Shown piece by piece: positions 1 through 64,000 of a stretch of 64,000 nucleotides of DNA; positions within the stretch are counted from its first letter, which is position 1; each line of letters opens with the position of its first letter. The stretch spans positions 298,240-362,239 of the IMG/VR virus record IMGVR_UViG_3300028840_002431, one strand, 5' to 3'. Below the pieces are notes generated by a model. That model had not been told where the DNA came from. It did not search any database and saw only the letters and a list, made by a program, of their open reading frames with translations. Both the position numbers and the translations under genes were made by a program. Origin of the DNA: a virus.

Positions 1-123
1 GATGTGTAAGGATTCCAGATACCCCGGCCCCCAATAGCGATCGGGAGGAGGTCCCCGCCATTCTTCAACCCGCGCTTCTCTATGAAACCCCTCAACATAA
101 CGTTTGACGACGTTGTGTTTCAT
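1..123 (-). CDS. Hypothetical protein, N-terminal fragment
   Basis: An ATG at 123-121 overlaps the TGA of the nitrilase gene (ATGA arrangement) and the frame stays open to the window edge, giving 41 residues that begin MKHNVVKRYVEGFHRE. The visible part is basic and aromatic with a Pro-rich stretch (RGPPPDRYWGP). I recognise no family. The 4-nt overlap suggests translational coupling to the upstream amidohydrolase, so it may act in the same pathway. The rest of the gene lies outside the window. Confidence 0.6.
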   Translation of the reverse strand, partial: MKHNVVKRYVEGFHREARVEEWRGPPPDRYWGPGYLESLHI

Positions 124-905
124 GACACTACTCCATAGACGATACAATCTTGGCCCCAGACGAGGCCCTCGCACTGCACTCGGCCGTCCGGATAAATGAT
201 ACAAACCCCGCCGTCCCCGAAATCGTTGTTGGCCTCCACACCGTACCTGTTGGACACAACGAGCACGGTGTTATTCTCTTCCGCGAACTCCATCCAGGCC
301 GTGGCCGGAAACGAACCCTTACCCCAATTCGTGGACAAGGCTACGATGTCGGCATCACCCCTCTCGTAGAAGGACTTCCACTCGTTGTCCTTCTTGTCCC
401 GTACGTCCCGACACAACAACAGGCCGACCTTGTGCTCTTTGAAGAGTTCGGTTTCCCCTGGTTCTCTGATCTTGACGATGGGTGGATTGGCTCTTCCCGG
501 CGTGCTCCACAGAAAGTCGTTTCCGAACCCGTTTATCTTACGGACAGACTCAAACCTACCGTCAGGGCACATGAGGACCTGAGTGTTATGAAGCTTGGCG
601 GTCCCACAGTCTTTCTCGACTAGGCCCCAAACGATATATACCCCGCGTTTGTCCGCTATGGAGTAGAACACGTCCATACTGGAAAGCGGGTCAACTACGT
701 TGGTCGGGTCAAAATCCGTGATGGTCTCTGACAGCGGCTCCGCCTCTGCGAAACTCATCATGGAATACCCGGTCGTAGCGAGTTCCGGCAACACAATGAG
801 TTGTGCCCCGTTCTCGGCGGCCTGATGAACCAGCGGGATCAAGGCCCCGATATTACCTCTACGCTCTCCGAACCGTGGTCGGAATTGAACAGCGGCAACT
901 TTCAC
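120..905 (-). CDS. Nitrilase-superfamily carbon-nitrogen hydrolase
   Basis: 261 aa beginning with GTG (MKVAAVQFRP), the usual first beta strand of the nitrilase fold. The Glu-Lys-Cys catalytic triad is visible: Glu41 in LPELATTGY, Lys123 in SVRKIN, and Cys165 in LLLCRDVRD. Members cleave amide or nitrile C-N bonds; N-carbamoylputrescine amidase, omega-amidase and the glutaminase domain of NAD synthetase all belong here. The length suits a stand-alone amidohydrolase. The substrate cannot be read from sequence. Two AdoMet-decarboxylase homologues elsewhere in the window make N-carbamoylputrescine a reasonable candidate, but that is inference. The gene is last but one of the operon visible here and overlaps the next gene by 4 nt. 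Confidence 0.9.
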   Translation of the reverse strand: MKVAAVQFRPRFGERRGNIGALIPLVHQAAENGAQLIVLPELATTGYSMMSFAEAEPLSETITDFDPTNVVDPLSSMDVFYSIADKRGVYIVWGLVEKDCGTAKLHNTQVLMCPDGRFESVRKINGFGNDFLWSTPGRANPPIVKIREPGETELFKEHKVGLLLCRDVRDKKDNEWKSFYERGDADIVALSTNWGKGSFPATAWMEFAEENNTVLVVSNRYGVEANNDFGDGGVCIIYPDGRVQCEGLVWGQDCIVYGVVS

Positions 906-915
906 ACCCGGCCTC

Positions 916-1668
916 CTATTGGGCCTTTTTCATAGGTGGAAGTTCATCGTGGGTCTTATACTGGTAGATCCACCGCTTTAACTGGGTCCCGGAGAAGGTG
1001 TGGCCCATCCCCATTCGAGCGGGAGAGCACATGGCGGCTGTGGGGTAACGGCCTTTCTTGCCGCCATTGATGTTAACCCTGAAACCCTCAACATCTGGGA
1101 CAACGTACGAGCGTCCCAACCGTTTAATAATGGGGAACACGTCCTCTATATCGGCTCGGAACCGTACGAAATTCGTCACACCGATCGCCGGGGTATCTAA
1201 CACCTGTATTTTACGGAACAGGATCTTCAACGCATCAGCCGCCTCAGTTACGACGTACGCCACGTCTTTGTAGTTTTCACCTCTCAGACGTTCGACGGCG
1301 AAATAGGTGCCCATCGAAACCCTGGCTCTGGGCGCTAATGTTATACGCGACGATCTCTTCGGTTTTTGGTAAATAGGATCGGACGGAGAGACCTCTTCGG
1401 GCATCAGTGCGTTCCGGGGCAGCGGAAGTTCAGACAACGGCAACTCCTTTGGAGGAGGGAACTCAGGTACCGGGGTGGCGGGTATCTTTACTGGCGGTAC
1501 ATCGGTCAAAGGCGGCGGGTTGATAGCGTCTTTTCTAAACGTCTTTCTCAGCCGCCAGATTGTTTTTCTACTAACGCCAAACGATTTGGCGAGCTTGGTG
1601 TCGGAAGGCTCGTCCGGGAGTCTGGATAAAATCGCCTGTCGAACTTCGTCCGCTATTTTTGAAGTCAC
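916..1668 (-). CDS. Helix-turn-helix protein with Pro-rich linker
   Basis: I take GTG at 1668 as the start because AGGA lies 7 nt upstream; a TTG ten codons further upstream is possible but has no clear ribosome site. The first ~50 residues contain a helix-turn-helix (DTKLAKSFGVSRKTIWRLRKTF), like the recruitment helices of resolvase or transposase HTH domains. A Pro-rich linker of about 60 residues follows, and then a basic C-terminal domain of ~130 residues that I do not recognise. No catalytic motif of a recombinase is visible, so a DNA-binding regulator or replication accessory is more likely than a transposase. It sits between an 87-aa acidic protein and the nitrilase gene. Confidence 0.6.
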   Translation of the reverse strand: MTSKIADEVRQAILSRLPDEPSDTKLAKSFGVSRKTIWRLRKTFRKDAINPPPLTDVPPVKIPATPVPEFPPPKELPLSELPLPRNALMPEEVSPSDPIYQKPKRSSRITLAPRARVSMGTYFAVERLRGENYKDVAYVVTEAADALKILFRKIQVLDTPAIGVTNFVRFRADIEDVFPIIKRLGRSYVVPDVEGFRVNINGGKKGRYPTAAMCSPARMGMGHTFSGTQLKRWIYQYKTHDELPPMKKAQ

Positions 1669-1734
1669 TATGAGATCCTGTTTCCCACCTACAAACAATA
1701 ATAGACTATGGGAACGGATCTTAGTCCCGGCCCA

Positions 1735-1998
1735 CTACTCGTGCAATGAATTCTTCGGGGGATGGGGCAACGCTATCCACGACTCTCCGTCTTCTTCCGT
1801 TATTACGTGGGCATCTTCTCCGTCGAGTTTATTTACCTCGTCAACTCGAACACCGTCGGCCTTCAAGACCTCTACGAACCCATCAATGTCGTCCGTCAGC
1901 ACATTGAAGACGTTCATCCCCGGTTCGATAAAGATAACGGAAGGCTCTTCGTATTGAACCGAGACGGTCGAGAAGGCTTTAACAGAATAGTAATTCAC
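1735..1998 (-). CDS. Small acidic hypothetical protein
   Basis: 87 aa starting at GTG 1998-1996, which overlaps the TGA of the 415-aa gene (GTGA). A longer reading from 2109 would overlap that gene by 115 nt and its extra N-terminus is basic, low-quality sequence, so the short start is preferred. The protein is acidic (MNVFNVLTDDIDGFVEVLKADG) and alternates beta strands and helices, resembling a small alpha/beta domain. No family is recognised. Tight coupling suggests it is co-expressed with the 415-aa protein. Confidence 0.6.
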   Translation of the reverse strand: MNYYSVKAFSTVSVQYEEPSVIFIEPGMNVFNVLTDDIDGFVEVLKADGVRVDEVNKLDGEDAHVITEEDGESWIALPHPPKNSLHE

Positions 1999-3242
1999 GA
2001 TACAACCTCTACCGACAAACCAGACTCTGGAACGTCTTTCAGTTGGTACACCGAAAACGTTCCTGGTTTGACGTAGAGTGTGTACGAGAATACGGCGGCC
2101 ACTTCCCAACGCTCCAAGAACTCACGCGAGTCGCATTTGTATGAGTCCGGGTCCACACAAAGGTACGCCACCGGAGCCGACCAATCATGGAGCAGTATAG
2201 TTCTAACACCCGGTACCGGTAAGACTTTTTTGTCGGACGCCGCCTCCCGAAACGCCATGGCCACGTTGGGGTCAGCTATCCAAAACCCCGATGGCAGCGA
2301 ATCTAACACTGACGCTTCGACGATATCGTCACGCAAATGGTCCCAGAGATCGTTCTGAGTGTTGGCCAGATGTGTGGCGATCTCCGTGGCCCACTTCGAG
2401 GCGATTTGACGTTTGAGGAGAGTGTAAGGATCGTGACGAAGATTGGAAGCAAGCGGGTCCACGACTGGAGTTATCACACTAGCGCGGGCCTCAAAGCGAT
2501 AGGCATCGCACTTGCCTTCTTGGTGTTCCTCCGTGCTGTCGCAACCACAGGCTTTGATCCCGCTACCTTCTACACACTCGACGGGGACCTCTGAAAGCTC
2601 GCAGAAATGGAGTAGGTCCAGGAACTCCCTGGCTATCCCGGACGGAGGGGGCAAGAGGTTGGGAAGGTCTTCTCGAAGGAGATCCACGATACGTTTCCGG
2701 CCGCCTCTGGTAGCCCTGAGGAGCCGGTTATCCCCCTCCTGAGCCAGGAACTCGGTCTGCGTCACCCGCTTGGCCAAGGTCTCCAAAACACGTTGGTCGC
2801 GGCCCCTACTGAACTCGTACTGAACAATCATTCCTTCCAGGTCGGGCCGTAAACGAGGCAGCGGTTTGACGGCCATCTTCCCGGTCTCACGCCTCACCGG
2901 TTCCGGGACGTAGATGTCCTTCTCGGAAACCGTGAAAAGCGCTCGTCCCGTTTCACGTGAAACGATGAGCGTCTTGCCTTCTTTACCAAACTGGAAGAAC
3001 TCATCAGCGAGGTAAAGGCACGTTTCCCAGAGGTTCTCCGCGTCCAACACATACTCGGGTAGCCGAACATACAAGGCGTCGGCCAACTTATCCGGAGGCC
3101 AGTTCTCAGCTTTGGCCGTCTTGAACACTTCTTGAAGATCCGGCCGCACTCGAATCGCTGTCCTGGCTGCCAGAAGAGAATCAGCGACGGGCTTTGCCAA
3201 GGTGTTGACCTTGGCTTCAACTGTGGCGAGTTTATCTGACAT
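1995..3242 (-). CDS. Hypothetical protein, 415 aa
   Basis: The ATG at 3242 overlaps the stop of the upstream zinc-ribbon gene (TGATG). The N-terminal ~100 residues are helical. The middle carries a Cys cluster (ELSEVPVECVEG...KACGCDSTEEHQEGKCDAY), and the C-terminal third is rich in beta strands with aromatic residues (SGFWIADPNVAMAF, VAAVFSYTLYVKPGTF). I do not recognise a family. It lies downstream of the Ycf46-like AAA+ gene and may be functionally linked to it. No signal peptide or membrane segment is seen. Confidence 0.75.
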   Translation of the reverse strand: MSDKLATVEAKVNTLAKPVADSLLAARTAIRVRPDLQEVFKTAKAENWPPDKLADALYVRLPEYVLDAENLWETCLYLADEFFQFGKEGKTLIVSRETGRALFTVSEKDIYVPEPVRRETGKMAVKPLPRLRPDLEGMIVQYEFSRGRDQRVLETLAKRVTQTEFLAQEGDNRLLRATRGGRKRIVDLLREDLPNLLPPPSGIAREFLDLLHFCELSEVPVECVEGSGIKACGCDSTEEHQEGKCDAYRFEARASVITPVVDPLASNLRHDPYTLLKRQIASKWATEIATHLANTQNDLWDHLRDDIVEASVLDSLPSGFWIADPNVAMAFREAASDKKVLPVPGVRTILLHDWSAPVAYLCVDPDSYKCDSREFLERWEVAAVFSYTLYVKPGTFSVYQLKDVPESGLSVEVVS

Positions 3243-3661
3243 CAGAAACCGTCATCCTTGATACACGCAAAGAGGTTTAGAACAGGATGGTCAAAACTAC
3301 GATGTGACGGAAGGCGACGCCACCATTTTACACCCTTCTCTGGTATAGCCGTATAACCCCAGTATCCCGTCCCGTCTTCCGTCGGGACCGCTGGAACCAA
3401 CCACCCTATGGTGTCTGTCTTCTCTAAGGTGATTATGGTGTTGCCGTTCGCGTCTTTACCGTCAGTCCCGGAGTCAACGAACTTACCGTCATCACCCATC
3501 GCGGTGATGTTCTTACCCTGATCGGCCGCCGCACAATCAGCGCAGTAAAGTTGAATATGGTTGGTCTGGTACGGACGCCAGAGTTTGCAGTCTCTAGCCA
3601 AACACTCCCCGCAGTAGTAGTTGTCTGGCACCACGCCGTTGAGATAACGGGCGCGTGCCAC
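3242..3661 (-). CDS. Zinc-ribbon-like hypothetical protein
   Basis: 139 aa from GTG at 3661. The N-terminus holds two Cys pairs, YYCGECLARDC and LYCADCAAAD, spaced like a treble-clef or zinc-ribbon site. A Gly/Asp-rich segment and a Trp-rich C-terminus (GYWGYTAIPEKGVKWW) follow. Structural zinc binding is the only property I infer; the function is unknown. The start is 4 nt past the AAA+ gene's stop and its own stop overlaps the next ATG, so all three are probably translated together. Confidence 0.7.
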   Translation of the reverse strand: MARARYLNGVVPDNYYCGECLARDCKLWRPYQTNHIQLYCADCAAADQGKNITAMGDDGKFVDSGTDGKDANGNTIITLEKTDTIGWLVPAVPTEDGTGYWGYTAIPEKGVKWWRRLPSHRSFDHPVLNLFACIKDDGF

Positions 3662-3665
3662 GAAA

Positions 3666-5213
3666 CTACCCTACGGAAAGTTTACGATCCTGACCGGTTG
3701 GATCGGCAGCGAAACGTGCCCGAACGCCGTCGTCGGCCTCCGGATCAAAGCCAACCCAATCCAGAGTCTCTTTGATCTCGTCCGCCATGGTGTTGACGAT
3801 ACGGGGTTTCCGCTCCAACGCTTTCAAGAATATAGCCTGATCGAGCTTCTTTTTCTTGTTGCTGAAGCTCTCCACCAGAGAGGACTTCATACACTGCTCG
3901 ATCTCACGGGGGACCATCCGCTCCGCCGCTTCTGCTAACTCGGCCAAGTTGAACTCGGACGGCTCCTGGCCACGCTTTCGCAGATGGATCTTGATGACAT
4001 CGATCCGATCCTCTTTCGAGGGAAGGTCGAAGAACCAGCGTTCGTCGGCCCGGTTGGTCATCTCGACCGGAAGCGTCTTGAGTGAGTTGGCCGTCATCGC
4101 CAGACAGACCGGGGCCTGAGTCTCCTGTAACCATGTGGAGATGATCCCGATCATACGGCTTGTGGTCCCGGCGTCCGTGAAGGACGAGGAGTGGCCGCCC
4201 GCAAAGGACTTTTCCGCCTCGTCGGTCCAGACCACGCACGGGGCCACGGACTCGATAATCCTGAGGGCGCGGTAGACGTTGCTCTCCGAATCCCCGACTC
4301 CGGACTGCCGTAGACTCCCCAGGTCGAACTGGACCAGTGGAAGCCCCCAAGCGTTGCCCAGAGCCTTTATGCACAGGGATTTACCCGTGCCCCAGACCCC
4401 CACGGCAAGGACGCCACGGGGTGGTTCGAGGCCGAATTCCCGCCCTTCCGGAGTCCAGACCGCCGCCGTCTGGGCGGCCCATTCCTTGAACCGTCCGGCA
4501 CCGCCTACCTGTTCAAATGTGTAGTCGGTCGTGTCGATGTACCGGACAAGGTCGGTCTTTTTGAGTTGCTTGAAGCGGTACTCGGTCAAGACCTTTGGGT
4601 CGGCGTGCCCTTGGGTTTTCTTGTAGGACTGAATGAGAGACGCCTGAGCCTCGAAAGAGGTCAGACCACGAAAAAGGTCCTCTACGTTTTCAGGGATCTC
4701 CATCTTGAGAGGCGTGCAAGTCTTCTCCACCACCTCGTAGATCTCTTCTTTGGAAAGCCCGGTATCGTAAACGACCTCCGTGTAGCGGGCCAGCTTGGGC
4801 GGGATCATCGGGGCATTGCCCACACAGATCAAAACCTTCACCGTCCCCACATCGTTATGGACCTGATGCAGGATATTCAAAATCCGCCGCTGGACATGGG
4901 CGTCCTTCAACCACCTCTCCGGATCGGTGATCACGTAGAATTTACGCTCTTTGGGGGTAGGCTCTTTATAGATATTGATCAGAGCGTCGTGAATTGGCAT
5001 CGTATCACGTTCGACTTTGTGAGCCTTGGAACTCCAGTCCGAAATGAGGTCGGACAGACCCACAAGGCCAAAGGCGGCGTTGTACACTTTGACGTGCGCC
5101 GCCTTATCTCGCATGGCCGTTTGAAGCTGTACGAGGAACCGGTCTTCTTCTTCAGTCACGAAGTAAATAAGCCTCGTGACTGCCCGGAGATGAAATTCTA
5201 GTTCTGGGAACAT
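3666..5213 (-). CDS. Ycf46-like AAA+ ATPase
   Basis: 515 aa. The N-terminal ~220 residues form an alpha/beta region (DPERWLKDAHVQRRILNIL) like that of Ycf46-type AAA proteins. The AAA+ core follows at ~235-470: Walker A GVWGTGKS (272-279), Walker B CVVWTDEAEK with Asp331 and Glu332, sensor 1 in LAMTANSLKTLP and an Arg-finger region MTNRADERWFFDLP. The class I fold and length match the chloroplast/cyanobacterial Ycf46 group. Genes for DUF1257 (Ycf35-like) and DUF2997 proteins lie immediately upstream, a gene set I know from cyanobacteria and phages. Its substrate is unknown; remodelling of a protein complex is the general AAA+ role. Confidence 0.9.
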   Translation of the reverse strand: MFPELEFHLRAVTRLIYFVTEEEDRFLVQLQTAMRDKAAHVKVYNAAFGLVGLSDLISDWSSKAHKVERDTMPIHDALINIYKEPTPKERKFYVITDPERWLKDAHVQRRILNILHQVHNDVGTVKVLICVGNAPMIPPKLARYTEVVYDTGLSKEEIYEVVEKTCTPLKMEIPENVEDLFRGLTSFEAQASLIQSYKKTQGHADPKVLTEYRFKQLKKTDLVRYIDTTDYTFEQVGGAGRFKEWAAQTAAVWTPEGREFGLEPPRGVLAVGVWGTGKSLCIKALGNAWGLPLVQFDLGSLRQSGVGDSESNVYRALRIIESVAPCVVWTDEAEKSFAGGHSSSFTDAGTTSRMIGIISTWLQETQAPVCLAMTANSLKTLPVEMTNRADERWFFDLPSKEDRIDVIKIHLRKRGQEPSEFNLAELAEAAERMVPREIEQCMKSSLVESFSNKKKKLDQAIFLKALERKPRIVNTMADEIKETLDWVGFDPEADDGVRARFAADPTGQDRKLSVG

Positions 5214-5225
5214 GTTGTCTCTGGA

Positions 5226-5552
5226 TCAGCCCATGTGCCACATCAGAACGATGTCGCCTTCTTCGTTGACCTCGCGGCTGTCGATGATAGTACCGTTCTT
5301 GAGGTACTCGGCCTTGACCTTGGCCTCGCTGTAGTGTTGACGAAGCAACCCCAGCTTCGCGGACGTGTGACCGTAGTCGCTGTCCCCGGAGATGGTGCCG
5401 GTTTTGAGATCCAGGGTGGCGTTGCTGTAGGTGCCGGACCCCAGGTGAATCATGTTGCCTTGCACCTGATGAGAAATACCGGCCGCCTTGAGAGCGTCGA
5501 TCGCCAGATCCTTGTCCGTGATCTCCGTGCGGGTTTCGATACGCCGTGACAT
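5226..5552 (-). CDS. DUF1257 (Ycf35-like) protein
   Basis: 108 aa from ATG at 5552 with a GGGAG ribosome site 7 nt upstream. The sequence opens MSRRIETRTEITDKDLAIDALKAAG, the pattern of DUF1257/Ycf35 proteins (a strand, then D..AL..AL...G), and continues with short beta strands. The biochemical function of the family is not established. It lies between the DUF2997 and Ycf46-like genes, with small gaps of 27 and 12 nt, which supports the assignment and suggests the three products cooperate. Confidence 0.8.
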   Translation of the reverse strand: MSRRIETRTEITDKDLAIDALKAAGISHQVQGNMIHLGSGTYSNATLDLKTGTISGDSDYGHTSAKLGLLRQHYSEAKVKAEYLKNGTIIDSREVNEEGDIVLMWHMG

Positions 5553-5579
5553 GTGGTTCTCCCTTTCCTTGTTTCGAAC

Positions 5580-5753
5580 TCAGTCGGTTGTTGTCTCGTG
5601 AACTTCGTCGCAGTCCGGACCGGTGATTTCCTCACCTACCGTCTTGCCGACGTTTTCGGTAAGCCTGTGTACATCCTTACAGTCTTGACCTTCCCGGTCA
5701 ATGACCTCCGTGACGACCTTGCCGTCCTTTTTGATTATGGTCTTGCCTCTCAT
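5580..5753 (-). CDS. DUF2997-like small protein
   Basis: 57 aa, below common ORF-length cut-offs. ATG at 5753 follows a perfect AAGGAGG ribosome site 6 nt upstream, and the frame ends with TGA at 5580. The sequence begins MRGKTIIKKDGKVVTEV and continues EGQDCKDVHRLTENVG, matching the DUF2997 pattern of a short strand-turn-strand (I...DG.V..EV.G..G..C) followed by a helix. DUF2997 proteins usually sit next to DUF1257 and an AAA ATPase, exactly the arrangement here. Function unknown. Confidence 0.75.
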   Translation of the reverse strand: MRGKTIIKKDGKVVTEVIDREGQDCKDVHRLTENVGKTVGEEITGPDCDEVHETTTD

Positions 5754-5782
5754 TGGTAGCCTCCTTCTTTACGTTACACCGC

Positions 5783-6442
5783 TCAGCCCAGTTTAATTTT
5801 CGTTCCCGGTTTAACCACACGAACATTTTCCGTATCCGCCGAAGAAATGGGGGCATCCCATGAGTCGCCTTGCGGTATTTCTTTCTGTGGTTTGATCATC
5901 TGACCTTGCTCGACCGGGGTATTTTCAAGGGCTAAATTGTTAGGTAATTGGCCTTTCGGCTCAGGTTTAGGGGTTTTAGGGGGTTCCGGAGTTGGCTCGG
6001 GAACAGGAACTGGTTCGGGGGTGCTCGGTTTTTCCGGCTCAGGGGTTTGCGATTCGTCTTTGGTCTTTAGGGATCGTAGTTTAGAGACGGCGTCGGGGAA
6101 AGTTTCTGACACCGGGGCTTGTGAAGTTTCTACTGAGGGCGGTAAGTCTAATATTAAAGGATCTACCCAGTCTGGGTTTATGTCGCCAAGCGACGGTTTG
6201 ATATTTACGAATTTTTGAGCCGCGATTTTAGAGTAGTTAGAATCTCCAGGGTCCATCCTGGGAGTGTCTGTGAATAGCCTTTCATACCATGTGCTCGTAC
6301 GAATTTCAAATTTAGATTTGCCGAAAGTGCTGCGGGAACACTTGGGGTTGATACAGAAAACACAACACTCCGCCGTGAAAACGTCTACCGGCGCGTTCTC
6401 AACATTACACTCACCATAGAGATCAGTCCGATCCATCTTCAT
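5783..6442 (-). CDS. Cys-motif protein with Pro/Glu-rich tail
   Basis: 219 aa; ATG at 6442 (or the in-frame ATG two codons on) overlaps the polymerase stop by 20 nt. The N-terminus has a Cys cluster (ECNVENAPVD... ECCVFCINPKC) that could bind metal, followed by an aromatic segment (TSTWYERLF). Residues ~125-170 are a low-complexity PEP/PKP tract similar to the acidic Pro-rich tract in the polymerase's C-terminal extension. The last ~45 residues are charged. I recognise no family. Its position after the polymerase suggests an accessory role in replication, without direct evidence. Confidence 0.7.
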   Translation of the reverse strand: MKMDRTDLYGECNVENAPVDVFTAECCVFCINPKCSRSTFGKSKFEIRTSTWYERLFTDTPRMDPGDSNYSKIAAQKFVNIKPSLGDINPDWVDPLILDLPPSVETSQAPVSETFPDAVSKLRSLKTKDESQTPEPEKPSTPEPVPVPEPTPEPPKTPKPEPKGQLPNNLALENTPVEQGQMIKPQKEIPQGDSWDAPISSADTENVRVVKPGTKIKLG

Positions 6443-9404
6443 TCTCAGACGAGCAGAGCAAGTTGTGGTCCTGTAGTTTCGATATTAGGTTAGCCCGATT
6501 GACCCTTAGATTCAACGAAGCCGGTATTAGAGTTGTCCCAACGATATCAGTAAGATGTAGAAGAGGGCCGTCCTTGTCGCCCTCCTCCAAGACAAAACAC
6601 ACTAGCTGATTCACAGTCCGCTCGTTCAACTGGTTGATCCGCAAAACAAGAGTATCGTCGGACACGGGTTGTTCGGGTTCCTCAGGCTCGGGTTCGGGGT
6701 CCGGAATCGGCTCATCTTGAGATTTAGGCTCTTCGGCCGATTTCTCAGATTCTGGTTCAGGGTCAGGTTCCGGCTTCGGTTTGGCGATCTTCTCAGGGTC
6801 AGGGACCGGTTTATCGACGGCCGGACCTTCTAACACTACTTGCTCTCCGGGTTTCGTCCCCATGAGCCATGGCGGGTCCACTACCCGGAACACCTTCCCA
6901 TCCTGGACTTCGTTACGATCCAGGGTCTCGACGATCTCGTCATCCTTACCCGTGCGGGGCTTCCGGGTCATGCTGTAGGCGAAACCGTTCATAACGACTT
7001 CACCGTCTTTCGCCGGGTGAGCCTCTGTCACAAGCCGGGCCTCATAACCAGAAGCCCAGTTGAATCCAACGAGAGGTTCGACGATGAGAGGGACTCTCCA
7101 GGTCGGCTGCCGTGGCATCGTCCAGGGAGACTCCATCAGATCCACAATAAGAGGGATTGCTTCCGCGACGCGATCGTGACGAATCTCGCACACAACTTCG
7201 TCATGCACGGTCAAGAGCATCCGTACAGAATCGTCCCCGTTCTTGAGCCAGCCCCTCTTATAGAAAGCCTTGTGGAGCAAGATCATGGAAATCTTCATGA
7301 TGTCAGCGCCGGTTCCCTGAACGACATAGTTGACGGAGTGCCGTTCACAGGCGGCCCTGATGGCTCGTTCTTCGCTGTTAGCGTCCGGAATGGGCAGCCA
7401 GCGACCGAAAGCCGTCCAGACCCCCATTTCCTTTTTCACACGTTTGTGTTGCCCCTTGATCCAACCGGCAAAAGTGGGGACGGCCTTGTCGAAAGCCTTT
7501 TTCCTCGTCCTGGCCACGTCCAGGGAGCAACCGGTTGCCCGGATAATCGCTTGCGGGCCACCGCCATACAACAACGAGAAGTTGGCGATCTTACCGCCCT
7601 TGCGTTCCTCCTTCGTGACCTCTGGTTTGTTGAAGAAGGCTCTCGCGGTAATCGAGTGGAGATCCCCGTCCCCGTGTAAGAACTCGTCGATCCACACAGG
7701 TTCCTCGGACTCGTTGGCCGCGATACGTAACTCTTCGCCCGCGTAGTCCGCCTTGACCATCGTGTACCCTTCACGGGCCTCGAAGACACGCCTGATCTCG
7801 GAGCCGCCTGGAATCCCGTGTACAGGAATCCCGGAATACCCGTGGTCCGGCTGCCCGGCCGGGGCAGAAAAACGGCCACTAGCAGCCCCTGTCTGCTTGA
7901 AGCTGAATCTCAATTCGTCGTTTTCGTCCGGGTTGTTGACCAGACCCGTTAGGTAGGTCCCTATGAACTTCTCAACCTCTCGGAACTCCACGATGTCTTT
8001 CAGGATCGGGGGAGCGTGTTCTTTCTTGGCCAGATTCTTGAGGGTCTCGGCATCCGTCTTGTATTGACCGCTGGCCTTGTTTATGTCCGGCTTGGGAGTG
8101 ATATCCATCCCGCTCCTACTGAACAGGAACTCCGAAAGCTGTTTTGGCGAGTTGGGGTCAACTTCGTTTCTGCCTTGAAGCTGAGCGAACTTCTGAATCC
8201 TGTTGTATAACTCCTCCCGCTTGCTTTCCTCTTCGGCCAGGGTCTTCCGCACCTCTTCCCGCGTGATCCTGACCCGGTTACGTTCCATGGCGCGAAGCAC
8301 ACACGTTGTTTGCTTTTCGAGCCGGTATGTGAACTCGTACTTCTCGTGGCAAAGTGGCACAAGATCCGGGTGGACACATAGCTTGTAGGTGCAGATGCCA
8401 TCCGCCCCTGTGTACTTCTTCACCCCCGGCTCGTCCGGCGCTAACTTGTGGAACTGGATGTTCCGTGTCTTCCCGAAGAACAACTCTTTCAGTTCAATTT
8501 GCTGGTAGGGGTTGCCATCAGGGTCGGCCAGCATCTGTCGGGATTTGACCTTCAAACTGATCCGTTTGTCTGACGAGTTCACGACAAAGGCGGCAAGCAT
8601 TCCGTCTTCAAACGACTCAGGGTGCCACCAGTCGATTCCAGTTACCGGGTAAAGAAATTCCTGGTCAAACTGGGCGTTCCAAAAGCCGATGACGACTTTC
8701 GGAGGCTCACACTTGTAAGATAAAGGGTCCTTCTCGATATCTTCGGGAGTGCCTTCCGGAACCGCCGCGTGACACAACCGGTTGATAGCCTTATCAACCT
8801 CAACAGGATTCAGATTGAGGTTAGGGCCACCGTCGGTCGGTTGGTGACGAACAGGGATGTAGAACCCTTCTTCCCCATCGTACGATATGCAATAACCGAC
8901 AATCTTATGAACGGTCTCGGGCTTCCCGTCATCATTGTAAATGATCCGATTGTCCAGACCCTCGCACTCTAGATCGAGAGCACAGAACCCTCTCTCGATA
9001 CACTCGTCCACGATTCGGTTAACTTCCAGGATGGTCGCCACCAACGTGAATGTGTGATGCTTCATCCACGGATACGTAATATCCGGTACCTCTCTGTCCT
9101 CTTTTAACCCAGACGATTCCCGCCACGCTTCCGGGTCTTCAAAAGCAGCGTCAGGCCCAGTCTTTGCTGGCGCGGTCGGTGGCGGAGCCTTCGGAGCGGG
9201 ACCGCCGTCAAGGTCGTCGAGAAAATCGGCGGCGTCGGTATCAGTATTGAGGTCAACCTCTACCGGTGTCGGCTTCGGCTTCTCCTCCTCGATATCAAGT
9301 GTCTGTTGAATAGCCTTCTGCTCTTTCTTCTGAGCGGGCTTATCATCAGAATCACCGAAATCCACGGTCTCAAGAAAATCGGAAACGTCGTCATACTCGG
9401 GCAT
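6423..9404 (-). CDS. polA: Family A DNA polymerase with 3'-5' exonuclease
   Basis: 993 aa from ATG at 9404, chosen over TTG 9419 because AGGAG lies 4 nt upstream. The first ~110 residues are acidic and Pro-rich. The proofreading domain shows all three motifs: DLECEG (Exo I, Asp144/Glu146), NAQFDQEF (Exo II) and YTGADG (Exo III). The polymerase domain has motif A KADYAGEELR (Asp553), motif B RKGGKIANFSLLYG (Lys605) and motif C TVHDEV (His734-Asp735-Glu736). There is no 5'-3' exonuclease domain. An extra ~200 residues follow the fold: a PEPDPEPE-type tract and a final helical segment of ~75 residues. It is the phage replicative polymerase, next to helicase and CHC2 genes. Confidence 0.96.
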   Translation of the reverse strand: MPEYDDVSDFLETVDFGDSDDKPAQKKEQKAIQQTLDIEEEKPKPTPVEVDLNTDTDAADFLDDLDGGPAPKAPPPTAPAKTGPDAAFEDPEAWRESSGLKEDREVPDITYPWMKHHTFTLVATILEVNRIVDECIERGFCALDLECEGLDNRIIYNDDGKPETVHKIVGYCISYDGEEGFYIPVRHQPTDGGPNLNLNPVEVDKAINRLCHAAVPEGTPEDIEKDPLSYKCEPPKVVIGFWNAQFDQEFLYPVTGIDWWHPESFEDGMLAAFVVNSSDKRISLKVKSRQMLADPDGNPYQQIELKELFFGKTRNIQFHKLAPDEPGVKKYTGADGICTYKLCVHPDLVPLCHEKYEFTYRLEKQTTCVLRAMERNRVRITREEVRKTLAEEESKREELYNRIQKFAQLQGRNEVDPNSPKQLSEFLFSRSGMDITPKPDINKASGQYKTDAETLKNLAKKEHAPPILKDIVEFREVEKFIGTYLTGLVNNPDENDELRFSFKQTGAASGRFSAPAGQPDHGYSGIPVHGIPGGSEIRRVFEAREGYTMVKADYAGEELRIAANESEEPVWIDEFLHGDGDLHSITARAFFNKPEVTKEERKGGKIANFSLLYGGGPQAIIRATGCSLDVARTRKKAFDKAVPTFAGWIKGQHKRVKKEMGVWTAFGRWLPIPDANSEERAIRAACERHSVNYVVQGTGADIMKISMILLHKAFYKRGWLKNGDDSVRMLLTVHDEVVCEIRHDRVAEAIPLIVDLMESPWTMPRQPTWRVPLIVEPLVGFNWASGYEARLVTEAHPAKDGEVVMNGFAYSMTRKPRTGKDDEIVETLDRNEVQDGKVFRVVDPPWLMGTKPGEQVVLEGPAVDKPVPDPEKIAKPKPEPDPEPESEKSAEEPKSQDEPIPDPEPEPEEPEQPVSDDTLVLRINQLNERTVNQLVCFVLEEGDKDGPLLHLTDIVGTTLIPASLNLRVNRANLISKLQDHNLLCSSENEDGSD

Positions 9405-9813
9405 AAGGCTCCTGTACAACCACTACATACACCTCTGACCGCCATAGTTTGACAACTTCGGCAGCAAGATTTCCTGGGGAAATACCGTCCGGCTCAAAAC
9501 ACCAGGGCATCTTCGACGAAAAAACATCGCAGCGTCTTTGAACGTAGAACGGGCAACTGTTTTCATGGGCGCATCGTTTAGCGGCGTCCGGCAATTTGCG
9601 CAGCTTTCCTTTTGGAGACGGTCCCAAATTATCAACTAACGGTTTGGTCCACGTGTGCAGTGCATGGTCCATCGTCTCCTTGGGTATGGTGGGAAGATCC
9701 ATCACACCTTGTAGCGGTTGCCATTCCTCTTCCCACGTGCCGTCGTAGTCGTAGATGAGATACAAATCGATTGTCCCCATCTCGTGGGTCGGGATCGTCA
9801 ACCTGCGAGGCAT
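9391..9813 (-). CDS. Hypothetical protein with Cys cluster
   Basis: 140 aa; ATG at 9813 overlaps the upstream stop (TGATG), preferred over a TTG six codons earlier. The middle has a cysteine cluster (KRCAHENSCPFYVQRRCD... MPWCFEPDG) of four or five Cys that could hold zinc or an Fe-S cluster. The N-terminal half has an acidic, aromatic strand region (IDLYLIYDYDGTWEEEW). Its stop overlaps the polymerase start by 14 nt. No family recognised; the position suggests a replication accessory. Confidence 0.65.
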   Translation of the reverse strand: MPRRLTIPTHEMGTIDLYLIYDYDGTWEEEWQPLQGVMDLPTIPKETMDHALHTWTKPLVDNLGPSPKGKLRKLPDAAKRCAHENSCPFYVQRRCDVFSSKMPWCFEPDGISPGNLAAEVVKLWRSEVYVVVVQEPYARV

Positions 9814-10178
9814 CAGCCTACCGTCACCCAAGTAGTGAAAGTGACTTCCGGTTCGTAGGGTATTGTCGGGGCGTTCGTATCCGTGTTGTTCCTGTATGTT
9901 ATTGTGTAGCCGGGTCCCGTCACGGTGAGAGTTGGAGCAGTGGTGTCCGTGAACTCCTCTTCTCTTCTACGCGCCGCCTCCAACCGTTCCGCCATCTCCG
10001 CTTTTATCTCTTCCAGTATCCTCTTGTGGTTGTCATACCACTCGTGACAAGGCCGCTTGGGAAGGCGTGGTAAGCGCATCGGCTCCTTGCGAATCCCTCT
10101 TGTGATCCAGAGAGGTGGACCAGGGGATAAAGCGCGTTCTCTACGCCGGTACCAATTTTTGAGACCCGTTGCCTTCAC
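9813..10178 (-). CDS. Hypothetical protein, 121 aa
   Basis: GTG at 10178 overlaps the CHC2 gene's TGA (GTGA). The N-terminal half is very basic and Arg/Pro-rich (NWYRRRERALSPGPP, RLPRLPKRP), then a charged helix (HKRILEEIKAEMAERLEAARRR), and the C-terminal 45 residues are Thr-rich beta strands (TAPTLTVTGPGYTITYRNN). The mix of a basic arm, coiled coil and small beta domain is unfamiliar. Nothing shows a catalytic function. It is translationally coupled on both sides. Confidence 0.6.
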   Translation of the reverse strand: MKATGLKNWYRRRERALSPGPPLWITRGIRKEPMRLPRLPKRPCHEWYDNHKRILEEIKAEMAERLEAARRREEEFTDTTAPTLTVTGPGYTITYRNNTDTNAPTIPYEPEVTFTTWVTVG

Positions 10179-10798
10179 CCACGCACCTTCTCACCTATCT
10201 TATCCAACACTTGATCCAAGCGGAGTTTGACCTCTTCGAGCGGCAAGAGATTGTTCTCGTGGGCATAGCGAAGACGGTCTACGATTGAACCCAGCTTCAA
10301 ATGGGTCTCCATCTCGAACTGGTCCCGCTCTTGCCGCAATCGACTCTCACACGCCTCGAACTGGCTTTTGACCTCTTCTTGGAGAGGGTCATATTCCTCC
10401 TCGACGATTGCCGTAGGGAGTCTCGATTCTGGCGGCGAGATCCCAAATGCCCTCTCTATGTTGAAAAGCAACTCGGAGAATTTTGACTCACCGTTAAACT
10501 TCTTCCACAGACCGATCGCGTCCCATTGTTCCCGGCACACGAAGCACCAAACGCTGGAAGAGCCGTTATTGTTTTGAGGGTAATAACGAGCACTCGGTTT
10601 CCGGTCCTCCCCGTGAAAAGGGCACGAGATTTGCTCTTGCTGATGGCCGTTCTTGTGTAGCGTGATGCCATTACGGACGAGGACATCAGCCGCCGTGATG
10701 TTGGCGTGGATGTTAGCCACCCGGTCCTTCATCCATTGTTGGATCGCTAGATTACGCTCGTGTTCGGCGTACGCCTCCTGTTGATAATCACGAGCCAT
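10175..10798 (-). CDS. CHC2 zinc-finger primase-type protein
   Basis: 207 aa. Residues ~25-100 form a CHC2 zinc finger as in DnaG N-termini: Cys59-Pro-Phe-His62 (ISCPFHGEDRKPSARYYP) and Cys85-Phe-Val-Cys88 (VWCFVCRE), followed by the expected helix (DAIGLWKKF). After residue ~125 only charged coiled coil is seen; no TOPRIM or other primase catalytic domain is present. In DnaG-type primases this finger reads the template for primer synthesis, so the product may supply that part to a catalytic subunit encoded elsewhere. It overlaps the helicase gene (TGATG). Confidence 0.85.
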   Translation of the reverse strand: MARDYQQEAYAEHERNLAIQQWMKDRVANIHANITAADVLVRNGITLHKNGHQQEQISCPFHGEDRKPSARYYPQNNNGSSSVWCFVCREQWDAIGLWKKFNGESKFSELLFNIERAFGISPPESRLPTAIVEEEYDPLQEEVKSQFEACESRLRQERDQFEMETHLKLGSIVDRLRYAHENNLLPLEEVKLRLDQVLDKIGEKVRG

Positions 10799-12282
10799 CA
10801 GACAGCGTACTCGTCCAAGAGACCACCCAACGAATCGTCATGATCATTCGCCTCGAACCCCTCCCCGGACATCTTGTCAATGGATTGGATACGACGGCAC
10901 GGAAACTTCACCTGAGCGATAAACGGGTCGAAGAGAGGGTTGTCTCGGTTCTTGAGGTTGGTAAATTTGGTCTGGCTTTTCGACCGCAGAGTATCGTTCA
11001 GGTAGGTGGTTGTGATGACATCGGCCGTCTTTTCTGCGGCGTTGGCGTATGTAAGAGCTTTAATTTTGTACACACCGTCGTTCTTATCGGCGTCGTCTTT
11101 ACCCATCCGGTTGATCTGAAAGAGCATCAGGACAGGCACGCCGTTATTATGGTCGAACGTAAGCGCGAAACGCTTGGCGTCATTGATAACGGAGTTGAGT
11201 TCTATCGTGTAGTCCCTGTTCCTACGGCTCTTACGGGCTTCAACCCATTGCCCGTGGTCCAAAATAACAAGGCCCACATCAAACTCTTTTTGAAGCAACT
11301 CCACATGGGCCGTCACGTCGTCCATCGACCACTCACGATCCGGCGTCACCACTTCGGGGGTCGTGTAAGTCGGGTTGGTTGTGAAATCAGGTATCACCTT
11401 ATTGAAATAGAAGTCCTTTTCCTCCGGGGTGAGCAGACCATCGCGGATCTTGTCGTAGTCCAGAGGTTTGTGCCCCTGAGCCGCGAAACGACGATTCGTG
11501 CTATGAATCGCATAGAGTTGACGCCGTATCTGTTCGTAAGTCATCTCGAACGAGATGTAGACGACGTTACTCTTAAACCTCGTGATAGCGCTGTAGGCCC
11601 AGTTGACAGCGAACGTGGTCTTTAGCTCGGAAGGGAAGGCAGCGTGTATCCACAGGTCGCCTCTCTTCACACCCTTGCAGACGTTATCTATCTCCTTGAT
11701 GCCTGACAGCACACCATAGACAAGGCTCTTGTCGCTCTCGGCTCGCTCGTACTCCTCAACCATCTCCTGGTGATCCTTACGGATATCCCCGTGGATTCGA
11801 ACGTTTGTATCCACTAGCCGGATGTCCTGTGATTGCTTAGTAAAATGAAGGATGGCGTCTTCTACACCCTTGAGTTCCTTCTTGGTGCTCTTGTCTTCGA
11901 CACCCTTGATCAGAATCTCGTGCGTCTCCTTGAGAAGCGCGACAGTCCTGATCTTGGCTTGCTCCTCTTGCAGCGTCCGCAAGAGATGGACGAAATTCGT
12001 GCGTGCGTAAGGGCGGTTGGCCTGGACATCCTTCAATCGCTCAATCGTGTCCACGGCATTGACGCTCTGGAAATAGTCCAGAACAGTCTGGGCCGACGGC
12101 ATCTCAAAGTGTTGGATAAAGAAACCTAGGACGTACTTGTACAACTGGTCGTCTTCCGGGCGGCCCCACTCAAACTGACCTATCTCAATAGCCCGCCGAA
12201 GAAGCTGAAAGTTCCGCACGAGGTTCTCAGGAGAGACCTCTTTGTCGAACTCTATAACCGACCGTAGTAACCGCTTAGGCAT
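10798..12282 (-). CDS. DnaB-like replicative helicase (RecA-fold)
   Basis: 494 aa. Residues ~20-130 are helical, like a DnaB N-terminal domain. The C-terminal RecA-like domain runs from ~185: the SGIKEIDNVCKGVKRGDL entry, a Walker A equivalent AAFPSELKTTF (Lys221-Thr222), the VVYISFEM strand, Walker B VGLVILDHGQW (Asp342), motif VPVLMLFQINR with the sensor Gln, and a late NLKNRDNP segment. Compared with the DnaB consensus ARPSMGKTAF, the Gly before the P-loop Lys is Leu. The protein should unwind DNA ahead of the polymerase as a hexamer. Its neighbours are the CHC2 protein and a DnaC-like loader. Confidence 0.88.
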   Translation of the reverse strand: MPKRLLRSVIEFDKEVSPENLVRNFQLLRRAIEIGQFEWGRPEDDQLYKYVLGFFIQHFEMPSAQTVLDYFQSVNAVDTIERLKDVQANRPYARTNFVHLLRTLQEEQAKIRTVALLKETHEILIKGVEDKSTKKELKGVEDAILHFTKQSQDIRLVDTNVRIHGDIRKDHQEMVEEYERAESDKSLVYGVLSGIKEIDNVCKGVKRGDLWIHAAFPSELKTTFAVNWAYSAITRFKSNVVYISFEMTYEQIRRQLYAIHSTNRRFAAQGHKPLDYDKIRDGLLTPEEKDFYFNKVIPDFTTNPTYTTPEVVTPDREWSMDDVTAHVELLQKEFDVGLVILDHGQWVEARKSRRNRDYTIELNSVINDAKRFALTFDHNNGVPVLMLFQINRMGKDDADKNDGVYKIKALTYANAAEKTADVITTTYLNDTLRSKSQTKFTNLKNRDNPLFDPFIAQVKFPCRRIQSIDKMSGEGFEANDHDDSLGGLLDEYAV

Positions 12283-13139
12283 TATTCCAGATCCGATAAA
12301 CCGCCACTTCCGCTTCCGCCATTCCTGCGTTTCTTCCAGGGAGGTCTTCGCTCCGCTCCGGGGACCTCGAAGGTGCCATCCTCCTCGTGATAAGCAGGGG
12401 TTTGGATATTAACCCCCATAGCAATCCCCATCTCGACGGCATCTTTGAGTTCAAAGGCAGTCGCCTCTTTCCTTTCCTTCGCCGCTTCCCTTTCAGCCTC
12501 TTTATCCCCGCCTAGATCAACGATGTCGTACCGGCTCTCTATGTACTCAGCCACCGCATCGCTGTAGGCCGGGTGTAGATGGTTAAAAGGGTCCACACCC
12601 TCAACGATCCATGTGGGCTTGAATCTGACTTCCCTGGCCCTAAGAGTTTCGAGCAAGACATCCGGAATAGCCCGGTTGCGTGACACTTGTCCGATCCGAA
12701 TGATGGTCAGAGTAGAGTCAACCACCAAATCAAGAAGGCTGTTGTAGGACTGGACGCTGTCCCTCACCTCTTTTGATCGTTGCGCATACTTTTCCGCCCC
12801 CAGCCACACACGGAGAAGCCTGTTGTCGTCCAGAATCTGGTGCGTGAAACCGGGCCAGTGCCAGAACTTCGCGCTTAACACCCACAGCAAATGGCGGCAA
12901 ACCTCTTCCCAGGTACCCTTGATAAAGAGGTTGTCCTCCGTTCGATCCACGTCATTGGTAAGCAACTCGCTACGGATTAACTTGGCCTTGAAAATCTCAG
13001 GCCCAAGATGCTCCAGGAGCATCTTTCTTTTCAGGCATTTGCAGGGACGGGGCACCATCTCTACCCCATCGTCCCTGTAGAGCCATTGCTCGCCATCACA
13101 GATCGGGCAAACCTTCTCGTTCTTCTTTTTCTCTGCCAC
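12282..13139 (-). CDS. DnaC-like helicase loader, ATPase motif missing
   Basis: 285 aa from GTG at 13139. The N-terminus has a zinc-binding pattern CPICDGEQWLY...PCKC (Cys11, 14, 33, 35), common in phage DnaC-type loaders. The region 115-205 retains the later AAA+ strands and helices (SLLDLVVDSTLTIIRIG, DVLLETLRAREVRFKPTWIVEG), which resemble Walker B and the R...KPTI segment of DnaC. No GxxxxGKT Walker A can be found, and the Walker B acidic pair is lost. The last ~80 residues are charged and Gly/Ser-rich. It sits directly upstream of the helicase. The loader identity is inference from fold-like patterns and position. Confidence 0.5.
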   Translation of the reverse strand: MAEKKKNEKVCPICDGEQWLYRDDGVEMVPRPCKCLKRKMLLEHLGPEIFKAKLIRSELLTNDVDRTEDNLFIKGTWEEVCRHLLWVLSAKFWHWPGFTHQILDDNRLLRVWLGAEKYAQRSKEVRDSVQSYNSLLDLVVDSTLTIIRIGQVSRNRAIPDVLLETLRAREVRFKPTWIVEGVDPFNHLHPAYSDAVAEYIESRYDIVDLGGDKEAEREAAKERKEATAFELKDAVEMGIAMGVNIQTPAYHEEDGTFEVPGAERRPPWKKRRNGGSGSGGLSDLE

Positions 13140-14919
13140 TGCCGTTCTCTACACCACTAGAACGTAAACGCTCCATCAATTCGAAAGTGAAGCTACGGTC
13201 CCCTTCAAAGTCGAGAGCACCAACCGCGCTCTCCCCTAACACCTGATCAATCACCTTCTTCTTACGTTGTAAGATTTCCAGCGTGTAGTGGTCGATCGTC
13301 TTTCGCCCTCTACCTGGACGTTCTGCGACAAGATGGATAGCGACGACGTGTTGGTGCGGGGAACCGATCCGGATAGGTCGGCCCAAAAGCTGGACGTAGT
13401 TACCCCAGGACCACGGAGCGTTATAGAAGACCATGACTTCGGCGGCCTGTAGATTGATGGCCTCTGACCCCGCGTCGGAGATGAAGATAACCCTGGTGTC
13501 GGACTTCATGTCCTGGAAAGCCTTCATAGCCTTCTGCCGGGCCGGGTTTTTCTTTGTGTCCACAACCTTGCCGGTGATGGCTGTGGACTTGATCTTGGCC
13601 TTCTTGCAGAGTTCCTGGAGCCTGGGGATAAGAGACGCAAACCTCGTATAGACAATGATCTTCTCGCTATCGAACTCCCCAGTAAGCAGATCCATGAGAG
13701 CCTGTTCCTTGGAGCTAAGCTCGGAGAGTTCGACCTGTTCTTGGTGGAACATGTCCACGTCGATGTAGTCGCCCTCCTGGTAACGAAGTAGCCAAAGGGA
13801 GTCCACTGTCTGTTGGCAATAGGTCAAGGCCACGAGGCGCTTATGTTCCTCGTAGTCTCGGACTTCACCGTCGCCAAGAGACAAGATTCCAGTCAGGGCC
13901 TCCTCGTACTTCGAGTTTTCGGCCTCGGATATACGGACCAACACCTCACGAGTGATCAGCTTGGGAAGCTCGTCAGAAATCTGGTGTTTGGGCCTCCCCA
14001 GGAAAAACGGGTCGATACGCATCCGGAAAAGTTCGAGGTTTTTGTACCCAATAACAATCGGGATTTTCCGGCCACGCGCCACCGGTTGCATCCTTGTGAC
14101 ACAGTAATGATCCAGGAACCGTGTTTTTGTTGTGAACACGTCCGGGTATATGCATTTGTATATGCAAAAGCCCTCCATCAAATTGTTCTTGAGGAGGGTC
14201 GCAGTCAGGCCGTAACAACGGTCGGCTCTATCGGACAGTTCCCGGCACACCTGCCATGTCTTGGTCCGGTTGTTTTTGAAGGCGGTACACTCGTCGAATG
14301 TGACACTCAGATGAGGGATGCCCTGAGTGATCTTGTTCAACAGACCGGGACTCAACGGGACCTTCATGTTGGGCTGGCCGTCAGGCCGTAAGGGTCTGGA
14401 AGCACCCTTGTTCCAGTCCTTCACGATCGAGGCGTACCCGGCGATCATCACAGCCTTGGGGTCGTCCTCTCCCGTGGGGTGGGCAGCGAAAGCCTTGTAG
14501 GTTTTCTCCCTCTCCTCAGGTTTCCCCTGGACGAGATAGACCTTGATACCCTTGGAGAACCGGAGAATCTCAGCCCTCCATTGCCAGAGGGCACTCTTCG
14601 GGGCTACGACGATGACCTTGTTCGTCGGCTCTTTCTCCCATGCGTAACAATAGGAGGCGATTGCGACGATGGTCTTGCCAGTCCCGGTGGCGTCTCCCAG
14701 GACAAAACGCTTCATGGAGAGCAGATGGAATATCGCCTGGACCTGATAGTACCGGAGCCTGAATTTCTCAGGCGTCCCGTCCAGGGCCGTGACCTCCGAA
14801 CGAAGCATCGGAGTCGATTTGAGCGCTACCGTCTTACTCGCCCTGACCTTCTTGAGAAGCTCGTACACCTTCTCGTGTGCGGCGAGAAGATTCTTCTCTT
14901 CGGCTTTCTTTCGAGGCAT
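13096..14919 (-). CDS. SNF2-family DEAD-like helicase/ATPase
   Basis: 607 aa. Domain 1 has the Q-type entry LRYYQVQAIFHLL, Walker A GDATGTGKT (75-83), motif Ia VVAPKSALWQW, Walker B FDECTAFKN (Asp209-Glu210) and motif III GLTATLLKN. Domain 2 begins near residue 410 and has KIIVYTRFASLIPRLQ, VIFISDAGSEAINLQAA (motif V) and QLLGRPIRIGS (motif VI). This is the SNF2 arrangement. Phage enzymes of this type probably translocate on duplex DNA and remodel branched or protein-bound DNA during replication or recombination. Its 3' end overlaps the loader-like gene by 44 nt. Confidence 0.93.
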   Translation of the reverse strand: MPRKKAEEKNLLAAHEKVYELLKKVRASKTVALKSTPMLRSEVTALDGTPEKFRLRYYQVQAIFHLLSMKRFVLGDATGTGKTIVAIASYCYAWEKEPTNKVIVVAPKSALWQWRAEILRFSKGIKVYLVQGKPEEREKTYKAFAAHPTGEDDPKAVMIAGYASIVKDWNKGASRPLRPDGQPNMKVPLSPGLLNKITQGIPHLSVTFDECTAFKNNRTKTWQVCRELSDRADRCYGLTATLLKNNLMEGFCIYKCIYPDVFTTKTRFLDHYCVTRMQPVARGRKIPIVIGYKNLELFRMRIDPFFLGRPKHQISDELPKLITREVLVRISEAENSKYEEALTGILSLGDGEVRDYEEHKRLVALTYCQQTVDSLWLLRYQEGDYIDVDMFHQEQVELSELSSKEQALMDLLTGEFDSEKIIVYTRFASLIPRLQELCKKAKIKSTAITGKVVDTKKNPARQKAMKAFQDMKSDTRVIFISDAGSEAINLQAAEVMVFYNAPWSWGNYVQLLGRPIRIGSPHQHVVAIHLVAERPGRGRKTIDHYTLEILQRKKKVIDQVLGESAVGALDFEGDRSFTFELMERLRSSGVENGSGREKEEREGLPDL

Positions 14920-14940
14920 ACAGCCGGGTATCTACACCGA

Positions 14941-15231
14941 CTAAAAGGAGCGGTAGAATTCTTTATATTCGTCCGGGCTTAACGACCGTTCGGCGGCTTT
15001 CATCATGTCTTGATAGAGACTGTACCGGTACTCAGAAAGCTGGTGGGGTAAGTGCCCTTCAAGCCTGTTAAGCCCTTCAACCAACTCGAATTTCTTACCC
15101 AACTGGCGAGCGCCGATCATCTTACAACCCTCGATGTAGGCGTTGTTGTGGTCGTTCCGCTTCGTCATCTTGCGGATCTTCTCGATCGTTCTCTCGTCGT
15201 ACCGGGCCGCTTTCCAGGTCTTGTGTTCCAT
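14941..15231 (-). CDS. Small helical hypothetical protein
   Basis: 96 aa, ATG at 15231 following a purine-rich stretch (GAGGCAGAG). The sequence is basic at the start (MEHKTWKAARYDERTIEKIRK) and helical throughout, with Tyr-rich turns near the C-terminus (LSEYRYSLYQDMM, SPDEYKEFYRSF). No family recognised. It lies 8 nt downstream of the J-domain gene and 21 nt upstream of the SNF2 gene, so it belongs to the replication block. Confidence 0.6.
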   Translation of the reverse strand: MEHKTWKAARYDERTIEKIRKMTKRNDHNNAYIEGCKMIGARQLGKKFELVEGLNRLEGHLPHQLSEYRYSLYQDMMKAAERSLSPDEYKEFYRSF

Positions 15232-15239
15232 CTCTGCCT

Positions 15240-16271
15240 CTATTTCATTTGCGCTTCGGCGGCCCTGAGGGCTTCCATCGCGTTGTCCGGTAAATCCCTC
15301 ATATTCTCGACCAACCAGCCAAGGAGTTTCTTTCCCTTGGCCCGCATACGAGTAAGGTTCTTCTTCGAGCCACCGTAGTAATAAGTGCCAAAAACAGCGT
15401 TCGGGAGCCGTTTCTTCTTGGCTAACTCCTGATCCCTGTCCGAAAGCTCAAAAGGCTTGCCGTTGATTTTCAGGATCAACTTCTCCTCTCGGTAGGAACC
15501 GCCAATCTCCAACTCCACGACCTGTTTGCGCCCGGCGACCGACGGGTCGGTTCCGGACACCTGACCGCTGTTCACGAGCCAGTGTTTGATGGAGGTCTCG
15601 GACCCTGTCGGCAGACGGTCATCGAGACGCCAGTCCTTGGCGTCTATAACCTTGGAATTGAAACGGCCTTTGAACCCGACAGCCTTGAGCGCCTTGACCA
15701 CGTTCCCATAGAGCCACCGGGGTTGGGTGCCCTCGTCCTTCTTGATCGGAAACTCAATCGACTTCACAGTCCAGATGTCTTCGTTGAAGGTGCCCCCGAT
15801 GTAGAAGTCCTGACGGTAGTAGTTGTGAGCGGCTACAAAGACGTGCTGTCGGTCTGTACGGCCATAGGCGACGAAGGTCCGATTACTCTGACTGGACTCG
15901 TCTGAGGACCACGAGGTTCCCCGTTGGGTTGGGGTAACAAACAACCAGTCAACACCTGAGGGTATACCAGCCTTGGACTTTGCCTCGTCGAACGTGACCT
16001 CCTTCTTCTCAGGAGGTTCGTACTTGGGTCTCGACGGAGCACGCCTGTCATAAGACGGACGTGCTTTGCCTTCCAGGATGTCCTTGGCAACGTTGAGATT
16101 CTCCATCTCTTTCGCGTCACCACCGGGCCTGTCCGGGTGAAGTTTCAGAGCGAGTTCCCGGTAGGCTTCTTTGATATCGCGGTCGCTCGGAGTGCTGTCA
16201 GGAGGGAAGCCAAGAACCTCCTTGGCCTCGGCCATCGACATCGCGGTTAGTAGAAAGGCGTAGCGGTCCAT
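15240..16271 (-). CDS. J-domain (DnaJ-like) protein
   Basis: 343 aa. Residues ~14-80 are a J-domain (EVLGFPPDSTPSDRDIKEAYRELALKLHPD) with the diagnostic HPD triad at 45-47. A short basic linker and a ~250-residue C-terminal domain follow, with no zinc-finger or canonical DnaJ substrate domains. That part is rich in Trp/Tyr strands (TFVAYGRTDRQHVFVAAHNYY) and has a conserved-looking basic end. J-domains stimulate Hsp70 ATPases, so it may recruit host DnaK to phage replication or assembly complexes; this is inference. AAGG lies just upstream of its ATG. Confidence 0.88.
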   Translation of the reverse strand: MDRYAFLLTAMSMAEAKEVLGFPPDSTPSDRDIKEAYRELALKLHPDRPGGDAKEMENLNVAKDILEGKARPSYDRRAPSRPKYEPPEKKEVTFDEAKSKAGIPSGVDWLFVTPTQRGTSWSSDESSQSNRTFVAYGRTDRQHVFVAAHNYYRQDFYIGGTFNEDIWTVKSIEFPIKKDEGTQPRWLYGNVVKALKAVGFKGRFNSKVIDAKDWRLDDRLPTGSETSIKHWLVNSGQVSGTDPSVAGRKQVVELEIGGSYREEKLILKINGKPFELSDRDQELAKKKRLPNAVFGTYYYGGSKKNLTRMRAKGKKLLGWLVENMRDLPDNAMEALRAAEAQMK

Positions 16272-16298
16272 CTTACCTTAGCAAACCATAAGTTGAAT

Positions 16299-16739
16299 TT
16301 ATGTCACGTACAGGCTTCTAACGTCAGCTTCCGCGCCCTTCTTACGGTAGATGATATTAACACTGGCCGATTTGACACCAAGGCGTCTACAGATAGCGTC
16401 TATCACCACATGGGGCAGATACGTCCCACATGAGAAAACGTCCATGCTAAAGAAGCTCTGGAGCGGCCACGCATGAATACTGACGTGGCTTTTGTTGATC
16501 ACACAAAAGCTCGTGATCCCGCCCTCGTCATGGAACTCCCCGCTCTCCCGAGACCGACGTAGGATTCCAGGATCGAGCGGCACTTCTACGAACTCAGGCC
16601 CGGCTAGAATCTTAGCGTCCAGGATCTTGATCACACTCTCAAAAAGCGCTGTTAGCTTGTCCTTCTCGAAGACAGACGGGTCCTTAACATAAGCGTCCAG
16701 GGTGACGTGTATACCGGCACTTTGGATTGGCGGAGCCAT
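16299..16739 (-). CDS. Diverged S-adenosylmethionine decarboxylase (SpeD) homologue
   Basis: 146 aa with the bacterial SpeD fold pattern: an N-terminal strand AGIHVTLDAYV, then GGITSFCVINKSHVSIHAWP and MDVFSCG. The pyruvoyl-forming Ser is Ser84 and the processing/catalytic His89 and Cys104 are present. The residue before the Ser is Lys instead of Glu (canonical ESH), and WPE is WPL. The enzyme should still self-cleave to create a pyruvoyl cofactor. SpeD homologues are known to have evolved into arginine or ornithine decarboxylases, so its substrate may not be AdoMet. It is flanked by the J-domain gene and an exported protein gene. Confidence 0.85.
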   Translation of the reverse strand: MAPPIQSAGIHVTLDAYVKDPSVFEKDKLTALFESVIKILDAKILAGPEFVEVPLDPGILRRSRESGEFHDEGGITSFCVINKSHVSIHAWPLQSFFSMDVFSCGTYLPHVVIDAICRRLGVKSASVNIIYRKKGAEADVRSLYVT

Positions 16740-16754
16740 CTGACATAACCGATC

Positions 16755-17396
16755 CTAAAAAGCAAAATAAATGGAAACAAACGGGTTGGACCGCCAGCCG
16801 CTCCACGTGATGGAGTACCCGGCGTAAGCTCCGAAGTTTGTCGTGATGTCAAATCCCAGGCCACCACCCACGGACCGGACCCCAACGTACACATTCAGAT
16901 TGAACCACTGGACATAGAACGGCTCGATGAGAATACCGCCGTCCAGGGTCTTGTGGAACACGTCAACTTCGTCGCTGAAAATATCGGCCACGAGAAGGCC
17001 AAAGGTCGCCTTAGGCCGGAAGCGGAAACCCCACGTCGGCTCGACCCGCTGGGCTACCTGTAGCTGGACCTCCGATTTGGCGTCGATTTGATAGTTGCAC
17101 CAGTCGATGTGCAGTTCGTATGGCTTCGGGCCGGTACCAGAACCGTAAACACGTCCCTCCCGATCAACCACGATGTTGACGGAGTCTGCGGTGATCTTGG
17201 GGGCCGTCTCCGACCGGCACTTGTGCCACTCGGCAAGTTGAATAAATACCTCCAAGTCAGCTTTACCGACGCACGTCCCATCAGGGCACGCGGGCGGCTC
17301 AGGGGCTACAGGAGGCTCCGTGGGGGTCTCTTCGGCCGGTTGGGCGGCGGCCGTGACCGGCGCAAGCAACAGGGTCAGGAGTAATAGCCGCCACAT
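16755..17396 (-). CDS. Exported beta-barrel-like protein
   Basis: ATG at 17396 (a GTG lies one codon earlier). The first ~19 residues are a Sec signal peptide (WRLLLLTLLLAPVTAAAQ) with an AAA-Q cleavage region. A Pro/Glu-rich stretch and a segment with several Cys (PACPDGTC, HKCRSE, DWCNYQ) follow. The C-terminal ~110 residues alternate hydrophobic and polar residues as in outer-membrane beta hairpins and end in Phe (VSIYFAF), the usual signature recognised by the BAM machinery. It probably resides in the outer membrane or periplasm of a Gram-negative host. Role unknown; it lies in the membrane-protein block. Confidence 0.6.
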   Translation of the reverse strand: MWRLLLLTLLLAPVTAAAQPAEETPTEPPVAPEPPACPDGTCVGKADLEVFIQLAEWHKCRSETAPKITADSVNIVVDREGRVYGSGTGPKPYELHIDWCNYQIDAKSEVQLQVAQRVEPTWGFRFRPKATFGLLVADIFSDEVDVFHKTLDGGILIEPFYVQWFNLNVYVGVRSVGGGLGFDITTNFGAYAGYSITWSGWRSNPFVSIYFAF

Positions 17397-17414
17397 CACT
17401 GTTCACCGGTTCAG

Positions 17415-18002
17415 TTAGCTGGAATACCTACTCAGGAGGTCGTCAATCTTATTGGCCTCGATGCCGGAATCGTCTTTGACCGTGACAGCGAACTGTTTGG
17501 GCTTCACGACCACGACCTTGTCCACATCCTTGGCCTTGACGCCGTCCGGCAGTTGGATCTCGACGGGCTTGGTCTCACCGGGCGGTGTGAACTTCACAGT
17601 ATCCGGGTTTGAGAAGATGCCGGGCTTCTCTATCGGGACCACGACAGCCTGGGTCATCCCCTTGGAGTCCGCTTCACCGGGCTTGATTATCTTGCCGTCC
17701 TTGTCCACCCGGTCTTCCGGCACCGAATTAGCTGTGTCGATGGCCCGGTCGCCGGGTGTCTTCTTCCCAAACAGCTTGCCCAGAATACCGCCGACCTGGA
17801 TGTTCTTCACACCCAACACTATTAAAAGGATGGCCACGGCCACGACAACCAGTGCCACACCGGGTGCCACGAGTACCCTGGACAGCCACTTGAGAATGGC
17901 CATGGTCTTGTCCTTCACAGTCGCCCAGAACGAGGGTTCCGGAGGGTCCGACGGAGGAGGTGGGATCGCTGGATTATTTGGGGGCAGGGGTGTCTTCGGC
18001 AT
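17415..18002 (-). CDS. Single-TM membrane protein
   Basis: 195 aa with a Pro-rich N-terminal tail (~25 residues), one strong membrane segment (LVAPGVALVVVAVAILLIVLGV, ~46-67), a basic stretch (KLFGKK), and a ~120-residue soluble domain rich in Val/Lys strands (KAKDVDKVVVVKPKQFAVTV). The positive residues after the helix leave the orientation uncertain. It overlaps the holin-like gene by 29 nt and precedes the exported-protein gene, so a role in lysis or envelope modification is likely but not shown. Confidence 0.6.
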   Translation of the reverse strand: MPKTPLPPNNPAIPPPPSDPPEPSFWATVKDKTMAILKWLSRVLVAPGVALVVVAVAILLIVLGVKNIQVGGILGKLFGKKTPGDRAIDTANSVPEDRVDKDGKIIKPGEADSKGMTQAVVVPIEKPGIFSNPDTVKFTPPGETKPVEIQLPDGVKAKDVDKVVVVKPKQFAVTVKDDSGIEANKIDDLLSRYSS

Positions 18003-18402
18003 CGTTGTCCTTGTCCGGTGGAGGAGGTGCTTGACTCGGATCTACACCGGGAAGGGTCAAATCAATGCCTCTTTTCTTCGCGAGACCCTTGACCGTTTCA
18101 TACCCCCAAACGGAAAGGCCGCCAGAAGCCGCGAAGTAGCACACAGAGGCCGCTACGCCCTCGACCCCAGGCTCTGGGTTCTGCCAGAAAGCGCCCAAAA
18201 GACCGCCGAAAAAAATCGGTTGCAACGCAAGGGTCTTACGGCCCCACCACCAAAACCACACAGGCTTACGCTCCATGTGCGCTGTCTTGGTGAAGATGTT
18301 CTTCTTGATGGTCTGGCCGGTGATCATGAAAATCACGAAGCCAGCGAAGAACGGCCAGTGCGGAATTACATAGTTGTTAACAAACCCCGATACGTCTTCC
18401 AT
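17974..18402 (-). CDS. Three-TM holin-like protein
   Basis: 142 aa with three hydrophobic segments: HWPFFAGFVIFMITGQTI (~15-32), LALQPIFFGGLLGAFW (~58-73) and VAASVCYFAASGGLSVWGY (~80-99), and a hydrophilic Pro/Asp-rich C-terminal tail. Small size, three membrane passes and a charged tail fit class I holins, which permeabilise the inner membrane at lysis. No endolysin gene is visible nearby, and sequence alone cannot show pore formation. It is co-transcribed with two other envelope proteins. Confidence 0.45.
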   Translation of the reverse strand: MEDVSGFVNNYVIPHWPFFAGFVIFMITGQTIKKNIFTKTAHMERKPVWFWWWGRKTLALQPIFFGGLLGAFWQNPEPGVEGVAASVCYFAASGGLSVWGYETVKGLAKKRGIDLTLPGVDPSQAPPPPDKDNDAEDTPAPK

Positions 18403-18415
18403 ATAGTCCTCCCGC

Positions 18416-18694
18416 CTAGCTCTTAGGCGTATGCAAATCCTTCAGTTTCTGGACAAACTGCGGGCTGATTTTCTTCTCTTCGACAGGCGGGGGATTGTCA
18501 TGAGCCGCTGGTCGTTCCAGAACCCCTTTCTCCCACTTCTCGATCTTCATCAATCGTTCGTGAAGTTGCTTCATCTGGTCCGGAGCAAGATCCGGCTGTG
18601 ACAGGGAAGCCTTGATGCGCTCCTTCACGGGCTTGGCACCGCTCTTCCGTTGCTCAGGAGAGAGATCCAGATAGCTCATGCGAATGACCGGCAT
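18416..18694 (-). CDS. Small charged hypothetical protein
   Basis: 92 aa with a good ribosome site (AAAGGCG, 5-6 nt before ATG at 18694). The sequence is Lys/Pro-rich and mostly helical (LAPDQMKQLHERLMKIEKWEK). No membrane segment, cysteine or family signature is seen. The start is 2 nt downstream of the giant 1446-aa gene, so it may be a chaperone or small virion partner of that protein, which is a guess based on position. Confidence 0.55.
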   Translation of the reverse strand: MPVIRMSYLDLSPEQRKSGAKPVKERIKASLSQPDLAPDQMKQLHERLMKIEKWEKGVLERPAAHDNPPPVEEKKISPQFVQKLKDLHTPKS

Positions 18695-18696
18695 TG

Positions 18697-21600
18697 TTAC
18701 GCCTTTCTAGCTAGTTGGATGGTGGAGGGGTCGATGAGCAACTTGACGTGATCGCTGACCATCGGGTGCCCCTCGATACGGTAGAGATCGGCCGCCGCAT
18801 ACCCCTCGCCAGCCCCGTTGGTGCCGATAAGGACCAGCCCAGGCTCAAGACCCGCCGCTGGCCGATTGACGTTTGTCAAAACGAGCAACATCAACTCATC
18901 CCCGGCCGAAACCTCGTTAGAACCCACGTTCGTGACAGTGTTACGAACCAGGAGCGCTCGACCCTGAATGACGTTCACATGGTCTGTGTTAACGACCTGT
19001 AAAGAGTTCTGTAATGACACCGACGAACCAGGGTGTGACCCGTTACCCGTGAACACCGACCCACCACGAAGCACGCGGAAATTGGTGAGCAACGAGTAGT
19101 TGCCTTGCTCGCCGTCCACGTGGACCAGGACATCTCCCGGCGAACCAACGCCCGAAGACGACGTGCTCAGTGGGATTTCCGCCTGTTCGACCTCACTGTT
19201 GGCCGCAAAGCCAGTCGAAGGACCGTTCGCCACGACATTCTCGTAAACGAGTGCTGCGGGTAGGAACCCGTACACCTGACCACGGAAGTCCTTGTCCCGG
19301 AACAGCGAACCTAACGGCAACCTCTCCGTGCATCCCACGTACTCCGTACCGACGTTGGTAGCGTCGGAGGGATCGAAGTTGCCAGGGAGAGAGTTGGGCC
19401 GGTCAGCGACCGCCGAAGACGGCGGGTAAACGGCCGGATCTTCGTAGGCCACGTCCTTGAAGTCGAGTTCGTCGGTCGTGGCGTCCGCCGAATAACGGCC
19501 CGTCCCAAGTGTTGTGGAGAAACCGGTTGAAGCCAGGATTTCTAACACCTTCTCGTTCGGCCGTGTCAGATTGTCCTGATCCAACTCCGTGGACACGATT
19601 TCATACGCTGTGCCCGAAGTTAGAGGACCCGGCGTGTACGGGATGTCAATGTAGTTGGTCTGACTGCCCCACGCATCGCCCTGGTATGGTGTGCGCGAGT
19701 AGTTGATCAGGATCTGATCAGCCTGTTCGGCCGGTCCAGGGAGAAGCCCAGCCGGGGTGGCTACGAACTCGTTGAGGTTCTGGCTCCGGTCCGAAAGATG
19801 AACGGTCCCGGTTCCAACATCCTCCCAACCGTTGAGGTTCGGGGATATCGCCTGGGGGCGTCTCATGACCAACCGGAATTCGGAGTCGAGATCGAAGGAC
19901 CCTCTGTCGAATCCAAAAACAACAGCCTCGATCACGTAGTTGCCCGACGCGAAATCAGGGATCGGCACAGGAGACTTGGATATATCGATCGCATTCGCGT
20001 TCAGAATGAAGGTGGAGTCCCCGTCATCGTCGATTTCGATCCACAAGGGCGCTCCGTCGCCGGGTTGCATGGTTTGACGAAGCAAGTTCACAGCCGTGCC
20101 AATTCCACCCGTCGCACGCTCGTTAGTGAAGGGGCTGTCGTTGGTTGTGTAGTCCGACGCCTCGTACACACCAAAGATACGAACCACACCGTAAAACGGA
20201 GGAAACTCCAAGCCCTCGCGACCCAACCCTCGCGTGTCGGTGAAGAACCGCATCCCGGCCCATTCGTTACTGCCGGTTCCCGTGATGGCGGTGTTGTATG
20301 GAATGGGCGTAGAGGTCGGATCTACCTGACTGAATATACAATACTCGTTCGAGCCACCGCTGCCGTTGAAGTACGCCGCGTAGTTGCTCTGGGTCGGGGT
20401 CACGGTCCCCGGAAGGCTCCGGATCATGTAGTTGATACCGCTGGCAAAGGTAGTCCCGTCGGTGTGCCGTAAGGGTATATGAAGCTCTCCCCACCCAGGA
20501 ACTAAGTGCCGGGGCAAGGATACGTATATGTTCTTCCAAGACGCCCCAGGCGCAGTCTCACCACAAAACAGATTCAATGGGTCAGTTGTGGTCCACTTGG
20601 GGGTGGAGTTGTCCGCCTTGAGAAGAGGCATCACACCTTGCGCCTCATGTACAGTGAAAGTGACAGCACCTGCTTTGGCTCTGACAGACCGATCCACTTG
20701 GATCGAGGTGGCGGGGACAACGTTAGTTATAGTGTAACGGCCCGCCCCAACGTTGCCGCTGGCGATAATCAGGGCGTCTCCTGCCGCTGCCGTGCCAGTC
20801 ACACCCATAGTTATAGTGTCGCTGTTATCACCTGAGAGCGTGCCCGTAGTGGGAGAGCCAGCCTTCGCAGTCGAAACCGGATTAGCCGCGTCCCCGTCAA
20901 CCGTTAACGGGGTCGTGAAGTCCATGCGTCGAAACGGCGTGGCCATCACGGTCTTACTGCCCAGGTCCGCGTACATCTCGGATGTGACCGGGAGCAAGTT
21001 GTTAAAAGTGCTGGACCTGTACTTGCTCCACAGGGGTGCCCATCCAACACGTGCCTGAAGGTTGTTGTTGGGGATACCCCACTGTTGGGTAAGAAGATCC
21101 GCACCGGGATTGAGGTACGAAATGGAGTGTAAGGAATCAGGCCGACGAGACAGACCGCGTCCAGGTCCATACACAGCGTGTACCTTGATGTGTAACAAAC
21201 GGGGCGAATCAGTGGTCGTTAATTGATCCGGGAAAGTGCCACCTAGCGTGATCGTGAGATCGTCCCCTGGTCCGGGCACCGCTGGTGTCACTGTGTACAT
21301 CGAAGACGGCATAGCGTCCGTCTCCCCGTCGAAACGAAGCTCGACGGCCCCAGCGACACTATCGTTCAGCCATCGGATCTGGTCCGTGGCACCGGCCTGT
21401 AAGCCGGTCTTGAGTTGGTTGACCGGTATTACGATGATATCGCCAGCCGTGAACTGGTTGGCCACAGTCTGGTTCGTAGTCTCGACCGTGATGTCTAACG
21501 ACCACGAAACGTTGATCGCCACGCCTGGACCCGGAGGCACAACACCCGTGTTCGGCTGGCATACGCACTCTATAGGCTGGACCGTAGCCGCATCAGAATA

Positions 21601-23037
21601 GACCATCCGGATATTGTCCGGAGCATCCAACTGTGTGACACCCAAGGACACCGCCGCCGACTGGATGGCGTCCTGGTAGTGAACGAAGGAACCCTGAGGC
21701 CCCGCGCCGGATCTCTTCCAGTTGGCCCTGAGTTGGCCTCGTAGAAGCTTGTCGAGATTGGAACGGAGAAGGGTTGTGAAATCCATTCCGTTTGGATTAA
21801 CCAAATGGCGGAGATCCAGAATGTCAGTGTTAGCAATCTGATCAGAAAACAACTCGTCAGGGCGTCCTGAAATAACCGTGATGGTCGAACCGGACAAATG
21901 ACCCTGTGCCAAGGTTCCGTTCAGACCACGGGTCAGACCGCTGATTGTGGTCCCTGTGATCGACGAGTACGTCATGATCTCGTCGTTGATCTGAATCGTC
22001 ACAGGGGTGGCCGGTGTGGTGGGCAACGGAATGTTGCTCGCGCTCACAAGGGTCGCCGTTGTGTCCGTGTCAGTGATGTCGGCGTCCAACGTGGGAACCG
22101 TCGAGAAGGTTTTAACACCAGTCCTATCAACAGCCGTGGGGTTACGGTCGAACGCGCCGTTCAGATTCTGAGACGGATTGCCATTCCATGAGACTGTGTT
22201 GCGACGAAAGATAACGGCGATAGGGACCGCGTACGAATAACCGTCTACTGATCCCAGATCGTTCTGAGTGCCGTCTCCCGCTCGCCAAAGGCCCGGATCT
22301 CCCAGAGCCTGTCGCATGTTGGTGAAAGTGTAAGAAGTTGGAGATGCAGCCGCGCCCTGAGCCTTCACCACCACCGGGTCAAACCCATCAGGATAGGTGG
22401 TCAGCCCGACCAGACCCTTCACAACTCGGATACGATATTGAAGCTGAACCCTTTGCTCGGTTTCAAAACCCAGAGCCGGATCAACTAGATCGTCGGCCAA
22501 GTAGCTCCAACCACCTTCTACGTTACCATAACGGTAAATCGCGCTGGCCGAAGGCTTGTTTGTGGTCGATGGGTCAGGTTGAATCCTGGCCTTCCAAACT
22601 TCCAAAAAAGCGAAGTCGATGCGAAAGTCCCCGGAGTTCTCGGGAGGCGGGTCCAACGCGATAACGTTGGTCGTATCTGTGTCGTTTGGAGATCCAGGAG
22701 GAGTCCCTGTCCGTGTCCCCGTGACCGGAATGAGCCAACCATTGACGTTGGCCCACATGACGGACTTCTGCTCGCCTGACTTTTGCGGGCCGAATTTGAA
22801 CCAGTTAGACCAGTTCGCGTCCGTGATGAAGTCAGCCTGAGGGTTAGTCTCGTTCCCCAAAAAACCAGAAGGCATGTCGCGCAAAAGCGCTGATTGTACC
22901 GATCCGCTGGCCAGTTGCTGCATCAGGTTCAGGGCCGCGTCTGTCGGAGGCTTGCCTTCTTGCCAGATAGCAAGTTGATATAGGGTCTCGTCCGCTAGAA
23001 GAACCCTGGATACCCCAGAGCCAAAATTGTCTGTCAT
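18697..23037 (-). CDS. Giant virion protein with adaptor-type N-terminus
   Basis: 1446 aa. Residues ~1-300 match the N-terminus of the 857-aa protein at 41383-43956: W..GKP..D..LNL, an FLEVW segment, RVQ.QYR.RV and GDPGLW.AGDG. An insertion near 330-390 has the phage-tail type motif (INDEIMTYSSITG, GLTRGLNGT). The rest is a chain of beta-rich modules, including a GRYTITNV transition module. Conserved Asn/Gly turns and no catalytic motif suggest a fibre, adaptor or host-attachment protein of the tail. It has no signal peptide. It is transcribed away from the divergent lipoprotein gene. Confidence 0.75.
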   Translation of the reverse strand: MTDNFGSGVSRVLLADETLYQLAIWQEGKPPTDAALNLMQQLASGSVQSALLRDMPSGFLGNETNPQADFITDANWSNWFKFGPQKSGEQKSVMWANVNGWLIPVTGTRTGTPPGSPNDTDTTNVIALDPPPENSGDFRIDFAFLEVWKARIQPDPSTTNKPSASAIYRYGNVEGGWSYLADDLVDPALGFETEQRVQLQYRIRVVKGLVGLTTYPDGFDPVVVKAQGAAASPTSYTFTNMRQALGDPGLWRAGDGTQNDLGSVDGYSYAVPIAVIFRRNTVSWNGNPSQNLNGAFDRNPTAVDRTGVKTFSTVPTLDADITDTDTTATLVSASNIPLPTTPATPVTIQINDEIMTYSSITGTTISGLTRGLNGTLAQGHLSGSTITVISGRPDELFSDQIANTDILDLRHLVNPNGMDFTTLLRSNLDKLLRGQLRANWKRSGAGPQGSFVHYQDAIQSAAVSLGVTQLDAPDNIRMVYSDAATVQPIECVCQPNTGVVPPGPGVAINVSWSLDITVETTNQTVANQFTAGDIIVIPVNQLKTGLQAGATDQIRWLNDSVAGAVELRFDGETDAMPSSMYTVTPAVPGPGDDLTITLGGTFPDQLTTTDSPRLLHIKVHAVYGPGRGLSRRPDSLHSISYLNPGADLLTQQWGIPNNNLQARVGWAPLWSKYRSSTFNNLLPVTSEMYADLGSKTVMATPFRRMDFTTPLTVDGDAANPVSTAKAGSPTTGTLSGDNSDTITMGVTGTAAAGDALIIASGNVGAGRYTITNVVPATSIQVDRSVRAKAGAVTFTVHEAQGVMPLLKADNSTPKWTTTDPLNLFCGETAPGASWKNIYVSLPRHLVPGWGELHIPLRHTDGTTFASGINYMIRSLPGTVTPTQSNYAAYFNGSGGSNEYCIFSQVDPTSTPIPYNTAITGTGSNEWAGMRFFTDTRGLGREGLEFPPFYGVVRIFGVYEASDYTTNDSPFTNERATGGIGTAVNLLRQTMQPGDGAPLWIEIDDDGDSTFILNANAIDISKSPVPIPDFASGNYVIEAVVFGFDRGSFDLDSEFRLVMRRPQAISPNLNGWEDVGTGTVHLSDRSQNLNEFVATPAGLLPGPAEQADQILINYSRTPYQGDAWGSQTNYIDIPYTPGPLTSGTAYEIVSTELDQDNLTRPNEKVLEILASTGFSTTLGTGRYSADATTDELDFKDVAYEDPAVYPPSSAVADRPNSLPGNFDPSDATNVGTEYVGCTERLPLGSLFRDKDFRGQVYGFLPAALVYENVVANGPSTGFAANSEVEQAEIPLSTSSSGVGSPGDVLVHVDGEQGNYSLLTNFRVLRGGSVFTGNGSHPGSSVSLQNSLQVVNTDHVNVIQGRALLVRNTVTNVGSNEVSAGDELMLLVLTNVNRPAAGLEPGLVLIGTNGAGEGYAAADLYRIEGHPMVSDHVKLLIDPSTIQLARKA

Positions 23038-23214
23038 GTCTTTTTACCTTCTGATGTGATCCCGGAAGTGATCCCGTTCAAAAAGGGTGGGCTTATAAGG
23101 ACATTTGGAACAAACGACGACCGCCAGCGCCCCCTGGTACACCACCCCCAGAAGTGTTATCTTTGGAAAGTAGAATTTCTCTTGAATTTCGCCCTTCCCA
23201 TCAGTAGTCCGAAT
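23038..23214. promoter_or_regulatory. Divergent intergenic region, likely promoters
   Basis: This 177-nt gap between the minus-strand giant virion gene and the plus-strand lipoprotein gene is the largest in the window. It must hold the lipoprotein promoter and could hold one for the minus strand. A direct repeat GTGATCCCG occurs at 23056-23064 and 23068-23076, 12 nt apart (about one helical turn), as for an operator. A TAGAAT at 23171 could be a -10 box, but no good -35 is seen. No terminator hairpin is evident. Confidence 0.35.
23056..23076. repeat. 9-bp direct repeat, operator-like
   Basis: GTGATCCCG is repeated exactly with a 12-bp period in the divergent intergenic region. Spacing near one DNA turn suits a dimeric or side-by-side regulator site. 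It lies close to the start of the minus-strand gene. A chance repeat cannot be excluded. Confidence 0.3.
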
Positions 23215-25539
23215 ATGGAAAGGTTTTTACTTCTAACCCTCATTCTGGCGGCGGCTTGTGGTTCTAACCCCGCCTCAACTGACGACCCCAACCCGGTCGA
23301 ATTACCACCCACTGTTATAAACAGTGATGCTGGAATTCCCGACGCAGAAGAGCCTCCCGCCCCTGATGGCGGCCCTCCCGTTGTGGATTCCGGCCCTCCA
23401 ATTCAGGACGGCGGTCAACCACCCGTTGAAGACGCTTCCGACGCGGCCACAGAGCCTATAGACGCCGGAAACCTCGATTCTGGAGCGGATGCCGGGGATT
23501 CCGGCATCCCGGACACCGGCTCTGACGCCAGCGACAGCGGAACTGACGGCGGCTCTCCGGAGTGTACGAGCGGTACGAAGAAATGCGTCGCTCTAACGGT
23601 CCACGAGTGTGTAGACGAAACCTGGACAGAGCAGAACACTTGCCCTTACATCTGCGACAACGGGACATGCAAAGGAGTCTGCGAACCCGGCGACACCCGT
23701 TGCGACGGCAAGGACTCCCAGGAATGCGGGGCCGACGGCAAGTGGGTGACGACAACCACTTGCCCCTACATATGTTCAGGAGACGGAGACTGTATGGGTA
23801 GTTGCGCCCCGAATGATAAGGACTGCGACGGCCTCGTTCCGCGAACATGCGGGGCCGACGGCGAATGGGACAATGGTTCGGCCTGTCCTTACGTTTGCTC
23901 TGGTGGTGATTGTACCGGGGTCTGCGTCCCTACCACTAACCGCTGCGACGGGAATAAATCCCAGACGTGTAACGCGGCCGGTCAGTGGACTACGAACCAA
24001 ACATGCCCCTACCTTTGCACCGGGGCCGGAAACTGTACCGGGGAGTGCTCCCCAACCTCCAAACGGTGTGATGATCTGACGCCACAGACGTGCGACGCCA
24101 ACGGCTTCTGGCAAAGCGGCTCTGACTGTCCTTACGTTTGCGACGGCGGTGACTGCACTGGCGTTTGTGTACCTGAGACCGATCGCTGCGACGGAAGAGA
24201 CTCGCAGACTTGTAACGCTTCTGGTCAATGGCAATCGACCCGAACCTGTCCTTACGTCTGCACCGGAGAAGGTGACTGTACCGGCGAGTGCTTCCCCGAC
24301 ACCAAGAGTTGCCAGGGAGACGTGCCTAGAACATGTAACGACCAAGGGGAGTGGGTAGAAGGTTCCGAATGCGAGTTCGTTTGCATGGGCGGTAACTGTA
24401 TGGGTGTCTGCGAACCCGGCGACACCATGTGCCAAGGCGAACAAATCCGGACTTGTACGGCGGTGGGGCAGTGGGGTGGCCCCGGCAACTGTGACGCCGT
24501 ACCAGGAGCCGATTCATATTGCGACGCCGGGTCCTGTACTTACGCTTGCGACCTCGATTACGACGACTGTGACGGCAACACCGATAACGGTTGTGAAGTC
24601 AATCTTAGCACCGACACCGACCATTGCGGAAGCTGTGACAATTACTGTTGCGGCGGGACCTGTACCGACGGGGCTTGTGGCGTCAACGTTACCGGCCTCT
24701 ACGGCAACTACGAGGTCGATGACGAGAACCTCTACTGGGTAGAGGGGCGGGACCTAAACCGACGCTCGCGGACGGGGAATGGTAGCGACGCCACGACGAT
24801 GAACACGCTGCCCGCTGGTAACATCGACGATATCGACTCGAACGGGACCTTGATCTTCTGGACCCAAGACGCCGACACGGACAGCGGCCTGTACGCCATG
24901 CCGGTCGAAGGCGGCGACATCGTGAAGTACAACAGTAGCGCCAAGGATGACGAGCTTGTTCTTGGACCTGACCGGGCTTTGTACCATGTCAGTGGCGGCA
25001 ATTGGGTTGGCTACGAGCTTATCGATGAACCCTACCAGAGTGCTGGCGGAGCGGGATTCGACCAACAACCCACCTATTATGTCTCGGACGGCACCTATAT
25101 GTACGTCGCATCCGGCTCTCTACAGCCGTTGCAGCGGTACCAATACACCTTCCCTCAGACGAAAGACGACTTCGTCACCTCAGAGGCATCCAACTACGAG
25201 TTCGGCCGGTTGGCCATCGACTCGACCAACCTCTACTACATCTTCTTCAACGCCATTACCCCGTCGGAGAACGGCGTCTGGAAGAAGCCCCTGAGCGGCG
25301 GAAGTCCTACTCAACTGGCGGCTGTGCCCAACGTCTGGTCGATCGCCACTGACGGCGAGTACGTCTACTACGCGGAACACGTCGGGTCGGGTAACATGAA
25401 CATCCAACGAGTCCCTGTAGGGGGCGGCGACTCGGAACTCCTGGTCAACCGTGCGTCGATCTTCGATATCAAACTGGCCGGTGGCTGCGTCTACTGGAAC
25501 GAGTACGGACAGGTCCACGCCATCTCTGGCGCACCTTAA
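23215..25539 (+). CDS. Myxobacterial-type Cys-repeat surface lipoprotein
   Basis: 774 aa, the only plus-strand gene. I start at ATG 23215 because it opens a lipoprotein signal peptide (MERFLLLTLILAAAC); a GTG at 23056 would bury it. After the lipidated Cys comes ~110 residues of Asp/Pro/Gly linker, then eight tandem ~40-residue six-Cys repeats ending CPYVC..G.CTGVC, a GCEVNL...HCGSCDNYCC motif, and a ~280-residue domain with beta-propeller-like repeats (DGEYVYYAEH, NLYYIFFN). Such architecture is known from myxobacterial envelope lipoproteins. In a phage it is probably an expressed cargo gene altering the host surface, for example blocking superinfection. No clear ribosome site precedes ATG. 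Confidence 0.85.
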   Translation: MERFLLLTLILAAACGSNPASTDDPNPVELPPTVINSDAGIPDAEEPPAPDGGPPVVDSGPPIQDGGQPPVEDASDAATEPIDAGNLDSGADAGDSGIPDTGSDASDSGTDGGSPECTSGTKKCVALTVHECVDETWTEQNTCPYICDNGTCKGVCEPGDTRCDGKDSQECGADGKWVTTTTCPYICSGDGDCMGSCAPNDKDCDGLVPRTCGADGEWDNGSACPYVCSGGDCTGVCVPTTNRCDGNKSQTCNAAGQWTTNQTCPYLCTGAGNCTGECSPTSKRCDDLTPQTCDANGFWQSGSDCPYVCDGGDCTGVCVPETDRCDGRDSQTCNASGQWQSTRTCPYVCTGEGDCTGECFPDTKSCQGDVPRTCNDQGEWVEGSECEFVCMGGNCMGVCEPGDTMCQGEQIRTCTAVGQWGGPGNCDAVPGADSYCDAGSCTYACDLDYDDCDGNTDNGCEVNLSTDTDHCGSCDNYCCGGTCTDGACGVNVTGLYGNYEVDDENLYWVEGRDLNRRSRTGNGSDATTMNTLPAGNIDDIDSNGTLIFWTQDADTDSGLYAMPVEGGDIVKYNSSAKDDELVLGPDRALYHVSGGNWVGYELIDEPYQSAGGAGFDQQPTYYVSDGTYMYVASGSLQPLQRYQYTFPQTKDDFVTSEASNYEFGRLAIDSTNLYYIFFNAITPSENGVWKKPLSGGSPTQLAAVPNVWSIATDGEYVYYAEHVGSGNMNIQRVPVGGGDSELLVNRASIFDIKLAGGCVYWNEYGQVHAISGAP
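23563..24546 (+). repeat. Eight tandem six-Cys repeats in lipoprotein
   Basis: Eight copies of 38-46 codons with spacing C-x6-C-x7-C-x10-C-x3-C-x4/5-C, for example CVPTTNRCDGNKSQTCNAAG. They alternate between two types: copies after a GVC ending have (K/R)DSQTC or NKSQTC, copies after GEC or GSC have (V/T)P(R/Q)TC. This implies growth by duplication of a two-repeat unit. The eighth copy is degenerate and lacks CPYVC. Confidence 0.9.
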
Positions 25540-25805
25540 CCAGACGGCCAGAGTAGTTTCAGAATCCAAACGGCCAGGGCGATCAGCACCGGGATTGCCC
25601 CGCCGATCAAACCCCACACGTGTGACTTGACCTTTAGAACACCGATCTCAACCTTCATATCGGTCATGTCCGACCGAATCTTCTCGATGTTCTGGCCTAG
25701 CCTCTTGATCTCCTTGAGGACGTGAATCGTGTATTCACTGACATCACGTTGCTGGCTGGGACTTCGGGGAGGAGCGAGGCTGTCATCGTCATAATGTCGT
25801 GCCAT
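25536..25805 (-). CDS. XhlA-like small membrane protein
   Basis: 89 aa. A hydrophilic N-terminal third is followed by a coiled coil (VLKEIKRLGQNIEKIRSDMTDMKVEIGVLK) and one C-terminal membrane helix (WGLIGGAIPVLIALAVWILKLLW). This is the layout of XhlA/hemolysin-type holin-associated proteins and of small phage tail-anchored proteins. Its TAA overlaps the lipoprotein's TAA on the other strand. A lysis role is plausible, but the same layout is seen in non-lytic proteins. Confidence 0.5.
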   Translation of the reverse strand: MARHYDDDSLAPPRSPSQQRDVSEYTIHVLKEIKRLGQNIEKIRSDMTDMKVEIGVLKVKSHVWGLIGGAIPVLIALAVWILKLLWPSG

Positions 25806-25989
25806 TTAGTCTTCTTTCTCGTTCGACAATTCTATTTGCAAGCTTTTCGATCTTGACTATTTCCCCACCACTCTCCTCTTCTTTCTTGTGGTACCCGTTT
25901 TTCTTTCGGCGCTCCAACAAGCGGACGATTGCGACACTGGCGATGACAGAGATACAAACGGAAGCCAAAAGTAAAAACGCTGTTTCCAT
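25789..25989 (-). CDS. Small N-terminally anchored membrane protein
   Basis: 66 aa: an N-terminal membrane helix (AFLLLASVCISVIASVAIVRLL) followed by a strongly charged tail (ERRKKNGYHKKEEESGGE...LANRIVERERR) that should be cytoplasmic. It overlaps the XhlA-like gene by 17 nt. The pair may work together at the inner membrane. No Rz-like periplasmic domain or lipobox is present, so it is not an obvious spanin. Confidence 0.5.
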   Translation of the reverse strand: METAFLLLASVCISVIASVAIVRLLERRKKNGYHKKEEESGGEIVKIEKLANRIVERERRLNGTTL

Positions 25990-26013
25990 GCCACCACCTC
26001 CGTTAGAAACGAG

Positions 26014-27207
26014 TCATTTAACCAAATTATAAAACAGTTTTGCCCAGGAATTGGCAATTTCGCCCCAATTACAATGCTTTTTAATCCATGAGTAGGCGGC
26101 TCTGGACCGTTTAGCGGCTTCTTTTGGCCGGTCGTGTACGTCACAGATACAAGAGGCCATGCTATCAACCGATGTGAGCGGTCTGATGTGAGAATTATCG
26201 TATTCCGGCAAGACCGTGAAATCTGAGCAGTCGGCCAACCAGCCGCGTTCTTGACGCTCGCCAATGATCTCCTGACACGACGTGTGCCGTGGCATGACGA
26301 CCGGAACCTTACAAGCCATAGCCTCCGTGGTGCTCAAACCCCACCCCTCCCCCAAGGTGGTGGACACGACAACATCAGAGGCACAATAAATATTCCTCAG
26401 GAGATCTTTTGGGAAGCCGCTCGGTCCAAAATCCCTAGGGTACAGAACGTCTCCCCGCAATTCTTCGGGCACCTGACGGCTGATGAAATTGATAAGGTCT
26501 CCGTTCCCAGAGTGAACGTCGGTGTGTAAGTAGAGCTTCGCGTTTGAGATTCTTTCCTTGACCTTCAGCCAAACCATTACCGTCCTCGGCAGATCCTTTC
26601 TCGGTTGATTCTTGTTCACGTTCGTGATGATGAAATCCTTCGAAGAAACCGAAAAAAGGTCCCGCTTCAACCTCTTACGCTTGGCTTTCTCGACAGGCTT
26701 GAACGTCTTGGTGTCAACACCATGGTATAAAACCCGCAACTTTTCGTCAGAGTGTTTCCGGACCTCCCTCTTACCGTATTCGGTGTACGCGACAGCCCTG
26801 TCTGCCGTCTCCACAGCGTTCGTGACCCATAGCCGATCCAGCGGGGCGTCCACAGGGAAATACAAAGCGTATTTGAACTTCTTAGCCCCACGCACACGCC
26901 GGATGGACTCGTCCATGGATACAAGGTTGAAAGTATCCTGAAGGGCGAACAAAATATCATAGTCACCTTGCTCTAAAAGCTCGATGACCCTTCCACGGCC
27001 CAAGGGATCGCCGCCCGACGCAGCCGGGTACACTGGGATATCCCGGAACTTGTAATAAGGGCTGTTTTGTGTGTTGTAAGGGTCGCCGTGGTAATTGATC
27101 CCCACCACAGTAAATTCGAATCTGTCAACGAGCCGGGAAATCAACTCTTCGGCAACATTTCCGAATCCCGTCGGGCACAGGAAATCACTATACCAAAGGA
27201 CCTTCAT
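26014..27207 (-). CDS. GT4-type (GT-B) glycosyltransferase
   Basis: 397 aa. The N-terminal Rossmann-like half contains GFGNVAEELISRL and the typical VDTKTFKP at the domain junction. The C-terminal half has TNVNKNQPRKD and the retaining EX7E motif (GEGWGLSTTEAMACKVPVV, Glu287 and Glu295), which binds the nucleotide sugar. The family transfers sugars from NDP-donors to lipids, glycans or proteins. It immediately follows the epimerase gene (TGA-ATG adjacent), so that enzyme may supply or tailor its sugar. The acceptor is unknown. Confidence 0.9.
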   Translation of the reverse strand: MKVLWYSDFLCPTGFGNVAEELISRLVDRFEFTVVGINYHGDPYNTQNSPYYKFRDIPVYPAASGGDPLGRGRVIELLEQGDYDILFALQDTFNLVSMDESIRRVRGAKKFKYALYFPVDAPLDRLWVTNAVETADRAVAYTEYGKREVRKHSDEKLRVLYHGVDTKTFKPVEKAKRKRLKRDLFSVSSKDFIITNVNKNQPRKDLPRTVMVWLKVKERISNAKLYLHTDVHSGNGDLINFISRQVPEELRGDVLYPRDFGPSGFPKDLLRNIYCASDVVVSTTLGEGWGLSTTEAMACKVPVVMPRHTSCQEIIGERQERGWLADCSDFTVLPEYDNSHIRPLTSVDSMASCICDVHDRPKEAAKRSRAAYSWIKKHCNWGEIANSWAKLFYNLVK

Positions 27208-28212
27208 TCAAAACATTCTCTCGGTCCACGTCCTAGGCGTGTGTTGGTTACGGATCTCAACTTCTATGTTGTAGTCGAACTTACGGGTCCCGTGGCGCTC
27301 GATGTGTGTGACAATGGACTCCAAGCCTTCTCTCAGAGGCACCTTGGCCTTGTAGCCAAGCCGCCGTCGAGCCTTGTCAGCCGAACAATTCGCAAACCGG
27401 ACCTCCATCGGCCGGTCCGGGACATAGATTGGCTCAAGGTCTACCCCGATAATGTCAGCGAGGATTAGGGATAGCTCGTTTATAGTTATGAACGCATCGT
27501 CAGGACCAAGGTTGAACACTTCCCCGTCCAACCCCTCGTCAAACGCCAACCGCAACATAGGCTCAGCCACGTCACTAACAAACGAAAAACAACGCCGCTG
27601 TTCGCCGTCCCCGTAGATTATAGGTTGCCGTTTTTGCAGCATGAGGTTTGCCATGATGCTGGCAACGTTGCGAAACGGGTCATCCCACTTCTGTCGCGGA
27701 CCAATGATGTTGTGGGGTACAACGGTTACGTGTTCCATCCCATGTACGCCACAAAGGTTACGGAGCATTTGCTCTACAGAGACTTTACCGATCCCATAAG
27801 GATCTTGAGGCCGGGGTTCCATCTCCTCGACGAACGGCGTCTCGTTACTCCCGTACCGGGCCATGCTGGAACAATTCACAAAACGTCGGACCCCGTTCCG
27901 TACAGAAGCTGATATCAGCGACACAGACGCTTGGACGATATTCTGGGTGATGAACGAAGGGCTGAAAACGCTCAATCCTTCGTAGGCGGTGGCAGCACAA
28001 TGGTACACAACCTCCGCGTCTCGGGTTAGGCGTGTCATGGCTTCCAGGTCGGCGCAATCCTCTTGGTAGAACTCCACCTCTTCGGACACGTTCGCCAGTT
28101 CACCGCCCACCAGATTGTCGCATCCGATGACGCGATGATCTTCTTTGACCAGAAGATCAGCCAAGTGGCTTCCCAGAAACCCCGCAACGCCTGATACAAA
28201 TACTGTGCTCAT
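27208..28212 (-). CDS. NAD-dependent sugar epimerase/dehydratase
   Basis: 334 aa extended SDR enzyme. GVAGFLG (8-14) is the NAD(P)-binding Gly-rich motif, Ser115/Ser116 in NCSSMARYG precede the catalytic Tyr139-x3-Lys143 (DPYGIGK), and the C-terminus has VPHNIIGPRQ and FVSDVAEPML as in nucleotide-sugar epimerases. It likely acts on an NDP-hexose, such as a UDP-glucose-type substrate. Overlap by 4 nt with the upstream methyltransferase gene and adjacency to GT4 mark one operon for sugar tailoring. Confidence 0.92.
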   Translation of the reverse strand: MSTVFVSGVAGFLGSHLADLLVKEDHRVIGCDNLVGGELANVSEEVEFYQEDCADLEAMTRLTRDAEVVYHCAATAYEGLSVFSPSFITQNIVQASVSLISASVRNGVRRFVNCSSMARYGSNETPFVEEMEPRPQDPYGIGKVSVEQMLRNLCGVHGMEHVTVVPHNIIGPRQKWDDPFRNVASIMANLMLQKRQPIIYGDGEQRRCFSFVSDVAEPMLRLAFDEGLDGEVFNLGPDDAFITINELSLILADIIGVDLEPIYVPDRPMEVRFANCSADKARRRLGYKAKVPLREGLESIVTHIERHGTRKFDYNIEVEIRNQHTPRTWTERMF

Positions 28213-28670
28213 GCTTGTTTCCTAGCCATCAAAACGGTGTCTGCTACGCCCATCGTGCATTCCAAAATATCCAGGTCCTTGAACAACCACGTCATACCGT
28301 CCGGAAAGATGCGCCAACAATCCTTTGGGTGCCGGTGGTGCCCCCACGTATGCGGGGCTATTACACAGAGGTGGCCGCCCGGCTTCACGATCTTGATGAT
28401 CGCATCACGCCAGCGATGGGTGTCCTCCACGTGCTCAAGAACCTGACCGCTAACGACAACATCATACTGCTCATCCCCGAAGTCGTAGGTCCCTACGACA
28501 CGATCCACGTTCGGCCCGGCGACAATATCTAAGCCCGTATAGGCGCACCCGTCGAACAGTTCTCGGTACGTGCCGTTCAAGTCGTAACTCCCCACGTCGG
28601 CCACACTACACGGAGGTTTCACATACTGTTCTACAAAAGCCCGCATGTAACTCATTGAAGAAGGGTGCAT
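28209..28670 (-). CDS. Class I SAM-dependent methyltransferase
   Basis: 153 aa, from ATG 28670, which overlaps the upstream stop (TGATG); a TTG one codon earlier is less likely. Motif I is VADVGSYDLNG, acidic D of motif II is in TGLDIVAGP, and GQVLEHVEDTHRW with KPGGHLCV are the class I hallmarks (as in Methyltransf_11). The SAM-binding fold is clear; a sugar or peptide hydroxyl/amine acceptor is likely from the operon. The protein is shorter than typical full-length sugar methyltransferases. Confidence 0.85.
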   Translation of the reverse strand: MHPSSMSYMRAFVEQYVKPPCSVADVGSYDLNGTYRELFDGCAYTGLDIVAGPNVDRVVGTYDFGDEQYDVVVSGQVLEHVEDTHRWRDAIIKIVKPGGHLCVIAPHTWGHHRHPKDCWRIFPDGMTWLFKDLDILECTMGVADTVLMARKQA

Positions 28671-29890
28671 CAAATCCTCCGGAGGTAGCCGTGCGGGTTC
28701 CAGGTTATTAAGAATGACTCTCTCGACCTATCAGCTTCGAAAGCCGGATTCTCCAGCAAGAACGTGTGTACGGCTTCAAAAGGACCGGGAGATGGACCCA
28801 CCTCCAAACCGTGGTGGCAGATGCCATCCTCAACGATGAAGTAACCTCCCCGCCCTACCAGCTTCGAATAGAGCCGAAGAATACCCAGTGTGTTCTCGTA
28901 GCCGTGGGAACTATCCTCGATGACCATCACCGACGCTCCCTCCGGAACCAACCGCTGCACCTCTTGGAAAACGTTAAGGGCGTTGCCCTCTATCAGACGT
29001 ATCCTTGGGTGCGCCTTCACTTTCTCGGCCACCGCCGAGTGGTCTACGTCAATACCTAACACCTCCCCTTTCCCCATCGCGTCACACAGGTGAGCGAGAG
29101 CCAACAAGGCTCCGCCACAGGCGTTGCCTATCTCGATTATGAGGTCCGGTTTCGTTTCATAGAGGAGTTCTTGATACACCCAAAAATCGACAGGACTCTG
29201 ATACGCCCGGACCCCAAAATAACTGGTGTTCGTCATGATTTTGCGTTGCATCGCCTCAAGAACTTCCCGCAACGGCGTGTCCAAGGACATCTCCATGGGC
29301 CTCAAAACCCCAGACACGTAGAAATACTTCCACGTGTCCCAGGACACGAGATTCAATAGCTCCGCTTTATTGTTTACCAAGAATTGGTAATCGAGGACCT
29401 CCGTCTTCGGGAAGCATTTCTGTGCCCCTCTCTCGATCACACCGCAACCGAGATCGACATCGACAACACGCATTGACAAGTCGGGCCGGTACATCCTGTT
29501 CCAAGCCCAAGCCTTCCACACGTCCCCGGTCCACAGCACCTGGACCGGAGGGACCCGTTGCGCGTCCTCTGACGGAGGTAGACAGTCGTGGAGAACGACC
29601 GCGCCTCCTTCGTTCAAACACGCGAGAGAGTTATCGATATCGCGTCTTACCTGATCGGCTACATGATAACCGTCTATGAAAATCAGGTCCCAACGCTTGT
29701 CTTTTCCAGGCCCCGCGAAGAAGTCGTCAGATGACATTGCGTACGTCGCATCGTGGGCGGGGTCTACCGACTCTTTGTGTTCTACCAGAACACCATTGAA
29801 ATTATCCTTCAACCCGACCCCTATCTCCAGATAGGTCTTATAAGAGCGGGCTGTGGCTAAAGTATTTAGGACTTGAGTGCGCGTTATCAT
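28670..29890 (-). CDS. Methyltransferase-CmcI fusion protein
   Basis: 406 aa from ATG 29890 (ATGA overlap with the upstream gene; a longer start is rejected). The first ~190 residues form a Methyltransf_24-type domain (YLEIGVG, WDLIFIDGYH, GGAVVLHDC). From ~230 the sequence matches the CmcI/rhamnosyl O-methyltransferase-like family (SPVDFWVYQELLYE, DLIIEIGNACGG, VLGIDVDHSAV, VIEDSSHGYENTL, GPFEAVHTFL, WNPHGYLRRI). Two SAM-type domains in one chain suggest sequential methylation of one sugar substrate, which is inference. CmcI domains are typical of secondary-metabolite and glycan clusters. Confidence 0.85.
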   Translation of the reverse strand: MITRTQVLNTLATARSYKTYLEIGVGLKDNFNGVLVEHKESVDPAHDATYAMSSDDFFAGPGKDKRWDLIFIDGYHVADQVRRDIDNSLACLNEGGAVVLHDCLPPSEDAQRVPPVQVLWTGDVWKAWAWNRMYRPDLSMRVVDVDLGCGVIERGAQKCFPKTEVLDYQFLVNNKAELLNLVSWDTWKYFYVSGVLRPMEMSLDTPLREVLEAMQRKIMTNTSYFGVRAYQSPVDFWVYQELLYETKPDLIIEIGNACGGALLALAHLCDAMGKGEVLGIDVDHSAVAEKVKAHPRIRLIEGNALNVFQEVQRLVPEGASVMVIEDSSHGYENTLGILRLYSKLVGRGGYFIVEDGICHHGLEVGPSPGPFEAVHTFLLENPAFEADRSRESFLITWNPHGYLRRI

Positions 29891-30732
29891 GGGAACATCG
29901 ACGGAATAGCTACGTAACCACCAACCGGTTTCTTGCATTTAGGACAACGCGCCCTCTTAGAGACTATAGTGTTGAACTCCCCGCATGTCTCACAGGAGTA
30001 GTTCCCTATAACATCCCACGTCAATCGAAAATGAGTGGGCAACGGCAACAACTCGAACACTTCTTGTCGAGAGAACATCCCCGCTAAGTATATTTCCGGC
30101 CCTATACGATGCGGTACAACATGCGTCCAATTCGGGTGTGAGAAAAGACGGGCACTGTTCACCCAGTAAAAAGATCCGCTAAACATCCATACATTCTCAG
30201 GGACCGGTAGCCCAACCGAAGACATAGAACCAAGCATTTTCTCTGACGGTTTCCCCCAAAAAGAGCCGCACGCGGCATACTTCGTTAAAATAGATTCGAT
30301 CTTACCCACGTCGTGCAAACACTCGTGGTACATCCTGTTTCGCAATTGCCGCAAAGCTATCATGTGGTGTTCGAAGCTCTCGCAAGGGTACGACTCGATC
30401 TCTTCACGGCGTTGGGGGTGCGTCACACCTTTATCATGAGCGTAAAATATAGCCTCGTCGGGATTCGAGGACTTGAGCATCGACAGGATGTCTATGAACC
30501 CAGCCGCTTCGTGTTGGCCAGGGTGGTTTGGTAGCTCTATGTATTCCACGTCCCTAACCCCGAACTCTGCCTTTACGGCGTCCGCAGACTCCAAACCCTC
30601 TCCGGTTCGTACAACCATGAGCCGACGGTTGTTGAAGGCGTCCATATACCGGCGTAACCATCTAAGGTTATCCCGCCAGACCTCCGCGCCAGACTCTAAC
30701 GGAGCGCAATTGTACACAAGGTTACGCAGCAT
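29887..30732 (-). CDS. Glycosyltransferase-like protein with C-terminal zinc ribbon
   Basis: 281 aa. The N-terminal 230 residues contain IFYAHDKGVTHP and FSGSFYWVNSARLF, motifs I associate with uncharacterised glycosyltransferase-like proteins of surface-polysaccharide clusters. A DxD motif is not clear. The C-terminus ends in a zinc ribbon: CETCGEFNTIVSKRARCPKC (two CxxC pairs). It overlaps the FkbM fusion gene by 11 nt. The transferase call rests on weak motifs and context. Confidence 0.5.
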   Translation of the reverse strand: MLRNLVYNCAPLESGAEVWRDNLRWLRRYMDAFNNRRLMVVRTGEGLESADAVKAEFGVRDVEYIELPNHPGQHEAAGFIDILSMLKSSNPDEAIFYAHDKGVTHPQRREEIESYPCESFEHHMIALRQLRNRMYHECLHDVGKIESILTKYAACGSFWGKPSEKMLGSMSSVGLPVPENVWMFSGSFYWVNSARLFSHPNWTHVVPHRIGPEIYLAGMFSRQEVFELLPLPTHFRLTWDVIGNYSCETCGEFNTIVSKRARCPKCKKPVGGYVAIPSMFP

Positions 30733-32068
30733 CCTCGTCCTCGTAGTACACCTTGTTCTTTTCTTGCGGATCTACGATGGTATCGCCCACAGGGCTGTGT
30801 AACGTGCCTGTGTGATACTTTAGCCCTATATGAGGCAGCCAGAGCTTCACCCCTTCTTCACACAGGCCCTCGTACGGAACGATCTCAACTTCGGCTCCGT
30901 TGGCCTTGAGTTCCGTAATGTTCCTAACGAGGGTCCTATTGCGCGACCCAAGCATCGAGCCTAAGTCGTTCGTGAAACCATGTTTTTTAATGGCCGACCT
31001 CATAGCCGCGATAGGTTCTCTGATCATGACAACACCTGTTATATGGGAGTATCCGGCTCGACGTAGGCCGCCCACCCATCCGACAATATTGCCGTGTTGG
31101 ACCATGACAAACGGCTCGCCTTTGGACACTAGGATTTCTTCTTCTCTCTGTGGTTGCTCGTCGCCATGAAACCCAATGCAACCGCTTCTGAGCAATATAG
31201 AGGCCATCAGCCTATTCCCGCTGGCGACCGGACCGCACACCAGATACGCCGCGTGGATCAAACCATGATCACGGAACTCGATAGGTTCTAGCCAGTCATA
31301 GCCAAACGGGTGCCACCACATCACCTCACCAGCGAGATGAGGATAGTGTCTTGGTTTTATGGCAGTCTTCGACAAGATCGACGGGCCGTCCGTAATCCGT
31401 TCACAGAAAAAGCTGCCCAAATCGGCCGCGCCGACGATATTGACATAGTGGGTAGACATCAGCTTCTGCATGATGGGCCAGAAGCGTTTGATGTCGTGAT
31501 ACTCGCCCGCCATGAACCGGATTCTCTTGAGCGTCTTCTCAGACGCAGACCCCAGAAAACTACACTCCGCCCCCTCACTATCTGTCTTTAAATAATCTAG
31601 CTCCTCTCCCTCGTTCACTATGTCGTTCAACGCCTCTTCCAGAGTTTTGCACGCCACGGTGTCCGCCAGTTCTTTGTGGTTTCCCCCACTGGCTACCCCG
31701 GCTGGCGCGATGAAAGAGCCGCCTTCGTACCCAGGACCGCCATCCGGTAAGCCTAGGTACACATGTAAGGGGCCTTGACCCCCTCGCGGAACCTCTCCAA
31801 AATCATCCTGGTACAAATGTGCCGCTGTCACAGCCTCTGAGCGGATCTGTACCTGTTTGAGACCTTGCGTTTTGGACCGCGCCTTTTGCGCGTATCTCTC
31901 TACTGGTTCATAAGACACGATACGTGCTTCTGGAAAGCATTTCGCCATCTCGATGGTGATATCACCGACGTTCGCACCCACCTCTAAAATGGTCCTGATA
32001 GGCGGCCCTTTCTGTGCGTCTACGAACCGTCGGATCGTGTAATATTTGTAACAGGCATTGCCTTCCAT
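30722..32068 (-). CDS. FkbM methyltransferase fused to sulfotransferase-like domain
   Basis: 448 aa from ATG 32068 (TGATG overlap with the radical SAM stop). Residues ~25-180 are FkbM-type: TILEVGANVGDITIEM, VSYEPVER, LDYLKTDSEGAE. From ~270 a P-loop-like GPVASGNRLMASILLRSG resembles the PAPS-binding 5' motif of sulfotransferases, and VMIREPIAAMRSAIKKHG resembles their 3'-phosphate-binding R..P...S segment. The first half probably methylates a sugar hydroxyl; the second may transfer sulfate. The second assignment is tentative, and a P-loop kinase is an alternative. Confidence 0.7.
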   Translation of the reverse strand: MEGNACYKYYTIRRFVDAQKGPPIRTILEVGANVGDITIEMAKCFPEARIVSYEPVERYAQKARSKTQGLKQVQIRSEAVTAAHLYQDDFGEVPRGGQGPLHVYLGLPDGGPGYEGGSFIAPAGVASGGNHKELADTVACKTLEEALNDIVNEGEELDYLKTDSEGAECSFLGSASEKTLKRIRFMAGEYHDIKRFWPIMQKLMSTHYVNIVGAADLGSFFCERITDGPSILSKTAIKPRHYPHLAGEVMWWHPFGYDWLEPIEFRDHGLIHAAYLVCGPVASGNRLMASILLRSGCIGFHGDEQPQREEEILVSKGEPFVMVQHGNIVGWVGGLRRAGYSHITGVVMIREPIAAMRSAIKKHGFTNDLGSMLGSRNRTLVRNITELKANGAEVEIVPYEGLCEEGVKLWLPHIGLKYHTGTLHSPVGDTIVDPQEKNKVYYEDEDAA

Positions 32069-32811
32069 CACTTACCCCACTTAAATCTGTCTTCTACGTC
32101 CCAACGAATATGATCTTCTACCAACTGTTGGGGAGAAAGAGTCTTGATGTTACCCACCATGTGCTCAAACTTATAATCCCCCCATGTGTAGGTGACACGA
32201 CCATCCGTCGCCACACAGATGCTCTTACCGCCTCCGTAGACCGGGTCCCACTTATACAAGGGGCGCGATGCTTGGTACGTTATGTTAGGGGCCGTTATCT
32301 CAAAACCGCGCCAGTCGTCCGAAAAAGATACGACATGGATGTTGTCAAATTCAGCGTGCCGATCGAGCAGGTTCAAAAGGTTAGCTTTAGCGGTTGGGTA
32401 GTGGTCCGTTCGAGTTCGACGGGCGTATTCTTCTTCCCCTGTCTCGAACATGCTAAACCATACCCGACGTAAGCCGATGTTTTTAAGTTCGGTCAACCGG
32501 GCGTCGTTGAGCAAGACTCCGTTGGTACAAAGCCAGACTCTGGTGTTGGGCAACGCGCACACACGTTTTAAATAGGCGTCTAGCCCTTTGAACAACAACG
32601 GTTCCCCGGCGACGTGTGGGTAGAACCAGAAGGTACAGTCGGGGTTCGCGTGTAACAATTGCACCACCGCGTCCATGGTCTCCTGGTCCACAAACGGGGG
32701 CCGGTCAACTTTTTCCTCCATCCCGCCCACGCACATGGAACACCGGTTCTGACAGTGAGTGGTAACTTCACTGTAAAGCAACGCTACTCTTGCATCGCAG
32801 GTTTCGGTCAC
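32068..32811 (-). CDS. Radical SAM enzyme
   Basis: 247 aa from GTG 32811 with AGGCGG just upstream. The CX3CX2C motif is at Cys20, Cys24 and Cys27 (THCQNRCSMC), and HVAGEPLLF corresponds to the GGE-like SAM-binding loop. Only one later Cys is seen (SICVATDG), so a full SPASM cluster domain is unlikely. It would cleave SAM through a [4Fe-4S] cluster to drive a radical reaction; its substrate is unknown. It is the first gene of the glycan island, so an epimerisation, dehydration or methylation of a sugar or lipid is likely. Confidence 0.88.
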   Translation of the reverse strand: MTETCDARVALLYSEVTTHCQNRCSMCVGGMEEKVDRPPFVDQETMDAVVQLLHANPDCTFWFYPHVAGEPLLFKGLDAYLKRVCALPNTRVWLCTNGVLLNDARLTELKNIGLRRVWFSMFETGEEEYARRTRTDHYPTAKANLLNLLDRHAEFDNIHVVSFSDDWRGFEITAPNITYQASRPLYKWDPVYGGGKSICVATDGRVTYTWGDYKFEHMVGNIKTLSPQQLVEDHIRWDVEDRFKWGK

Positions 32812-32876
32812 AGCACCGCCTATAGGCTAGATTTCTCTACGCCAGAATAGCTCCCACCTACACCAGAAACGGGAGA

Positions 32877-33305
32877 CTACGAGTAGTTCGCACCCAGGAG
32901 CGTCAAATAAATATCGGTGCCGTCCGAAAAATATTCGATGAGATCAATGGCGTTGATCGAAGCGGTGATAACATGAGGTGATCCACCGGGCCATTTCACC
33001 GAACCGGGGCCTGAGTAAGCCAGTGTGCCGGGCGTGGTCGGTGCTTGCGTGACCTTGATAATACCCCGTTGGGCCGTCCGTAGACCACCAACGTTGGTGA
33101 AAGAAAGAGTCTCCGCACCGCTGTTGGAGAGCACCAGTTCGATGTCCGTGGCGTCCCGCATGTCGTAGGTGAAAGTGCTTCCCGACACTGTGAGAGTCGC
33201 CATAACACGCTGAAGAATGGCAACCGCCGCGTTAGGGGCCGCCCCACGCGGAACTTCACCAGAAGCAAGTTGCGCTGCCGTCGCTACCGAAAATCGCCTA
33301 GCCAT
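32877..33305 (-). CDS. Small virion/tail-fibre-associated protein
   Basis: 142 aa, overlapping the fibre gene by 8 nt. It ends with a strand pair typical of fibre and capsid decoration proteins (INAIDLIEYFSDGTDIYLTLLG), and has regular Ser/Thr-rich beta strands (LVLSNSGAETLSFTNVGG). No signal peptide. Position directly after the 890-aa fibre suggests a tip or a chaperone-like trimeric partner. Downstream of it lies 65 nt without a gene or clear terminator. Confidence 0.6.
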   Translation of the reverse strand: MARRFSVATAAQLASGEVPRGAAPNAAVAILQRVMATLTVSGSTFTYDMRDATDIELVLSNSGAETLSFTNVGGLRTAQRGIIKVTQAPTTPGTLAYSGPGSVKWPGGSPHVITASINAIDLIEYFSDGTDIYLTLLGANYS

Positions 33306-35970
33306 GTTCGCTTACCTCCATCTGGCAACGCCACTCAATCGTTTTACTTGCCTCGCCAGTGACCTGAACTTGAATATCTTGGCTACTGATATTGAACGTC
33401 ACATCCCAGGCTGCCTGATCCTCGTAGCTGATCACGAAGTTCTCGTCCTTGCTCGTGACAACACTGCCGCTACTCCGCTCGAACAGGGCCTCGACCACAT
33501 ACTTGGCGGAGTCCCCGACGGTCCCCACACCAGCACTCTGACGCGCAAATACCGTAACCTTCATGGAGATTGCCTTGGAGTCGGCAAGCGTCGAGTAGGT
33601 AACGATCGTGTTAGCGCCAGCACCAGTTGTTTGGAGCGTGGCGTCGCCAAGAGTGTCGCCGTTTCCTCCAACATTCTGCCACGCGGTGCCATTGTGGAGC
33701 CGAACATGGCCGACACCAGCCGAGTGGCTGGCGTTCGTCGTGATGATATCGCCACTAACACCGGAAGAAGGATCAGCGTCCTGTGGTTGTATATGAAGTG
33801 CTGAGCGTACCGGAGAACCGCCCGTGTCTCCGTGGGCTTCAACACCGTAGCCGCCAGCACCGCCCGTGCCTTTGACACCTGTCCCGCCAGCACCGGAACC
33901 GTCGCCAGCACCGCCTTGTCCTTTGACGCCGATACCGCCGTTCTGGTTACTGGCAGCCGCGCCGTCACCAGCATTACCGACTACGCCAGTGCCACCATCA
34001 CCGCTGTCATTATCAGCACCTGTGCCTTCAACTCCATCGCCACCCTTATTTGTACCAAACGTTGACCCGCCGCCACCTATGAACCAACCGCCAAGACCGC
34101 CGTTAGGACCACCTGTCCCACCAACACCAATAGCGCTCGAAGAAGAGGTAGCGACATTACCAAGGCCCATTACGCCGAAACCGAATTGATCTGTGCCTTC
34201 GGTTTCTCCAAGAACTCCTACGGAGTAGTTGGGAGAACCACCGGCATCTTCTGACACTCCGTGGATAGCGCCTACAGATCCCGCAAGAACGAGAGCGGGC
34301 GCAACACCAGAACCGGCACTAGGTGTCTTACCAACGACGCCAAGGCCGTTTGTGCCACCCCCCGTCCCGGTCACACCCGCACCACTTACTCCGGTACCCG
34401 TCGCGGCTGCACCTGTTCCAACAACGCCGGTACCACCGTCATTGTTGCCCGTACCAGAGGCGTTGGAGCCGATACCTTCGACGCCGGTACCGCCATCGTT
34501 ATCACCGGTAGGAGTCCCGCCAGTACCCTTAACTCCTATGCCAGCACCGTTGCCACCGTAGCCATGGACACCCGGACCGGCGGAGCTGCCGCCAGTCCCT
34601 CGAACACCTGCGTGTGTCCCGGCACCAGCGCCGGTAATACCTATGTCGCCCGACGAAATTGCTGTCACAGCAACGTTGTTAGTAGACGTTGCGTAGACGC
34701 CATAGTGACCCGTACTAGCCCCATGGACTCCGATTCCGGTTGTGCCGGTGCCCTTAACACCAGTACCGCCTCCGCCGCCTACGCCCTCGACGCCGGTACC
34801 GTTGCCGGAAGCACCGCCTTCGCCATACACACCTTGAGAGGCCGGGGTGGGGACGGGTGTTAGAAAGTCTCCACCACCAATGACACCAATGCCGTTAGTA
34901 CTGCCACCTCTGCCAGAAACGCCGGGTCCAGTGCCCGCACCGGAGCCTCGAACGCCTCCCGCTCCGGAGGCAGTACCCTCACCGTGAACACCGAAGCTCG
35001 ACGCCGAAAAAGTGAACCCCCGGACGCCATACGTCAGCGACGAAGTCCCATCAACACCATAGTGGTTAGTGGATTCTCCTCTAACACCCTGTGCCGATGA
35101 GCCTACTCCCTTAATCGCGATACCTGATCCGGTGCCAATACCTTCAACACCAATGCCGTGAGGAGCACCGCCCGTGCCTTTGACACCCGTTCCGGTAGAT
35201 GTGCCGCCCGTACCCTCAACACCGACCCCGGAACCAGCGCCCGTACCTTTGACACCAATGCCGTTAGAAGCACCGCCCGTGCCTTTGACACCAATACCGG
35301 TGCCAGCGCCTTGGCCTTCAACACCAATGCCGCCAGATGCCCCACCTAAACCATAAACACCCTGTCCGCCAGAGATCACTGGGACCGGTTGTTGGTCGCC
35401 AACGAACATACCACCGACACCGTTAGCACCGCCTCCGATACCGCGTACTCCCTGTAAACTACTGCTTGCCCCAGCGGTCCCCACAATACCGGTCCCGGTC
35501 TCAGAATGCCCCTGCATCCCGGTTCCGGAGTTAGACTCTCCACGGACGCCTACCGATGTGGTGGAAACACCCCAAACACCGAAACTATCGGTGGCCGTGC
35601 CTTTGACACCCTTACCGGTAGTACCCCCGGCGACCCCTAAAACACCAATGCCGCCGACATCGCCGCCCGTGCCTTTGATCCCCTCCGAACTACCACCACT
35701 ACCGCCCGTGCCCTCAACGGCTATTTCACCCACGCTGGGTGTGAAGGTCTGTTTCCGCGTCCAGGTGTTAGGAACGTTTAACTGCACACCGCCGCCGCCA
35801 GCGTCCTGCCACTCGTAAGTTGTGGCGCTGGTCGCGGTCGGAACCTGACCCACTGTGGGGGGAGCGGCTGCGGCGCTAGATACCGGATCTCCGGTAGTAG
35901 CTAACTCCAAGGCTCCGAACTGACCGGGTGCCGGTTTGATCTTGCTTGCTGAGTTATAGCGATCGACCAT
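33298..35970 (-). CDS. Gly-rich repeat tail fibre, 890 aa
   Basis: ATG at 35970 after GGGAG. An N-terminal ~80 residues (KPAPGQFGALELATTG...WQDAGGGGVQLNVPNTW) is followed by ~600 residues of Gly-rich hexapeptide-like repeats (GVKGTGGASNGIGVKGTGAG) and a conserved C-terminal domain (ADSKAISMKVTVFAR...TIEWRCQM). Such repeats form elongated trimeric rods in phage fibres. It is probably a host-recognition fibre. It and the 904-aa protein share the repeat type but not their ends. The gene lies 43 nt downstream of the SpeD gene. Confidence 0.8.
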   Translation of the reverse strand: MVDRYNSASKIKPAPGQFGALELATTGDPVSSAAAAPPTVGQVPTATSATTYEWQDAGGGGVQLNVPNTWTRKQTFTPSVGEIAVEGTGGSGGSSEGIKGTGGDVGGIGVLGVAGGTTGKGVKGTATDSFGVWGVSTTSVGVRGESNSGTGMQGHSETGTGIVGTAGASSSLQGVRGIGGGANGVGGMFVGDQQPVPVISGGQGVYGLGGASGGIGVEGQGAGTGIGVKGTGGASNGIGVKGTGAGSGVGVEGTGGTSTGTGVKGTGGAPHGIGVEGIGTGSGIAIKGVGSSAQGVRGESTNHYGVDGTSSLTYGVRGFTFSASSFGVHGEGTASGAGGVRGSGAGTGPGVSGRGGSTNGIGVIGGGDFLTPVPTPASQGVYGEGGASGNGTGVEGVGGGGGTGVKGTGTTGIGVHGASTGHYGVYATSTNNVAVTAISSGDIGITGAGAGTHAGVRGTGGSSAGPGVHGYGGNGAGIGVKGTGGTPTGDNDGGTGVEGIGSNASGTGNNDGGTGVVGTGAAATGTGVSGAGVTGTGGGTNGLGVVGKTPSAGSGVAPALVLAGSVGAIHGVSEDAGGSPNYSVGVLGETEGTDQFGFGVMGLGNVATSSSSAIGVGGTGGPNGGLGGWFIGGGGSTFGTNKGGDGVEGTGADNDSGDGGTGVVGNAGDGAAASNQNGGIGVKGQGGAGDGSGAGGTGVKGTGGAGGYGVEAHGDTGGSPVRSALHIQPQDADPSSGVSGDIITTNASHSAGVGHVRLHNGTAWQNVGGNGDTLGDATLQTTGAGANTIVTYSTLADSKAISMKVTVFARQSAGVGTVGDSAKYVVEALFERSSGSVVTSKDENFVISYEDQAAWDVTFNISSQDIQVQVTGEASKTIEWRCQMEVSEHG
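33840..35715 (-). repeat. Gly-rich coding repeats of fibre
   Basis: Repeating codons for G(V/I)(K/E)GTG(G/A) units of mostly 6-15 residues fill this stretch. The repeat sequence is imperfect, with interruptions that add variable residues. Slippage or recombination could change its length. Confidence 0.75.
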
Positions 35971-36013
35971 TGTTTATCACTCCCACACTTGGGAAATGAT
36001 AAATGGATCTCCG

Positions 36014-36442
36014 CTACTTAAGACGCGGCCGGAACCGGCACGGGGCGTCCGAGAGAGACCTCCTAACATGGTCCTGTAGTTGCATCGCCATTTGGGCCTT
36101 CAAAAGGCCACGATCAACGCGAATCATCTCGTACCCGGTCGCCTGGAGTCCCACCAAAATAACCTCATGGGCCGCGTCTGGCTCACCCTGGCCGCAAGTA
36201 TAAAAGTCTACCGTGGCGTACCCGTGCTCTGGCCATGTGTGGACGGAGAGGTGCGACTCCTCAATGACCACGACGCCGGTCACTCCCTGAGGCTCGAAAG
36301 GGCGGAATATGGAATCTACAATTCGGGTGTTAGCCGCGTAAGCCGCCCGCATGAGGAGCGTTTGTATCTCTGACACATCGTCGAGTATAGATTGATTGCA
36401 CCCCCAGTATTCAACCAAGAGATGTCTACCCCGTGTGTCCAA
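36014..36442 (-). CDS. speD: S-adenosylmethionine decarboxylase proenzyme, canonical
   Basis: 142 aa from a TTG with GGAG 6 nt upstream. It carries the classic bacterial SpeD core: GRHLLVEYWGC at the N-terminus and VTGVVVIEESHLSVHTWPEHGYATVDFYTCG. Ser63 forms the pyruvoyl group after cleavage of the Glu62-Ser63 bond; His68 and Cys83 have their expected positions. The product makes decarboxylated AdoMet, the aminopropyl donor for spermidine. It sits between fibre genes, away from the other SpeD homologue. No spermidine synthase lies in the window, so the host would need to provide one. Confidence 0.96.
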   Translation of the reverse strand: MDTRGRHLLVEYWGCNQSILDDVSEIQTLLMRAAYAANTRIVDSIFRPFEPQGVTGVVVIEESHLSVHTWPEHGYATVDFYTCGQGEPDAAHEVILVGLQATGYEMIRVDRGLLKAQMAMQLQDHVRRSLSDAPCRFRPRLK

Positions 36443-36461
36443 CGCTGTCTCCGCTCAAGCA

Positions 36462-37079
36462 TCAGTAGATCATAGCCCACGAACCCAAGTAGATACGACT
36501 ACTCGCCAGATTGGTTAGTCCGATCGTAAAAGAAGTTCCTTGGTCAGGAACAGGAACGTTGAGAACCGCTCCATTGCTGGCAAAGTTAGAAGTGGCCCCA
36601 TTGAAACTGACGAGACACGCCAGATTGGACCCCGATTCTTCGGAGTACACCCTCCGGAGACGTTCGGTCTTATCGTCAGAATCTAAGAACTCGTACTCCT
36701 CCCAGATCAAAACGCATTGAGCCACGGGCGCTCCCAGAGGGAATGTGGTCGAAACAAAAATCCCACCACCTGGGAGTATGCTGTGGTTAACGAACCCGGA
36801 ACTCGCCAATAGGCCCTGACTGCTCGACATATCCGCTGTCAGAACATCCAGACACGGATCGGCCAGGATGTCCGTGAAACCAGCGTAAAAAGACAACAAA
36901 CCCGCGTACTTCTGAGTCAGAAGGTCTGCAAGATCGGCTGGCTGATCATAGATCGCCACACCGTCCGGAACACGGATAAGAGTCGCCCCGGTTGATTCCG
37001 TGTCACCGGTCTCCGACGTGACCACGTCGATGACATCGCCGTTGGTCGTGAAAGGGTCTATTAGATAGTGAATGGTCAT
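36462..37079 (-). CDS. Probable virion protein, 205 aa
   Basis: Mostly beta strands and turns: MTIHYLIDPFTTNG, SGFVNHSILPGGGIFVSTTFPLG, FNGATSNFASNGAVLNVP. It has no signal peptide, and its Ser/Thr/Asn-rich composition matches the surrounding fibre and baseplate proteins. I recognise no family. It starts 5 nt after the coiled-coil gene's stop. Confidence 0.6.
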   Translation of the reverse strand: MTIHYLIDPFTTNGDVIDVVTSETGDTESTGATLIRVPDGVAIYDQPADLADLLTQKYAGLLSFYAGFTDILADPCLDVLTADMSSSQGLLASSGFVNHSILPGGGIFVSTTFPLGAPVAQCVLIWEEYEFLDSDDKTERLRRVYSEESGSNLACLVSFNGATSNFASNGAVLNVPVPDQGTSFTIGLTNLASSRIYLGSWAMIY

Positions 37080-37084
37080 CGGTT

Positions 37085-37435
37085 CTACGGTGTTTTCTCA
37101 GAGTCCTTCTGGCCCGGTTCCGTTACTGTTGGGATTATATTAAAACTAACGCCATCCGGGTTGAGTTGCCACGACTGACCTTGCTCGTAGCCCAGTTCTT
37201 CGGCTATCTCGTTCAGGGTGCTCTGATGCTCAGCTTCGGCTTGTCTCAAAGCTGTCCGTACCTTGGTCTCACCCTCTTCGGCCAGCCTGAGTTGGTCTCT
37301 TATCTCCCCGACCTGTCTCGCGACTTGCATGTACTCCTGGGATAAATTATCGATCCGGCGATTTGCCGCCCCGATGAGAGTAGTCTGGTCCGGGGTCATC
37401 TTGACCGTCTCGTTCTTACCGTTTTTCTTCCCCAT
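37085..37435 (-). CDS. Coiled-coil hypothetical protein
   Basis: 116 aa with a predicted coiled coil over ~20-80 (RRIDNLSQEYMQVARQVGEIRDQLRLAEEG) and a short beta segment at the end (WQLNPDGVSFNIIP). Possibly a trimerising or chaperone-type protein for fibres. An AAGGG ribosome site precedes ATG. Family not recognised. Confidence 0.6.
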   Translation of the reverse strand: MGKKNGKNETVKMTPDQTTLIGAANRRIDNLSQEYMQVARQVGEIRDQLRLAEEGETKVRTALRQAEAEHQSTLNEIAEELGYEQGQSWQLNPDGVSFNIIPTVTEPGQKDSEKTP

Positions 37436-37454
37436 CTATATGATCCCTTCTGAT

Positions 37455-38012
37455 CTATATGTTTATCTGCAAGCCACCTAAGGCCACCCACTCCTCGAAA
37501 GAGAGCTTCTCCTGCATCAACCTTCTTGTGGTGTCTTGGTTGTTTTTGTCTCCCAACAAGTGGAGATGTGACGCTATATTCATCAAGGCCGAGACGTAAG
37601 CCATCCCGCTCAGCTTCTTGTGTACACTGTCGCTCAAGATCTTACACAAATTATGAGCCGCCAGGACAAGACGCCAGTCCGCGTAATCCTCAAGGGTCTT
37701 GCCCATCGCATGATGCTGCTTCGACCACAACTGTATGAGCTTAATCTCTTCTGCACTCGCATCAACACGCAATGACAGAAGAACTGTCTTCGCCCACGAG
37801 TCCTCCAACTTGGCCGCCTGATCCTTAATCAGGTCACAAAGTAGTTGCTTCGTCCGGTCCGGATAGAAATGCCCCAACGTGAATATGAAATGGACAGGGT
37901 TGGCAGTATCGTAAAAATGCCGTTCGTCCTCATACCCTTTGATCTCAGACTTATGAGGAGAGCAAACCGCCCTCCATTCAGGCAATGACTCCCAGTAATC
38001 TACGTTGACCAT
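37455..38012 (-). CDS. Helical paralogue A, unknown function
   Basis: 185 aa, wholly helical. It aligns with the 208-aa protein next to it: both have a ...NPV(H/Y)... segment followed by a hydrophobic helix, a SAL-type helix near the end, and a shared C-terminus LM.E......S.EE(W/F)..(L/V)GG. AGGTG precedes ATG at 38012. The pair therefore comes from a tandem duplication, and the proteins may form a heteromeric complex, perhaps as fibre assembly factors. No known family. Confidence 0.6.
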   Translation of the reverse strand: MVNVDYWESLPEWRAVCSPHKSEIKGYEDERHFYDTANPVHFIFTLGHFYPDRTKQLLCDLIKDQAAKLEDSWAKTVLLSLRVDASAEEIKLIQLWSKQHHAMGKTLEDYADWRLVLAAHNLCKILSDSVHKKLSGMAYVSALMNIASHLHLLGDKNNQDTTRRLMQEKLSFEEWVALGGLQINI

Positions 38013-38020
38013 TCTAGCAC

Positions 38021-38647
38021 CTAAGAGATAACATCGTCGAAGCGTGGGTTCTGGGGATCACCCCCCACGTAGAGGAACTCCTCAAGGCTTATTGCAGCCT
38101 TAACCTCACCCATGAGCCGGGAATGCAGGATTTCAACGTCTTCTTTACCCTCTGCCATATGGGCCACAACCAAATTCATTGCGGATAGTATTGTGTCCCC
38201 GCGCACCCAACCGCTCACTCTGGCTTCCAAAACCCTGTGAATTGCTTGATACATAAACAGGGAGCGGCATATAATGTCACCCTTCTCCGGATCAGGGCGG
38301 AGAACTGCTTTCACAGCGTTGAGCGCGTCCTGAAGCTCTTGCTCCGTGGCAGCGGCTTCTGACGCTTTTGCTATATGAGGCAGTAACTCCTCGGTCAATT
38401 CTTCCGCGACCAATGAAGTGTCCAGGTTCTGTAGAATTGTATATAAAACTTCGACCGCCCGTTCATGCTCAAACAATGAAAACGCCGTCAACAAATACAC
38501 CGGATTAGTTTCACCGTTGTAGAACGCCTGATTAGTGGAGTACGCACCGATACGCCTTCTTACGTCGATCATGACGTAATCACAGATACCACTCAGGGTC
38601 TCGTCGTTTTGCAGTTCGTCCTGCAACCATTCCATGAACGTAGCCAT
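38021..38647 (-). CDS. Helical paralogue B, unknown function
   Basis: 208 aa from ATG 38647 with AGAGG upstream; a TTG one codon earlier is not needed. Helical, with SLFEHERAVEVLYTILQ and AISLEEFLYVGG at the C-terminus, matching the neighbouring 185-aa protein. It follows the 904-aa fibre gene by 9 nt. Known chaperone families of tail fibres are not recognised in it, but the position fits such a role. Confidence 0.6.
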   Translation of the reverse strand: MATFMEWLQDELQNDETLSGICDYVMIDVRRRIGAYSTNQAFYNGETNPVYLLTAFSLFEHERAVEVLYTILQNLDTSLVAEELTEELLPHIAKASEAAATEQELQDALNAVKAVLRPDPEKGDIICRSLFMYQAIHRVLEARVSGWVRGDTILSAMNLVVAHMAEGKEDVEILHSRLMGEVKAAISLEEFLYVGGDPQNPRFDDVIS

Positions 38648-38656
38648 CAAGAACCT

Positions 38657-41371
38657 CTACGGCGGGATGTCGTCAGTATACGCAAGGGCCTTCCATGCGC
38701 CACTGACACGAAAAAGAATTCGATCTTTACCCGAGTGAAAGGCCAAATCACCATTCGTTGGGTTCGCAGGGGCACCGCCGATGCCCCAGTCATAACCCAC
38801 GAGATTGATATGCCCTCTATCAGCGCACGCGAAGAATAAACCTCCTACACCATCAACGGCTCCGCCTCTTATCCCCGCCGTCCAAGTGTTAGTGTTAGAA
38901 GGATTATTGTTGTATCCGTACACACCGGCCTTAGCGTTATCGGCCGAGAGACCGTAGATTCCGTGGTAATCGGCCGAGTACCCCTCGACACCATAGCCGT
39001 CGTTACCGGTCCCATAAACACCCGCGCCATCACCAGCGTTAGTCCCTTTCACACCGTATGTGGCGGTCCCAGCACTGCCGCTGGTCATTTGGCCCAAAAC
39101 ACCAACACCTCCCGCGTTGTTGTCAGACGTGCCGTACACACCCATTTGAGTGTCGGACTTGCCATAGACTCCCGGACCATCGGTGTTCAACCCCTTAACG
39201 CCCGCACCGGTAAGATCCGTATCAGCTTGCCCTGTCACACCAGTGAATGTGGTGCCCGCATCCGTGGTGCCGTACAGGCCGTGGTAGGCTGTCGCGTGTC
39301 CGTAAACACCCGGCCCGGTGGTGTTGGTACCCTTAACACCCGCGCCAGTGGCGTCTGTGTTAGCAGAACCAATCACGCCCGCCACGGCAGCACCCGCGCT
39401 TGTTATACCGTAAATGCCATGGAAGTCAGCCGAGATCCCATAAACACCTGGACCGCCTGTATTGGTCCCCTTGACCCCGGCACCCGAGTCGTCTGTCTCA
39501 GCCTCGCCTGAGACCCCCGAATGGCCGCCACTCGCGTCCGTCTTACCGGCCACGCCATGTCCGGCCGCTGAGTACCCGTAGACGCCCGGCCCGAGCCAAT
39601 CGTTGGAACCTTTCACACCAGCGCCGGTAACGTCGGTAGTGGCCGCACCGACCACGCCAGCGGCGGCGGCACCAGCATTTGTTAGGCCGTAAACACCATG
39701 ATAGCCGTCCGACGCACCATAAACACCAACGCCCGTACCATTATTGAAGCCTTTCACACCAGCCCCAGTAGGATCGGAATTCGCCTCACCAGTGACACCG
39801 GCAGTAGCAGCGCCCGCGTTCGTTTTACCGTGGACCCCATGGTGTGAGTCCGACTCACCTGAAATGCCAACCCCCAACGTGTTGTGGCCGTAGACCCCAG
39901 CTTTAGTGGCGTCTTGCGACGTGCCCCGGACACCAATACCAACGGCGTTCGAACCGTGGACGCCGTAATGGGAAGCGGACGTGGACACGCCATAAAGCGC
40001 CGTTCCGGAGTTGTTTCTGCCAAACATCGCGTAGTGGCTGGCGTGATTCGTTTGCCCGTAAATACCGGTCCCCGCTCCGGTGCATACCCCTCGGATACCA
40101 GGACCACTTGAGGAGATTCCGTGGACACCAACACTTCCGCCGATACCGACGACACCAGCGTTCTCGGCTTCAGCAACTTCGGCTTCTACAGCCCCACGAC
40201 CCCAGCCCACGACCCCGACGCCCTTGACGGTCGGAATGTCCGCGTCAACTTCACCTTTTCCGAACACGCCTACAGAAGACTCTGTGACGCTGTCCACCAT
40301 CGCATACAGGCCGAGAGCGGTGCGTCCAGCTTGCGGGTTATCGGCTTGGCATTGTATCCCTTTGGGATCATCGCCGGGCAATCCAGTGCCATCAGCCAGC
40401 CCAAAGATACCGTTCGATACACCTTTTCCGTAAACCCCAGCGTTGCCCGCTGACGTAGCTTCACCATAGACGCCCAACGAGGCGCTCGAAACAGCCTTGA
40501 CGGCGTAATCAAGCGCCGAAGTGGTGTCGATACCCTTACCGGTACCGGTCGCCGTAATGGTCAGAGCGTCGGTATTAATGGGTGGTGTTATAGTCTGATC
40601 GCCACCCCAAGTATTGCTTCTGGAGTTCAGCATCAAATTGACGAAATCAACGATGATCTTCGCCTGATCATACACAGACTCGCCAGCACCCAAGCTCACG
40701 TTGGAACCGGCCACAGCGTCGGAGCCGACACGATCCGAACCGGCGTTAGCCACCAGATCCGTGACAATCTTATCCAATCTAGCCTCGATTGAGGCAGCCG
40801 GGTTCGTTGTCCCGTCGTGCCAATTCGGACCGGCATTGGCACCGACACGATCAGCGCCTTGATCAGCCACGAGGTCCGTGATGATTTTGTTGAGTCTGAC
40901 CAAGATCGAAGCGGCGGGGTTGGTTGTGCCGTCCTTCCAGTTAGAACCAGCTTGCGCACCCACACGGGCAGCGCCTTCGTCGGCTATGAGGTCTGTGATG
41001 ATCTTGTTGAGTCTGGCGTCAAGATTAGCGGCAGGGTTGGCCGTTGCATCCTTCCAAGCGGGGCCAGCCGGGGCCGTCAACTTACCAGCACCTCTTTGCC
41101 CGGCCGTGGAAGTTAGGTCGTCTACGAAGTCAGCAAACGCGGCCTGGACGTTGATCTCATTGTTAGGGGTTCCGTCTGCCCACGGACCCACAGCCACGGT
41201 GCTGATAGCCGATGCCGCGTGAGCGCCGACGGGATCATTGATGTGAGCTTGCAGAGCGGCGTCAGAACCACCTCCCGGTGGGTAAATCAGAGCCGCTGCC
41301 GGGACCGTTCCGGCTGGAAGGCGTCCGGGTCCGGGTTGAACTGTTGCTACGGGATCTCTAGTAGATGGCAT
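38657..41371 (-). CDS. Gly-rich repeat tail fibre, 904 aa
   Basis: ATG at 41371 after GGAGG (7 nt). The N-terminus has LQAHINDPVGAHAASAIS, a short motif found in phage tail proteins, then four ~39-residue repeats (residues 59-214, RLNKIITDLVAD). A segment at ~230-300 leads to a long repeat rod of GVYGxxxxxHG(V/I)YG(L/K)T..G units, and the end is GDLAFHSGKDRILFRVSGAWKALAY, typical of fibre tips. It is probably a receptor-binding or long tail fibre. It is paired with the helical paralogues downstream. Confidence 0.8.
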   Translation of the reverse strand: MPSTRDPVATVQPGPGRLPAGTVPAAALIYPPGGGSDAALQAHINDPVGAHAASAISTVAVGPWADGTPNNEINVQAAFADFVDDLTSTAGQRGAGKLTAPAGPAWKDATANPAANLDARLNKIITDLIADEGAARVGAQAGSNWKDGTTNPAASILVRLNKIITDLVADQGADRVGANAGPNWHDGTTNPAASIEARLDKIVTDLVANAGSDRVGSDAVAGSNVSLGAGESVYDQAKIIVDFVNLMLNSRSNTWGGDQTITPPINTDALTITATGTGKGIDTTSALDYAVKAVSSASLGVYGEATSAGNAGVYGKGVSNGIFGLADGTGLPGDDPKGIQCQADNPQAGRTALGLYAMVDSVTESSVGVFGKGEVDADIPTVKGVGVVGWGRGAVEAEVAEAENAGVVGIGGSVGVHGISSSGPGIRGVCTGAGTGIYGQTNHASHYAMFGRNNSGTALYGVSTSASHYGVHGSNAVGIGVRGTSQDATKAGVYGHNTLGVGISGESDSHHGVHGKTNAGAATAGVTGEANSDPTGAGVKGFNNGTGVGVYGASDGYHGVYGLTNAGAAAAGVVGAATTDVTGAGVKGSNDWLGPGVYGYSAAGHGVAGKTDASGGHSGVSGEAETDDSGAGVKGTNTGGPGVYGISADFHGIYGITSAGAAVAGVIGSANTDATGAGVKGTNTTGPGVYGHATAYHGLYGTTDAGTTFTGVTGQADTDLTGAGVKGLNTDGPGVYGKSDTQMGVYGTSDNNAGGVGVLGQMTSGSAGTATYGVKGTNAGDGAGVYGTGNDGYGVEGYSADYHGIYGLSADNAKAGVYGYNNNPSNTNTWTAGIRGGAVDGVGGLFFACADRGHINLVGYDWGIGGAPANPTNGDLAFHSGKDRILFRVSGAWKALAYTDDIPP
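38880..40480 (-). repeat. GVYG-type coding repeats of fibre
   Basis: About 30 to 44-residue units (GVKGTNT.GPGVYG...YHG(I/L)YG.T.AG) recur, for example GVKGTNTGGPGVYGISADFH and GVKGTNTTGPGVYGHATAYH. The regular pitch suggests a beta-helical rod. Confidence 0.75.
40727..41197 (-). repeat. Four 39-codon repeats in fibre N-terminus
   Basis: Unit of 39 residues (VGAQAGSNWKDGTTNPAASI..RLNKIITDLVAD) occurs at residues 59-97 (divergent), 98-136, 137-175 and 176-214. Each has a Trp-Lys/His-Asp-Gly-Thr-Thr turn and an amphipathic helix. Confidence 0.85.
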
Positions 41372-41382
41372 ACCGCTGCCTC

Positions 41383-43956
41383 CTATACTTGTCGCTTGTT
41401 CAGAAGATTCCCCTTGATCCGAAACACTGCCGCCGTGGTCGTGTTGTTATTCAGGTCGGCATCAAAGAACACACCATTGGTGTCGTCGAAGATGGCCCAG
41501 CGGATAAGGAGGACCAGGACCAACTGTCCCCGGTGCCCTAAGGGTGTGTCTTCGGCCAACTCAGCGAGTATTGGAAAGACATCCTTGTGTTTGTCAGGGT
41601 CGCTCAAGTCCTGAGCGTAAGCGTTCGGGATGTAGCCAGCGGGGACGGTCTTGAAATACGTGCGTCCCTCAACGTCGATATCGCCCAAACCTCGTGTGAA
41701 CTCCAGAGCCTCAGGGCTGGCTACCATGGGTACGTAAATCGGAAGACTCAGAAGCCCCGTCTGAGCATCGAAATCCGCGACGGAGATTTCCGCCCGCCCC
41801 GACATTTCAGACTCTCCGGAGTACGTGTGAGTATTACTTGGGAAAACGCCACCGGTCTGGACGTACGACGTGGCAAACGGATAACCTTCGTCCTGAGAAC
41901 CGGAACCGACGGTAAGCGCGAACATCTTGGTGTTCGTGATCTTCGGGACGACTTTTATGCTTCCACTAAGCAGCGCGTTACGAGCCGTCTGAGGTACCGC
42001 CGTCCGGAAGTAAATCGTCATCTGCTCGTCGTTTTGGGGCAACGGCCGCAAAGCTGTGTAATCGACCTGGACGCCATCTCCAGGAGCGGTCGGTCCGGCC
42101 AATGTCAAAACTCGCCCGGTCGCGTCCAAAACAGCGGCAACAGGAGCCGCGTTCACCAGAACAGCGGTCACACTTTGCGCTCGCTCCGGGAGGTAGACCG
42201 TGGAAGTCGGCGCTTCGGTGTCGGCCGCAAAAGAGTACGAGATGGCCAAGGTCTCGTATTCAAGGTGGACCTCACGGTGCGGGTAATCTAACGCCTGAAC
42301 AGCAAACGAGCCGAAGTTGACCAATGGAAGGGCGGGCAACTGAGCGGGGTTGTTAACGTAAAAGCTCCCAGCGCCGAAATCGTCGATGGGTGTATGCGAC
42401 AGCCCAACACCCGTTGGGTACCCAACCACAAGAGTCACATGAATCGGCTCAGTCGAGGGGGCGGGCGGTCCAGCCGGAACTGTGTTGATCGTAATATCCA
42501 GAGGCAGAATAGGGGCTGCCCCAAGGTTGACGACATTGTAGTCCGTGGCCAGGGCCGTGGCAGCGCCCGGTGCCGCACCAGTCCATTGGACCTGCAACAC
42601 ATCCATGAAGAGAACGTCGGCCGGGGCGCGAGAAGCCCAGTTGAAAGGTGGGTAGGGGTAGATGGCCAGGGCCGTGGGATCTACCTGGACCGTGGACCCA
42701 GGCACCCAACCGCCGCCCGGAGCGTTGACCACGACTGTAATGACCTCGTAGATGGACCGGTCAGAGAATCGCCTACGGGTAGCGTCGAATTGACCCGCGA
42801 AATAACCGGCCGTTGTGTCTCCCGTAATGGTGCCATCTCCTGGGAGAACGCCGATCTCATTGGCCATGAAAACGGTCGTCCCTCTGTAGCCACCACCGCT
42901 GGGGGACGTGTCACCGATTTCTGTCTTGAGAACGTTGTCGAACAAGAAGTTCGTGTTCTTCTCTAATAGTTCCGGTAGAGACCATCCATCAGGGGTCACA
43001 CCCAGCCTGAGATCAACAAGGTCTTCGGCCACGATCATGTCGTAGAAAAGACCGTCCGGCCTGTCAGAAGGTCCCGGCGAGGCCACACCGCCATTGTGGT
43101 TCGTGAGGCGGTCAAAAGCGTTGTCATTGCGTCGGAACACCCCGAACAACGGGACGGCGTACATATAGCCATCAACGGTGCCCAACGTGTTAGCTGGGTT
43201 GCCGTCTCCCGCGATCCAAAGGCCAGGGTCCCCGTTGCTGGACTGATTCACGTAAGGGAAAGCTGTCGGCGTCCCGTCTGGTGTGGCCGCGTCCGGAGGA
43301 ACGGAGTTGGCCAACAGGGAAGGATCATCGAGAGCGTACGGGAAAGCGAAAACGTCAATCCCGTTGAAAACTCGCAAACGGTATTGAATCTGAACACGTT
43401 TGGTCGTTTCAGCGCCCACGTTTGTATCCAGGATGTCATCCGGGTAGTTCAGGACCAGATCATTCGCCGGGTCGGTCTTAACGTTACCCTCCTGCCAGAT
43501 GCGGCCAGAAGCGCTTTTACCGGTTGTGTCAGGTGAAGCGGAGATCAGGCGACGCCAAACCTCCAAGAAGACGATGTCGGTTCGCTGCGCCCCAACGCCT
43601 GAGGGGCTGACCCCGAGATCCAACTGATTGGACCCAGTGGCATTCGTATGACGAACCTTAACGAGCCAACCGTTAACATGAGCCAGGATGTCGTTAGGAA
43701 TCTCGACCGTGTCCGCTACAGCAATAGGTGTGAAAATAGCCCCGACTGCATCGGAAGTTAGGAGGTAGTCGTCCGCCAACCAACCTGAAGGGGTAGAACG
43801 CTTCAAGACGGCTTGGGCCGCACCGCCGTCAACGTCCTGGCTGAGATTCAACTCGCGGTCGAGAACCGGCTTACCAGCCTGGAAAGCAACCGTTTCCCAC
43901 GCTCGTCCATCGGGGATGTCGTAACCGCTAACTCCAGGCCCTAAATTCTTGGTCAT
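41383..43956 (-). CDS. Adaptor-type virion protein, paralogous N-terminus
   Basis: 857 aa. Its first ~330 residues share segments with the 1446-aa protein: W.TVAFQAGKPVLDRELNL, VNGWLVKV, IVFLEVWRRL, ASGRIWQEGNV, RVQIQYRLRVFNGI, GDPGLWIAGDG. The rest holds beta-rich modules and a repeated-loop end (LVLVLLIRWAIF). It is placed between the 213-aa protein and the fibre, so it may anchor fibres to the baseplate. The start has GGAG 8 nt upstream. No catalytic motif is visible. Confidence 0.75.
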   Translation of the reverse strand: MTKNLGPGVSGYDIPDGRAWETVAFQAGKPVLDRELNLSQDVDGGAAQAVLKRSTPSGWLADDYLLTSDAVGAIFTPIAVADTVEIPNDILAHVNGWLVKVRHTNATGSNQLDLGVSPSGVGAQRTDIVFLEVWRRLISASPDTTGKSASGRIWQEGNVKTDPANDLVLNYPDDILDTNVGAETTKRVQIQYRLRVFNGIDVFAFPYALDDPSLLANSVPPDAATPDGTPTAFPYVNQSSNGDPGLWIAGDGNPANTLGTVDGYMYAVPLFGVFRRNDNAFDRLTNHNGGVASPGPSDRPDGLFYDMIVAEDLVDLRLGVTPDGWSLPELLEKNTNFLFDNVLKTEIGDTSPSGGGYRGTTVFMANEIGVLPGDGTITGDTTAGYFAGQFDATRRRFSDRSIYEVITVVVNAPGGGWVPGSTVQVDPTALAIYPYPPFNWASRAPADVLFMDVLQVQWTGAAPGAATALATDYNVVNLGAAPILPLDITINTVPAGPPAPSTEPIHVTLVVGYPTGVGLSHTPIDDFGAGSFYVNNPAQLPALPLVNFGSFAVQALDYPHREVHLEYETLAISYSFAADTEAPTSTVYLPERAQSVTAVLVNAAPVAAVLDATGRVLTLAGPTAPGDGVQVDYTALRPLPQNDEQMTIYFRTAVPQTARNALLSGSIKVVPKITNTKMFALTVGSGSQDEGYPFATSYVQTGGVFPSNTHTYSGESEMSGRAEISVADFDAQTGLLSLPIYVPMVASPEALEFTRGLGDIDVEGRTYFKTVPAGYIPNAYAQDLSDPDKHKDVFPILAELAEDTPLGHRGQLVLVLLIRWAIFDDTNGVFFDADLNNNTTTAAVFRIKGNLLNKRQV

Positions 43957-43978
43957 GTCCTAAGCTCCCGGCGTGGAC

Positions 43979-44620
43979 TCAAAACGTAAGCCGCCAGACT
44001 ATCGTCAAGGTCGATGTGGCTGGCTTGTTGATGACTGGGAAGGTGAGGTAGTTGATGAGCGTGTCGAAGGAGGTCAAATCCACAGTCGGATCGTAAGGAC
44101 CATTCGGAGGCAATACGGGCTTCTTTACGCTCATGTTGGTATCGACGTTGCCTCCAATGAGACCCATCTCCACCAACGGGCCGACAGCCTCTGATTCCGT
44201 GAAGGTTGTCGTGAAGTCCACCACATGGGTTGGAATCGCAGTTGGGACACCACCGGAGTCTATGAATTCAGTGTCGGCGTAAGTCTTACGAGCCAACTCA
44301 GAATACAAGGACCGCTGAGTGTCCGTGGGAGCCGGTGGGTTCATCGGGTCCCAACCCGTATCTCCGGTTCCGACTGCCAACGCATACGCGCCGTGAGGCG
44401 GCTCCGCGTTGTCTTTCATGAGACGAGCAATCAAGATCGAGGCGTCGAGAACTACCAGATTGTACTCGCGTTGCTCCTGTATTGCCCCCGTGGCCCCATC
44501 CCGTAGTGTTAGAAAAACATCACCCTTGATGTTGTAACGGGGGAAGTCGTCTCGAAAAAGGCTGCGGACAGCAACGCTCGCTCTCTCCGCTGCCTTCTTG
44601 AACAATTCGATTTCTCTCAT
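43979..44620 (-). CDS. Probable tail/baseplate protein, 213 aa
   Basis: 213 aa, ATG preceded by GGAG (6 nt). A helical N-terminus (FKKAAERASVAVRSLF) is followed by mixed alpha/beta sequence with many Thr and Pro; LALVGTGDTGWDP-like turns occur near 85. The composition and place between adaptor and Ig-like proteins suggest a structural role. 84 nt of intergenic DNA separate it from the upstream gene, with no recognised promoter or terminator. Confidence 0.6.
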   Translation of the reverse strand: MREIELFKKAAERASVAVRSLFRDDFPRYNIKGDVFLTLRDGATGAIQEQREYNLVVLDASILIARLMKDNAEPPHGAYALAVGTGDTGWDPMNPPAPTDTQRSLYSELARKTYADTEFIDSGGVPTAIPTHVVDFTTTFTESEAVGPLVEMGLIGGNVDTNMSVKKPVLPPNGPYDPTVDLTSFDTLINYLTFPVINKPATSTLTIVWRLTF

Positions 44621-44704
44621 CTACATCTCCACGGTTCGATTCAGCACTTAGGATGAACATCCATCGCCAATCCAGCTATCCCATAAGAGGAAACAAAAGC
44701 TGAA

Positions 44705-45904
44705 TTATGGTGGCGGCGGCTGTAGTTGTACGGTCACAACTGGCCCCGGTGGGATCGGAGCTAGATTGTTAGCAGTAATGAAATACTCAGGGGGCGTACC
44801 GGCATTATCAAACAGCTTCCAAGCCGTGCTATTTAACAGTGACACGAAATTAAGATCCCAAATTTCCCTGAACGTGGCGTCACAAGGACCGTCCACCGGA
44901 GCCGGGACCGTGTCTTCCAGCCGGTTCTCAAGAGTAAGCGTGGCCTCCATTAGTCGTGGGAAATCGGCCCACAGAACCGCCGCCGAGTTCAGGGTTGTAA
45001 CAAGCGGGGTAGGGACAACACCCGCGCCATGTGTGTATATGACGTGGGGATCTAAGGGTTGGGGGAAGTGGTACTCGTCGTAGGCTTTGGTGCAGACGTG
45101 GACATCGTCCACCTGGATGACGGAGTCGGCGGCCGGGGCTTCCAAGGCCGGGGAGAAAAACACGAGACCGCCGTGAATGCCGTACAGGCCGGTTTGCACC
45201 TCACCTGAGAAAAGATCCAACGGCACTTCCGTGTGCAACTGGTTCGCCACCCACTGGAACACCGACGTGTCAGGAGACAACGGATCGCCAGACTCCGTGA
45301 CCACTCCAGTCAAAATCGTGAGTTTGTAATGTTCCTCGTCTTCCAGGTCAGCGCCGAGTGTCAAAACAACAGAACGAACATCCGTGCTCTGCTCTGCTTG
45401 AACTGTAAGAACAGGGACCGGAGCGTTGTTCAAGTCCATGACAACGTAGTAAGACGGGTCCGTTAGGGCCGCGTTTTGAAGCATCGGCTCCGAGAAAACA
45501 GCACGAACACGAGTCTCCCTCGTGGCGACGGCAAAGAACGTCGGTGAAACCGGGACACCCAAAAAGGTCCCGGAGTCCAAGTTAGGGTCTAACGGCTGCC
45601 CGAAATACCCCTCCGCCTCATCGATCGTGAGGGTGTAAAGTGTCGCTACCTGCGGTTCAGTGACCAGGAGTACGGTCTGAGCCGTCTCGATGACCACCGA
45701 ATGGATAGTTAGTGCTGGAAAAATCGAGTAATTGGCGATGGTAGAAAGAGGCGGAAACGCTGGATTGAACAGCGCCGTGTATCGGACACGGACGAGCGTT
45801 GGGGTCAGAGCGGTAACAGACTCAATCCCATATGGAGGGAAAGCGCTTCCGTATGGCCCCGCTCCGTACTCACCACTGCCGTATGGGCCAATCAGATCAA
45901 CCAT
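44705..45904 (-). CDS. Ig-like multi-domain virion protein
   Basis: 399 aa from ATG with AGGG 6 nt upstream. A Gly/Tyr-rich N-terminus (GPYGSGEYGAGPYGSAF) precedes two or three Ig-like beta domains of the SbsA/Big_5 type (VRVRYTALFNPAFP..., VRAVFSEPMLQN...YKLTILTGVVTESGDPL). Such modules often bind surface glycans or act as stalk domains in phage tails. Its C-terminus is Pro-rich. It is 8 nt downstream of the 1658-aa gene. Confidence 0.7.
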   Translation of the reverse strand: MVDLIGPYGSGEYGAGPYGSAFPPYGIESVTALTPTLVRVRYTALFNPAFPPLSTIANYSIFPALTIHSVVIETAQTVLLVTEPQVATLYTLTIDEAEGYFGQPLDPNLDSGTFLGVPVSPTFFAVATRETRVRAVFSEPMLQNAALTDPSYYVVMDLNNAPVPVLTVQAEQSTDVRSVVLTLGADLEDEEHYKLTILTGVVTESGDPLSPDTSVFQWVANQLHTEVPLDLFSGEVQTGLYGIHGGLVFFSPALEAPAADSVIQVDDVHVCTKAYDEYHFPQPLDPHVIYTHGAGVVPTPLVTTLNSAAVLWADFPRLMEATLTLENRLEDTVPAPVDGPCDATFREIWDLNFVSLLNSTAWKLFDNAGTPPEYFITANNLAPIPPGPVVTVQLQPPPP

Positions 45905-45912
45905 TGCTTACC

Positions 45913-48900
45913 CTAAGAATCAATGAAAATTTGGATTGCAGCCGATCCTGGATCTCGAACGAGCCGGTAATCGTGGTAGGAGCCGTCGTAGAAATCAAAG
46001 GGGATACCGCCAACAACATCTCCAGAGTTCAGGTCCACAGCGAGAACATAACGCTCTCCCAAAGGCGTGGTTACAAAAGCTAACCCCACCGTTACACCAG
46101 GAGATGAGAAGCCGATCCGGATTTGGCTATCCCCCAGGCCGCCCGTGGAATCCTGTAAAACCTTTAGCCGAAACAGAACCTCTGTTTGAAGACTGATCGC
46201 GTCGGGCAACGGAGTGTTATTCCGGTACGTGGTCCTTGTGCCCACACCGTCCGTACCGTAGGTCAGGATACCAGCGAAAGCGCTGGCGAACTGGTGCGTA
46301 GGATCATCGCTCACCCGAGTCCATGGAGTGATGGCCGTCGGGTCATCTTCCGGCAAGACCGCACCGTCGTAGCTGAGACAGACACGGTCCTGGTAGAAAA
46401 TCGTTCCCCAATCGGGCTGACACTCATCACTGAACGGGGCGATATTGGCGTCTTCCGAGCCAGAGGTTGTCTCGATGACTTTCAGGCAGTTGTACAAAAC
46501 ATCGTCGGGAACAATGATTTGAATCTTCCGCGTCGATTCGTTTAACAAGAAGCCCTGGCTGTTCAGCACGTCCTCAGGTCGGTTTAATCCGGACACCGGG
46601 ACCAGTGTCGGTGAAGGGTTCCGGATTTCGTATGTCTGCGTCTCCGGGACCAAAGGTGTCCCGTCGTTCAGCAACGTGTAAGCCACGAGGTTAGGGTCCC
46701 GTAGAAAATCAGGCTCTGTTTGGGGCGGGATACCCTGAGACTCGCTCCAGAAATTGGTGTGCGTGTGCGGAATGGTCGTCTGGTGGTGCTCGTACGAAGC
46801 CATTATATTCCGCTGGTTGAGAACCATGTGGTGCGGAACGATTCCAAGGTCGGTTTGAGACCGAATGGCCCCGAAGCGGACGTAGTCCCACGAACTCTGG
46901 GAGATGTTCGTCGGATCGAAAGCACCCCAGAGTATGGAAGGCAGACCGTTGGCGATTGTCCACGCGATCCCGCTCGTGCTTGGAGGCAAATCCAGGCTGC
47001 TATAGTCAGCGTGAATCCACGGGTCAGTGTCGGCATCGAGAAGGACTGTCACACCGCCGCCCGGCGCTTTGACGATCCTATACTTATGGTAAGTGGTCCA
47101 GTCGGTTTCTAACACTATCCGATAGTCCACCTCAGACGGTTGCAACGGGAAGAGGCTCGAAATTGTAAGCTTCGTCACATCCCCAAGAGGTGCGACTGAC
47201 GCCACGGTATAGACACCCTTGTTCGCGCCGTCATCGACTACGAGTTGATCCCCGACCAAAACACCGGCTGTTACAAAGTCGGCGTTAACGTCCGTGATAG
47301 TGTTCCCGTTTACAGCCGCTTCCCGGCCCGTTATCCGTAATGGAAGGTGATATCCGGTAAGAGAATCAGAGTCGTATCCCTTCCAAATCCCCGCAAACTT
47401 TCGGACGTTGTTGTTGACCTTCCAGAAGTTAGCGTACGCCCAAGTCACAACCGATTCAGCTTGCACACTGAGCGCGGTGGACGAACCGAAGGACACCATC
47501 CCGGACGGCGAGAAAACCGGCACGGTGAAGTCGCTATAAGGTATCGAACCGATGTAAGAATCGTCGATGAACAAGCTTACAAGGTTGCCAGAAGTGGATT
47601 TGACAGCCCGGTATGTGTGAAAAGCGTTGTCGTACCAGTCAAACGCAAAACGGCCTCCCAGGATAGGAACCCCGTCAGAGTGGAATGTGACGTACCGTTG
47701 CCCGGCGATCTCTTCTAACATCATACCGACGGCTCGCTGGCTGTCATATACAGAGGTCATGACCCCGGCAAACCCAGCGAGATCCGGAATGTAACTTGAC
47801 ACCTGAGTTCTGAACTCGAAGATATAGTCGGCTGTGTGATCCACAACGCGGTTGTCCGATCCAACCGGTTCCGAGTCGTCCAGGTAGTACACAAGGCCGT
47901 CTGTCGTGGAAGCATCGTCGATCTTCAATAGTTGCCCCACCATGGTCGGCGTTGCTCCACCTGTCTTACCCCACAAATATGGAGCGAAGTCCTCCGGGAA
48001 CGCCCGGCCACCGTAGCTGAACTTTGGAGCCGCCTGATCCGGGAAGAAACAAAGCTGTATGAGTCGTCGGCCGTCGTCTATGGCAGCCAAAAGGGCGTTA
48101 GGCGTGATGCCATGCGTGTGCGTATAAAGGGCCAGATTCACGTCCAGAACGGTATTGAAGGACTCAGAAAGCAAAGGCTCGATACGGAAATAACCCTTGA
48201 AATCGCCGCTGATGAGACCGGCAGCGCTCGACGAAGGCAGGTCCGTGGCGCTCGTGGAATCAAGGAGAAGGAACTCGCTGGCCGTGATGGTTTCCGTTCC
48301 ATGGAAGCCGACCGGCGTCCAAGGTTGTGACGCTTCTTCCGGTGGTGTTGTGCCTTCGTAAGAGACGAAAACGGAGGGCGCTGTCTGTAGCGGGTTAATC
48401 GGGATCGACGTATACCTAACGAAACTCCAGGTTGAAGTGCTCTCCGCCTCCCGTGACAACGAGCCGAAGAACGCCCCCTGTAACTCGTTGAACGGGTCGT
48501 TTAGCTCCTCCAAATAAGGTAGCTCTTCCGCCGCCACCTGTAGAACCGGGACAACGGAGCCATTCACGAACACCGTGACGTTGCCTGTACGGCTACGGAA
48601 AATCCGATAGCTACTAAGAACGCTCCAGTCTGACTCGATGGGAGCGTTCGTCGGTGCGCCGGAACTGTCGAGACCTCCCGTCCAGGCTGTGATGGCCGAT
48701 GGATCGTTACCCGAACCGCCCTTCAAAATCCCTATCTTCTTAGCGCCGTCGTCCAGGAACCCAACCACGACTGCCCGGTCGTCGTCCGAATAGCCGCACG
48801 CAACCCCTGTGAAGACTCCGTCGGGAGTCGGAACAGCATCGACCATCATTCGCCACGCGATAGCGAACACGTGATCATAGGTAAGGTCGATCGACCTAGC

Positions 48901-50889
48901 CCAATAAATGGGGTGCCCGGTCGGGAAGGGGCCAGAGGTGTTATCCACTACCACCAGTTCGGTGACGACGATTGAGGCCGAGCCGATACCCTTTCTTTCC
49001 CACGGGGCTACCGGGTCAGACTCCGGTAAGTAAACAGGCTGGTAGTTGACGAACTCAGACTCCAACGTGCGAGAAAGAGGCGGGTACGCAATCTTGTGTA
49101 TGGGCGTGTTTAACAACAACAGGTTGGGGTCATTCAAGGCCGTGGAGTACGCTCGTTCATACGCCCTATACTTCAAGTCACGTTGTAGCGGTTGCTCGAT
49201 TCCAGCCCGGATATCCGACGCCACAAAAATGTCCGGCTGGACCAACGTGTTGTTATACCGGTATTTGTGTTGCGTGGTATCTACCGGCCGACCGGCATCC
49301 CGATTCCAATTGTTGAGACGGAATTCCTTGGAGTTCAAACGCCGGAAATCCACCGTTGGATTACAGATCCAACAGTAGTCCACGCTCACCGTGTCCGCTG
49401 GATCTGGAACGGTCGGTAAAACAATCTGGCCCAAGAGGCCGACGACCGCGTCCGGAGTGACCGGAAACCCGTTGATCGTTACCGTAACATCCGACGGATC
49501 ATCGGCTATTTCACCGTCTCTGGGGTCGAAGAGGTCCCAGCTAATCGAACCGCTGGCCGGGTCCGGCACGGTGAAGCTCGCCACCACTTTCACAACTGTG
49601 GCCGAGACACGGGTGACTATTTTGAACGTCCCCGCGTTGAGAGTCGTTCCCGTAAGGGCGATATAAAGACCCACGTGGGACGGGTCGATTATGGCTGTCG
49701 GGAGGGTCAACTGGGTCGCGCTGTCGATGGTGGCTGTAGCGCCCGTCTGGATGGACAAGGCCGGTTTTGTTATCGGACCCTGGTCTGTGAAAACGCTTCG
49801 AGACGTGATAGCCGGACTACCTGTGAAAGCTGCCTGATTCCACGTCGGGTCCAGTGGGTTCCCCGCTATGTCGTGGGGTGTGCTCGTGGCATTGACTGTC
49901 AGCAAATAATCCCCGCTGGAAAGGCCCACCGTCGTGAGCGCCACCTCTACGTCCGACAGGGTTCTGACGGTCTGGACAGCAACAGTAGTGGGTCCAGTAA
50001 TTTCATACTCTCCGGGGTCCAGTAGAACCGAATCGATCCTCATGGGATAGGAGAATGTGGCGACTACCTGACCATCGTCCAAAGGCTCCGCGCCTGTGAC
50101 TCGTGGTTGCGGAGCGCACCCCGTGTACGCCTGAGAGTCGTCGTAGGAGACCCCCAGACGGTCGAAGAGAGCACTGACCTCCAAGGTATAAGGCTCGCCC
50201 CCTGTGTGTCGGGAAGTCGTTAACAGGACCCCTTCTAACCCCTTGGTGTGGACCCATGGGATAGAGCCGTTCCTGGGGTCCTTGATCATCAGATCCTGGT
50301 CCAACTCCAACGAACCGTCGGAGAAAACCGTCACGATCTGGGCAAACTGGATGTTGTTCGCGGCACTTGATAGTGAGATGAAGTCCCCAACCTCGAATGG
50401 CTGGGTTGCGTTCGCTGGTAAAAACCTGCGGGTCGTGGAGTTCGAGTACGCAAGCTCCGCCTGAAAAGATGACGCCCCTTCAGCCGTCGTCTTAGAATCA
50501 ACGACCGGCTCGAAGCTAGAGACGGCCTCGAAAGTAGCCTGTGCGGACTTGAAGAGGCCCGGCGAGGGCGTCATGGAGCTTTCCCCGTCAGCCTCAACAG
50601 CTATCCCACTACCATACAAAACGCCGCTGGCTATCAAGGTGGGCTTCGCGTGTAACGAGGAGGAGCCTACCAGTGCGGCAGCGTTATCGAATAAAGGGCC
50701 GACGAACCCGACCCCAGACTGGACCACCGTGTACCGCAAGTCCACGTCGGAAACGGCGACAGAAACCGCGTCAGCGGAAGGTCGGATCTGGTACGAAGAC
50801 AGATCTAAGGCATCGTGGAAGGAGAGTAAGCTTCCGAACGTTACTTCCAGGCCATTGTCAGTGCAAATTACAAGCATGGGGTGATTCAC
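45913..50889 (-). CDS. Giant multi-domain tail protein with LamG-like modules
   Basis: 1658 aa, GTG at 50889 (an ATG lies 4 codons in). The first ~300 residues are beta-rich, with an Ig/Big_5-like module (VVATFSYPMRIDSVLLDPGEYEI). Later come three or four LamG/concanavalin-like modules, recognised by VTLFIDDS, SYRIFRSRTGNVTVFVNGS and YHDYRLVRDPGSAAIQIFIDS, interspersed with GxYxIxxV transition modules. The last LamG-type module is cut just after IFIDS, lacking the strands seen in the other copies. It is probably a host-binding tail spike or baseplate appendage. Confidence 0.75.
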   Translation of the reverse strand: MNHPMLVICTDNGLEVTFGSLLSFHDALDLSSYQIRPSADAVSVAVSDVDLRYTVVQSGVGFVGPLFDNAAALVGSSSLHAKPTLIASGVLYGSGIAVEADGESSMTPSPGLFKSAQATFEAVSSFEPVVDSKTTAEGASSFQAELAYSNSTTRRFLPANATQPFEVGDFISLSSAANNIQFAQIVTVFSDGSLELDQDLMIKDPRNGSIPWVHTKGLEGVLLTTSRHTGGEPYTLEVSALFDRLGVSYDDSQAYTGCAPQPRVTGAEPLDDGQVVATFSYPMRIDSVLLDPGEYEITGPTTVAVQTVRTLSDVEVALTTVGLSSGDYLLTVNATSTPHDIAGNPLDPTWNQAAFTGSPAITSRSVFTDQGPITKPALSIQTGATATIDSATQLTLPTAIIDPSHVGLYIALTGTTLNAGTFKIVTRVSATVVKVVASFTVPDPASGSISWDLFDPRDGEIADDPSDVTVTINGFPVTPDAVVGLLGQIVLPTVPDPADTVSVDYCWICNPTVDFRRLNSKEFRLNNWNRDAGRPVDTTQHKYRYNNTLVQPDIFVASDIRAGIEQPLQRDLKYRAYERAYSTALNDPNLLLLNTPIHKIAYPPLSRTLESEFVNYQPVYLPESDPVAPWERKGIGSASIVVTELVVVDNTSGPFPTGHPIYWARSIDLTYDHVFAIAWRMMVDAVPTPDGVFTGVACGYSDDDRAVVVGFLDDGAKKIGILKGGSGNDPSAITAWTGGLDSSGAPTNAPIESDWSVLSSYRIFRSRTGNVTVFVNGSVVPVLQVAAEELPYLEELNDPFNELQGAFFGSLSREAESTSTWSFVRYTSIPINPLQTAPSVFVSYEGTTPPEEASQPWTPVGFHGTETITASEFLLLDSTSATDLPSSSAAGLISGDFKGYFRIEPLLSESFNTVLDVNLALYTHTHGITPNALLAAIDDGRRLIQLCFFPDQAAPKFSYGGRAFPEDFAPYLWGKTGGATPTMVGQLLKIDDASTTDGLVYYLDDSEPVGSDNRVVDHTADYIFEFRTQVSSYIPDLAGFAGVMTSVYDSQRAVGMMLEEIAGQRYVTFHSDGVPILGGRFAFDWYDNAFHTYRAVKSTSGNLVSLFIDDSYIGSIPYSDFTVPVFSPSGMVSFGSSTALSVQAESVVTWAYANFWKVNNNVRKFAGIWKGYDSDSLTGYHLPLRITGREAAVNGNTITDVNADFVTAGVLVGDQLVVDDGANKGVYTVASVAPLGDVTKLTISSLFPLQPSEVDYRIVLETDWTTYHKYRIVKAPGGGVTVLLDADTDPWIHADYSSLDLPPSTSGIAWTIANGLPSILWGAFDPTNISQSSWDYVRFGAIRSQTDLGIVPHHMVLNQRNIMASYEHHQTTIPHTHTNFWSESQGIPPQTEPDFLRDPNLVAYTLLNDGTPLVPETQTYEIRNPSPTLVPVSGLNRPEDVLNSQGFLLNESTRKIQIIVPDDVLYNCLKVIETTSGSEDANIAPFSDECQPDWGTIFYQDRVCLSYDGAVLPEDDPTAITPWTRVSDDPTHQFASAFAGILTYGTDGVGTRTTYRNNTPLPDAISLQTEVLFRLKVLQDSTGGLGDSQIRIGFSSPGVTVGLAFVTTPLGERYVLAVDLNSGDVVGGIPFDFYDGSYHDYRLVRDPGSAAIQIFIDS

Positions 50890-50918
50890 TACTTGCTGAG
50901 CTAGAGAATCTTTCTCGA

Positions 50919-51734
50919 TTAGAAGTCATCGGAATGATCCTCCCCGACAACACAACGGTTCGTCTTCTTTCCGAGCCGGTCGCGGTCCCGTATCCCCTGC
51001 CAATAAGAACGGAAGTCATCATAGTAATAGATGCCCATCCTCCACCGCATGGCGTCAAGAACCTTACCGATCGGGTCGTTCGGAAAATACTCGTCTGAGA
51101 AGATGTAACGGATACGAAAGAGCGTGTGTGCCGGGCGCACCAAATCCAATATCTGACGGATAGCCGCGTCAGCGTCGAACACGTCAGGAGGAAAGCCGCC
51201 ACCGGGAGGCACCAAGTAGTCTACGCTGAACCCAAACTGGTCCGAGATGTCATATCCCCCGGCCCCTTGCCGAGTAAGCAAGAAGTTCTCCGTCACGATA
51301 ATGTTCTCGGAAATGAACAACTCCACGGCGTCGCTCATCGACTCAGGAACAGAGCCTTGAAAGTAAATCCGGATAAGGTTCAAAAAGAAGTTTCGGAACT
51401 CCTCGTCTGACCAACCGAGATCGGGCAATTTGCTGTTGACCAAGACCATGTACCCGACGATCGACCAGAGAAAGTCCGACCGAGTTGTCGCGTATTGCCT
51501 ATCCCGATCGATGTCCTCAAGTGCCAACTCTAACCGAGCTATCTCTACCGCCACGGCTTTGAGGGCCTGTGTGTAGTTCGGCCCCTGGACACTCGACAGA
51601 TAGTTAGAAGCGAGCAGATTTAACAGGGTAGTGAATATTGTCTGTGCTCGTTGAATGAGCCGCAGATTATACTCTTTACCTTTCTGCTCGACTGTCGAGT
51701 TGAGACGGTCATCGCCAAAAACGAATCTAGCCAT
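50919..51734 (-). CDS. Baseplate-associated protein, 271 aa
   Basis: ATG at 51734 after GAGGCGG. Mixed helices (RAQTIFTTLLNLLASNYLSSVQG) and a C-terminal region (VRPAHTLFRIRYIFSDEYFPN) of the kind found in tail proteins next to baseplate J in contractile phages (P2 gpI-like position). A Gly-rich hinge is at ~175-185 (YLVPPGGGFPPD). The gene follows the J-like gene by 13 nt, so it probably completes the baseplate wedge. The gpI parallel is positional, not sequence-based. Confidence 0.6.
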   Translation of the reverse strand: MARFVFGDDRLNSTVEQKGKEYNLRLIQRAQTIFTTLLNLLASNYLSSVQGPNYTQALKAVAVEIARLELALEDIDRDRQYATTRSDFLWSIVGYMVLVNSKLPDLGWSDEEFRNFFLNLIRIYFQGSVPESMSDAVELFISENIIVTENFLLTRQGAGGYDISDQFGFSVDYLVPPGGGFPPDVFDADAAIRQILDLVRPAHTLFRIRYIFSDEYFPNDPIGKVLDAMRWRMGIYYYDDFRSYWQGIRDRDRLGKKTNRCVVGEDHSDDF

Positions 51735-51747
51735 TCTTACCGCCTCT

Positions 51748-54700
51748 TCACACTTCCGTGTAAGCTCTGTAGGTTATCGTGAACACTCCCAGATTCAGAG
51801 CCTCCATCGAAGCCACCGTGATGTCGTGGGAGCCAGAGTCTCCTCGAATCACATAACTGATCGCGTACTCATGCTCTTCGGGGTTGTCGGGAGGAGTCCC
51901 AGTCCCCAACAGGGACAGGACCACGTGGTTGGCCGTACGGCGTAAGCGCTCCGCCTCATACTCGTTGGGTAGAAACCCTTCGGCTGCGAGCGTGGCATCG
52001 TCGGAGTACCCCACGATTACCGCGCCACCGGACCCTATGATGTAGGCTTGGTCCTCCGCCGAACATACGAGAGCCAGGGTAGTCGAGAGCGTCATGGCCT
52101 CATCGTCCTGGAACACGCCTTTATGCTCTGTATCCAGACCGCCTCCGTCGGTGGTTGGGTAATTCAGGGCATCCGTCAGGATGTAGGCGAGGTTCCCTCC
52201 AATATCCAGCGACGGGAGCCGAACGTATGTTGAACGTAACCCTTCCCGGAGGCGTTGACTCACATCCTGGTACGCCATCCGAGCCATTGGCAAGACGTTG
52301 AATTGAACGCCCGTGCTGTTGTTGATCGCAGCATCCACGTTCGATTGCGCGGTGTCCTCTCCGATGAGCTTCTTGTTCAGGTCAAGAGAGACGTTGTTCC
52401 GGATAACAGGGTCAGAGTTGTCCTTCGTAGCCCCCTTCTCCAACTGGACGGTCGTCTCGATATCGACGGCGTTGAGGACAGCTTGCTTGACCAGAACGTC
52501 GGCCGTCACATGCCGCTTGTTGTTAACGATGGCCTGTAGCTGTTGGATAAGGTCGTTGATCACGTACGTGACGATGAAGTTCTCGTCGTGGACATAATCC
52601 ACGGACACCTCTTCGCCGTTGGCAATCTGGGAAGCCTCTGTCCGAACTATCCTGGCAGGGGTAGTAGCCGTTCCCTGGACTATGTCATAATCGGGTGCTG
52701 TAGCGCCGGGAGGTTCGTATTCGAGCGTTCGACTCTCGTTGAACACCCGTATTGTAGCAGTGTTGATACCAACACTCCCTAACGGCTCCTGTTCGAATCC
52801 AATGAGAACGTGAAGCTCGTCGTTGACAGTTATTGTGTTCCCACTGGGCACTCCGCCCGACGGAGTGATAGCCACGTAGTTCTGTGCAATTGTGCTCTCG
52901 CCGTCCAGGAGCGGATCGTCGGTTTTGTACAACTGATAGTGAGTGCTTGGGTCCAGCGCACCCGATATCTGTCCCACAACCGACACGACCCGGCGTACTG
53001 GTTGTAAGGTCATGTAGAAGCGGTTCACGACCCGGAACCGGTAATCCGCCTGAATGATATCGTCGATGGCTGTCGCCGGTTGCGGGATACCTGTGTTTAT
53101 CTGGAACGTCTCGTAGTCCAGGATAACAACGCCGGTCAAATCGTAGTCCGTCCCCGTGGTGACGTTCCGAACACCAAGCCCCTGAGACGGATTGTTCAAA
53201 ATCTCGATGATAGGCGTGGTTGGCGTCACACGCGAATCCAAGACACGGAAGATGAGGTTGGTTACGTCTATAATCTGACACTGGGTATCGCGGGCCACGT
53301 CGAAGGTGAAAGCGAACGTGTCCTGAACTTGCCGCTCCTGGACGCCTTGAATCCAAACATCGACCTTACCGCCGATGTGCTTCTTTCGCACCTCATCGTA
53401 GTCACGCATCATGAGGTTGTCGCCGCTCTTGATGATCTTGTTCTTGATGACGCCGATCTTGGCGGCGGCAGTCGCGGCATAACCAGTTTCTGTACCAGTA
53501 TCCACTGACGCGAAAGCCAGTATCGACCGACTGGCCAGGGCGGCGTTGGATTCCCTGTCATCACCAAAAACGGTGGCAGCCTCATTGGTAGCTTGTAGAC
53601 CGCTAACGCCGACCAGGGTCGTGATCGCCCCGGCTGGAACATTGCCCGCCGAGCCAGCGGCTTCCGCCACAATCGAGACTCGTAGCTCGTACCGGCGAGC
53701 GTCGAAGTTGTAATAAGCGTCTGCGTTATCGGCCGGAAGCACAAACGATCCGCCGATTCTGAACCGCTGAGCCGTGACACCGGTCTCTTCGTCGGCCGTG
53801 GAAATAGCAGTAGACCCCGCTGGTACGGTAATATCCTGGGAGGGCCGAGTTGCCGTGTAGAGGGTCAGAGTGCCGGTCGCCTGTCGGCCAGCCAGTCGTG
53901 TTAGATTGACGTTGGCGGCCAACTTATCGAACTGTTGATCGATAAGAGACTGGACCGACGTGTCGTTCGTGTACCCGAGAGCAGCCTTAAGGGCTTGCTT
54001 ATAAGCACTGCTCACAACCGGGTCCGAAGTCCCGTCCCCACTCACATTGTCAATAGCAAGCAGGGTCAGGAAACTCTGGCTCCGGTGAACAAAATCCAGC
54101 AAGAACCAAATGCGCTCAGCTTCCGACGCAAACGGGTCGATGTTTACGTCTCTTGAGACAGAACCAGGAACAAGGGAGATTTCGGCGTTGACCCTGAGGA
54201 CGGCGGCTACATAGTCCGTGACAATCTGGGCTTGCGTACGACCTGGAAGATCTCGAATCGTGGTGTCGATGACCAATGGGGACCCAAGAACCTCCTGCGA
54301 ATATGGTGTTTCCACCTCTGTGTTCGTGGTTGGGTCCCAATAGACACCCGTCACAACATAGTAAAGCGGGGCAGCGTCATCGACACTAATGAACTGATCC
54401 GTATTGATGAAACCAGTCCCTCCTGCGCGACTATGGGTCCATGCGATAAACTCGTCGAACCTGTAGTTCTGAAGAGTGCTCGTGAAACGAAGTCGCCCCG
54501 CCAACTGTTGGTTGTCGTGGAAGGAGTCCATCCGAATTTCTAACTCATTGCCGAACTCGTCTTCTTCCGTAACCCGGATTCGCAGATTCTTGTTGGCACT
54601 CACATCCCATTCGGCCAAGTCCTCGTAGTCCAGGATGTCTGATTCTTCATACTCAATAGGAGTCGTTACCGGTTTCTCGTTAATCCGGTAGTAACCAGAG

Positions 54701-55224
54701 GTTCCAGACGGTTCTACCGACGCATAGAAGTTGAAACCCAAGAACGTGGCCGTGTCAGTGGTAACAATGACGAGATCACCCTCATCGTCCTGGATTACGT
54801 TCTCGATAGGTTGGGGTTTGGCGACGAGAATGTCGATCGTGTCTCTATTCCGATGGACTCTTATTCCCGTGGGAGTCTGTGTTTCTTGAGTGTCCGGCTC
54901 CGCCACCCGTGTCACAACAACCGAAGAAGGTGCCGAAACACTCCCTACAATATCCACAGTCCTGATCAGGATTGTGTTAACGCCAAACTCTATGGGCAGT
55001 CCGGTCGGATAGACCGATAAATTGGGGATCGTGAAGCCTTGTAGAACAAAGCTTACCAAGTCGGGGTCAGATACGAACGGAGCACCGTTCACAGAGATCT
55101 GGATCGAAACCGTTGGGACATCAACGGTACCCTCGATAACGATCGCCTCTTGGTTAGTGGTGAACACAAGGTTAGTGGTGTACCCACTACCGTCTCGAAG
55201 CGCTATTTGTGGAGCCGTTGCCAT
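51748..55224 (-). CDS. Baseplate J-like protein
   Basis: 1158 aa. The Baseplate_J core is at ~440-620: VPAGSTAISTADEETGVTAQRF, then AEAAGSAGNVPAGAITTLVGVSGLQATNEAATVFGDDRESNAALASR, the family's signature strand-loop-strand. The N-terminal ~350 residues are beta domains (APQIALRDGSGYTTNL) that probably contact neighbouring wedge proteins, and the C-terminal ~450 residues contain further beta strands and a helix (LIQQLQAIVNNKR). J-like proteins form the hexagonal wedge of contractile tail baseplates. Its length is greater than P2 J, with extra N-terminal domains. Confidence 0.9.
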   Translation of the reverse strand: MATAPQIALRDGSGYTTNLVFTTNQEAIVIEGTVDVPTVSIQISVNGAPFVSDPDLVSFVLQGFTIPNLSVYPTGLPIEFGVNTILIRTVDIVGSVSAPSSVVVTRVAEPDTQETQTPTGIRVHRNRDTIDILVAKPQPIENVIQDDEGDLVIVTTDTATFLGFNFYASVEPSGTSGYYRINEKPVTTPIEYEESDILDYEDLAEWDVSANKNLRIRVTEEDEFGNELEIRMDSFHDNQQLAGRLRFTSTLQNYRFDEFIAWTHSRAGGTGFINTDQFISVDDAAPLYYVVTGVYWDPTTNTEVETPYSQEVLGSPLVIDTTIRDLPGRTQAQIVTDYVAAVLRVNAEISLVPGSVSRDVNIDPFASEAERIWFLLDFVHRSQSFLTLLAIDNVSGDGTSDPVVSSAYKQALKAALGYTNDTSVQSLIDQQFDKLAANVNLTRLAGRQATGTLTLYTATRPSQDITVPAGSTAISTADEETGVTAQRFRIGGSFVLPADNADAYYNFDARRYELRVSIVAEAAGSAGNVPAGAITTLVGVSGLQATNEAATVFGDDRESNAALASRSILAFASVDTGTETGYAATAAAKIGVIKNKIIKSGDNLMMRDYDEVRKKHIGGKVDVWIQGVQERQVQDTFAFTFDVARDTQCQIIDVTNLIFRVLDSRVTPTTPIIEILNNPSQGLGVRNVTTGTDYDLTGVVILDYETFQINTGIPQPATAIDDIIQADYRFRVVNRFYMTLQPVRRVVSVVGQISGALDPSTHYQLYKTDDPLLDGESTIAQNYVAITPSGGVPSGNTITVNDELHVLIGFEQEPLGSVGINTATIRVFNESRTLEYEPPGATAPDYDIVQGTATTPARIVRTEASQIANGEEVSVDYVHDENFIVTYVINDLIQQLQAIVNNKRHVTADVLVKQAVLNAVDIETTVQLEKGATKDNSDPVIRNNVSLDLNKKLIGEDTAQSNVDAAINNSTGVQFNVLPMARMAYQDVSQRLREGLRSTYVRLPSLDIGGNLAYILTDALNYPTTDGGGLDTEHKGVFQDDEAMTLSTTLALVCSAEDQAYIIGSGGAVIVGYSDDATLAAEGFLPNEYEAERLRRTANHVVLSLLGTGTPPDNPEEHEYAISYVIRGDSGSHDITVASMEALNLGVFTITYRAYTEV

Positions 55225-55227
55225 ACT

Positions 55228-56361
55228 CTAACCCGATAAGACCGTCCCGCTTAGTGATTGCCGGATAGTTCCGCCTGTTGTGTCTGGGAGTTCCAAAGCC
55301 TCTGGCAACTGCAAGCCACGAGTGAGTTGGATAGGTTCACTAGAACGATTTTGAACAGTACATGTGACGAAAACAACAGTCGGGTCCTGGGTGCTTTGTT
55401 CTAACACCACCGACAAAAGCCTGAACGGAAACTCCCTGTCCGTCACGGTTTGCCCGACATTTTCTTCTTGCTGCCTCTTGATAGACTGCCAACGGTTGAA
55501 AGCTTGGTACAAATCCGCTGTGATAATGTTCTGGGTGAAACCGCCCGCTGCCATCTTCTTGCCTATAGACTCGATGAGTTGAGTCCCGTACCACGTGTGC
55601 AGAGGGTTGCTCCCCTGTATCGTGTAAAAGTCTTTCTGTAGCTCTTGGATGAGCAAAGCCTCATCCCGAAGCTCGATGATCTTGCCATTCCTGTCATAAC
55701 GCCAGTCGTGCTCGACGCCGACGCCACCACACCGCCGACATTCTTCGCGGATCGTAACATACGAGATCTCAACGAAGTCGGAGCCGCTCCGTAGGGGTTC
55801 GTCGAAGATAACCAAACGAGTAGGACGATCCTCAAGGGTTGTGGGATCGCCAACAAGAGTCCACCCCGGAACAAGTTGTTGGCCACGGTAATTCCGGTGT
55901 GCCTGGAACCCGAAGACGCTGGCTGCCGTGCTCGTGCTCTCTATGAAAAAACTGTTGGCCGGACCACTTTCCAGGGTGGATAGCGCCAACCGCTCATTCA
56001 CCACGGAAAAGGTAATACCTCGAACCTGCCGATTCAGGAGCGCCGCCACCCGAGCAGCGTCCATACGATCCAAAGCGGGAAGAACGGCTGTCTGGACACT
56101 TCCCTGGTTCACCGATATGTCCAATGTGTCATCAACCCCAGTCGTGACGCTAAAAGGACCTCTCTTGGTGCCCGAAGTCTTGGCCGGGAGGGAGACACCC
56201 TCCGATGGCACCGAAACCTCGTTATTTAACAAGACTTTGACGGACGTTGTAGATGAAATCGGCCGTATTGGGCGAACAGTCTGTCGGTCGTCGGCTACGA
56301 ACAGCGCCTCTTCGACCACCTCGTGTGGGCACACCTGATCTATTTGCAAGTCAAAAGACAT
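55228..56361 (-). CDS. Baseplate protein with gp25-like region
   Basis: 377 aa. An N-terminal beta region (to ~200) is followed by CRRCGGVGVEHDW with a CxxC, then a segment at ~245-330 (SNPLHTWYGTQLIESIG, ITADLYQAFNRWQSIKRQQEE) similar to T4 gp25/P2 W-type proteins, where NP.H..YG..L...IG is common. It lies just upstream of the J gene as gp25-like proteins do. AAGGCG precedes ATG. The gp25-like assignment is moderate; the CxxC pair is unusual for this family. Confidence 0.55.
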   Translation of the reverse strand: MSFDLQIDQVCPHEVVEEALFVADDRQTVRPIRPISSTTSVKVLLNNEVSVPSEGVSLPAKTSGTKRGPFSVTTGVDDTLDISVNQGSVQTAVLPALDRMDAARVAALLNRQVRGITFSVVNERLALSTLESGPANSFFIESTSTAASVFGFQAHRNYRGQQLVPGWTLVGDPTTLEDRPTRLVIFDEPLRSGSDFVEISYVTIREECRRCGGVGVEHDWRYDRNGKIIELRDEALLIQELQKDFYTIQGSNPLHTWYGTQLIESIGKKMAAGGFTQNIITADLYQAFNRWQSIKRQQEENVGQTVTDREFPFRLLSVVLEQSTQDPTVVFVTCTVQNRSSEPIQLTRGLQLPEALELPDTTGGTIRQSLSGTVLSG

Positions 56362-56362
56362 G

Positions 56363-57097
56363 TTACGCCTTCGGCTTGACGGCCCCGTCCAAGGTCCGCT
56401 CGTAAGAAACAGGATCGCCGCGTTCCGGCCCTGGCATATACCCAGCTACAGGGGCGCGGGCGAGCTTACCGTGCGGATCTGGGTCCGCCTTATCGTTCGT
56501 GATCGCCATGTATTGCCGATCATTGGCTAGAGCCTCGATTTCACTAATGTAGAAGGCCAAGGACCCGTCAGTCTCAACACTCTCCTTGAGTAGCCTCAAC
56601 TCGCTGATTTCGGCTTCTAACTGATCGGCGTAATCCAAGGCCCGTTGGATCTTACGCTCTAGGGCCTCCCTCCTCCTGTGGAGGTCCTCACCGACCCAGT
56701 GACGCATCTTTTGGATCAGGAGAGCCGATTCGGCGTCAGACATGCCCAAAACACTAAGAACTTCACCATTGCTCATGAGTTGCGCCGGTTTTGTCTCGTC
56801 CCCGGCAAGCTGGTAGACAGGTTGCTTCTTGCTCCGGACCTGTAAATCGAATTCGACCTCGCCTCCAAGGGCCTCGTAAACCCCAAACAATTTCCCCACA
56901 TATGTGGTGGGCGGGTCGCCAGCGTAAGCCGACGGGACGCCTCCGTCATCAAACGCAAAGGCCAAGTTGCCTATCCGGTCTCGCTCAGACTCCAGGTGTA
57001 CGATCCGAGCGTCAATAAGCTGTACCTGATCCTGTACATACTTCTTGAACCGCTCGAACTGACTGGCCGTAAACGTACCGTTAAAATCAAAAGACAC
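56363..57097 (-). CDS. Coiled-coil baseplate-region protein
   Basis: 244 aa from GTG with GGAGG 5 nt upstream. Residues ~10-45 and ~135-185 are predicted coiled coils (VQDQVQLIDARIVHLESERDR; REALERKIQRALDYADQLEAEISELRLL), with a small beta segment between. No known family. It lies in the baseplate block and may trimerise or scaffold assembly. Confidence 0.65.
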   Translation of the reverse strand: MSFDFNGTFTASQFERFKKYVQDQVQLIDARIVHLESERDRIGNLAFAFDDGGVPSAYAGDPPTTYVGKLFGVYEALGGEVEFDLQVRSKKQPVYQLAGDETKPAQLMSNGEVLSVLGMSDAESALLIQKMRHWVGEDLHRRREALERKIQRALDYADQLEAEISELRLLKESVETDGSLAFYISEIEALANDRQYMAITNDKADPDPHGKLARAPVAGYMPGPERGDPVSYERTLDGAVKPKA

Positions 57098-57123
57098 TTA
57101 CGCCTCCACGTTATACGGCACCA

Positions 57124-59304
57124 TTAGAAGATCAGAGAAAAAGCCTCCTCAAATGGGCCGATATCAACCGCTACGTACGCAAAGGACACGCCTCCTGTGT
57201 ACCCTCCGGGACCGCTGGGTGGCGGTGTCCCCCCGGCGTTATCGATCAACCTTACCCATTCGTTGACATCCCCTTCCACAGACGGAACACTTAGAATGTA
57301 GAAGCCGACCGAAAGACTTAACACAAAATCCAAAATCGAAATCAAATAAGCCAAGAACTCTTCTAGGACATCGATCTTACGGATAAGAAGATCGATGAAA
57401 GCCTTGAGTTCGTCTATAACACCCTTGTAGGCGTCAAGAAGAGCTTGCATCTTGGCGAGCAAGTCATATAGAAGCTGCCCCGACCAAGGTACGATATCCC
57501 TGAGAAGGCTGATCTGAATCCAGTCCGGGGGCGTTCCACCAAGAGTAAAAGCCTTACAGAAGTTCACAGCCCTTAACACGTTTTCGCGAACTTTGGTGTC
57601 CTCAAAAGCACGAGAGTAAAGAACTCCCGCGTCCTGTACCCCTCCCTGACCCGCCTCCGTGGGGTCCTGGACTTCTGTGATCTCGAACACAAGTTCTGAG
57701 ATATTAGTAGCCGTCAGACCCTCTACGTCCGGGTCGCCCTCAGGGTAAGGGCCTTCCATAAGGGCCTTGAACGAAACGGCGTTGTTGGCCTCTAACATCG
57801 CCCCGGCCACGATCGACGCCAGACGGGTTGAGTTCCTCCTGACCAAGGAATTATTCCAAGGGAGTTCTGGTAGCTCGCCTGTGGCCGGGTCCGGTTGGAA
57901 GATAGAGGTGATATCAGTGGACCCGGCCCCCTCGAACTCCCCGCCAACCAACGGGATAGCCGCAAACGACGACAAAGGCCCGGACAGAGAGGTCAAAGAC
58001 CCTTTTCCAATATCCTCAGGATCTGTGGGATCTTGGGCCTGACCGTTCTCATCCTTATCAGGAGGCAGGTGAAAGTTCAGGGAGAACGCCGTCTGGAACA
58101 ACCGCTTGAGGTTCTCGATGACATCGAAGTCCTCCGGGTATTCCGGAATCCGTATAGGGCTGACAGGGGAAGCCTTTCCCATGACGGGCGCGTCGTTCGG
58201 GTCGGTGCCGGGCCACTCTATAAAAGGGACCTGATCCACCACGTTGGCTTCCGGTGATTTGAAGTTAACTGTCGTGCCCGTGATATCCAGGTTGCCGCTG
58301 TAAGCCCTGACTCTGTAATAATACGTCTTGTTCAACTCAACATCGTCGTCGATGTATCTGTAGGTGCCGAGTTGCCCCAGAAGAAAAGTCGCGGTGTTGG
58401 TAGTGGCGTCGATGACGATATACTTCTGAAACTTGTAGAACGGGTCGTTGTATTGATCGAACAGACGGGTCTTGCGTATGATGTTTTGGCCCGGCTCTCC
58501 GCGAGCCTCGAACTTCGTAGGGACTTCCGCCGTGACCTGACCACAGGCGTCAGGATTCCCTAGCTCAGATACATCGACCTCCCCTACCGCTGGGTTCTTC
58601 TCACTCTTCTCAATGAGGAACCTGGGAGGGATAAACTGAGTAGCAATTTGCCCGAATAGATCGGAGAAACCTGGATCTCCTGGGACAGTTGTCGGAGGCA
58701 GGGACCACTCAACCACAACAGACTCTGGCTGGTCCTGGAACACCTTGACGACAGAAAGTATAGGGTCCCCGTCGTCGCCTAACGGAAGTACTTTGAAGTT
58801 AGCCGGGGCCAAATATTGAGGGGATAGAAACTCCTTACCCAAGAAATCGAGCAGGATTTTCATCAGCCGGACGAGACCCAGCGGCCCCTCTGCGTCCGCC
58901 ACAATAATAACAAACCCACTCTTCGTCACGACCGGGATAGGTTGCGGCCTGTTAGGGTCCCTGGAATCATATAACCCGGCCTTGTAGCGAGTCGTGAACG
59001 CGGGAAAACCACCAACGAAACGGTTGAAGTTAGGATCTACAAGAGGGTCGGGGACATCGAACCACCCGTAAATACCCGTCCGTTTGAGGGCTTCGAATAG
59101 CTGTAAGATCCTCTGGATGAGTGCTTCCAGGAGCGCCTTGAGCGGGTTGCCGAAGTCAATTAAGAAAGCCTTCACAGTCTCCAAAATGGCCTTGATGACC
59201 TCCAAAAAGACCATCAGGGTTTCGAGGATGTTCCTTGCCCCTTCCAGCAAATCCTCGCCGGGGAGTTTGATCTCGAAAGACTGCCAATTTGGAGGTGCGG
59301 CCAT
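57124..59304 (-). CDS. Tail protein with amphipathic helices and FN3-like segment
   Basis: 726 aa. An N-terminal helical region (ILETLMVFLEVIKAILETVKAFL, ~25-50) and a C-terminal one (FLAYLISILDFVLSLSVGFYIL, ~655-675) look amphipathic to hydrophobic and could interact with a membrane or each other. The middle contains a fibronectin-III-like stretch (YRYIDDDVELNKTYYYRVRAYSG). Two long C-terminal helices (LLYDLLAKMQALLDAYKGVIDELKAFI) follow. It may be a tail-tip or DNA-ejection-related protein, but there is no family match I can name. Confidence 0.65.
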   Translation of the reverse strand: MAAPPNWQSFEIKLPGEDLLEGARNILETLMVFLEVIKAILETVKAFLIDFGNPLKALLEALIQRILQLFEALKRTGIYGWFDVPDPLVDPNFNRFVGGFPAFTTRYKAGLYDSRDPNRPQPIPVVTKSGFVIIVADAEGPLGLVRLMKILLDFLGKEFLSPQYLAPANFKVLPLGDDGDPILSVVKVFQDQPESVVVEWSLPPTTVPGDPGFSDLFGQIATQFIPPRFLIEKSEKNPAVGEVDVSELGNPDACGQVTAEVPTKFEARGEPGQNIIRKTRLFDQYNDPFYKFQKYIVIDATTNTATFLLGQLGTYRYIDDDVELNKTYYYRVRAYSGNLDITGTTVNFKSPEANVVDQVPFIEWPGTDPNDAPVMGKASPVSPIRIPEYPEDFDVIENLKRLFQTAFSLNFHLPPDKDENGQAQDPTDPEDIGKGSLTSLSGPLSSFAAIPLVGGEFEGAGSTDITSIFQPDPATGELPELPWNNSLVRRNSTRLASIVAGAMLEANNAVSFKALMEGPYPEGDPDVEGLTATNISELVFEITEVQDPTEAGQGGVQDAGVLYSRAFEDTKVRENVLRAVNFCKAFTLGGTPPDWIQISLLRDIVPWSGQLLYDLLAKMQALLDAYKGVIDELKAFIDLLIRKIDVLEEFLAYLISILDFVLSLSVGFYILSVPSVEGDVNEWVRLIDNAGGTPPPSGPGGYTGGVSFAYVAVDIGPFEEAFSLIF

Positions 59305-59480
59305 TAGCTACCGTATTGAAGCTTCTCTAGCTTCCGTTTGAGGCTGGCGATCTCGGCCTTGGTCGCGGCAATACCGAGTTCGCAGACCTGTTTCATGTGT
59401 TCGTTGAGCGCGAAGTTGCGCTTCTCCCATTTTGGAAACTCTTGCTTTTGAGTCTCACCCGGCTTCTTTTCGTTGTCCAT
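59304..59480 (-). CDS. Small coiled-coil protein, 58 aa
   Basis: 58 aa from ATG 59480, which has GAGGAGG 6 nt upstream; a longer reading to 59501 overlaps the upstream gene and is rejected. The C-terminal half is a Lys/Leu-rich coiled coil (TKAEIASLKRKLEKLQ). Its TAA overlaps the next ATG (TAATG). Possibly a small assembly factor for the two large structural genes beside it. Confidence 0.6.
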   Translation of the reverse strand: MDNEKKPGETQKQEFPKWEKRNFALNEHMKQVCELGIAATKAEIASLKRKLEKLQYGS

Positions 59481-59481
59481 T

Positions 59482-62400
59482 CTAAGCCTCCTCAACGGCA
59501 AGCAGTTTGATCAGTTGGTTGTAGAAGTCCTCTTGCGCCTCTATCCGATTATCAACGGCTATGGCCTGTTGCACGATCAGGCCGGACTTCAAATTGATCC
59601 TTGTGTCAATCCACGTGTACCGGCCATCGTACAATTTGTCGGTGTTGGCCAGGATGTTCTCGATAAGTTCTATCGTAGCCGGGATATCAGTAGTTAGACG
59701 GGCGTCCACGAGAACGTCCCTGGCATCCAGGTCGGATGTCAGCGTCGGCCGTGCAAACGCCGCTGGAACCCCCGCTACGGGAACCGGGTCGTTAATCAAT
59801 GTCTGGAAGGCGATGGTGTTAGCTTCCAGGGCCGCAATACTCTGATAGAGAGTAAAGAGGGCCTGGACCGTGGCCTTGGACACACCAAAGAGCTTCACGA
59901 TCCGGTAAGAAATACCGGACTGGGTGGCCGGGAAGGGCGTCTCAACCTCCAACTGGGTCTCCGAAAGGACGTTTTCGACCTGATAGATGCCCGCGTTGGG
60001 TCCGGCCACGATGTACACGAAATGGGCCTGAGACACCTCTGATGTAAGAAAGGTGCCGTTCACGTCATCGAGCGTCTTCAAGCCAACGGTTGTCTCTCCC
60101 GTAGCACTGGTGAAGATGTCGGTGAAGACCTGATCCAGGAAATCCAAAATGTACGTTTGCTCGTCGGCGTATACCCCCAACTGGCCCGTCAAAGCATCGT
60201 TCAAAAGAGCCAAGTAGTCGTTGGAGGAACCGCCATACGTGGCCAGCGAGTTATCAATTCGATACGCACCACCGGCTGTAGACGGCAAAGGCGCGTCCAA
60301 CCGTACGTGCGTGTTATCTATAATATCTATGATTTGACGACGCTCCCCAGTGTTAGCACTGGGCGGGTCAACATAAACCACGGTGTAACCTACCCTCGCT
60401 TGACTCAGAAAGATCGCGGTGGCGTCGAAGAGTATGGTTGGATCGGGATCAAACATACCCAACCCGCCCACTGTGATGGAGCTAACCGCTATCTCGAACG
60501 TGACCGCGCCCGGCGTGGACCCGAGTGCCGTGTCCACCGTGATCGTGTTAGCCCCGACGGTCGTTATGCGAGCAAAAGCAGAAGGTCCATCGGGACCAGC
60601 GATGACACGGGCTATATCGTACTTCTCCGGATCTAAAGGCGGAGGAGGCCATGGACCCGCCCCGTTAGTAATGATCGTCCCGGTGCCGTCAATAGTACCT
60701 GTAGCCACGTACGGAGAGGTCGTCAGACCTCTTATGATGCCCGTCGGATTATGGATTATCTGGTCTTCTGTCCACAGGAACCCGTTCTGCTCGTTATCCG
60801 GGTCCGGCGTCTGGATCGGGAAGCTCAGATCCCCGTCGTCGTCTGTGATGCCACCATAAAGGGCCGGGAACTTTTCAGGCGCTGTTAAGGTATTGATCAG
60901 ATTAATCTTACCCGAAAGAGCCTGTTCCTCCTTCAGAGGCGTGTTGGATATCGAAGAAATCTCCTCGATGTAAATGATCTGGCCGCTCTCTCCGTTGAAC
61001 GAGTAATCCCGGCTAAAGAGATAATAAATCAACTCGTCAGGACCGGTTTGAGCGGAGCCGTCAATTGGGGAACGATAAATAGTAGTCCCCACGTCCGCCG
61101 TGCCCGCCAAGCCAGTTATACCAAGAGTAGTCGCTGTGACCGAAGTAACGGTAACAGGCGAACTGCTATCGTTGATATAGGTGCCGTCACGGCGCTGAAC
61201 GATACACTCCATGCCGGTTTTGAAAGGTGGCCGAGCGTACTCCTCCGAGCCTTCCGCGACATCTACCTTGAGTAAAGCCGGACCAGAAAACTCGGTAGAC
61301 TCCATGACGACAGCCCACGCGAGCCGTGTGCGCAAACCAAATACGAGTGTGATATTGGTTGACCCAGTGTCCGCGACCTCGTCCCCGGTTTCCGATGTGG
61401 GCGTGACCGCCGACACAGCGTAGAAATTCTTGTCCGTCGGGTAGAAACGACTCCTGGTTCCAGGGATGTAATACTTCTGGAAGGTGCCGATAGAGGTAAC
61501 AGCGAAAGGCGGGAAGGTTATCTCGTAGGGAGCGTCGGATACCTTGATAACATCGTCAATCTGGTTCGTAACTGGTCCAGGAGGATGCTCCGCGCCCGTT
61601 GTCCCGTCAAACAGCAACAGCCCGTCATTGTTGCCCACAACACGACCGTCCAGAGCACGAAGATAGACTTCGAGGAGGTTGACGGCGTCGTTGTAGAAAA
61701 GAAGCGTGGATCTGGCGATGATATCCTGGTTGGCAAGATGTTTTTCGTCGAAATAAAGAGACGGTCGGCCTTGCTCAAACAGTTGGGGTTGCGAAGCGTT
61801 CTCCGTCTGCGGGCCAGAAGAACCACTGCTCGCGTCTGACGCTATCTCCTGAGCATACTCGCCCCGGAAATTGGTCATCGTCTCAACGCGATAGTAGAAC
61901 GAGTCAGGGGACAGGATGGAATAGTTGGCCAACAAAATCTGGCCCAGCAAACCGTTAGAACTGTTGGGTGTTATCTGACTCGTGTAAGAAGCACGTAGAT
62001 TGATGCCCGCTTCCGCCACTTCGTAGCCCGTGTAAAAAATCGAGAACTCTTCTCTGGCCTTGAGAGCCTCCGAAAAGATTACCCGACCAGAGTTGTCGAT
62101 CTGGAACTGGGTTGGTTCAACGAGAATAACACCCGGTTCCCCTTCGACACGCCGATAGACCGTGTAAGGTTCCGTTAGAACCGGAACACGACTTGTCTGT
62201 ACCTCAGTGGTCGGAGGCTCGAAGATTGGTCGCACCGAGTAAAACAGAAGCTGGGAGCCGGACACATACTGCCGAATCGCATTGGCTGTTAACGAGACCT
62301 CCGTACGATTGGTTTCGCCGTCGTAATCCGTCCCTGACACCTGTAGGAAATCGGTGAAAGAGCCTCCGCTATCCGTGAACAACAACACTGTGCCGGTGCG

Positions 62401-64000
62401 GTAGGCATTGGTCCGATCCCCCGAAATCAAAAACGTGTTGCTCCCACGCGCAATGGCCTCAAAACTCTCAAGCTCCGCTGCGAAATACGACGGAGCCAGC
62501 GGGGCGCTCGTGATAGGAGTTGCTCCTGAAGAGACGAACACGTTCGGGTCCGTGAACGCATCCTGGAAAACCTGATTCCCATAGAGTTCGACAGTGGTCT
62601 CGTTTGTCGTCGGGTTGTATGTCGAGCTACCTATCAGATAGACCTGCTCGTTCTCGATACGAAGCAAGTAGTCTGGTGGGAAGCTCGCGGTGTGGTCTCC
62701 ATGGACGGTGAATTTATTGTTCGGGTCCCCGTTCTCGTCAATCACGGCAATGTTAACAACAGCCGTCAGAATGGGCGGATTGAGCACCGTGATGGTCTTC
62801 TCCCCGCCCACAGCCTGAGTCACGTAGTAGTCGATGTAGACACGCTCGTCCGGCCCGATGGTCGCCCCATGGGGCAGCGCATCTGTCAAATGGTCGTCGG
62901 GGAGAAACGTAATCGTAGATGCCGCCGTATCTACCGTACATTGAACCCCGAGTTCCTGTGGGCGACCGCCTCGAAACACCGCAGGGGGTGGGTCATCAGC
63001 CACATCCAATCCAGCCACGTTGAATTCCAAGGTGGACGTAGGGGTTGGATGATCCTGAGTGATCTCCTTACGGATCAAGAACCGGCCATACTCCTGTTGA
63101 GGAGGATCAGGGTCCGTCGGCGGTTCAGTGGAAGGCGGTTCCGTTGTGTATGTAACCAGGATCTCCTCTAGGGAGAGCATTCGGTCAGTAAATTGGATCA
63201 GCCCCAAACCAGCTTGAAGGATATAGTCGGTCTTGATGACCAGTTCCCGCATCCAGAAGACTTCGGTCCCAAGATCGGCTGCGGAGAAGTTCAGATTACC
63301 CGTCGCCTCGCTTATCTCCACGGTCCCGGCTGGCGGGCTGGTGAAATCAAGGTCCGTAGGTACGAGCACAACCGTGGCAAACTGGGCGGCGGCGGCCGGG
63401 CCGAAGCGGAAACCAGAGGTTGTGACGTATGCCGTCGGGATGTTCAGACGAGGAGCGTTAGTAGCTGGCCCCAGTGACCGTAAGCGTTGTACCTTGGTGG
63501 ACGGATCGATCAGTATCACTTCACCAAAGAACCGGTCCGCGAGGATTTCCCGGTTCTGCCGAATAGTATAAGCCGCCCCGGTAACACTCGCGGGAGACGC
63601 TACGTCCGTCTCCAATTCCGTCGCGGACACAACATTGGCGACCGTGTAGACCCCTTCGGCGGCCGTTGTGGACACCTCTATCAAATACCCAGGTTGAATG
63701 CCCGTGCTGACAAAATCAGCTAGAGGGTCTTCAAATGTGGTCCCTGAAAACGAGGCCACCCCTTCCACGATGATCGGATAGCTCGTTACAAGGGAGACAA
63801 CACCAGAAGTCGGATCAAGTAGTGCGTCAGTCCCAAGAACCAGCGGAGTGTAAGTACCGGTCCCTGGACCTGTCTCAAGCTCCAAAACAATGTTACCAGT
63901 CAAGACCAATGGGTCCGGTAACGCGACACCCGTGGTCGGCTGAAGAATTGGCACCAGTGTCTGATACTTACGCTGGGCGAAATACAACACGCCTTCGTCG
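59482..64000 (-). CDS. Giant beta-rich tail protein, 5' end outside window
   Basis: At least 1502 residues; the frame is open to the window edge, so the start may lie beyond it (the first in-frame GTG is at 63990). It contains repeated modules of the type G.Y.(V/I).(N/D)V...T.L.(V/L), for example GVYTVANVVSATELETDV and GIYQVENVLSETQLEVET, and many beta strands typical of large baseplate or spike proteins. No catalytic motif is seen. It begins the baseplate block and is followed by the 58-aa coiled-coil gene. Confidence 0.75.
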   Translation of the reverse strand, partial: DEGVLYFAQRKYQTLVPILQPTTGVALPDPLVLTGNIVLELETGPGTGTYTPLVLGTDALLDPTSGVVSLVTSYPIIVEGVASFSGTTFEDPLADFVSTGIQPGYLIEVSTTAAEGVYTVANVVSATELETDVASPASVTGAAYTIRQNREILADRFFGEVILIDPSTKVQRLRSLGPATNAPRLNIPTAYVTTSGFRFGPAAAAQFATVVLVPTDLDFTSPPAGTVEISEATGNLNFSAADLGTEVFWMRELVIKTDYILQAGLGLIQFTDRMLSLEEILVTYTTEPPSTEPPTDPDPPQQEYGRFLIRKEITQDHPTPTSTLEFNVAGLDVADDPPPAVFRGGRPQELGVQCTVDTAASTITFLPDDHLTDALPHGATIGPDERVYIDYYVTQAVGGEKTITVLNPPILTAVVNIAVIDENGDPNNKFTVHGDHTASFPPDYLLRIENEQVYLIGSSTYNPTTNETTVELYGNQVFQDAFTDPNVFVSSGATPITSAPLAPSYFAAELESFEAIARGSNTFLISGDRTNAYRTGTVLLFTDSGGSFTDFLQVSGTDYDGETNRTEVSLTANAIRQYVSGSQLLFYSVRPIFEPPTTEVQTSRVPVLTEPYTVYRRVEGEPGVILVEPTQFQIDNSGRVIFSEALKAREEFSIFYTGYEVAEAGINLRASYTSQITPNSSNGLLGQILLANYSILSPDSFYYRVETMTNFRGEYAQEIASDASSGSSGPQTENASQPQLFEQGRPSLYFDEKHLANQDIIARSTLLFYNDAVNLLEVYLRALDGRVVGNNDGLLLFDGTTGAEHPPGPVTNQIDDVIKVSDAPYEITFPPFAVTSIGTFQKYYIPGTRSRFYPTDKNFYAVSAVTPTSETGDEVADTGSTNITLVFGLRTRLAWAVVMESTEFSGPALLKVDVAEGSEEYARPPFKTGMECIVQRRDGTYINDSSSPVTVTSVTATTLGITGLAGTADVGTTIYRSPIDGSAQTGPDELIYYLFSRDYSFNGESGQIIYIEEISSISNTPLKEEQALSGKINLINTLTAPEKFPALYGGITDDDGDLSFPIQTPDPDNEQNGFLWTEDQIIHNPTGIIRGLTTSPYVATGTIDGTGTIITNGAGPWPPPPLDPEKYDIARVIAGPDGPSAFARITTVGANTITVDTALGSTPGAVTFEIAVSSITVGGLGMFDPDPTILFDATAIFLSQARVGYTVVYVDPPSANTGERRQIIDIIDNTHVRLDAPLPSTAGGAYRIDNSLATYGGSSNDYLALLNDALTGQLGVYADEQTYILDFLDQVFTDIFTSATGETTVGLKTLDDVNGTFLTSEVSQAHFVYIVAGPNAGIYQVENVLSETQLEVETPFPATQSGISYRIVKLFGVSKATVQALFTLYQSIAALEANTIAFQTLINDPVPVAGVPAAFARPTLTSDLDARDVLVDARLTTDIPATIELIENILANTDKLYDGRYTWIDTRINLKSGLIVQQAIAVDNRIEAQEDFYNQLIKLLAVEEA

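Follow-up and report, generated by a model that had tools for sequence, protein, structure and literature searches.

Two SpeD homologues in one large phage record

The window, the whole 64,000-nt stretch of DNA that was analysed, spans bases 298240–362239 of a 416,539-bp IMG/VR virus record. It contains two genes of the SpeD family, a variant homologue and a canonical copy. Their positions, and those of the variant residues discussed below, are as follows.

16299..16739, minus strand: variant SpeD homologue, ATG start at 16739, 146 aa, PF02675 match
16518..16529, minus strand: D71-E72-G73-G74, in place of the AdoMetDC Phe-x-Pro-x-Gly loop (by register; codon counting from the ATG at 16739)
16485..16493, minus strand: K83-S84-H85, predicted self-processing site (family alignment; coordinates by codon counting)
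16461..16475, minus strand: H89-A-W-P-L93, with Leu for the ribose-binding Glu of AdoMetDC (alignment; codon counting)
36014..36442, minus strand: canonical class 1b SpeD (AdoMetDC), the companion copy, 142 aa, with ESH and WPE

Residues 11–132 of the variant matched PF02675 (AdoMet_dc) with E=1.4e-15 and 58 bits, against a curated Pfam cut-off of 25. The TIGR03330 AdoMetDC equivalog (cut-off 75.65 bits) was passed by the canonical copy (131.9 bits) and failed by the variant (57.5 bits). When all 416,539 bp of the record were searched with PF02675, these two copies and no third came up.

An earlier, sequence-only reading had described the variant as keeping Ser84, His89 and Cys104 with the motifs KSH and WPL, and the other SpeD as canonical. 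These descriptions were accurate: the three residues were invariant in an 11-sequence family alignment, the two motifs read as described, and the companion has ESH and WPE and passes TIGR03330.

The genes near the variant included those for a phage-type DNA polymerase, a DnaB-like helicase and an SNF2-type helicase. Directly downstream lies a gene for a DnaJ-domain protein (15240–16271, minus strand), found in the same place in records G001, G002 and G003. On the opposite strand, an 827-aa ORF (23056–25539, plus strand) carries repeated Cys-rich units of the form RCDGxxxQTCNxxGxW and is kept in related phages.

Processing residues and substrate pocket of the variant

The AlphaFold2 model of the variant, built with 11 relatives, had a pLDDT of 94.3. 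It matched T. maritima AdoMetDC (1tlu) with a Z of 16.0 and an rmsd of 2.0 Å over 114 residues; for the C-terminal half of human AdoMetDC, Z was 11.7. Because of these matches, the class 1b SpeD fold of the modelled variant is beyond doubt. Close relatives gave dN/dS values of about 0.04–0.14, with dS near saturation. Given the structure match and these values, the ORF is no chance resemblance.

The processing residues S63, H68 and C83 of T. maritima AdoMetDC, whose roles have been described (PMC10407285), correspond to S84, H89 and C104 of the variant. The Ser, His and Cys were invariant in every variant sequence compared, and the −8 position (counting from the Ser) was Thr or Ser. Cleavage is predicted between Lys83 and Ser84, leaving a pyruvoyl group on Ser84.

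The human and the T. maritima AdoMetDC both have F-x-P-x-G-x-S and H-x-x-P-E stretches. The AdoMet-binding residues of the human enzyme include Glu67, Phe223 and Glu247 (PMC3686867). By register, Glu67 would correspond to position −1, Phe223 to the Phe of FxPxGxS, and Glu247 to the Glu of WPE. On this register all three were replaced in the variant, by K83, the DEGG loop and L93, respectively, and the DEGG loop would lie on the partner-subunit side of the active site.

The replacements were uniform. In all 19 variant rows, position −13 was D, position −12 was E or D, GG was present, position −1 was T or K, and position +9 was L or I. The AdoMetDC-side set, also of 19 rows and including several uncharacterised enzymes, had F at −14 in 17, P at −12 in 15, E at −1 in 17, and E at +9 in 18 with one D. 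The same residue set was kept in 11 further variant members (30 relatives in all). Because the changes in the loop, at −1 and at +9 occurred together in all variant members without exception, they are, as far as the alignment goes, one coupled set. We infer a rebuilt adenosine-binding region, equipped with a new acidic pair, in a site whose catalytic region stayed as it was.

Single residues were less informative. E. coli K-12 SpeD reads DKSHICVHTYPE, with K before the processing Ser. KSH, which had been taken as a sign of an altered active site, is thus ordinary and is ruled out as a mark of new function. The phiYS40 SpeD has WID, and the phiN3 SpeD has Val at the Glu of WPE and lacks Trp-Pro. 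Both restored spermidine in E. coli and were reported as real AdoMetDCs (PMC9992855), which rules out the loss of WPE, by itself, as diagnostic of a changed substrate. By analogy, phiN3 suggests that the equivalents of the AdoMet-binding residues may not be strictly required for AdoMetDC activity. Neither KSH nor a missing WPE therefore proves a substrate change. The earlier proposal of a new substrate is thus partly supported, in that the AdoMet-binding residues are changed and the processing residues kept; the two motifs on which it had leaned are indecisive.

Occurrence, pairing and origin

Viral scans with the first family alignment gave 13 and then 20 matches, and further viral matches came from records bearing a CN_hydrolase gene and from a wider alignment. 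One scan of 84,980 genomes, with exact peptide patterns that divergent cellular members would escape, gave one close member in a cellular record, an Acidobacteriota MAG, where it sits on a contig of 17 kb. A second gene of that contig has a match in a phage record of 435 kb (43% over 544 aa). When 297 Acidobacteriota genomes were searched by profile, the same contig came up at 155 bits, the next best match being at 48.7 bits. Because the scans gave only large-phage records and this one MAG contig, the variant clade was nearly phage-only within the genomes searched.

In the 37-kb record G002 (L002, 4995–6239), the variant frame continues into a GIY-YIG endonuclease with NUMOD3, for a total of 415 aa, as might result from the insertion of a homing endonuclease at the variant gene's 3′ end.

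The window also has a divergent CN_hydrolase gene (nitrilase superfamily; 120–905, minus strand), with relatives in many large phages that lack the variant. The gene was present in 7 of 10 variant-bearing phage records. It was considered as a partner gene, possibly AguB, and rejected: 21 of 26 other large-phage records with CN_hydrolase had no variant, and the window protein fell far under the AguB model cut-off.

Both SpeD genes were present in five records (the phage of the window, G001, G002, G003 and G321). The two lie next to each other in G001, where the stop codon of the canonical gene and the start codon of the variant overlap in the sequence ATGA, an arrangement that suggests translational coupling. 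Among the other 17 records, several of which are fragments, the variant was alone in 16, and the remaining one, G020, showed a canonical-type SpeD and no variant. Variant-only records of 211–435 kb exist, so a simple role as subunit of the canonical enzyme does not fit.

A tree of 60 rows was built without proven SpeDC or ODC (ornithine decarboxylase) sequences; a search of the phage collection did not turn up the phage ODCs (LBP, UCP01-04). The variant clade lay on its own side of a branch (91/92), and the pelagiphage ADC (arginine decarboxylase) family formed a group at 95/99. A third group (100/99), beside cellular SpeDs, held the canonical copies from four related phages. A branch of 91/86 divided the AdoMetDC side from the variant clade, the pelagiphage ADC family, phiN3 and speH_1 of Microcystis phage MaAM05. 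The variant clade and the ADC family alone were joined weakly (54/70), with long branches. This tree does not predict the substrate, since phiN3 falls on the variant's side and the 60 rows include no proven SpeDC or ODC.

From their placement in the tree, the two copies in the phage of the window are therefore of separate deep origin. The sequence-only reading was right that one copy is canonical and the other divergent, and the divergent one lies on the tree side of the phage arginine and ornithine decarboxylases, not on the AdoMetDC side. It had also implied that one gene was duplicated and diverged in this phage. This part did not survive, given the separate deep origins and the lack of a canonical copy in most variant records; recent duplication inside the phage is ruled out by the tree.

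Comparison with known SpeD homologues

That SpeD homologues have become arginine or ornithine decarboxylases, as the earlier reading stated, is already published, as is the presence of two SpeDs in one genome (PMC10407285, PMC9992855). The variant shares with class 1b AdoMetDC of T. maritima the fold (Z 16.0) and the processing residues, but falls under the TIGR03330 cut-off and has lost the FxPxG loop, the −1 Glu and the Glu of WPE.

The pelagiphage family includes a proven ADC (HTVC201P, AXH71538), and proven phage ODCs have been called similar to the HTVC201P-family ADC (PMC9992855). With these enzymes (of HTVC201P, and of Lake Baikal and freshwater phages) the variant has in common its carriage by phages, the SpeD fold and Pfam family, the processing Ser, His and Cys, and the tree side. 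Also common are a Thr before the Ser in most members, a Gly-x-Thr loop, MKI-x-GP and SH-xxx-H-x-W. On the other hand, the HTVC201P family has an HKH start, an EGN-K/R-G loop (N at −12), WDE and a Ser–Cys spacing of 22; the variant lacks this signature and has DEGG, WPL/I and a spacing of 20. The HTVC201P-type ADC/ODC family is very common in IMG/VR contigs, with at least 571 relatives among the 600 stretches listed.

SpeDA and SpeDC are bacterial and archaeal SpeD homologues that no longer act as AdoMetDCs; they often stand next to a true SpeD and are sometimes clustered or fused with it (PMC10407285). These are cellular, whereas the variant clade consists of phage records and the one 17-kb MAG contig. 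SpeDA is marked by loss of one AdoMetDC-conserved Pro, at a position that the text does not name (PMC10407285); the variant has lost the Pro of FxPxG and kept that of WP. SpeDC is marked by four residues, Gln, Thr, Phe and Tyr (PMC10407285). If these fall at −5, −1, +4 and two before the Cys, a guess from HTVC201P, the variant protein of the window has C, K, I and F there. Bacterial SpeDs of the HTYPE type were rejected as proxies for SpeDC, since E. coli SpeD itself has HTYPE and one such gene adjoins a SpeE-like gene.

The speH_1 and speH_2 genes of MaAM05 (MW495066) are likewise a divergent and a canonical SpeD side by side in one phage. MaAM05 differs in also having speE and agmatinase, and in its speH_1 the sequences EDKGITG and HSFID stand in place of the DEGGIT and WPL of the variant. 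Its genes speH_2, speH_1, speE and agmatinase (speB) stand in a row (246500–251500), possibly a full arginine-to-spermidine route in one phage.

Proposed function and its rivals

Our preferred reading, to which we give slightly better than an even chance, is that the variant, as companion of a true SpeD, processes itself into a pyruvoyl decarboxylase whose substrate has shifted, probably to ornithine or arginine. The chain would fold as a class 1b protomer and then dimerise. Self-cleavage before Ser84 would be aided by His89, Thr76 and Cys104, and the pyruvoyl group would bind an amino acid through its amino group as a Schiff base. Since the invariant acidic DEGG loop and Leu/Ile stand where AdoMetDC has its adenine-stacking and ribose-binding residues, the most likely substrate is a basic amino acid instead of AdoMet, with ornithine slightly favoured over arginine. 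The product would be putrescine, or agmatine handed to host enzymes. It would enter the pathway that also receives decarboxylated AdoMet from the canonical SpeD of the phage, the spermidine synthase being supplied by the host.

In ten phage records no spermidine synthase scored above the cut-off, the weak SpeE matches in G000 and G003 (16.6 and 18.3 bits) being under it. Nor did the ten records contain agmatinase or arginase, agmatine deiminase, or SpeY/deoxyhypusine synthase. Host enzymes would therefore complete the pathway. The lack of agmatine-handling genes leans slightly toward ornithine over arginine, but for the proven pelagiphage ADC, too, a dependence on host enzymes has been proposed (PMC9992855). 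The pairing has precedents in the clusters of SpeD with SpeDC or SpeDA (PMC10407285) and in MaAM05. Against the preferred reading count the weak join with the ADC family, the report of phiN3, on the same tree side, as an AdoMetDC, the missing ADC-family signature, and the failure to find in the ten records an enzyme that would reveal the step served.

The main rival is a divergent but genuine AdoMetDC that holds AdoMet differently, as phiN3 SpeD apparently does, giving the phage two AdoMetDCs of different regulation or timing. We regard this as a real possibility, though one that falls well short of probable. It is consistent with the restoration of spermidine by phiN3 and phiYS40 (PMC9992855), the former on the tree side of the variant, with KSH in E. 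coli SpeD, and with the many phages in which the variant is the only SpeD found. Against it, every member has jointly lost the adenine loop, the −1 Glu and the +9 Glu and gained an invariant acidic pair; five records already have a real SpeD, and the tree position also argues against it.

A pyruvoyl decarboxylase or lyase acting on another amino acid or on an AdoMet-derived compound, for example in depleting or reworking host metabolites, seems unlikely. The DEGG/WPL signature, which fits neither the ADC family nor canonical AdoMetDC, would suit such an enzyme, but the genetic context points to no other pathway. A weak fold likeness to a phage SAM lyase was set aside as too weak for use, its Z of 6.4 being at the level of unrelated common folds.

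Least probable, and in our view improbable, is that the variant regulates the canonical SpeD or forms heterodimers with it, the shared class 1b sites then giving a mixed dimer with one altered site: the trypanosome prozyme (PMC5201418), the ATGA coupling in G001 and the co-occurrence in five records favour it, but most variant records, including those of 211–435 kb, have no canonical copy, and the processing residues are all invariant, unlike those of prozyme.

What is new is the variant clade with its signature, the fact that it is nearly confined to large phages, and the coupling of the two genes. A nearly phage-only SpeD clade with a sequence signature, not described in the cited SpeD literature, is added to the family. 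More tentatively still, and we hold this to be doubtful, a SpeD lineage with its origin and diversification in large phages may have taken a new substrate through a DEGG and WPL/I pocket that sets it apart from SpeDA and SpeDC as known, the phages combining it with a true SpeD into a polyamine module of two genes. If true, this would be neofunctionalization in phages, against the published view of capture from hosts; Li and colleagues judged a phage origin of substrate-shifted SpeD enzymes unlikely (PMC10407285). The clade makes it testable whether such enzymes can arise in phages, and also how large phages secure both halves of the spermidine supply without a spermidine synthase of their own.

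Follow-up and report, generated by a model that had tools for sequence, protein, structure and literature searches.

A putative fibre-plus-glycan enzyme cassette at a variable site between tail genes of a jumbo phage

The window, a stretch of 64,000 nucleotides from positions 298240-362239 of a 416,539-bp virus record (G000), contains seven closely packed genes which appear to be the enzyme part of a fibre-plus-glycan cassette. They occupy a variable site flanked by conserved tail genes. Based on sequence comparison, we consider it probable that this swappable cassette serves to decorate the fibre of the phage itself with a glycan that is methylated and possibly sulfated. The record encodes a DNA polymerase, a DnaB-like helicase and a DNA helicase as well as a baseplate wedge protein (phrog_6, 1.7e-22), and is therefore regarded as a contractile-tailed jumbo phage, in agreement with the sequence-only reading, which had placed the genes in a phage.

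Results

The gene cluster

The features of the site, in window numbering and all on the minus strand, are:

36462-37079, minus: conserved 205-aa protein; upstream border of the variable site, present in all relatives in which the site was inspected
36014-36442, minus: AdoMet decarboxylase (PF02675, 7.5e-36); upstream border of the variable site
33298..35970, minus: Gly-rich fibre, 890 aa, with GVxGTGG-type repeats; heads the fibre-plus-enzyme block; proposed acceptor
32877..33305, minus: small fibre-associated protein, 142 aa; 8-bp overlap with the fibre gene
32068..32811, minus: radical SAM enzyme, 247 aa (PF04055, 9.2e-13); CxxxCxxC at residue 20
30722..32071, minus: fusion of an FkbM methyltransferase and a sulfotransferase-like P-loop domain (FkbM-ST), 449 aa (PF05050, 6.2e-11; TIGR01444 above cut-off)
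29887..30732, minus: Zn-ribbon protein, 281 aa, probable GT-A-type glycosyltransferase (weak GT-A fold matches)
28670..29938, minus: two-domain enzyme, 422 aa; N-terminal half Methyltransf_24 (PF13578, 1.9e-18), C-terminal half of the CmcI/rhamnosyl O-methyltransferase type (RMNT_CmcI, PF04989, 2.4e-40)
28209..28673, minus: small SAM methyltransferase, 154 aa, TTG start (PF13489, 1.5e-7, and PF08241, 1.7e-7, both above cut-off)
27208..28212, minus: extended SDR of the nucleotide-sugar epimerase/dehydratase type, 334 aa (PF01370, 2.3e-43; phrog_540, 5.2e-54)
26014..27207, minus: GT4 glycosyltransferase, 397 aa (PF13692, 2.7e-10; phrog_2170, 4.1e-49); EX7E motif
25789-25989 and 25536-25805, minus: two small proteins with hydrophobic segments (hydropathy peaks 2.7 and 2.3); downstream border of the variable site

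All seven open reading frames named in the sequence-only reading were found at 26014-32811 on the minus strand, separated by gaps of 0, -4, -4, -52, -11 and -4 bp, and most of the families were supported when assigned with Pfam and NCBIfam and their cut-offs. A distance of 65 bp separates the cluster from the two fibre genes upstream of it (32877-33305 and 33298-35970), which point in the same direction. Signature motifs are intact across the cluster: CxxxCxxC, GxxGxxG with YxxxK, EX7E, two CxxC, and GPxxSGNR with REPxxxxRS. The GC content of the cassette genes is 0.51-0.55, and both GC content and codon usage resemble those of the rest of the phage. A recent import of the cassette from a host was considered and dropped, as GC content and codon usage are phage-like and the closest copies were found in phages. 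Hydropathy analysis gave no clear membrane segment in any cassette protein, and family searches together with hydropathy identified no flippase, polymerase, or initiating or membrane-bound glycosyltransferase among the seven.

Individual enzymes

The earlier names stand for the radical SAM enzyme, the FkbM domain, the methyltransferase-CmcI fusion, the small methyltransferase, the SDR and the GT4 enzyme, whereas the sulfotransferase half and the Zn-ribbon glycosyltransferase are weaker assignments than had been claimed. The C-terminal half of FkbM-ST (30722-32071) conserves GPxxSGNR and REPxxxxRS, which are P-loop/RxP-type motifs, and has no Pfam match. Its best fold match, the tyrosylprotein sulfotransferase 3ap3, is weak (E 4.5e-3, model pLDDT 57), and judging from this model 'sulfotransferase-like' is the most that can be claimed. 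For the Zn-ribbon protein (29887-30732) no Pfam or NCBIfam family scored above cut-off. For its low-confidence AlphaFold model (pLDDT 65) the highest-ranking fold matches were to GT-A enzymes and to nucleotidyltransferases (E 1.8e-4 to 1e-3, TM about 0.3-0.4), the first being a weak match to the GT-A fold (E 1.8e-4, TM 0.38), and the protein may be a GT-A-type glycosyltransferase.

The two-domain enzyme matches NF045824 below its cut-off (9.8e-31) and CmcI in the PDB (8.5e-8). PF04055 is the sole Pfam match of the radical SAM protein (32068-32811), a SPASM domain being absent, and the nearest solved structure is BtrN (3.4e-5); for the SDR it is UDP-glucose 4-epimerase (3e-48). The GT4 enzyme scores above cut-off with PF13692, PF00534 and PF13439, and its EX7E motif reads EGWGLSTTE at residue 287. 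With 27.8 bits it is also just above the cut-off of 26 of the Pfam model GT4-conflict, although the general GT4 models score higher. Its homologues include a protein 62.6% identical in L084, a stretch of a 20-kb contig from an otherwise different phage, and one 40% identical in Tetrasphaera phage TJE1. In TJE1 the GT4 relative is located near the terminase genes, and in Synechococcus phage S-CBS4 one adjoins the portal gene; both have a methyltransferase gene nearby. TJE1 was dropped as a second case of co-transfer because the epimerase beside its GT4 has no detectable relation to the window SDR. In Synechococcus phage S-EIV1 an AdoMet decarboxylase adjoins a GT4 related to that of the window.

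Distribution of the enzymes

When viral contigs were first scanned for close relatives, neither FkbM-ST nor the Zn-ribbon protein gave a match. In the phages collection there was likewise no match for these two proteins, the radical SAM enzyme or the small fibre-associated protein (32877-33305), and the two-domain methyltransferase had distant partial matches only. The genomes were read in stretches, and relatives were reached via a replication-region gene and baseplate proteins, one baseplate protein leading to 44 loci. In family searches of 22 records, several of which are fragments, Epimerase and Methyltransf_24 were found in G000 and G001 only and FkbM in G000 only, and the Zn-ribbon family occupied three places only, namely the window cassette and both G001 cassettes. 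One further contig, L085, was discarded as independent evidence, its proteins being 100% identical to those of the window and the virus the same. On an Omnitrophota MAG contig (L073:42-2426), a 794-aa protein starts with a Zn-ribbon-GT-type domain lacking the ribbon and continues with glycosyltransferase-like parts; several methyltransferase- and glycosyltransferase-like genes follow it, and the region is possibly a phage or a glycan island.

The sequence-only reading had suggested a new modification system in which methylation, possible sulfation and a radical step were unusually combined. A new seven-part system was not supported. All seven genes together occurred in no other record found, and close relatives differ in their sets, so that we regard the region as a cassette site rather than one fixed pathway; nor is the combination unique to this phage, as the largely unrelated set of G001 also has methylation, radical SAM and sulfotransferase-like genes.

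The variable site in relatives

The nearest relative, G001 (398 kb), is syntenic with the window phage, and many flanking genes are 75-90% identical. The small proteins of the downstream border are 53% and 84% identical in G001 and form the same border. When the site was inspected in 17 relatives including G001, the flanking tail genes and their order were kept on both sides, while the content of the gap between them varied and its length ranged from about 2.4 to about 21 kb. In 16 of the 17, all except G001, no recognisable sugar enzymes were present at the site, which instead held small fibres, a lipoprotein, and AdoMet decarboxylase or homing endonuclease-like genes. A stretch from G010 (L063) was left out because it covered the wrong side of the anchor.

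At the same site in G001, a fibre of the same family as the window fibre (41% identical) heads a largely different enzyme set, with RmlD, SDR, RmlC-like, Sulfotransfer_4, GSCFA, radical SAM with SPASM and family 2 glycosyltransferase domains and a weak methyltransferase match. A second sulfotransferase-like protein, which has no Pfam match, was assigned there by reading of its P-loop, and a homologue of the Zn-ribbon protein (36%) carries its zinc ribbon at the opposite end.

The AdoMet decarboxylase gene of the window (36014-36442) lies within the tail gene block and is also found in G001, G003, G004 and G020; it was dropped as a cassette member since it also occurs in relatives without sugar genes. 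On the other side of the cluster, 23056-25539 on the plus strand encodes a Cys-rich repeat protein of 827 aa that has a lipobox-like LAAAC; this is the sole long plus-strand gene amid the tail genes. Opposite-strand homologues are found in G001 (47%) and in G002 and G020 (about 38-40% to the window protein). This type of protein recalls Myxococcota lipoproteins, and might, we presume, hint at the host. In G002 the same variable site (L055:1438-5000) has repeated DNA reading 'FQLRGRRVPPSG' around the lipoprotein gene.

A block shared with an otherwise different phage

The baseplate protein of L084 belongs to another family (phrog_219, 1.3e-27). The gene order in L084 is a 1178-aa tail fibre, a small fibre protein, FkbM-ST, a methyltransferase of 401 aa and GT4, after which further tail genes come. 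The last 122 aa of the window fibre are 68% identical to the end of the L084 tail fibre, and the small fibre protein, in the same place, is 56-57% identical. FkbM-ST is about 49-50% identical over the matched part, with a start that is 77% identical; its frame in L084 is broken near residue 32-51, which is either a sequencing error or real. Other window proteins had no match in L084 except one further fibre (30%). The similarity of the two phages is thus higher within the shared block than outside it, which fits an exchange of fibre tip and enzymes between lineages. Since the fibre tip, small fibre protein, FkbM-ST and GT4 stand in the same order in L084, the unit in common is fibre plus enzymes. 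The L084 fibre is collagen-like (PF01391, 1.7e-46) with 101 Gly-X-Y triplets, 75% of which have Thr or Ser at Y, whereas the window fibre has GVxGTGG-type repeats instead.

A second fibre locus

In G001, a second fibre locus contains fibres, a polysaccharide pyruvyl transferase, a homologue of the Zn-ribbon glycosyltransferase (30%), a Methyltransf_24 enzyme and an SDR 70% identical to the window SDR. As this SDR is at the second locus in G001 and at the first in the window phage, it has evidently changed locus. The syntenic fibre locus of G000 (108.5-113.1 kb) has fibres and none of the enzymes of the second G001 locus; the short collagen-like fibre at the second locus of G000 has no enzymes adjacent, which counts against the decoration of fibres by linked enzymes.

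Two isolated genes of related kinds lie elsewhere in G000, beyond the limits of the window and not next to fibres: a paralogue of the sulfotransferase-like half (42%) at L075:8710-9279 and a second FkbM gene at L083:8005-8625. Also outside the window, at L075:2807-6030 (82.8-86.0 kb of G000), a short fibre-like gene is followed by an unknown gene and then by genes whose products match beta-ketoacyl synthase (PF00109, 3.6e-30), acyl carrier protein (PF00550) and phosphopantetheinyl transferase (PF01648); this group may be an acyl cassette linked to a fibre.

Discussion

At the level of sequence, fibre-linked enzyme cassettes are a real feature here: the cluster is compact and includes a fibre, content turns over at a fixed site, enzymes recur at a second fibre locus and a block is held in common with L084. 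The link between fibres and enzymes is known from two independent fibre contexts only, the G000/G001 group and L084. The enzymes likely decorate the phage's own fibres, because relatives swap sets at fibre genes and L084 shares the tip together with two enzymes. The sequence-only reading had left it at remodelling of a surface glycan or decoration of fibres; the occurrence of fibres and enzymes together at two loci of G001 and in L084 favours the second, and modification of the host surface stays the main rival.

If fibres are decorated, the enzymes would probably be co-expressed with the fibre, and a short glycan would be built and attached to Ser/Thr-containing repeats of the newly made fibre (33298-35970), the presumed acceptor. 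The SDR may make the activated sugar, a sugar nucleotide, and the GT4 enzyme and the Zn-ribbon GT-A-like protein could carry out sugar transfer. O-methylation would be the task of the FkbM, CmcI-type and small methyltransferases, the P-loop half of FkbM-ST may sulfate, and the radical SAM enzyme might oxidise or epimerise a ring carbon. A joint swap of fibre tip and enzymes would alter the surface coat of the particle and hence, as a possible benefit, host binding or shielding. The lack of clear membrane segments is compatible with a cytoplasmic protein substrate without proving one; the argument is weak because host sugars linked to lipids are likewise accessible to enzymes of the cytoplasm.

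Alternatively, the enzymes could alter a host surface polysaccharide (O-antigen or capsule) and thus hide the receptor from competing phages or released progeny, in which case linkage to the fibre would reflect co-selection of receptor binding and receptor masking. Glycosyltransferases in the host recognition clusters of pelagimyophages have been read in this way (PMC7029224), and the RmlC/RmlD-type and pyruvyl transferase genes of G001 are typical of cell-surface polysaccharides. However, a flippase, polymerase or membrane-bound glycosyltransferase was found in neither cassette at the site, in the window or in G001, and it is the fibre tip and the small fibre protein to which the enzymes are linked, a linkage preserved although the tail genes of the two phages differ; we regard modification of the host surface as unlikely, though as the strongest of the alternatives.

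The strong turnover of content, the homing endonuclease-like genes of relatives and the 16 of 17 inspected relatives without sugar genes at the site, G001 being the exception, would also agree with a recombination hotspot that gathers passenger sugar genes by chance, with no fixed role tied to the fibre. The intact reading frames and catalytic motifs argue against such a hotspot, as does the fact that sugar-type enzymes recur next to fibres each time, in L084 as well as at both fibre loci, and we find it rather improbable. It seems highly improbable that the genes serve the synthesis of a small molecule or the modification of phage DNA and stand beside the fibre by position alone. In favour of this, glucosyltransferases that act on DNA are familiar from phages, the GT4 enzyme narrowly passes the GT4-conflict model, and the nearest solved relative of the radical SAM enzyme, BtrN, is a dehydrogenase of an antibiotic pathway. 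Against this, the general GT4 models outscore GT4-conflict, no base-modification gene was seen near the cassette, the cassette is without scaffold-making genes, and the fibre linkage and exchange would be left unexplained.

Decoration of the fibre thus remains our preferred reading. A bolder extension of it, which we put forward tentatively and with more doubt than confidence, is that exchangeable cassettes of fibre tip and enzymes move between loci and between unrelated phages and add methylated and sulfated glycans, and that the acyl set could even acylate a fibre.

Literature searches for FkbM, sulfotransferase and tail fibre, and for phage-encoded virion glycosyltransferases, gave no match among the papers covered. 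Fibre regions with sugar-enzyme islands are already known from pelagimyophage host recognition clusters, which contain glycosyltransferases and, in some genomes, radical SAM cassettes (PMC7029224). In these clusters of pelagimyophages and cyanomyophages, as here, a large variable island with fibres, glycosyltransferases and in some cases radical SAM genes lies amid conserved structural genes (PMC7029224); in both the window and G001 a variable fibre-containing island lies between conserved structural genes with sugar genes inside. They belong to another phage group and are located between VrlC and gp14, apparently a different site (PMC7029224). Here, by comparison, separate lineages have in common a defined unit of fibre tip, small fibre protein, FkbM-ST and GT4, and enzymes are exchanged between two fibre loci within one pair of genomes. 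Enzymes encoded and transferred with a virion protein, one mark of a virion glycosylation locus, were found in the L084 block and the G001 cassettes.

BclA of the Bacillus cereus group has GPT-rich repeats with methylated rhamnose. In the exosporium it forms a collagen-like filament with oligosaccharide side chains on the collagen-like region, according to work cited in PMC9614988. The L084 fibre has the same kind of Thr-rich triplets, but BclA is a bacterial spore protein and the window fibre has GVxGTGG-type repeats, not Gly-X-Y collagen. Among viruses, the jumbo phage XacN1 likewise has its own glycosyltransferases, and at least two virion glycoproteins were detected by proteomics (PMC5852040); in the available part of that report, however, the glycosyltransferases are two only and a fibre-linked tailoring cluster is not described. 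Giant viruses also encode the enzymes that glycosylate their fibrils and a collagen-like protein (PMC10117803, PMC9614988). In Mimivirus and the Megavirinae, virus-encoded sugar-pathway clusters with methyltransferases decorate surface fibrils, and L230 acts on a collagen-like protein (PMC10117803, PMC9614988), but these are viruses of eukaryotes, likened here by description.

Sugar-enzyme islands near phage fibre genes have so far been read as tools altering the host surface (PMC7029224). That two enzymes have stayed with a fibre tip and a small fibre protein in two phages whose tail genes differ points instead to the fibre as the substrate, and narrows the question to a small testable set of one fibre, one small protein, FkbM-ST and GT4. 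If the fibre is indeed decorated, its specificity and shielding would depend on chemistry besides protein sequence, which would bear on the prediction of host range from fibre sequences.
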